A program made the translations under genes and the position numbers. A DNA stretch of 20,644 bases from Syncephalis fuscata (Eukaryota > Zoopagomycota > Zoopagomycetes > Zoopagales > Piptocephalidaceae). The stretch spans positions 1 to 20,644 of the forward strand of contig JAHLTZ010000163.1 in the NCBI GenBank assembly GCA_025786725.1, written 5' to 3'. Of the stretch, positions 1 to 20,644 are shown in pieces (position 1 is the stretch's first letter; each line of letters starts with the position of its first letter). Under the pieces are notes generated by a model that ran no database searches, was not told where the DNA came from, and saw only the letters and a program-made list of their open reading frames with translations.

Positions 1-2809
1 GGACTGGCTGGTTCTTCCTCGTTGTTGTTAACTTGAATACGACCACCGAATAGTGTTTTGACCTTGGTACCACGTAATATCGTCGGTGCCACTATAATAC
101 ATTTATTATTAATACATTGTATATCAGTTCATATTCAATACTTGCTATAACTATGCGTATTAAATCCTTTAAAGTAGGCATGTGCAATGAGTAAGTAGCC
201 TCGTCGAGTCAATGGATTCTGGCGATGTACAAGAATGTATTGATTTTCTTGATGAACAAATATCTCATTACATCCATCACGGGCCATTTTGGCATGTAAT
301 TGTTGTAATTGTTGTTTTAGCTGGCCAATACCTTCATTAAGTGGGTCGTTTAACAAACGATAATGACGTTGTTCTTGAACGAGGTCAAGTAGCTTGGGGA
401 ATAATTCGTCGTAGCCACGTACACTGCCAGTGGCACAACACGCCATGCTGACAACGGCAGCGTTGGGCAGTGTATCTTCAGTGGTGCGTCGTTGATGAGG
501 TGTCTCGTTATCATGAGTACAGTCCATGAAAATAGCATGTGGTGCTCTGGACTGTACAGGAATGAATAAACACGGCTGCGACTGGCCACTAGCATCGTTG
601 ATAGTGCCTTTAATGGCTCGACATTCCTCGTCAAATGAGCCAATAGGTATACCGCCGTAACGATGTACTAGACGACTAAGTTCACGCACATCGTCAGCTC
701 GCATACTTTCACGCACGAGCGAATGGATACCCAATCGACTAACAAAAGTAATATCAATTTCCTCACTACCAGTAAATAACTCGGCTGTAACATATAGATT
801 GGGGCGGACATTACGTGCCGCGTCTAGAACATGCTCAGCCAGAGGTAGTGGCGTTGAATGGCAGTTATCAAGTCGGAAGCCATGGAAATGGGTGGCCATG
901 AGCTTTGTATATTCAGTCATATGGTCCCAAAGCCATGGATTATCTTCACGGCGATTGCCATAACGTAGTTTTACACAATCTCCCCATACAATAACATCAC
1001 GGCGTAAATAAGCGGATGAATCGGATGAGGCAAAGTCTTGTAAAGGATTGCCACCCCATATCCAGCCGTTATTCGCTAATACACGGGCTTCCTTTGTATG
1101 AACTTGTGTTGTCGTATTTAAAGGTAGCCGTGTAAAGTAGGTGGTAATTAGCGGACTTTCTGCAGAGATAACACCACGATGTGGACCGTCATGCTCAAGA
1201 CGTTCATAGCGAGCCGTATTTGTTACATTAGTAGTAACAGCGGTCATATCTTCATCGTAAGTCTTGTAGAATGGCAAATTGACCACATTAAGAACCTCTT
1301 TCAGCTTGGCACCTGCCTTTTCAACAATATCTTTAGGCCAGCCGGCATCTGGAGCCAGTAGTTGTTCGGTGTAAGTTGTTTTATCAACACATAGAGCAAG
1401 CACAAATGGAATGGCTGCACTCATATTGACCTCCTTGCCAAATCGACGACCAGAATGGTCATTCTGTACAGCTAGCTTTGTAAAAAGCGTTGCCATATCA
1501 GTTGCCGATTGTTGAGCAATGTTATCTGGCAATGGAATTGACGAGACAGAATTTTTTGTCTGTGTCATATGATTATGACATTGCTCAACAGCACGATCAA
1601 TATCGATAATATAGTACTCCCATAGCTTTAATTGGGGTAAAATATTATCACGGACAATTTGCATGACTGCTTGTAAATCATTCTCGCTCTTTAAATCGCC
1701 CGATACATTGTAGACGGTTGATAGGTCGGCAGAAAGCTGTAGCAGTGCCTCATCAAGCTCATAAGCTGGAATCAAATGAGGCGAATTTTCAAGATTGTAT
1801 CCTGTTAAATAGGCGTTATATTAGTATACAGTGTATTAATTCATATAGTTATTATCACTAATACTACTATTTACCTGCTTCTGGATGTTCTTGTAGCCAT
1901 GGACTATTGTCAGCTGTATGGTTTAATACAACATCGGCCACGGCTAATGCACCACTATCCGCCTCAATTTGTTTTAGCGTACGACCTAGCTGCTGCCAGC
2001 GTTCATTAGACGCTGTCATGTCTGGATCATCGGTAAACAAATCGTCCGATAATGATAGTTGGTCATAAATAGAATAGGGCGAATTTGATTGGCCACGCGC
2101 TTGCATCGGTGCATAGTGAATGAGATTGTAGCCGAGTAAGGCGGCATTAGCCATTTGACGCGGCCATTGACTAAGTGAACCAAGCCATTTTGGTATAACA
2201 CTCTGCAAGACAACACCGTCAAGGCCTAGCATTTCTGTCGTTGATGCTGACCGGTGAATGGGCATGACCGGTTCAACGACAAAATAGCCAATCCTTTTTG
2301 TAGCTGTCGGCATATGCACACGTGGTGGCATACGCGTCGGTGATACGTCCAATTCCAGATGATACTGGAAAGCTCCCACATGTCGGTGAATTTTTACATC
2401 CAAGTGTCTGTCCTCGAAAATACCCCCGACAAATCTACAGATGAACTCAAAATAAGTAAACAAAGCGGAAATAACATATTCAAACTTACTTTTGTGAATG
2501 AAACTGGGTGCGTACAAAAGAAGCAGTTCTATAATAAATGGATATAAGCACATTATACATTATATTTGTAAATACTTACTCGTCCACCGGATAGTTTATA
2601 TACAAAGAGGCATGTTCGCCCACGTCGCTGCCCAACGGTAGTATAAAACGAAGTATATACCCAGTAGGACCAGGTGGCGGAAGACGCATGTACTATAGAC
2701 GACCATAGCTGTTATAAGAATAGTATGAACATAATTAATTGATACTTACCTTGAGTGTTGGTAAGCCATCCTGGCTCAGCGGTACCGTATACACATGAAG
2801 TGGTGCCAT
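1..2809 (-). CDS. GDB1: Glycogen debranching enzyme, N-terminal part (six exons, partial at window edge)
   Basis: Bifunctional cytosolic enzyme of glycogen breakdown (4-alpha-glucanotransferase plus amylo-alpha-1,6-glucosidase). I join exons 2750-2809, 2580-2692, 2490-2528, 1875-2434, 146-1801 and 1-91 on the minus strand; frames agree at every junction, giving about 840 residues. That covers the N-terminal GH13-like transferase half of a family usually about 1500 aa long; the glucosidase half lies beyond the left edge. Visible motifs: DVVLNHTADNSPW (about 238-250), GFRLDNCHSTPL with the expected nucleophile Asp about 569, TAELFTGSEEID with acid/base Glu about 598, and MDCTHDNETP with Asp about 688. 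The exon 4/5 junction gives EAG/YNLENSPHLIPAYELD, a family hallmark. The start at 2809 (MAPLHVYTV) is the only ATG continuing in frame. The last intron (92-145) uses a GC donor (GCAAGT). Identity is secure; the small exons 2-3 are slightly less so. Confidence 0.95.
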
Positions 2810-3130
2810 ACTTCGATATAATTATATAGAAAGCAGAAGAAAGGTGAAAAGTAGAAACAAGTATCGACGCGTCGCCTTTGAGGTGCAACAATGATGGGTC
2901 GCCTTTTAAAGATCCAGAGATAATAACATCGTGGTACTAATAATAATAATTCTTATTTTTTGGGGTAAACTGGCATTTAGAAATTCTTATCGATATCATC
3001 GCTGTGTTACTGAACATGTTCTACGATAATGACTGTCGTGCCAGATAATATCTATTCTTTTCAAATTTACTATTCTACTTAGTAATATGTTTTGTGGTTG
3101 CATTTGTCTTTTGGTATATATATATATATT
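2810..3130. other. Upstream region of the debranching enzyme gene, no gene seen
   Basis: The region 5' of the debranching enzyme start. I see no ORF of note and no convincing TATA box. A (TA)n run lies at about 3115-3130 and marks the approximate start of the duplicated block to the right. Confidence 0.5.
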
Positions 3131-3680
3131 ATAAACATTTTATTATATTTATTAATTAACAATTAGTACATTCTATAATATATCGACATGTGTAGATTAG
3201 CTTTTATTATTTCATACTCCGCTCATTAATAAATTAAACTCATCTGTTTATAAATATTGACTGACAGGCTCACATCTCAGAATCTACGTCATCACATTTC
3301 TCTTTCTCTTTCTTCACGACAACATATATCCATAGCATATATTTGTACACTTTATATATAATATATAGATGGTGCTAGTAGTTGACTGACTACTAGTCAA
3401 GTATATACACTATTTACATTATGTCCTTGCATTGCTCTTTTGTAATCTGACATTTTTTTGTTAATTACTTTCATCACTTTGATCGTTGATATTGGCATTG
3501 TTATTAATATAGCGTATTTCTGACTTCGTTTATGTTATACTGAATATATGCTGTGGAATTCCATTGTATGTTTCTTTTTATTGTGGATTGCAATTACAAG
3601 TCATCTGACAACAGCTTTTGCAAATATGGCGAGTCAATCATACACTGACTTTGGCAATATATAGTCATTAAAGCCATTAT
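3130..3680 (+). repeat. Left arm of a diverged inverted duplication
   Basis: This block matches the reverse complement of about 17400-18030. Shared words in order include ttctataat, cgacatgt, gtagatt, cttttattattt, aaattaaactc, tgtttataaatattgactga, caggctcacatctca, tctacgtcatcacatttc, ctttctctttct, atatccatagcatat, agatggtg and tagttgac, then tatgtccttgcattgctctt / tatgtccttgcattactctt and cttttgtaatctgac. Here the ATG at 3369 meets TGA after six codons, whereas the minus-strand arm stays open for 107 codons. A second ATG at 3548 opens a 38-residue ORF starting MLWNSIVCFFLLWIA, which looks like a signal peptide ending near TTAFA and stops at 3661-3663. The arm reads as a duplicated gene plus promoter, decaying at least on this side. 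Confidence 0.75.
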
Positions 3681-4122
3681 GCATAATTACTATACACATA
3701 AATAACAACAATAAAGTATATTGTATAATCACCACACTTATACTATCTATTCTATCTACCATGATAATGCCACCATCATATATTTCTATTTTTTTAATTG
3801 AGCTTTATCCATTTATTATCATATATGTCAGTACATTAGCTACTGATTGCACATCATTAATCAAAGCCGTTTATTTATTGCTAGCCGTTTTATTGTAAAT
3901 ATCAATTTATTCAATGCCATGTATATTATAACTGCATCACTAACATTCATATGCTTTTACTGTTATATTGTTTATATTTTAATGCTATATCATTTAGCAT
4001 GCAATGGGTTTTCTTTAGTATTAATGTGTGGGCTTTCATTTGCTTGACTCTTTAATTGCTACTTTTTGATATAATTGTCGCTGTTGCTTTATTATATAAA
4101 AATCAAAACAGTTTTTTATACG
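3681..4122. other. AT-rich intergenic region
   Basis: No supported gene. A short hydrophobic plus-strand frame (ATG about 3919, stop about 4045, roughly 42 residues) is the only thing seen; T-rich DNA produces such frames easily and I do not call it. Confidence 0.4.
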
Positions 4123-4440
4123 TAGCAAGCTATTATCGTTGATACTAACAGAGCTAACTTTATTTCTGGACACGGCCTGGATACAAGCAGATATTCAGGA
4201 TAGTGTAATACTCGTTTGCCAACAGGCAGTAACTATGTATGTTATAGTATCAATTTAGGCTGACAGAGTGTCAATGAAGTAGAGGAATGGAATAATGGTA
4301 TCTCCAAATATCCTGCTATTCCTGAGTCTGGCAAAGCAACTGATATTAAAGAAACTGCCAAAGCCAATGTGGTGCTGTATATGAATAGCAATCAAAAGAG
4401 TATTGGATTAAAACCTGTAAAAAGTAAATGTGACAGTTGA
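4123..4440 (+). pseudogene. Decayed coding stretch of unknown family with two in-frame stops
   Basis: One plus-strand frame from about 4126 to the stop at 4438-4440 reads like protein for about 100 codons and is interrupted only by TAG at 4201-4203 and TGA at 4261-4263. Segment 1 contains NFISGHGLDTSRYSG; segment 2 NTRLPTGSNYVCYSINLG; segment 3 SVNEVEEWNNGISKYPAIPE, then a Lys/Ala-rich stretch, ending KPVKSKCDS. The polar, Gly/Ser/Asn-rich composition with a few Cys suggests a secreted or surface protein, but I recognise no family. The base composition is less AT-rich than the flanks, as expected for former coding DNA. It could instead be a gene with unrecognised introns, but neither stop has canonical splice sites around it. 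Confidence 0.45.
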
Positions 4441-4819
4441 TTGGTCATTGCTGTATTGTATAATACCGACGATTACATTTACAGTAGCCAATCTTACTAA
4501 TGATGAAATTATTGATATTTAAATGTAAATCAAATGTAATTATGCACATAACATATTAATCGAATATAATTAATGAAATCATATGTTTATTACTGGATTT
4601 TTGCATGGCTGAATAAACACAGCTAAATGCAAAATTGCCGATAATATAATAATGTCATTAATTAAGAGCTGAATAGACTGGAGCATTGGTTGGAACTCGA
4701 TATGTGAATGAACTGGACTGCAGCTGACAAATGATATTGTTTTTGCTGGATATATACCTAAAGTGTATTGGACTGCCATTCTAGTAACACTGACAATGCT
4801 AATGCCTTTAAAGCATCGG

Positions 4820-7800
4820 TTATCCTATTTAATAAATAATATGTTAAATGTCATATAGTTAACATATCTGCTACTTTTATATAATTACACTTGCCCTTTA
4901 TTGGGTCTAAGTTATTAAGCATTACAATACATAACATATATTTAATACTTGTTTGGTTAATATACAACTCCACTTACTGGCTATTAATATAAATTGTTAA
5001 GCATCCACAGCATATAGCATGTAATTAGTATGTAGTTAGTTAGTATACAATATTATTTACCGCCTATCAGCATAAAGTATTAAATATATCCAAGATGTAG
5101 CATATAATTAGTACATATCCACTTACTGCGTAATTTTACTTACCATCTATTAATACAAATTATTGAACATATAATAATATTGGATTAATGCATAGTTAAT
5201 ATAAAATGTCACTTACGGCCTATCAGTATAGGTTATTAAACACACACAACATATAGCATATAATTAGTACATAGTTAGTTAGTTAATAGATAGTGTCACT
5301 TACCAGCTATTAATACAGATTATTTAGCATGCAATGGTATTTAATTAATGCATAGTTAGTTAATATAAAATATTACTTACGACCTATTAATACAGGTCAT
5401 TAAACATCCACAACGTATATCATGTAATTAATACATATTTGCTAGTATATTATATCACTTACGAGCTATCATTATAGATTATTAAACACCCACAACATAC
5501 AGCATGTAATTAGTACATATCCACTCACTGCATAATTTCACTTACCAACTATTAATACAAATTATTAAGCACAAAGTGTACATTATTTAGTTAGTACACA
5601 GTTGATGGATATGCAATGCCACTTACAAACTATTAATACAAATTATTGAGCATGCAATGGTATTTAATTAATGCATAGTTAGTTGATATAAAATATTACT
5701 TACGACCTATTAATATAAATTATTGAGCACACAGTGTATAGTATTTAGTTAGTACATAGTTGATGGATATGCAATGCCACTTACCAACTATTAATACAAA
5801 TTATTGAGCATGCAATGGTATTTAATTAGTACATAGTTAGTTAATATAAAATATCACTTACCAACTATTAATACAGGTTATTAAGCACACAGTGTATGGT
5901 ATTTAGTTAGTACATAGTTGATGGATATGCAATGTCACTTACGAGCTATTAATACAAATTATTGAGCATGCAATGGTATTTAATTAATGCATAGTTAGTT
6001 AATATAAAATATTACTTACGACCTATTAATACAGGTTATTAAGCACAAAGTGTATAGTATTTAGTTAGTATATAGTTGATGGATATGCAATGTCACTTAC
6101 GAACTATTAATATAAATTATTGAGCATACAATGGTATTTAATTAATGCATAGTTAGTTAATATAAAATATCACTTACCTTCTATCAATACAGGTTATCAA
6201 GCACACACAACATATAATATGTAGTTAGTATACAGTTAGCTAATATAAAATATCACTTACCATCTATCAATACAGGTTATTAACCACCCACAATGTATAG
6301 TATGTAATTAGTATACAGTTAGCCAATATAAAATGTCACTTACGATCTATCAATATAGATTATTAAACACCCACAACGTATAGTATGTAATTAGTATATC
6401 ATTAGTAATATAAAATATCACTTACTATCTATCAATACAGGTTATTGAGTACATATTGTATAGTATGTAGTTAACACATATTTGCTAGTATATGATATTA
6501 CTTACGACCTATTAATCCAGGTTATTAAGCATCCACAATATATAATATGTAGTTAGTACATAGTTGGTTAATATAAATATCACTTACTTTCTATTAATAC
6601 AGGTTATTGAACACATAACGTATAGCATGTAATTAATACATATTTGTTAGTATATTATGTCACTTACTATCTATCAAAATAAATTATTAAACACCCACAA
6701 CATATAGCATGTAGTTAGTACATAGTTAATATAAATGTCACCAGCGTCCCCCAAGCTGAAGGCTCCGGGTTCAAACTGAGGTTTGAGCCAATCCTTAAGT
6801 GGAAAATCCTCCCCCCAGTTTTCTAGCTCAACCAGTTTAAATATTAGGCCGGAACAAGACCTTGGCCAGAATAGCCGAGGAAAACTCAATTGGGACCAAC
6901 TTTAAGAGAATAGTGCTGTATAGCACCATTCAAAAAAAAGATAACCCTCACGTAAAATCTATATGGACCAGATTTTGTGCAAAAACGTGGCAGTCCACCC
7001 GTTAAAAGTTTGGAAAAGTCCAAATATAGTGGGAAGCAACGCAAATTCTTTAATTCTGTGCAGCAGGGGGCTCACAAGCTCTTCAAAATAAAATAATATA
7101 AAATGCCACTTACAATCTAGCAATACAGGTTATTAAGCACATAATGTATAGCATGTGATTAGTATATAATTTATTGATATGCAATGTCACTTACGAGCTA
7201 TCATTATAGATTATTAAACGCCCACAGCATATAGTTAGTACAGACTTGGTTAATATAAAACATCACTCACCAACTATTAATACAAGTTATTAGGCATCCA
7301 TAACGTATAATATGTAATTAGTATATAGTTGGTTAATATAAAAATGTCACTTACAATCTATTAACATAAAGTATTAAACATGTCCAAGATGTAGCATATA
7401 ATTAGTACATATTCACTTACTACATAATTTCACTTACCAACTATTAATACAGGTTATTGAGCACACAGTGTACATTATTTAGTTAGTACATAGTTGATGG
7501 ATATGCAATGCCACTTACTAACTATTAATACAAATTATTGAGCATGCAATGGTATTTAGTTAATGCATAGTGAATATAAAATGTCACTTACGAGCTATCA
7601 GTATAGGTTATTAAACACACACAACATATAGCATGCAATTAGTACATAGTTAATATACAGCATTATTTACCATCTATTAACACAATCATCAAGCACACAC
7701 AGCGCATAGCACATAATTAATGCATAATTGGTCGATATACAATGTCACTTACCGCCTATTAACACAATTATCAAGCACACACGGCGCATAACACATAATT

Positions 7801-8557
7801 AATGCATAGCTAGTTGATATACAGTGTCACTTACGACCTGTTAAAATAGTTACCAAACACACACAGTACATAGCATGTGATTAGTACATAGCTAGTTAAT
7901 ATACAATTTCACTCACGTTCTATCGATACAAATTATTAAACATACATCAGATAGCATGTAGTTAATGTCTAATTGAGTTATAGACTACGTCACTTACCAA
8001 CTGTTTATGTAGATTGTTAAACATGATTTATATTATATGTTAGCGCATAGCTGGTTAGTATATGATGCACTCACGAGCTATCAGAGTTAAATTGGTAAAA
8101 AACAATATTTGATTAAATAAATGAATTATTGTTTTTACCGTAGTTTACCTCCTATTGATGCAAATGCAGCACATTAGTATCATCAATGTAATATTTATTT
8201 ATTGCTTTATGTTAAACCTACTTTTAGCCAATGGCGCTGGTTGACCCATTGTATATTAAAACAATAATTAACCAGCATATCAGTAAATATTTATAATCAA
8301 TACTTACCGACTGTTTATGCGTGTGTTGATTGTGTGTATGGCAATATTCAATAAGTGTTGGAACAATAGTTCATAATCATGGCTTACCGGCTAATACCAT
8401 CATCGGTTAAATATAATGTTAGTAAGCGTATCAAATTCCAAATTTATTGCAAGTAAAACATACCACGACGGATTCGGTTTGGTTTAGCATCCACCATGAC
8501 AGTATTGACCACGAAAGCCACGACGAGGGTGCAGACGACGGCAATAGAAAGCTTCAT
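4820..8557 (-). CDS. Secreted prepropeptide gene made of tandem single-codon microexons
   Basis: Exon 1 (8464-8557) encodes 31 residues: start MKLSIAVVC, a hydrophobic core to about residue 22, a likely signal cleavage after VDA (24), then KPNRIRR, ending in phase 1 before GTATGT. Then come two 3-nt exons (8388, 8308), a 15-nt exon (8222-8236), 36 more 3-nt exons from 8149 down to 4978, and a terminal exon at 4906. Each sits exactly between an AG and a GT donor, and all introns are phase 1. Predicted residues: AVAPLAKR (32-39), ALERR (40-44), DALIDFAHYKSHNHEV (45-60), RPLVGLFARPGHGA (61-74), then NPIKG. The RR/KR/RR sites fit Kex2-type processing. The 3' end is ambiguous: a GC-AG intron (4825-4894) gives a stop at 4820-4822; read-through gives 18 residues and a stop at 4851-4853. 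No homologue is recognised. Exon 1 and the splice sites are seen directly; the splicing is inferred. Confidence 0.72.
4907..8463 (-). repeat. Tandem array of homologous intron-like units separated by triplets
   Basis: Minus-strand units run donor GTAAGTG, branch-like TACTAAC or TACTAAT, acceptor TTAATAG, then three variable bases, then the next donor. Plus-strand start coordinates of the 38 triplets: 4978, 5061, 5144, 5217, 5304, 5381, 5463, 5546, 5627, 5704, 5785, 5862, 5943, 6020, 6101, 6178, 6261, 6344, 6426, 6506, 6588, 6668, 7114, 7195, 7271, 7355, 7438, 7519, 7592, 7671, 7753, 7835, 7917, 7998, 8075, 8149, 8308, 8388. Spacing is 73-87 nt except across an insertion (6668-7114) and around the 15-nt exon (8149-8308). 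Unit length is not a multiple of three, so the array is not a translated repeat. Donors vary mildly (GTAAGT, GTGAGT, GTAAAT, GTAAAC); all acceptors keep AG. Divergence rises toward exon 1 (8000-8460), suggesting the array grew away from it. Confidence 0.9.
6742..7093 (+). mobile_element. SINE-like insertion inside one array intron
   Basis: About 352 bp of clearly different composition (more GC, no array words) splits the intron between the triplets at 6668 and 7114. The flanks look like a target-site duplication: taatataaatgtcac at 6727-6741 and taatataaaatgccac at 7094-7109. Near the left end ggctccgggttcaaactgag (6771-6790) holds a GGTTCAAAC match to the Pol III B box, and the right end is A-rich (caaaataaaa). 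This fits a 5'-truncated tRNA-derived SINE in plus orientation, opposite to the host gene. No A box is evident, so class assignment is tentative. A hairpin gtgctgtatagcac lies near 6913-6926. The open minus-strand frame across it is not a gene. Confidence 0.6.
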
Positions 8558-8710
8558 GATGATATTGATTTGTTGAAACAAACAATTAAAATAGACAATA
8601 AATTGTATTTGGCAGAAAGTAGATAATAGTGAGTATTTGGCAGAAAGTAAATTGTGATGATGATGCTACTAGCTAGCTGTGTGTATTGTGTAGGCTATTT
8701 AAACCCATTA
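8558..8710 (-). promoter_or_regulatory. Putative promoter and 5' UTR of the microexon gene
   Basis: Reading minus, a TATA-like TTTAAATA lies at 8696-8703, about 140 nt before the ATG at 8557. A 16-bp direct repeat tatttggcagaaagta (plus strand) occurs at 8606-8621 and 8634-8649 between it and the start. The signals are weak individually; the position relative to a clear signal-peptide exon is the main support. Confidence 0.4.
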
Positions 8711-8870
8711 TTATGATGGGACAACAACATGCTACGCTGTATAGAATATACCATTGATGTACAATGTGAACCAATGACGATGCATCTACATGGAGACTTG
8801 AAGCATACGTATAAGATCCTATCAATGACATGTAGTGTGCAGCCAAGCCTTTAATTTAGCCTGTCCAGCA

Positions 8871-9200
8871 TTTACACAAATGACACAACAATCTCAACCA
8901 TCCAACACATATTTGGTAGAAATCCATTTATTGATGTGTGCTGTTCTTTTACACACAATTCGGCCATGCGATGCAAATTGCATCTATTGGTTCTAAAGAA
9001 ACAGCAAGGATGTATCGCTGTGATTTTGCTTCAGCTTGCTCGGAGTTACACAGATAAGACGACAATCTCAAGCATCCAGTACACATGGGATAGAAATGTG
9101 CCTATTAATCTCTACTGTGTTGTATCACGCGGTTTGGCTACACAAAACAGAGTCTATTGGTCCTCAGAAATAGTGATGATGCATCGCTGTGCCTTTGCTG
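8871..9200. repeat. Two-copy tandem duplication, about 176 bp period
   Basis: Copy 1 (about 8871-9030) and copy 2 (about 9046-9200) share ttacacaaatgacacaacaa / ttacacagataagacgacaa, atctcaaccatcca / atctcaagcatcca, ggtagaaat / ggatagaaat, attggttct / attggtcct and atgtatcgctgtg / atgcatcgctgtg. Weaker partial copies flank both ends (about 8770-8860, 9200-9230). A 106-codon plus frame spans the duplication but begins at GTG, has no ATG near its start and follows no gene, so I treat it as non-coding. It lies upstream of the microexon gene and could carry regulatory sites for it; no function is shown. Confidence 0.6.
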
Positions 9201-9259
9201 TCGGTTTACAAAAATCTCAATTTCCAATATCTGCATGCACCACAAACAGCGTGTAGCTC

Positions 9260-9646
9260 ACGAGATATCGCACTGATGTTGGGCAGCCTTTTTGGATTCT
9301 TTTGTACCAAATCAAAGCTAGTCAGTTGAGCCAGCAAACTGTATTTTATCTACTTACAAATAGCTGCAATCCTTCTTAATAGCTAGTAAATAAGAATTTC
9401 TTACTCAAACAGCGCATAACAGCAGCATCAATGCATTGGGTTTGTATTTCTTTAATATATTTACCATCATGCATAAACTAGTTATGGCTTTTTGTGTCAT
9501 GAAAATATATCGTTTGGTTCGTACATGCGTTCAATTTAGCACTGCGGCTTGGTTACAAAAATGAGCAGTTTCTTTTTAGCACAGTGCTACTATATGTTGA
9601 TACAGGCTGTGTTGTTATTCATGAAATACTTTTATTAATTATTGAC
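9260..9646. other. AT-rich intergenic region
   Basis: No gene, repeat or RNA that I can support. Short frames only. Confidence 0.4.
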
Positions 9647-10015
9647 TGTTAAGCGAATGCATTTTAATAGTAAACAATGTGCTCAGCTACTTATGTCGCT
9701 GGCTACCTGACATTGAAATAGTAAAGCCAACTAAATGGTATGCAGCTATATGTACAGATATCAAGGCTATGTCTATCAAATTGCCCTAGTCTGATATGTT
9801 CAGCTTTAATTGTGTAACATCAGTGCATGATACATCAAGTAGTAGCAATTCTACCGTGCACATGACTTACACAGTAACAGCTTGATTAAAATAACAGGCC
9901 TGCAATTTGAAATCTGGATTAGAGGCTAGGCATTTGAATTGTATTTTTGCATCCTGCAACCCAACACTAGTGGTAAATTGTGCAACTTGTAACCATTTTG
10001 GTGATATTGTCCACT
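9647..10015 (+). pseudogene. Decayed Cys-rich coding stretch, family unknown
   Basis: One plus-strand frame stays protein-like for about 120 codons with stops TAG (about 9788), TGA (about 9884) and TAA (about 9893) before a final TAA near 10015. Recognisable stretches: WLPDIEIVKPTKWYAAICTD, then MFSFNCVTSVHDTSSSSNST, then ARHLNCIFASCNPTLVVNCA followed by TCNHFGDIVH. Seven Cys lie in about the last 85 codons, with NCATC/FASC spacing suggestive of a small secreted Cys-rich protein. I cannot name a family. The frame could be chance in part: only its low stop density and composition support it. Confidence 0.3.
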
Positions 10016-11152
10016 AATTGCAATATTTGCTGTCTGTTTTTCTTTATACTTCTGCGCATCAAACGTCATTTCCTAAATAATATGGAAACGAGCAATATTC
10101 AAATACAATTTAGTTATTTAGTTGGTATTATAGCGTATATGGCCATATGTATTAGTCCCAGCCACTGAGTGTTATCGATAACTAATGGCTAATTACTGTG
10201 CTTACTGCTCTTTATCAGTACTACATCGATGTCTAATATTACATTTGTGGTTTGTCTGTATTAACATACTAGTTTTATGTTTTTTAAAAAAGTTGTAAAA
10301 AGCAATAGTCAAGCAGAAAATAAGTATAAGTATTTGAGGCAATAAAAAAAGAAAGCTTATTGCGTAATAGTTTCCGTCATAAACAATAAAATTTTATGCT
10401 AAAAAAGCAACCAAATAACAGATATAAAGTGCAGATGAATATTTAGTAAATAATACTGTAAATATGAATAAAAAGCAAGAGAGAGATGTCTTTGTTGCGT
10501 AGACTACTAATTAAATAAAACTAAGCTTTTACTTAAATTTCTCAATTTTAACAATATAAAGTCGAACTACCACCTAAAAATGCAGTATCCCATATATTTT
10601 GAGACCACCTGTCATTGCAATTTCAAGTTCTGTCTTTTGTATCTTCTTGTTAATAGTTGGCACTTATTCTTGCCTTTCTTTCACCTATCTGCATATCGGG
10701 CTCTAATATTTCTCTTGCCTTAATATTATATTTATGTATTTTATATAATTATTAATTATTAGTATTTAATGGTATTTTATTTACTTGACAAGTAATAACC
10801 ATTAAATAACAACGATATCATTAATGTTAATAATGCAAGCATTTAGGACATGTCTATATTCACTTATTCATTCTCTCTTCATGTTATCAATAAACTAACT
10901 TCTTCTAGTAAATGGCTAATATGGACTAGACATCATTATGTAACACGCGATGCTGCTTTACTGATAAGCCATAGCTATATTCACCTTTATAAATTTCTTA
11001 TATATGATTATTAAAAGTTTTAATCAATGGCAATGATTATTTTTATTTTATATAAAGTGTATTAATGTTATTACTACTATTACTAGAACAAATGACGCTC
11101 ATTACAATGATTTGCGTTTACAGCAAAGTAAAAAGATAATCTTATTTTACAT
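10016..11152. other. AT-rich region downstream of the channel gene
   Basis: No gene seen. The right part must contain the 3' UTR and polyadenylation signals of the minus-strand channel gene ending at 11153; several A/T-rich runs could serve, none is decisive. Confidence 0.4.
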
Positions 11153-14100
11153 TTACTTGTCTGCCTCATCGTCTTCATCATGGCTGCCATTGCTTGATTG
11201 GCAGCTTGTCATGCCTACACTTGTCATGCCCAGACTTGTCAAACCCAAATTTGTCGTACTTGGTTCATAATCTGCAACCATATTGGCAGGGAAACCGCCC
11301 AACCATTGATATTGTGATGGTATGAAATAGCCATTTCTGTCAAATGCACCAATACGACCATCGTGTCTAGATCGTGAGCTGATAAGCGCAGTTTCCATCT
11401 CAACAGTAGCGTCCAAATCAAGTAGACGTCGTGTAGGATTGTTGGGCAGCCATAGACGCCAAGAAAGTGGCCGAATAACATCGGGATCAACATAGACGTC
11501 CTCGTCAATATCACCGGTAAGATCTTGATGATAACGCCGACAAGACACGTGGCGCCGTTGAGGTGTGTAAGGATTTGGATAAGCTTCACCATGTGGGCCA
11601 TGACCTGTAACAAGATCAGCTCGTACATCCATCGTTGGGCTACTCGACGAAACAGATCGGTCGGGTACGGTACTTGCACCACCGTTATTCGCTTGATTAC
11701 TGGCAAGGGACTGACCACCTAATTCGCTTAGATGTGGCGATAATCCAAGCCCATTTGAGTTCTCAGTAAGTGGTGATGGAATCTGCACAGTAAGTGGCCG
11801 ATGTAGATCAAGGGAAACACGCCGATGTATTTGCTGTTTAGTGGATAGTCGACCTTTTTCTTGATGATTGCTACTTGAGTGGTTCAGTGGACGGCTACTT
11901 CCTTGTTGGGACGATGCCCGATTAAGGCGACGATATGCCGGTAGACCATCATTGTTATAATTAGTAGTATTACTATTGTTTGTAAATGGTCGCAAAGGCC
12001 AATGGAATCGTCGGGGATTAGCAGCTAAAGCAGGTGTTGTTGATGCAGTAGATGCGGTGTTAGCCGTATCAGTACGTTGCATCGCTAAACCCATATCGGC
12101 CGATGCAGCCGAGTCGACACGTTGCCGTATCGGATAGAATGCATCTACATACTGCATTTCTGGACGGTCATCGCTATTTACCATCTTGTCGGCATTGGGA
12201 TAAGGCGATGGCAGTAAATCGTCTGAATTTAAGCTTGATAGCTCGCCTTCTTCTTTGGCATCTGACGGAGATAAATGCGTGTGTGCGCTAGTCTTTTCTA
12301 TAGACTCGTGCTGTTCTGCAGTATGTCCATTCGAACTATGCGTGGCTATAGAGCCCGGCCCGGACGAATGAAGTCCAGGCCCACCGTAGTTATCGACATT
12401 GTTCGTAAATCGCATAATTGCTTGATTTCGTACTGTATCCAAAGGTGGCTGTGGTGTAGGCTCAGAGCCTGTACACGGTGAACCTTGCATAAAACTGACG
12501 ACATCAACGCCACCTCCTCGTTTGGCATCGGTAATTACTGGACGGCCATCAAGTGCCACGCTTTCATCGCCTACATGTGCGTGTGTCCGATCAACAACCA
12601 TAACACCAGTATCCCGTAGCGATTCAAGGGGAATATACTTGATACGACGATAGAAGCTTTTGTGGCACCAAAGAAGAAACGCAATGGTTAGTACAATAGG
12701 CGGTGCTAAGGCTATGCTAGCATAAGTCATCTCTTTCAGCGTAAGAACGCCAATCATTGTAAGATGTACAAGGAGTAGACTGCTAACGGTATAGGTAAAT
12801 GCTTTACGCCAGTAACGGCCACCAGTCTCGTAACGACGTACGTAAGCATAGGCAAATTGATGTTTAAATACAAGATAGGCTGTGGCAAAATAAATTGCTC
12901 CAAATATCAAGATAAGCGGATTAATAACTGCGTATATCATAGCAATAACGAGCATAAGAATATGCAATGGAAAATAATAGAAATAAGGGAAACTCATTGG
13001 TGATGTTCGCTGTTGAAATGTACGCGGTGCATTGCGTATTATTCCCGAGGTCATAAGGATAGCGTAGATAAATGGAACAAATAGTTGTAATAATTCGAGT
13101 GAGTGAATACATGTACTGAACACGATATAGTTAATAAAAAATGTTGCTCCCTAAATAATAATACAAATTAGTCAATTAGTTAATTAGTAGTTAGTAATCT
13201 ATTTGTTATCAATAATAATAGTTTGTTATTTACCTGTGGAATTACTTTGCCTAATGTATCATAAATGCTTTGTTTACCAGATAAAACATCAGCAAAAGAG
13301 TCGAGAAAAGTACGGCCTAGCAGAAATACAATAACAATATTGAAAATAGCAAATAGATAATAACGACGTAATGTAACCGCTTCAACAGCCGAATAAGTAG
13401 GTAGCGATTCAGCACGTTCCGATATATCTATTTCATAATAATTGTTATTAACATTATAAACACTAATATTGGTTATTAATTAATACTTACGAAGCAAGAT
13501 ATAAGGCAGAATTGACATGAGCAGTGCAATAATTAATGTTGGCAGTGTATTTTTTATAAATGCCGCCAAATACGGCACTTCCCTATTCAGCCGTTCAAGT
13601 ATATCGGTTCCTCCCGCGAGTTTATCAAAATTAGTCAGTACAAGTACACTGGACATAATAAAGAACCAAAATACTGTTAATACACTATAAATAATAAATA
13701 ATTATTAGTAGTCAAATATAACAATAGTATATAGGCGTGTAACTTACGAAACAGCAATGTTAACCGTTGTTCTGCGTGCTCGTCGAGATGTTAGATTAAC
13801 CTTATGATTCTGCCAAATAATATCACGTGGTGTTGGCGCCATACGAATACGGCATCGGCTGGCATCAACACTAATAAGACTTTGTGCACATAGTTGTGCC
13901 GAAGCAGGATGTACAAATGTAACAAATCCAGTAGCTGTAGGCTTTGCATCTCGTACATAGGATGCACGCAACTCAGCTACACGTCGATCCTGTTTGTTAA
14001 ACTTGCGTAGATGATAATCAATGGCTGGCTGTTGACGAGCTGGATGAGACCGTACACTTAAACGCATTGGCTGAAATGGATCAAGTGCTTCACGTGGCAG

Positions 14101-15385
14101 TTGGCTCAATGTACGCCAAATGTCAAAATTGCTATCATGATCCATTGATGCATTTGGATCCAATAGAAAAGCGTTTCCGTGTCTATTTCTTGTGGCTGCA
14201 GTTAAAATATTTGTAGATGCACGACGCATCACAGCACTTGATGGGCCAGGTGAATTTATACCCATGGCCCGGGATATTGTTGAAAGCATTGATGGTCTTT
14301 CCTCAATGTTAGGGGTCGGCCTTGCTGCCTCTCCAATACGCAGGGGAGATGACGACATTAGATCGCCCACAGTATCCTCAGCATTGGCCAATGAATCTGC
14401 GTGTTGTTGGCTAACTGTAGTAGTAATGGCAGCAGCAGCATCTTCACGATTGCATGGACCATTTCCTGAACTATTACGTCGTTCATGCGTTCGTGTCTCC
14501 ACCGCACTTAAAATATTACAGGCCAGCTCAATATGCAATTGCTCCAGCTCCATAAGATGTTGTTCACGCCTTGCTAAACGTCGGTGTAATTTACCAGAAC
14601 TTCGTAGTACTACCGCTTTCTCAACCTGTCCAATGCCCAAACTAGTAAAATGGTGTCGTAGCTTGTCATCGGTTCGCAAGTGCTTTGGCAGCTCGGTGAC
14701 CATAACTGTTCTGGCGCATAGCATGCCATCACGTACACGGCTTAAATTGAATTCACGACATAAATGTTCATACGCACACATGTCGCGGTAGAATAGCCAT
14801 ATTGTAAGTGCGGTAAATACGTAGATTAGAATCATATGGACATAAAGCACAGGTTCCTTATTGGGAATCTGCGACATGGAAAATATTTCGAGCTCTACGG
14901 GCTGTCCAGCATCTTCGTTTGTGCCATTATGGTGTAATCTAATATGGCTACTACCGCGATTCAATGGCATCAATGCACAGCCAATAATTAGCGTTGAAAT
15001 GAGCATCAATCGAAAAGATGTCTTTAAATAACGCAGATGCATCACTGTGTCGAGACCAGTGTGTGATAGCATAAAATCCTCCGATAACTTTAACGTAGCG
15101 GGAATCCATTGAAACAAGCCCGCTGGAATAGGCGGAGTGGCATTTCTAATATTGAAAATGCGCACACACATACGCCCACCATTAATTAGATAATTATCCC
15201 AGTATTCATTCACATACTTACTTGGTTAATCTACACCTTGGCGTGTACAGATGTGCCAATCGTTTAGTACGGCGTACTATCTCGAATGCAGCCACGGACA
15301 AAATCGTAATGCCCCAAGAAATACCCAGTTGTGTTCCGAGGCCTATAAACGATGCATTATACACGCGTGCATCAATCGACGCCAT
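11153..15385 (-). CDS. CSC1: CSC1/OSCA/TMEM63-like calcium-permeable stress-gated cation channel (DUF221), five exons
   Basis: Multi-pass plasma or vacuolar membrane channel family gated by osmotic or mechanical stress. Exons 15222-15385, 13748-15145, 13491-13684, 13234-13427 and 11153-13150 join in frame to 1315 residues plus stop. Order: TM0 in exon 1 (FIGLGTQLGISWGITILSV); TM1 (LMLISTLIIGCALMPL) and TM2 (YVHMILIYVFTALTIWLF) in exon 2, followed by the cytosolic PHM7-type domain; exons 3-5 carry the pore helices, with VFWFFIMSSVLVLTNFDKL, PTLIIALLMSILPYILL, RRYYLFAIFNIVIVFLLG and YYFPLHILMLVIAMIYAVIN. The family is usually about 700-1000 residues; here a Ser/Ala/Asn-rich insert of about 200 residues expands the cytosolic domain, and a polar, probably disordered tail of nearly 500 residues follows the last helix. 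The start at 15385 (MASIDARVYN) gives the expected extracellular N-terminus. Family assignment is secure; the exact orthologue (CSC1, RSN1 or PHM7) is not. Confidence 0.93.
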
Positions 15386-16140
15386 TCTTGGCGTAGTATA
15401 TGTATATGGCCTGCTTTGCCAATGCTAGCTGAACTGATTCCTTGACTAGTAATTTAATAATAAAAGTCCAAACAAAACCACGTTAAATATGAATGCCAAG
15501 AGATTAAATGCCTTAATCCAGCTAAACAATAGCTATTGAATATTACTATGCTCACGATGTAGAGAATGCCTAGAACTAATAGTTGAAGTGATATCAACTG
15601 GCGAAGGATGCAATGACAATAACAATAATGAGTATTACGACTATTACTATAGCAGTAATAGTAGCGTTAGGAACAAATGAAAAGGGGCCGTAACAGAGGG
15701 ATAAAGTAAGAGTGAACAAGATGAGATTTGTTTAAAAAGCCAAGAAATTCTTGTCGGTGGTAAACAAATAGAAGCGGTCCAGATTGCACGGCGGGATTAA
15801 AAATAATAAAGTATATAGTAAAAAAGTAGCGTGGTAGAGTAGGAGTTGCCTTTAAGGAAGAGAGAAAAGTTTGTTATAGAAAAGGAAGAATGTGGTGCTG
15901 CATTGACATGTATATGTCTAAACAAACGCACCTATCCTACAGCCATAACTATCGTTGTTGTCGTCGTGCACTGGAAACAGTGAGGTCCAGATAGTTACCG
16001 TGGTGGATAACAAGATTTACAATAGACACTAGATCAATTGGAAGTGAGGAGTAAGACAAGGTGAAAAAAAGGGGTCACCAACTGCAAATGCTGTGACCAT
16101 TTATAGTCTCATATTTCTTAATAAATATATTCAATGGATA
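15386..16140. other. Upstream region of the channel gene, no gene seen
   Basis: Purine-rich on the plus strand from about 15660 to 15900. It presumably contains the channel promoter (minus strand); no clear TATA box near 15385. No ORF supported. Confidence 0.4.
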
Positions 16141-16232
16141 TATTAGATTTGTAAACGTTTGTTATGTTTAACGTTGCTATTGCTACTATTGTTATTACTG
16201 CCATTGATACTATTAATAATATCATTATAGTC

Positions 16233-16541
16233 TAAATTAATGCCTAATCCGCCGACTTTTGTTGTTAATAGAAATAGGAATACATTGTCACTGTGATTGA
16301 ATTCGTGAATAAGTGATGCTCTTGTTTGTATCGGTGTATTGCCATCCATACGACGATACTCATAGTCTATACATGTCATTTGTTACTATTATTATTATTA
16401 TTATGGCTTATATACACTTACTCTTTTCTGATATTGTTTTCTCTAATATATCGAGCATTATACGTGTTTGAGAAAATAGTAAAACACGATGACCTCGCTG
16501 TTGCCATTGTTCTAATAGTATGACTAATACGCGCATCAAAG
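16233..16541 (-). pseudogene. Fragment of a CSB/Rad26-like SNF2 helicase (two exons)
   Basis: Exon A (about 16422-16541) encodes LLEQWQQRGHRVLLFSQTR followed by IMLDILEKTISEK; a 55-nt intron (16367-16421, GTAAGT to TATAG) joins it in frame to exon B with NYEYRRMDGNTPIQTR, LIHEFNHSDN and VFLFLLTTKVGGLGINL. These are the start of the RecA-like helicase C domain and motif V of ERCC6/CSB-type remodellers (transcription-coupled repair). After GINL the expected DRVIIFDPDWNP segment is absent and the frame runs into Asn/Ser-rich sequence until a stop at 16143. No upstream exons for the ATPase motifs I-IV are visible to the right. It is therefore most likely a duplicated fragment or a severely decayed gene. 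The intron contains an (ATT)n microsatellite at 16388-16404. Confidence 0.75.
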
Positions 16542-17399
16542 CTATTTACTTTGTGCTCTCTACTTTTTTAGGAATAAAGATATGGACTCAAACTTTACTC
16601 CAATTTGTTCTCCAAAAATCACACTTATTACACCATACAACATGGCAAATCAAATTTAGAAGAAAGCTTGTATTTATAGGTATTTTATTTAATAATCAAT
16701 AAGAGTTGTTGCTTATTTACTGAATCTAATGCTTGAAAGTTTAGTTGTCAATTATAATATTATGCACCATGATAATGGCACTTGTTTATGCGTTGATATC
16801 CATCCTTCTTATTTTACCAGTGACATTGTTCTATGGATATACTTGTCTCTATTGTTTGTTATCTATTCTTCTTATTACAACCATTGTTTTATTAATGACA
16901 TTCTATAATTATATTTGCTTTTATGTTATTGCTTTTTATTCTTTTTTTTATTCCATCACTTGAACAATTCCCTCATTAGTATTCTAATTTGTTCATAGTA
17001 TTTTTATGTACAATGTCATTCGTGTAGTTGGACTAATATTTGTTCTAGTGAACACAATGATAGGTGGTGAATTTTATTAATGCCCAAATTACTTAATTAT
17101 ATTGTTTTGTTTTGGTAGTTAAATGGCTATATTGAATAATATTTACTTTAGTGAACTAAATATTTATTCTATTGAACATGTTAGTGGATGGTGAATGACA
17201 TTAGTTAATAAAATATAATACAATGAATACTTTACAGTAACAACAATATATATATATTAGCATCGTTATTCATATAATTTATTTATATATTGCTTATACT
17301 ATTATAATAAACTATAATATTTATCAATCCAATACTATTTACCGCTTATTACAATTATATATTAGCACATAGACTAGTATATAGCATACAGCGTCATAA
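16542..17399. other. T-rich intergenic region
   Basis: A hydrophobic plus-strand frame (ATG about 16769 to stop about 16961, roughly 64 residues) is open, but the DNA is T-rich and nothing else supports it. (TA)n at about 17247-17258. A single array-like motif, tatttac-cgc-ttatta, occurs near 17336. No supported gene. Confidence 0.35.
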
Positions 17400-18030
17400 T
17401 TTTTGGCAATTACTAATTTAAAATAGCATACATCCCATATACTGCCAAAACTGCTATATGGTTTAATTTGTCATAAATTGCCACTGCAAATCGCATTAGC
17501 AACAGCTTGTACAGCTTCAATAATAGCAAATTGCACTGTCACTATTGAGATTGCAAAGTTGTTAGCAGATGACCTGCAATGGTGATCTATAATAAAAATG
17601 AAGTATACAACAAAATATCGACAACATATAATCAGAACAACATAGAACAAAGCCAAAAATGTACTTAATATGCTAACAAATGTACCAATACTAATGATCG
17701 GAGTAATAAAGGTCAGATTACAAAAGAGTAATGCAAGGACATAGTGTAGAAGGTGTTTGTACATAACTATTAGTTGGTCAACTACTGACACCATCTAATT
17801 GGTATATATAGAGTGTACAAGTATATGCTATGGATATATGCTATCAAGTGTAGAGAAAGAGAAAGGGAAATGTGATGACGTAGATTGTGAGATGTGAGCC
17901 TGTCAGTCAATATTTATAAACAGCCGAGTTTAATTTAGTAATAAATAGAGTGTAAATAATAAAAGTCAATCTACCCAACATGTCGGTACATTATAGAACA
18001 TATTAATAGTAAATGAATAAATGCATTAAT
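17400..18030 (-). repeat. Right arm of the inverted duplication
   Basis: Reverse complement of the block at 3130-3680, conserved best across 17790-17990, which on the minus strand is the upstream region: TGTTTATAAATATTGACTGA, then CAGGCTCACATCTCA, TCTACGTCATCACATTTC and a pyrimidine run, leading into an ATG at 17794. Similarity returns within the body (TGTCCTTGCATT, CTTTTGTAATCTGAC, GTCATCTG). Small indels between arms shift frames. Confidence 0.75.
17471..17794 (-). CDS. Hypothetical hydrophobic 107-residue ORF in the inverted duplication
   Basis: Opens at ATG 17794 just downstream of a conserved TATA-bearing block (TATAAATA about 125 nt upstream, TATATATA about 15 nt upstream). Hydrophobic stretches cover about residues 15-75 (LLHYVLALLFCNLTF, STFLALFYVVLIICC, FVVYFIFII), so two or three membrane segments are possible. 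No family recognised. The other copy (3369, plus) is stopped after six codons, and alignment of the two copies needs single-base indels, so selection on this frame is doubtful. It may be a decaying gene whose original frame is better seen at 3548 in the other arm (signal-peptide-like). Confidence 0.3.
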   Translation of the reverse strand: MVSVVDQLIVMYKHLLHYVLALLFCNLTFITPIISIGTFVSILSTFLALFYVVLIICCRYFVVYFIFIIDHHCRSSANNFAISIVTVQFAIIEAVQAVANAICSGNL

Positions 18031-18611
18031 AAATAATATTATAAATCGTTTACTATTTAAAATTTGTTACCATGATGTAATGTTTATAGATCAGTACACT
18101 TAAAGACACGGCAACCAACTTTATCATATAAATGGAAAATAAGTTTGTTATACTTTAGAAAATGAAGTGGTAGATCACTCGCATAATAAACCAAAAAAGA
18201 TGGTTTGCTTATTACATTAGTAAGCTTATGGTATATAAAACGAATCAGCAGGCTGTGAAAATGCACATGTTGTCAGTTAAATGTGTTTAAACAAAACAGC
18301 TAGTCTCAATTGTGCAGATAGTTGATAGCTTGGTTTGAATTTTGTCTGCTGCTTTGTTATCTGTATTAACAACTATTATATTCACGATTAATTTGTAATG
18401 ATTAAACTATTATGCAATTTGTTAAGTTTGTGTTAGTTTGTGTTGCTGTACATTCTTAGTACACTACAATTTAAAACATAAAGTGCCTAATAAATGAATA
18501 GCCAAATGTAGTATATTGTAAAATATAACTTGGTTTAATGTTATATTGAATATATACAAATTGCATTCAGAATAAAATATATAGATACAATATATCGAAG
18601 CATCAGATTAT
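18031..18611. other. AT-rich intergenic region
   Basis: A 60-codon minus-strand frame (18084-18266, starting MHFHSLLIRFIY, ending KVGCRVFKCTDL) has protein-like composition, but there is no second exon, homologue or promoter that I can see. Otherwise nothing supported. Confidence 0.3.
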
Positions 18612-19984
18612 TTAGTTTGCAGTGGCGATTTGCGACAAGTGAAGAATATGGTAAGTCTTGGGACGATATGCAGAGTGGTTTTTATTCCCCATATTTTGGC
18701 AGTGTCTAATCAATATGGTTGCAACAGTAATCCTATAAACAGTTTAGCTATGTGTATCCAGTCAACCACTAGTACTTACCAATCAGCACTAAAAAGCATA
18801 TCACGGTTAGCACTGCCAACACAGCTAATTATAGCAATGCAGCAAGCAAGATTAATTGCTAAGGCCAAACATATTGTTTGTATTCCATCTTGTGCTAGTC
18901 GCTTCCATGCATCAGATCCAAACATATAATATTGTTTTAGAGCAATACGGCAAAAGACAGCTGAAAAAAACACGTTGATTGGCATATTTGCTCCAATCCA
19001 GTACCAAAGAAGCATAGGTGGATAATATAATTTGCAACCTACTTTGGCTTCTAAAGTAACAAAAGAATAGCGTACCAAGATAAAAGCAAAACCTAATTGA
19101 GGTAATATAAAAATAATGCCGATATAAGCACCATTTCTTTTGGTAAAGAACCAGATTGACTTTTAAAAGAAGAATTGTACTGTTAAAAATTACTCCTAAT
19201 GTAATAAGGAATCCAGACCACCATGCCATTATTCTACAATTAAAGCCATAGCCTGCAAGCAACAGTATAGGCACTATACTATACATAATACCATTAATAG
19301 CAAGCATTAAGCAGCACCATGAAAATATGCTATATGGCCGTGATAGGACCATTTGATTGCTACAATGTATTGTAAAAAATAAAAACATTAACACAAAATA
19401 CAAGTTGAATTGTATGCTCGTTAAACGGAGACGCTGCTCGTCGATATGACCTGTAGCTCCATCAGAAATCAGGCACACTCATTCGCCAAGCGATGAGATC
19501 GATGCCCCATTCTTTGCAGCATTATGTCTCCACTCGGTTTGCGTGGATCGGTATTGTTAATAAACGGCATTTTAACTTTGTAATAATAACAGTATATGTA
19601 TAGATAACTAGGTAATAGAAGTGCAGGCACGTAAGTTGGATGTTGCAAGGAGATATCGGGCAAAGGCCATACTAGTTTGCATTCATGCATAGTAGCTGAT
19701 GCGGTACACGGGCATTCAACCATGTATGTACGCGACATCAACTGCAGTATTATGCATTATCCAGAATGACAGCAATTGCAAGTTGAATAATGATAAAGCT
19801 GATAAACATTAAACTTGAAAACAACATTGTGCCACAGCAACATTACAATATTAGTTCCGACAGTAATATATAGAGAAACCATTAAACTATTGTAAGATTC
19901 TAGATTATCAACAACAGCACACCAAGGACATACGTCTAGCCAAATTATGCAGCTTAGGCCAGCTATGCATTGTTTTATTTTCAC
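18612..19984 (-). pseudogene. Broken multi-pass membrane (seven-TM receptor-like) gene
   Basis: A chain of minus-strand coding pieces. 19469-19984 is one frame, starting MKIKQCIAGLSCIIW and containing Cys-rich VECPCTASATMHEC, interrupted by one TAA at 19757-19759. A frame shift near 19475 leads into 19165-19477 (helices NLYFVLMFLFFTIHC, SWCCLMLAINGIMYSIVPIL, WWSGFLITLGVIFNSTILLL). A second shift lies near 19159-19168 (tttt/aaaa run) into 18780-19158 (GAYIGIIFILPQLGFAFILV, MLLWYWIGANMPINVFF, DGIQTICLALAINLACCIAI). A 47-nt intron (18733-18779, GTAAGT to TATAG) joins in frame to a final exon 18612-18732 (WITVATILIRHCQNMG, stop TAA). The Cys-rich ectodomain followed by about six or seven helices resembles a fungal GPCR-like protein; the family is not identified. 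Two frame shifts and a stop argue for a pseudogene or sequence errors in homopolymers. Confidence 0.5.
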
Positions 19985-20148
19985 AGTAGGCTATGATTGG
20001 ACCAGCTTGCTTGAGTTTTTAACTAATGATAGGTGATTTCTATGCTTAAACATCTGCATGTATTTAGCATGGATGTGGCTAGGAAAACTACGGAAAACCC
20101 ACGTATTATTACTGAAACACATTTACTTTATTAAGATCATTCAAATTA
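19985..20148. other. Short intergenic region
   Basis: Lies between the broken receptor-like gene (minus) and a hypothetical plus-strand ORF. No clear TATA box. Confidence 0.3.
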
Positions 20149-20448
20149 ATGCAAATAAACAAGTGTTATACTATTGTGTATTCTAACTCTTATTCTACAG
20201 CATTGAAACAAAGCAAGAGTGAAGCTTATAACCATGTCAACAATGCCGGCTATTTATTATACTGCATATTAGATATAGACATTTTAGCAATATCAATTGT
20301 TCAACGCGATTGTTATGAATTATATACTGCAGTTGATGCTTTTGCTGTATACCCAAGGCAAATGGTACTAAATTATAGCCTAGCAGATTTTTACATGCGT
20401 TCATTGCACCCAAATCCATTTTTGTTAATAAACTTTAAAAGAATGTAG
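20149..20448 (+). CDS. Hypothetical 99-residue ORF
   Basis: Complete ATG-to-TAG frame with ordinary, non-repetitive amino-acid composition (Asp, Tyr, Asn and Ser spread throughout; stretches SKSEAYNHVNNAGYLLYCIL and VDAFAVYPRQMVLNYSLADF). No signal peptide, clear membrane helix or motif. No family recognised. It could be an exon of a larger gene or a remnant; the flanks show no obvious splice-linked coding sequence inside the window. Confidence 0.3.
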   Translation: MQINKCYTIVYSNSYSTALKQSKSEAYNHVNNAGYLLYCILDIDILAISIVQRDCYELYTAVDAFAVYPRQMVLNYSLADFYMRSLHPNPFLLINFKRM

Positions 20449-20644
20449 CTACTGTAAATGATATAGTATACCAATCTTTGCTTTGCTTTATAATCATGTT
20501 AACCTGCAGTGCTTATATATATTATTGGCATTGCTTCAAATCAATATCGCATAAATGCACATTTTAATATCATTATTAGCCATCAGAATTTAATCCAAAA
20601 TGCAATGTATACTCTATTTATGGTGCAGTGATTGATTTAGACTT
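20449..20644. other. AT-rich end of window, nothing seen
   Basis: No supported feature. Confidence 0.3.

Follow-up and report, generated by a model that had tools for sequence, protein, structure and literature searches.

We are highly confident, on the evidence of the sequence, that a 20,644-nt contig of Syncephalis fuscata (the window, meaning the whole stretch of DNA analysed) carries a coding gene for a predicted secreted peptide in which serial single-codon exons are normally all included in order, probably through stepwise splicing and with recombination between the introns. The organism is a mycoparasite, a fungus parasitising other fungi. Exon 1 encodes MKLSIAVVCTLVVAFVVNTVMVDA...RR, by inspection a signal-peptide-like segment followed by a dibasic RR, which suggests a small secreted product, probably processed in the KEX2 manner and perhaps with a role toward the host fungus.

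Architecture of the window gene

A motif scan of 8557-4820 (-) finds 35 [CT]AG-NNN-GT[AG][AT]G sites, compared with a mean of 0.5 and a maximum of 4 in 500 first-order Markov shuffles of the same interval; elsewhere the motif is absent from the other 16.9 kb of the minus strand and occurs twice on the whole plus strand. The triplets between an AG acceptor and a GTAAGT-like donor that the initial annotation described on this strand are therefore borne out, and 38 of them are modelled. The gene model consists of exon 1, 38 exons of exactly 3 nt, one 15-nt exon and a terminal exon, all internal exons being phase 1. In its shorter form it has 41 exons, 40 introns and 75 codons; a longer form, to which a weak exon of 12 nt at 4906-4895 is added with GC as its donor, reaches 79 codons in 42 exons and has 41 introns. 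The initial annotation had combined about 41 exons and 40 introns with about 79 codons, and whereas its exon and intron counts hold for the 75-codon model, 79 codons require the longer one. Likewise, nearly all of the internal exons are single codons as it proposed, but not every one, given the 15-nt exon at 8236-8222. The features are as follows, with the gene model as the basis unless another is given.

8464..8557, minus, exon 1, with a start codon, a signal-peptide-like stretch and a dibasic RR; its final base is the first of a codon (phase 1), donor GTATGT; gene model and paralogous copies
8388..8390, minus, 3-nt exon CCG; gene model, identical triplet in L022, L023 and L030-L032
8308..8310, minus, 3-nt exon TCG
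8222..8236, minus, 15-nt exon CGCCATTGGCTAAAA; with its neighbours gives APLAKR (dibasic site), contiguous in unsplit L025 as EPLAKR
8149..8151, minus, 3-nt exon GAG
8075..8077, minus, 3-nt exon CTC
7998..8000, minus, 3-nt exon TTG
7917..7919, minus, 3-nt exon AAC
7835..7837, minus, 3-nt exon GTC
7753..7755, minus, 3-nt exon GCG
7671..7673, minus, 3-nt exon ATG
7592..7594, minus, 3-nt exon CTC
7519..7521, minus, 3-nt exon TTA
7438..7440, minus, 3-nt exon TTG
7355..7357, minus, 3-nt exon ATT
7271..7273, minus, 3-nt exon TTG
7195..7197, minus, 3-nt exon CTC
7114..7116, minus, 3-nt exon ATT
6760..7070, plus, 311-bp repeat, an insertion in the 443-nt intron, with 40 scored copies genome-wide
6668..6670, minus, 3-nt exon ATA
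6588..6590, minus, 3-nt exon AAA
6506..6508, minus, 3-nt exon GTC
6426..6428, minus, 3-nt exon ATA
6344..6346, minus, 3-nt exon ATC
6261..6263, minus, 3-nt exon ATG
6178..6180, minus, 3-nt exon AAG
6101..6103, minus, 3-nt exon TTC
6020..6022, minus, 3-nt exon GTC
5943..5945, minus, 3-nt exon CTC
5862..5864, minus, 3-nt exon TTG
5785..5787, minus, 3-nt exon TTG
5704..5706, minus, 3-nt exon GTC
5627..5629, minus, 3-nt exon TTT
5546..5548, minus, 3-nt exon TTG
5463..5465, minus, 3-nt exon CTC
5381..5383, minus, 3-nt exon GTC
5304..5306, minus, 3-nt exon CTG
5217..5219, minus, 3-nt exon GCC
5144..5146, minus, 3-nt exon ATG
5061..5063, minus, 3-nt exon GCG
4978..4980, minus, 3-nt exon CCA (last triplet)
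4895..4906, minus, doubtful exon of 12 nt whose donor is GC; in paralogs L022 and L023 this position holds an ordinary 3-nt exon, AAG
4820..4824, minus, start of terminal exon: two bases completing the last codon, then stop TAA (4822-4820), with post-stop sequence beyond
5138..6690, minus, tandem repeat call over part of the array: period 158, 9.2 copies, 5138-6610; period 77, 17.8 copies, 5261-6690

The donors of the 38 triplets are GTAAGT in 31 cases, GTGAGT in three and others in four, and the acceptors are TAG (35) or CAG (3). TACTAAY-like branch sites, also part of the original description, are confirmed: TACTAAY occurs in 25 of the 41 introns of the longer model (1.0 expected from shuffles) and YTAAY in 40 (20.7 expected). 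The introns measure 70-84 nt, apart from one of 443 nt that holds the 311-bp repeat, and in the shorter, 40-intron model the last is 153 nt. A CSC1-like gene in the window has three introns of 63-83 nt with GTAAGT or GTAAAT donors and TAG acceptors; the array introns thus carry the splice signals of an ordinary neighbouring gene. Scans of the window returned no Rfam match at the gathering threshold and, with ARAGORN, no tRNA.

Frame and probable inclusion of the triplets

Our array sample comprised 446 triplets and 418 adjacent pairs from 28 arrays (L025, reversed, overlaps L043, and the overlap was counted once). In phase 1 these pairs create no stop at all, whereas shuffling triplet order gives 14.5 (0 of 2000 shuffles as low); in phase 2 the same pairs create 30, against 29.3 in shuffles. 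Taking one array locus per close group leaves 0 phase-1 stops in 245 pairs, with 11.9 expected. Genome-wide, TAA or TGA spans 4 of 2332 adjacent joins against 89.3 expected (margins 672 and 310), a depletion of about 22-fold in one frame only, although these pairs take in segmental duplicates and so are non-independent. The depletion concerns stops specifically: T before a purine-pyrimidine pair, which makes no stop, occurs 37 times in the sample against 33.2 expected. Phase 0 also lacks stops among the 446 triplets (5.2 expected in a slightly larger set), possibly because AG followed by TAA or TGA would form a rival donor, GTAAGT or GTGAGT. A phase-0 reading was rejected; TGA occurs as a triplet in the models of L042 and L043, and phase 1 is the only frame in which it does no harm. 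Judged from these patterns, the triplets behave as coding sequence whose frame is set by exon 1.

It is informative to examine the joins that skipping would create. With the same margins, genome-wide joins that omit one triplet carry TAA or TGA in 87 of 2195 cases, against 84.1 expected, and in the sample stops are near expectation at lags 2-6 and low at lag 7 (5 versus 9.8). The initial annotation had left open either very many peptide variants through skipping or remarkable fidelity, and it is faithful inclusion that is favoured. Combinatorial splicing would have the 3-nt exons skipped in various sets to give very many peptides per gene; their symmetry means that skipping keeps the frame, and schistosome micro-exon genes do vary via alternative splicing (PMC10526429, as far as the accessible text goes). 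Yet the absence of stop avoidance at skip-one joins offers no hint that variant peptides are selected for, and the donors are mostly strong, so that we regard this as very unlikely, even if rare or tolerated triplet skipping may occur.

Could the triplets be by-products, with exon 1 joined directly to the terminal exon across one long non-coding intron filled by a satellite of decayed intron copies? The units are tandem repeats, and none of the five annotated S. fuscata proteins of the family that we found contains the microexon peptides; one of them, P0007, has exon 1 of an array locus (L026, on the same contig) followed by different sequence. Such a satellite would not, however, explain stop depletion confined to adjacent joins and a single frame, nor the regularity of the donors: among 441 GTAAGT donors in the array spans of 18 loci, 426 follow the nearest YAG at a distance of 3 or 6 nt (418 at 3 nt and 8 at 6 nt, with 4 at 2 nt and 11 at other distances or none), although the 3-nt spacing is favoured in this count because the spans were picked from chains of 3-nt sites. 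With the divergence and the contiguous homologs described below, these observations leave the satellite hardly any credence.

Recursive splice sites place an acceptor beside a donor, and the AG-NNN-GTAAGT layout resembles them. The sites might then be way-stations in removing one long intron, as in a stwintron, with no triplet in the mRNA. Recursive sites leave no exonic sequence between them, but here three bases remain and bear coding constraint, and we give this reading next to no weight; stepwise order may nonetheless be the route by which the triplets are joined. Stop depletion at adjacent joins, unsplit paralogs and the contrast in divergence between triplets and flanks together make it very probable that every single-codon exon is included and that their order is kept.

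A family with split and unsplit members

By sequence, the window gene is one member of a large family. The genome holds 2,332 strict adjacent triplet pairs and none of the reversed pattern, about 4,300 triplets by rough extrapolation, and at least 150 scored copies of the signal exon; eight of the 20 signal-exon loci examined lack an array according to the array caller. The loci compared throughout were picked either for their signal exon or for an array. Small exons number 7 to 54 per gene in 15 gene models, of which six are without a terminal exon found by motif and two finish in a stop-containing exon that is doubtful. One array gene, L022, shows 2-nt joins at two places and may be broken. 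The single-codon design is probably common to a large family of S. fuscata secreted peptides, a peptide class probably missing from automatic annotation. Protein searches, one with an unsplit member and one with the window peptide as spliced, gave matches in S. fuscata alone (the five family proteins in one, three of these again in the other), and distant homology could be hidden because family proteins are short and fast-changing.

Some relatives carry the same sequence without introns. When spliced, L041 with its post-stop sequence aligns to contiguous L037 in a single match of 535 nt (77.6%, E 2.7e-113), and spliced L040 and L043 align to it over 505 nt (E 2.5e-107) and 306 nt (E 1e-56). 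Spliced, the window gene matches unsplit L025 over nt 1-119 at 89%, a stretch that covers exon 1 plus the four small exons next to it. When the array part alone was compared with shuffled exon orders, an equally good match arose in 3 of 2000 for L041, 86 of 2000 for L040 and 100 of 2000 for L043; the test is strong for L041 only. An ECxxCxxxC motif lies 3-4 residues after RR in all three split genes and likewise in L037.

L037 also shares flanking sequence, on either side, with L041, L040 and L043, which suggests that one of the two forms probably arose from the other at the same site. The direction could be intron gain, with introner-like elements invading an L037-like ancestor at every codon, always in phase 1, and the shared flanks are compatible with it. 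Some 30 insertions would be needed, however, every one in the same codon phase, whereas loss via a spliced copy needs just one event; moreover, similar tandem units are visible inside the arrays, which look tandemly duplicated. A 1-nt plant exon presents the same pairing of split and unsplit forms, explained there by RT-mediated loss (PMC8831610, in its accessible part). We consider gain unlikely, and it alters the origin while leaving the present structure unchanged.

The triplets, on sequence comparison, evolve quite differently from the introns. Of 144 triplet sites compared between sister units, 59 (41%) differ, against 3.2% in the flanks and 5.3% (maximum 9.7%) in held-out intron blocks, a disparity that, like contiguous L037 and L025, is hard to reconcile with a non-coding satellite. 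At a flank threshold of 0.9, triplets differ at 0 of 96 sites in the gene duplicates L044/L045 and 0 of 42 in the duplicates L042/L043, with introns 1.3-1.7% different; at 0.85, L044/L045 differ at 2 of 105, L030/L031 at 4 of 21, and the window gene at 3 of 27 from L023 and 2 of 24 from L022. In L022/L023, 35 of 99 triplet sites differ and introns 3.4%. We do not attribute the divergence of the triplets to positive selection alone, since the L044/L045 and L042/L043 duplicates keep their triplets; the pattern inside arrays is accounted for just as well if introns are homogenised while selection maintains the triplets. Taken with adjacent-only stop avoidance and the unsplit paralogs, these comparisons uphold the initial annotation's central proposal of a secreted-peptide gene built of serial single-codon exons and phase-1 introns, insofar as sequence can speak to it.

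Known systems and a proposed mechanism

Schistosome micro-exon genes, like the S. fuscata genes, pair a signal-peptide exon with small, mostly symmetric exons, encode variable secreted products and are hard to annotate (PMC10526429). Their exons are 6-81 bp (3-81 in the abstract), mostly 15 bp and 10-20 per gene, with introns of 0.1-5 kb, in 35 genes that vary through alternative splicing (PMC10526429, accessible text); the initial annotation had called them longer and fewer. The window gene has the 5′ signal-peptide exon (by inspection) and the consecutive small symmetric internal exons, but departs from the pattern of 6-81 bp exons, mostly 15 bp, and 0.1-5 kb introns, with 3-nt exons and introns of 70-84 nt apart from one of 443 nt and, in the shorter model, one of 153 nt; in S. 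fuscata, a fungus, nearly all such exons are 3 nt, the introns of about 70-84 nt are mutually repetitive, and there is no sign of skipping. Homologs of micro-exon gene proteins were absent from the matches of the two protein searches.

The exons of aphid bicycle genes are longer than one codon. These genes (and megacycle) also form a large, fast-evolving family with many microexons of one phase, putative effectors averaging about 17 exons, with more than 100 in one gene; they differ in belonging to insects and in using phase 2, and the accessible part of the source describes no tandem intron units (PMC9168663). Rhizophagus SP7-like effectors are likewise fungal and secreted, with a signal peptide and serial repeat units, although these are 6-11 imperfect hydrophilic peptide repeats per protein and not single codons (PMC11333574, accessible part). 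That spliceosomes, fungal ones included, join exons of one or a few nucleotides is illustrated, in the accessible text of each source, by 1-nt exons in Fusarium CYP621A, supported by an intronless homolog (PMC12940212), and in plant APC11 and VPS55 (PMC8831610), and by a microexon in Trichoderma Xlr2 (PMC11121469); each is a single such exon in an ordinary gene, whereas the S. fuscata genes are built of them. The earlier statement that no gene with so many consecutive 3-nt exons is described agrees with the literature searched, judged mostly from listings and with preprints outside its scope, in which we found no description of serial single-codon exons; in term searches, 'zoopag' and 'microexon' never occurred together and 'intron' was absent from PMC6784888 and PMC10386755.

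We propose that nearly the whole region past the first dibasic site consists of single-codon phase-1 exons between homologous introns of about 75 nt, and that the full set would normally be joined in order, yielding a precursor of 75 residues (79 with the doubtful 12-nt exon). Splicing of the presumed transcript would probably proceed by intron definition, one intron at a time along the array; since U1 and U2 sites 3 nt apart could hardly be occupied together, every step would add a single codon and make the following donor available. Arrays could grow, shrink and reshuffle through recombination between similar introns, keeping the frame because each unit adds exactly one codon, and a mycoparasite's secreted-peptide family could thereby alter its products residue by residue. 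We lean, with moderate confidence, towards the fuller picture of thousands of single-codon exons in about a hundred secreted-peptide genes, spliced stepwise, with introns as recombination handles for gaining, losing or swapping residues and with spliced copies occasionally returning unsplit.

If this is correct, gene fragmentation down to one codon per exon would be a family-wide design and not the curiosity of a single gene. It raises the question of how the spliceosome finds and orders some 40 introns with sites 3 nt apart without visible skipping, for which the arrays would be a natural test bed of intron definition and splicing order. It also suggests that introns may serve evolution as units of recombination that preserve the frame in rapidly changing secreted peptides, and that comparable peptides are possibly missing from the annotation of other fungi too.

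Structure of the window gene

On the minus strand, 3′ of the signal exon (exon 1, with a signal-peptide-like segment and a dibasic RR) and inside the span initially assigned to the gene, the motif [CT]AG-NNN-GT[AG][AT]G occurs 35 times, against 0.5 expected and a maximum of 4 in 500 Markov shuffles; the minus strand of the rest of the window has none and the plus strand has two. The initial annotation's triplets between AG acceptors and GTAAGT-like donors are thereby borne out, and its 38 three-base exons recur in the same number in our gene model.

Features of the window
8557-8464, minus: exon 1
within 8557-4820, minus: 38 exons of 3 nt
8236-8222, minus: 15-nt exon
4906-4895, minus: doubtful 12-nt exon with a GC donor (longer model)
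4822-4820, minus: stop of the terminal exon, end of the assigned span
11153-15213, minus: CSC1/TMEM63-like gene with short introns
135-2553, minus: two open frames, putatively a glycogen debranching enzyme with an intron between (by eye)

The 12-nt exon is doubtful because an ordinary 3-nt exon occupies its place in the paralogs L022 and L023. With it, the precursor has the predicted number of about 79 codons (79 residues); without it, the count falls to 75 residues, MKLSIAVVCTLVVAFVVNTVMVDAKPNRIRR-AVAPLAKR-ALERRDALIDFAHYKSHNHEVRPLVGLFARPGHGAR, and the final intron has a length of 153 nt. Introns of the longer model measure 70–84 nt, plus one of 443 nt, and the proposed TACTAAY-like branch sites are evident as TACTAAY in 25 of 41 (1.0 in shuffles). 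The donors of the 38 triplets are GTAAGT (31), GTGAGT (3), GTAAAT (2), GTAAGC (1) and GTAAAC (1). These signals resemble those of the neighboring CSC1-like gene, three introns of which (picked by eye and pattern) are 63–83 nt long with GTAAGT or GTAAAT donors and TAG. The product of this gene has an 87% match in Syncephalis pseudoplumigaleata, covering 26% of the query. Array units are whole codons in tandem, with TRF periods of 77, 82 and 158 bp. Across 15 gene models, the terminal exon gives a stop within 0–5 codons in seven, while its motif has no match in six; for loci L031 and L033, the model closes with a stop-containing 12-nt exon that is doubtful.

The 443-nt intron contains a 311-bp repeat (6760-7070, plus strand), with 40 scored copies of 55 candidates at 78–88% (itself left out). 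Of these, 21 lie at most 5 kb downstream of one of the 150 signal-exon matches listed (1.0 expected), 20 of them oriented opposite to the gene. By eye, and from its box motifs, we take it to resemble a tRNA-derived SINE; ARAGORN found no tRNA in the window.

Reading frame across the joins

In phase 1, each codon consists of the last base of one triplet and the first two of the next. No phase-1 stop occurs in 418 adjacent pairs (28 arrays, 18 loci), compared with 14.5 when triplets are shuffled within arrays, and none of 2000 shuffles reached zero; in phase 2 the same pairs give 30 stops (29.3 expected). Because arrays have been duplicated the pairs are not independent; with a single locus per close group the count is 0 of 245 (11.9 expected). 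Phase-0 stops are likewise lacking (0 of 446 triplets), presumably because TAA and TGA would make competing splice sites.

The pattern extends across the genome assembly (28.95 Mb, 299 contigs), in which the window makes up the complete contig C72. We defined a strict unit as ATAG-NNN-GTAAGT and a strict pair as two at one-unit spacing, and counted 2,332 such pairs, a pattern-based number in which the signal exon was examined at the fetched loci; the reversed pattern occurs nowhere in the genome. Although 672 first triplets end in T and 310 pairs have AA or GA following, TAA or TGA arises at only 4 adjacent joins versus 89.3 expected, two of the four being near-identical copies. In the sampled arrays, T before purine-pyrimidine, which makes no stop, is not depleted (37 versus 33.2). 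The four genome-wide joins that make a stop lie at C135:365083, C165:4047, C230:153974 and C256:740876, and these array copies are possibly pseudogenes.

If triplets were used combinatorially, with variants arising through skipping, stops should also be avoided where one triplet is skipped. They are not: genome-wide, such joins give TAA or TGA in 87 of 2,195 cases, versus 84.1 expected from the adjacent-pair margins. In the sampled arrays, joins to the second through seventh next triplet give 15, 11, 9, 11, 8 and 5 stops (expected 13.8, 12.7, 11.9, 11.2, 10.5 and 9.8), the last alone being low (a value matched or undercut in 76 of 2000 shuffles). The many peptide variants originally envisaged are thus disfavored, though rare skipping may occur. 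Since stops are avoided at adjacent joins and not at skipped ones, selection has acted on products that join direct neighbors. As read from sequence, exon 1 sets the coding frame of the triplets, and each triplet is joined to the one next to it.

Family size, unsplit paralogs and triplet divergence

The 32-residue signal segment has at least 150 scored matches in the genome among 330 candidates, the weakest among the matches listed having E 1.9e-6. Of 20 signal-exon loci fetched, 12 have three or more units arrayed on the sense strand, five continue into unsplit coding sequence (L025, L035, L036, L037 and L039), and at three (L024, L027 and L028) the array caller found neither. Behind the same signal exon, the mature parts of the five unsplit loci differ strongly, being Cys-rich, Pro/Ser-rich or of other kinds. 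A constant leader before a variable mature part is also seen in toxin-like or effector families. Because 446 sampled triplets hold 242 strict pairs, the genome may contain roughly 4,300 triplets, many within segmental duplicates.

Spliced array genes, with their post-stop sequence, align to the contiguous L037: L041 in one 535-nt alignment from the start codon (77.6%, E 2.7e-113), L040 with a match of 505 nt (E 2.5e-107) and L043 with one of 306 nt (E 1e-56). As exon 1 and the post-stop part supply much of this strength, the array part was tested alone; of 2000 shuffles of exon order, 3, 86 and 100 did as well for L041, L040 and L043, respectively. These three and L037 share ECxxCxxxC three or four residues past RR. 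Nucleotides 1–119 of the window gene, once spliced, match L025 (89%), covering exon 1, CCG, TCG, the 15-nt exon and GAG (RRAVAPLAKRA versus RRAVEPLAKRA). The unsplit paralogs thus act, at the sequence level, as natural cDNAs. Homology of L037 to L041, L040 and L043 runs past both sides of the gene, either to the fetched limit or over some hundred bases. It is therefore probable that the split form and the unsplit form turn into each other in place; the simplest route to the unsplit form would be intron loss through a spliced copy. The third exon is 6 nt in the L040, L041 and L043 models, and L044 and L045 likewise have a 6-nt site, identically flanked. In L040, the exon at position 3149 (gene orientation) is GCGGCG, 6 nt long where one of 3 nt would be usual, perhaps by doubling inside the exon.

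Between sister units within 12 array loci, picked for flanks differing by 3.2%, triplets differ at 59 of 144 sites (41%), compared with 5.3% (maximum 9.7%) for held-out three-base intron blocks treated in the same way. Either selection diversifies the triplets, or recombination homogenizes the introns while selection holds the triplets; the two have equal standing, and both need triplets that matter. Duplicated genes vary, with triplets kept in L044/L045 and L042/L043 and strongly altered in L022/L023. In L022, a close paralog of the window gene, the joins at positions 779 and 3052 (gene orientation) measure 2 nt rather than 3, which suggests that this gene is decaying or using other sites.

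Precedents and a possible role

In the portions of the literature consulted, schistosome micro-exon genes are nearest in layout, but their exons are longer and fewer, their introns long and their splicing alternative (PMC10526429); aphid bicycle genes are nearest by kind of family (PMC9168663), and single ultra-small exons are on record in fungi (PMC12940212) and plants (PMC8831610). A literature search, with preprints outside its scope, returned no account of serial single-codon exons. Each ingredient is already known (microexons, short introns, tandem duplication); the serial architecture, judged from sequence, appears categorically new, short of certainty. The annotated protein P0007 (C236, locus L026) begins with exon 1 of an array gene and continues with residues unlike the microexon peptide, so microexon peptides are probably absent from databases.

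The genus Syncephalis, within Zoopagales, is mycoparasitic (PMC6784888, PMC10386755). Introns would be removed stepwise by intron definition, one codon being added per step; the peptide would be secreted, then cut at RR and KR, and the resulting peptides may be employed toward host fungi.
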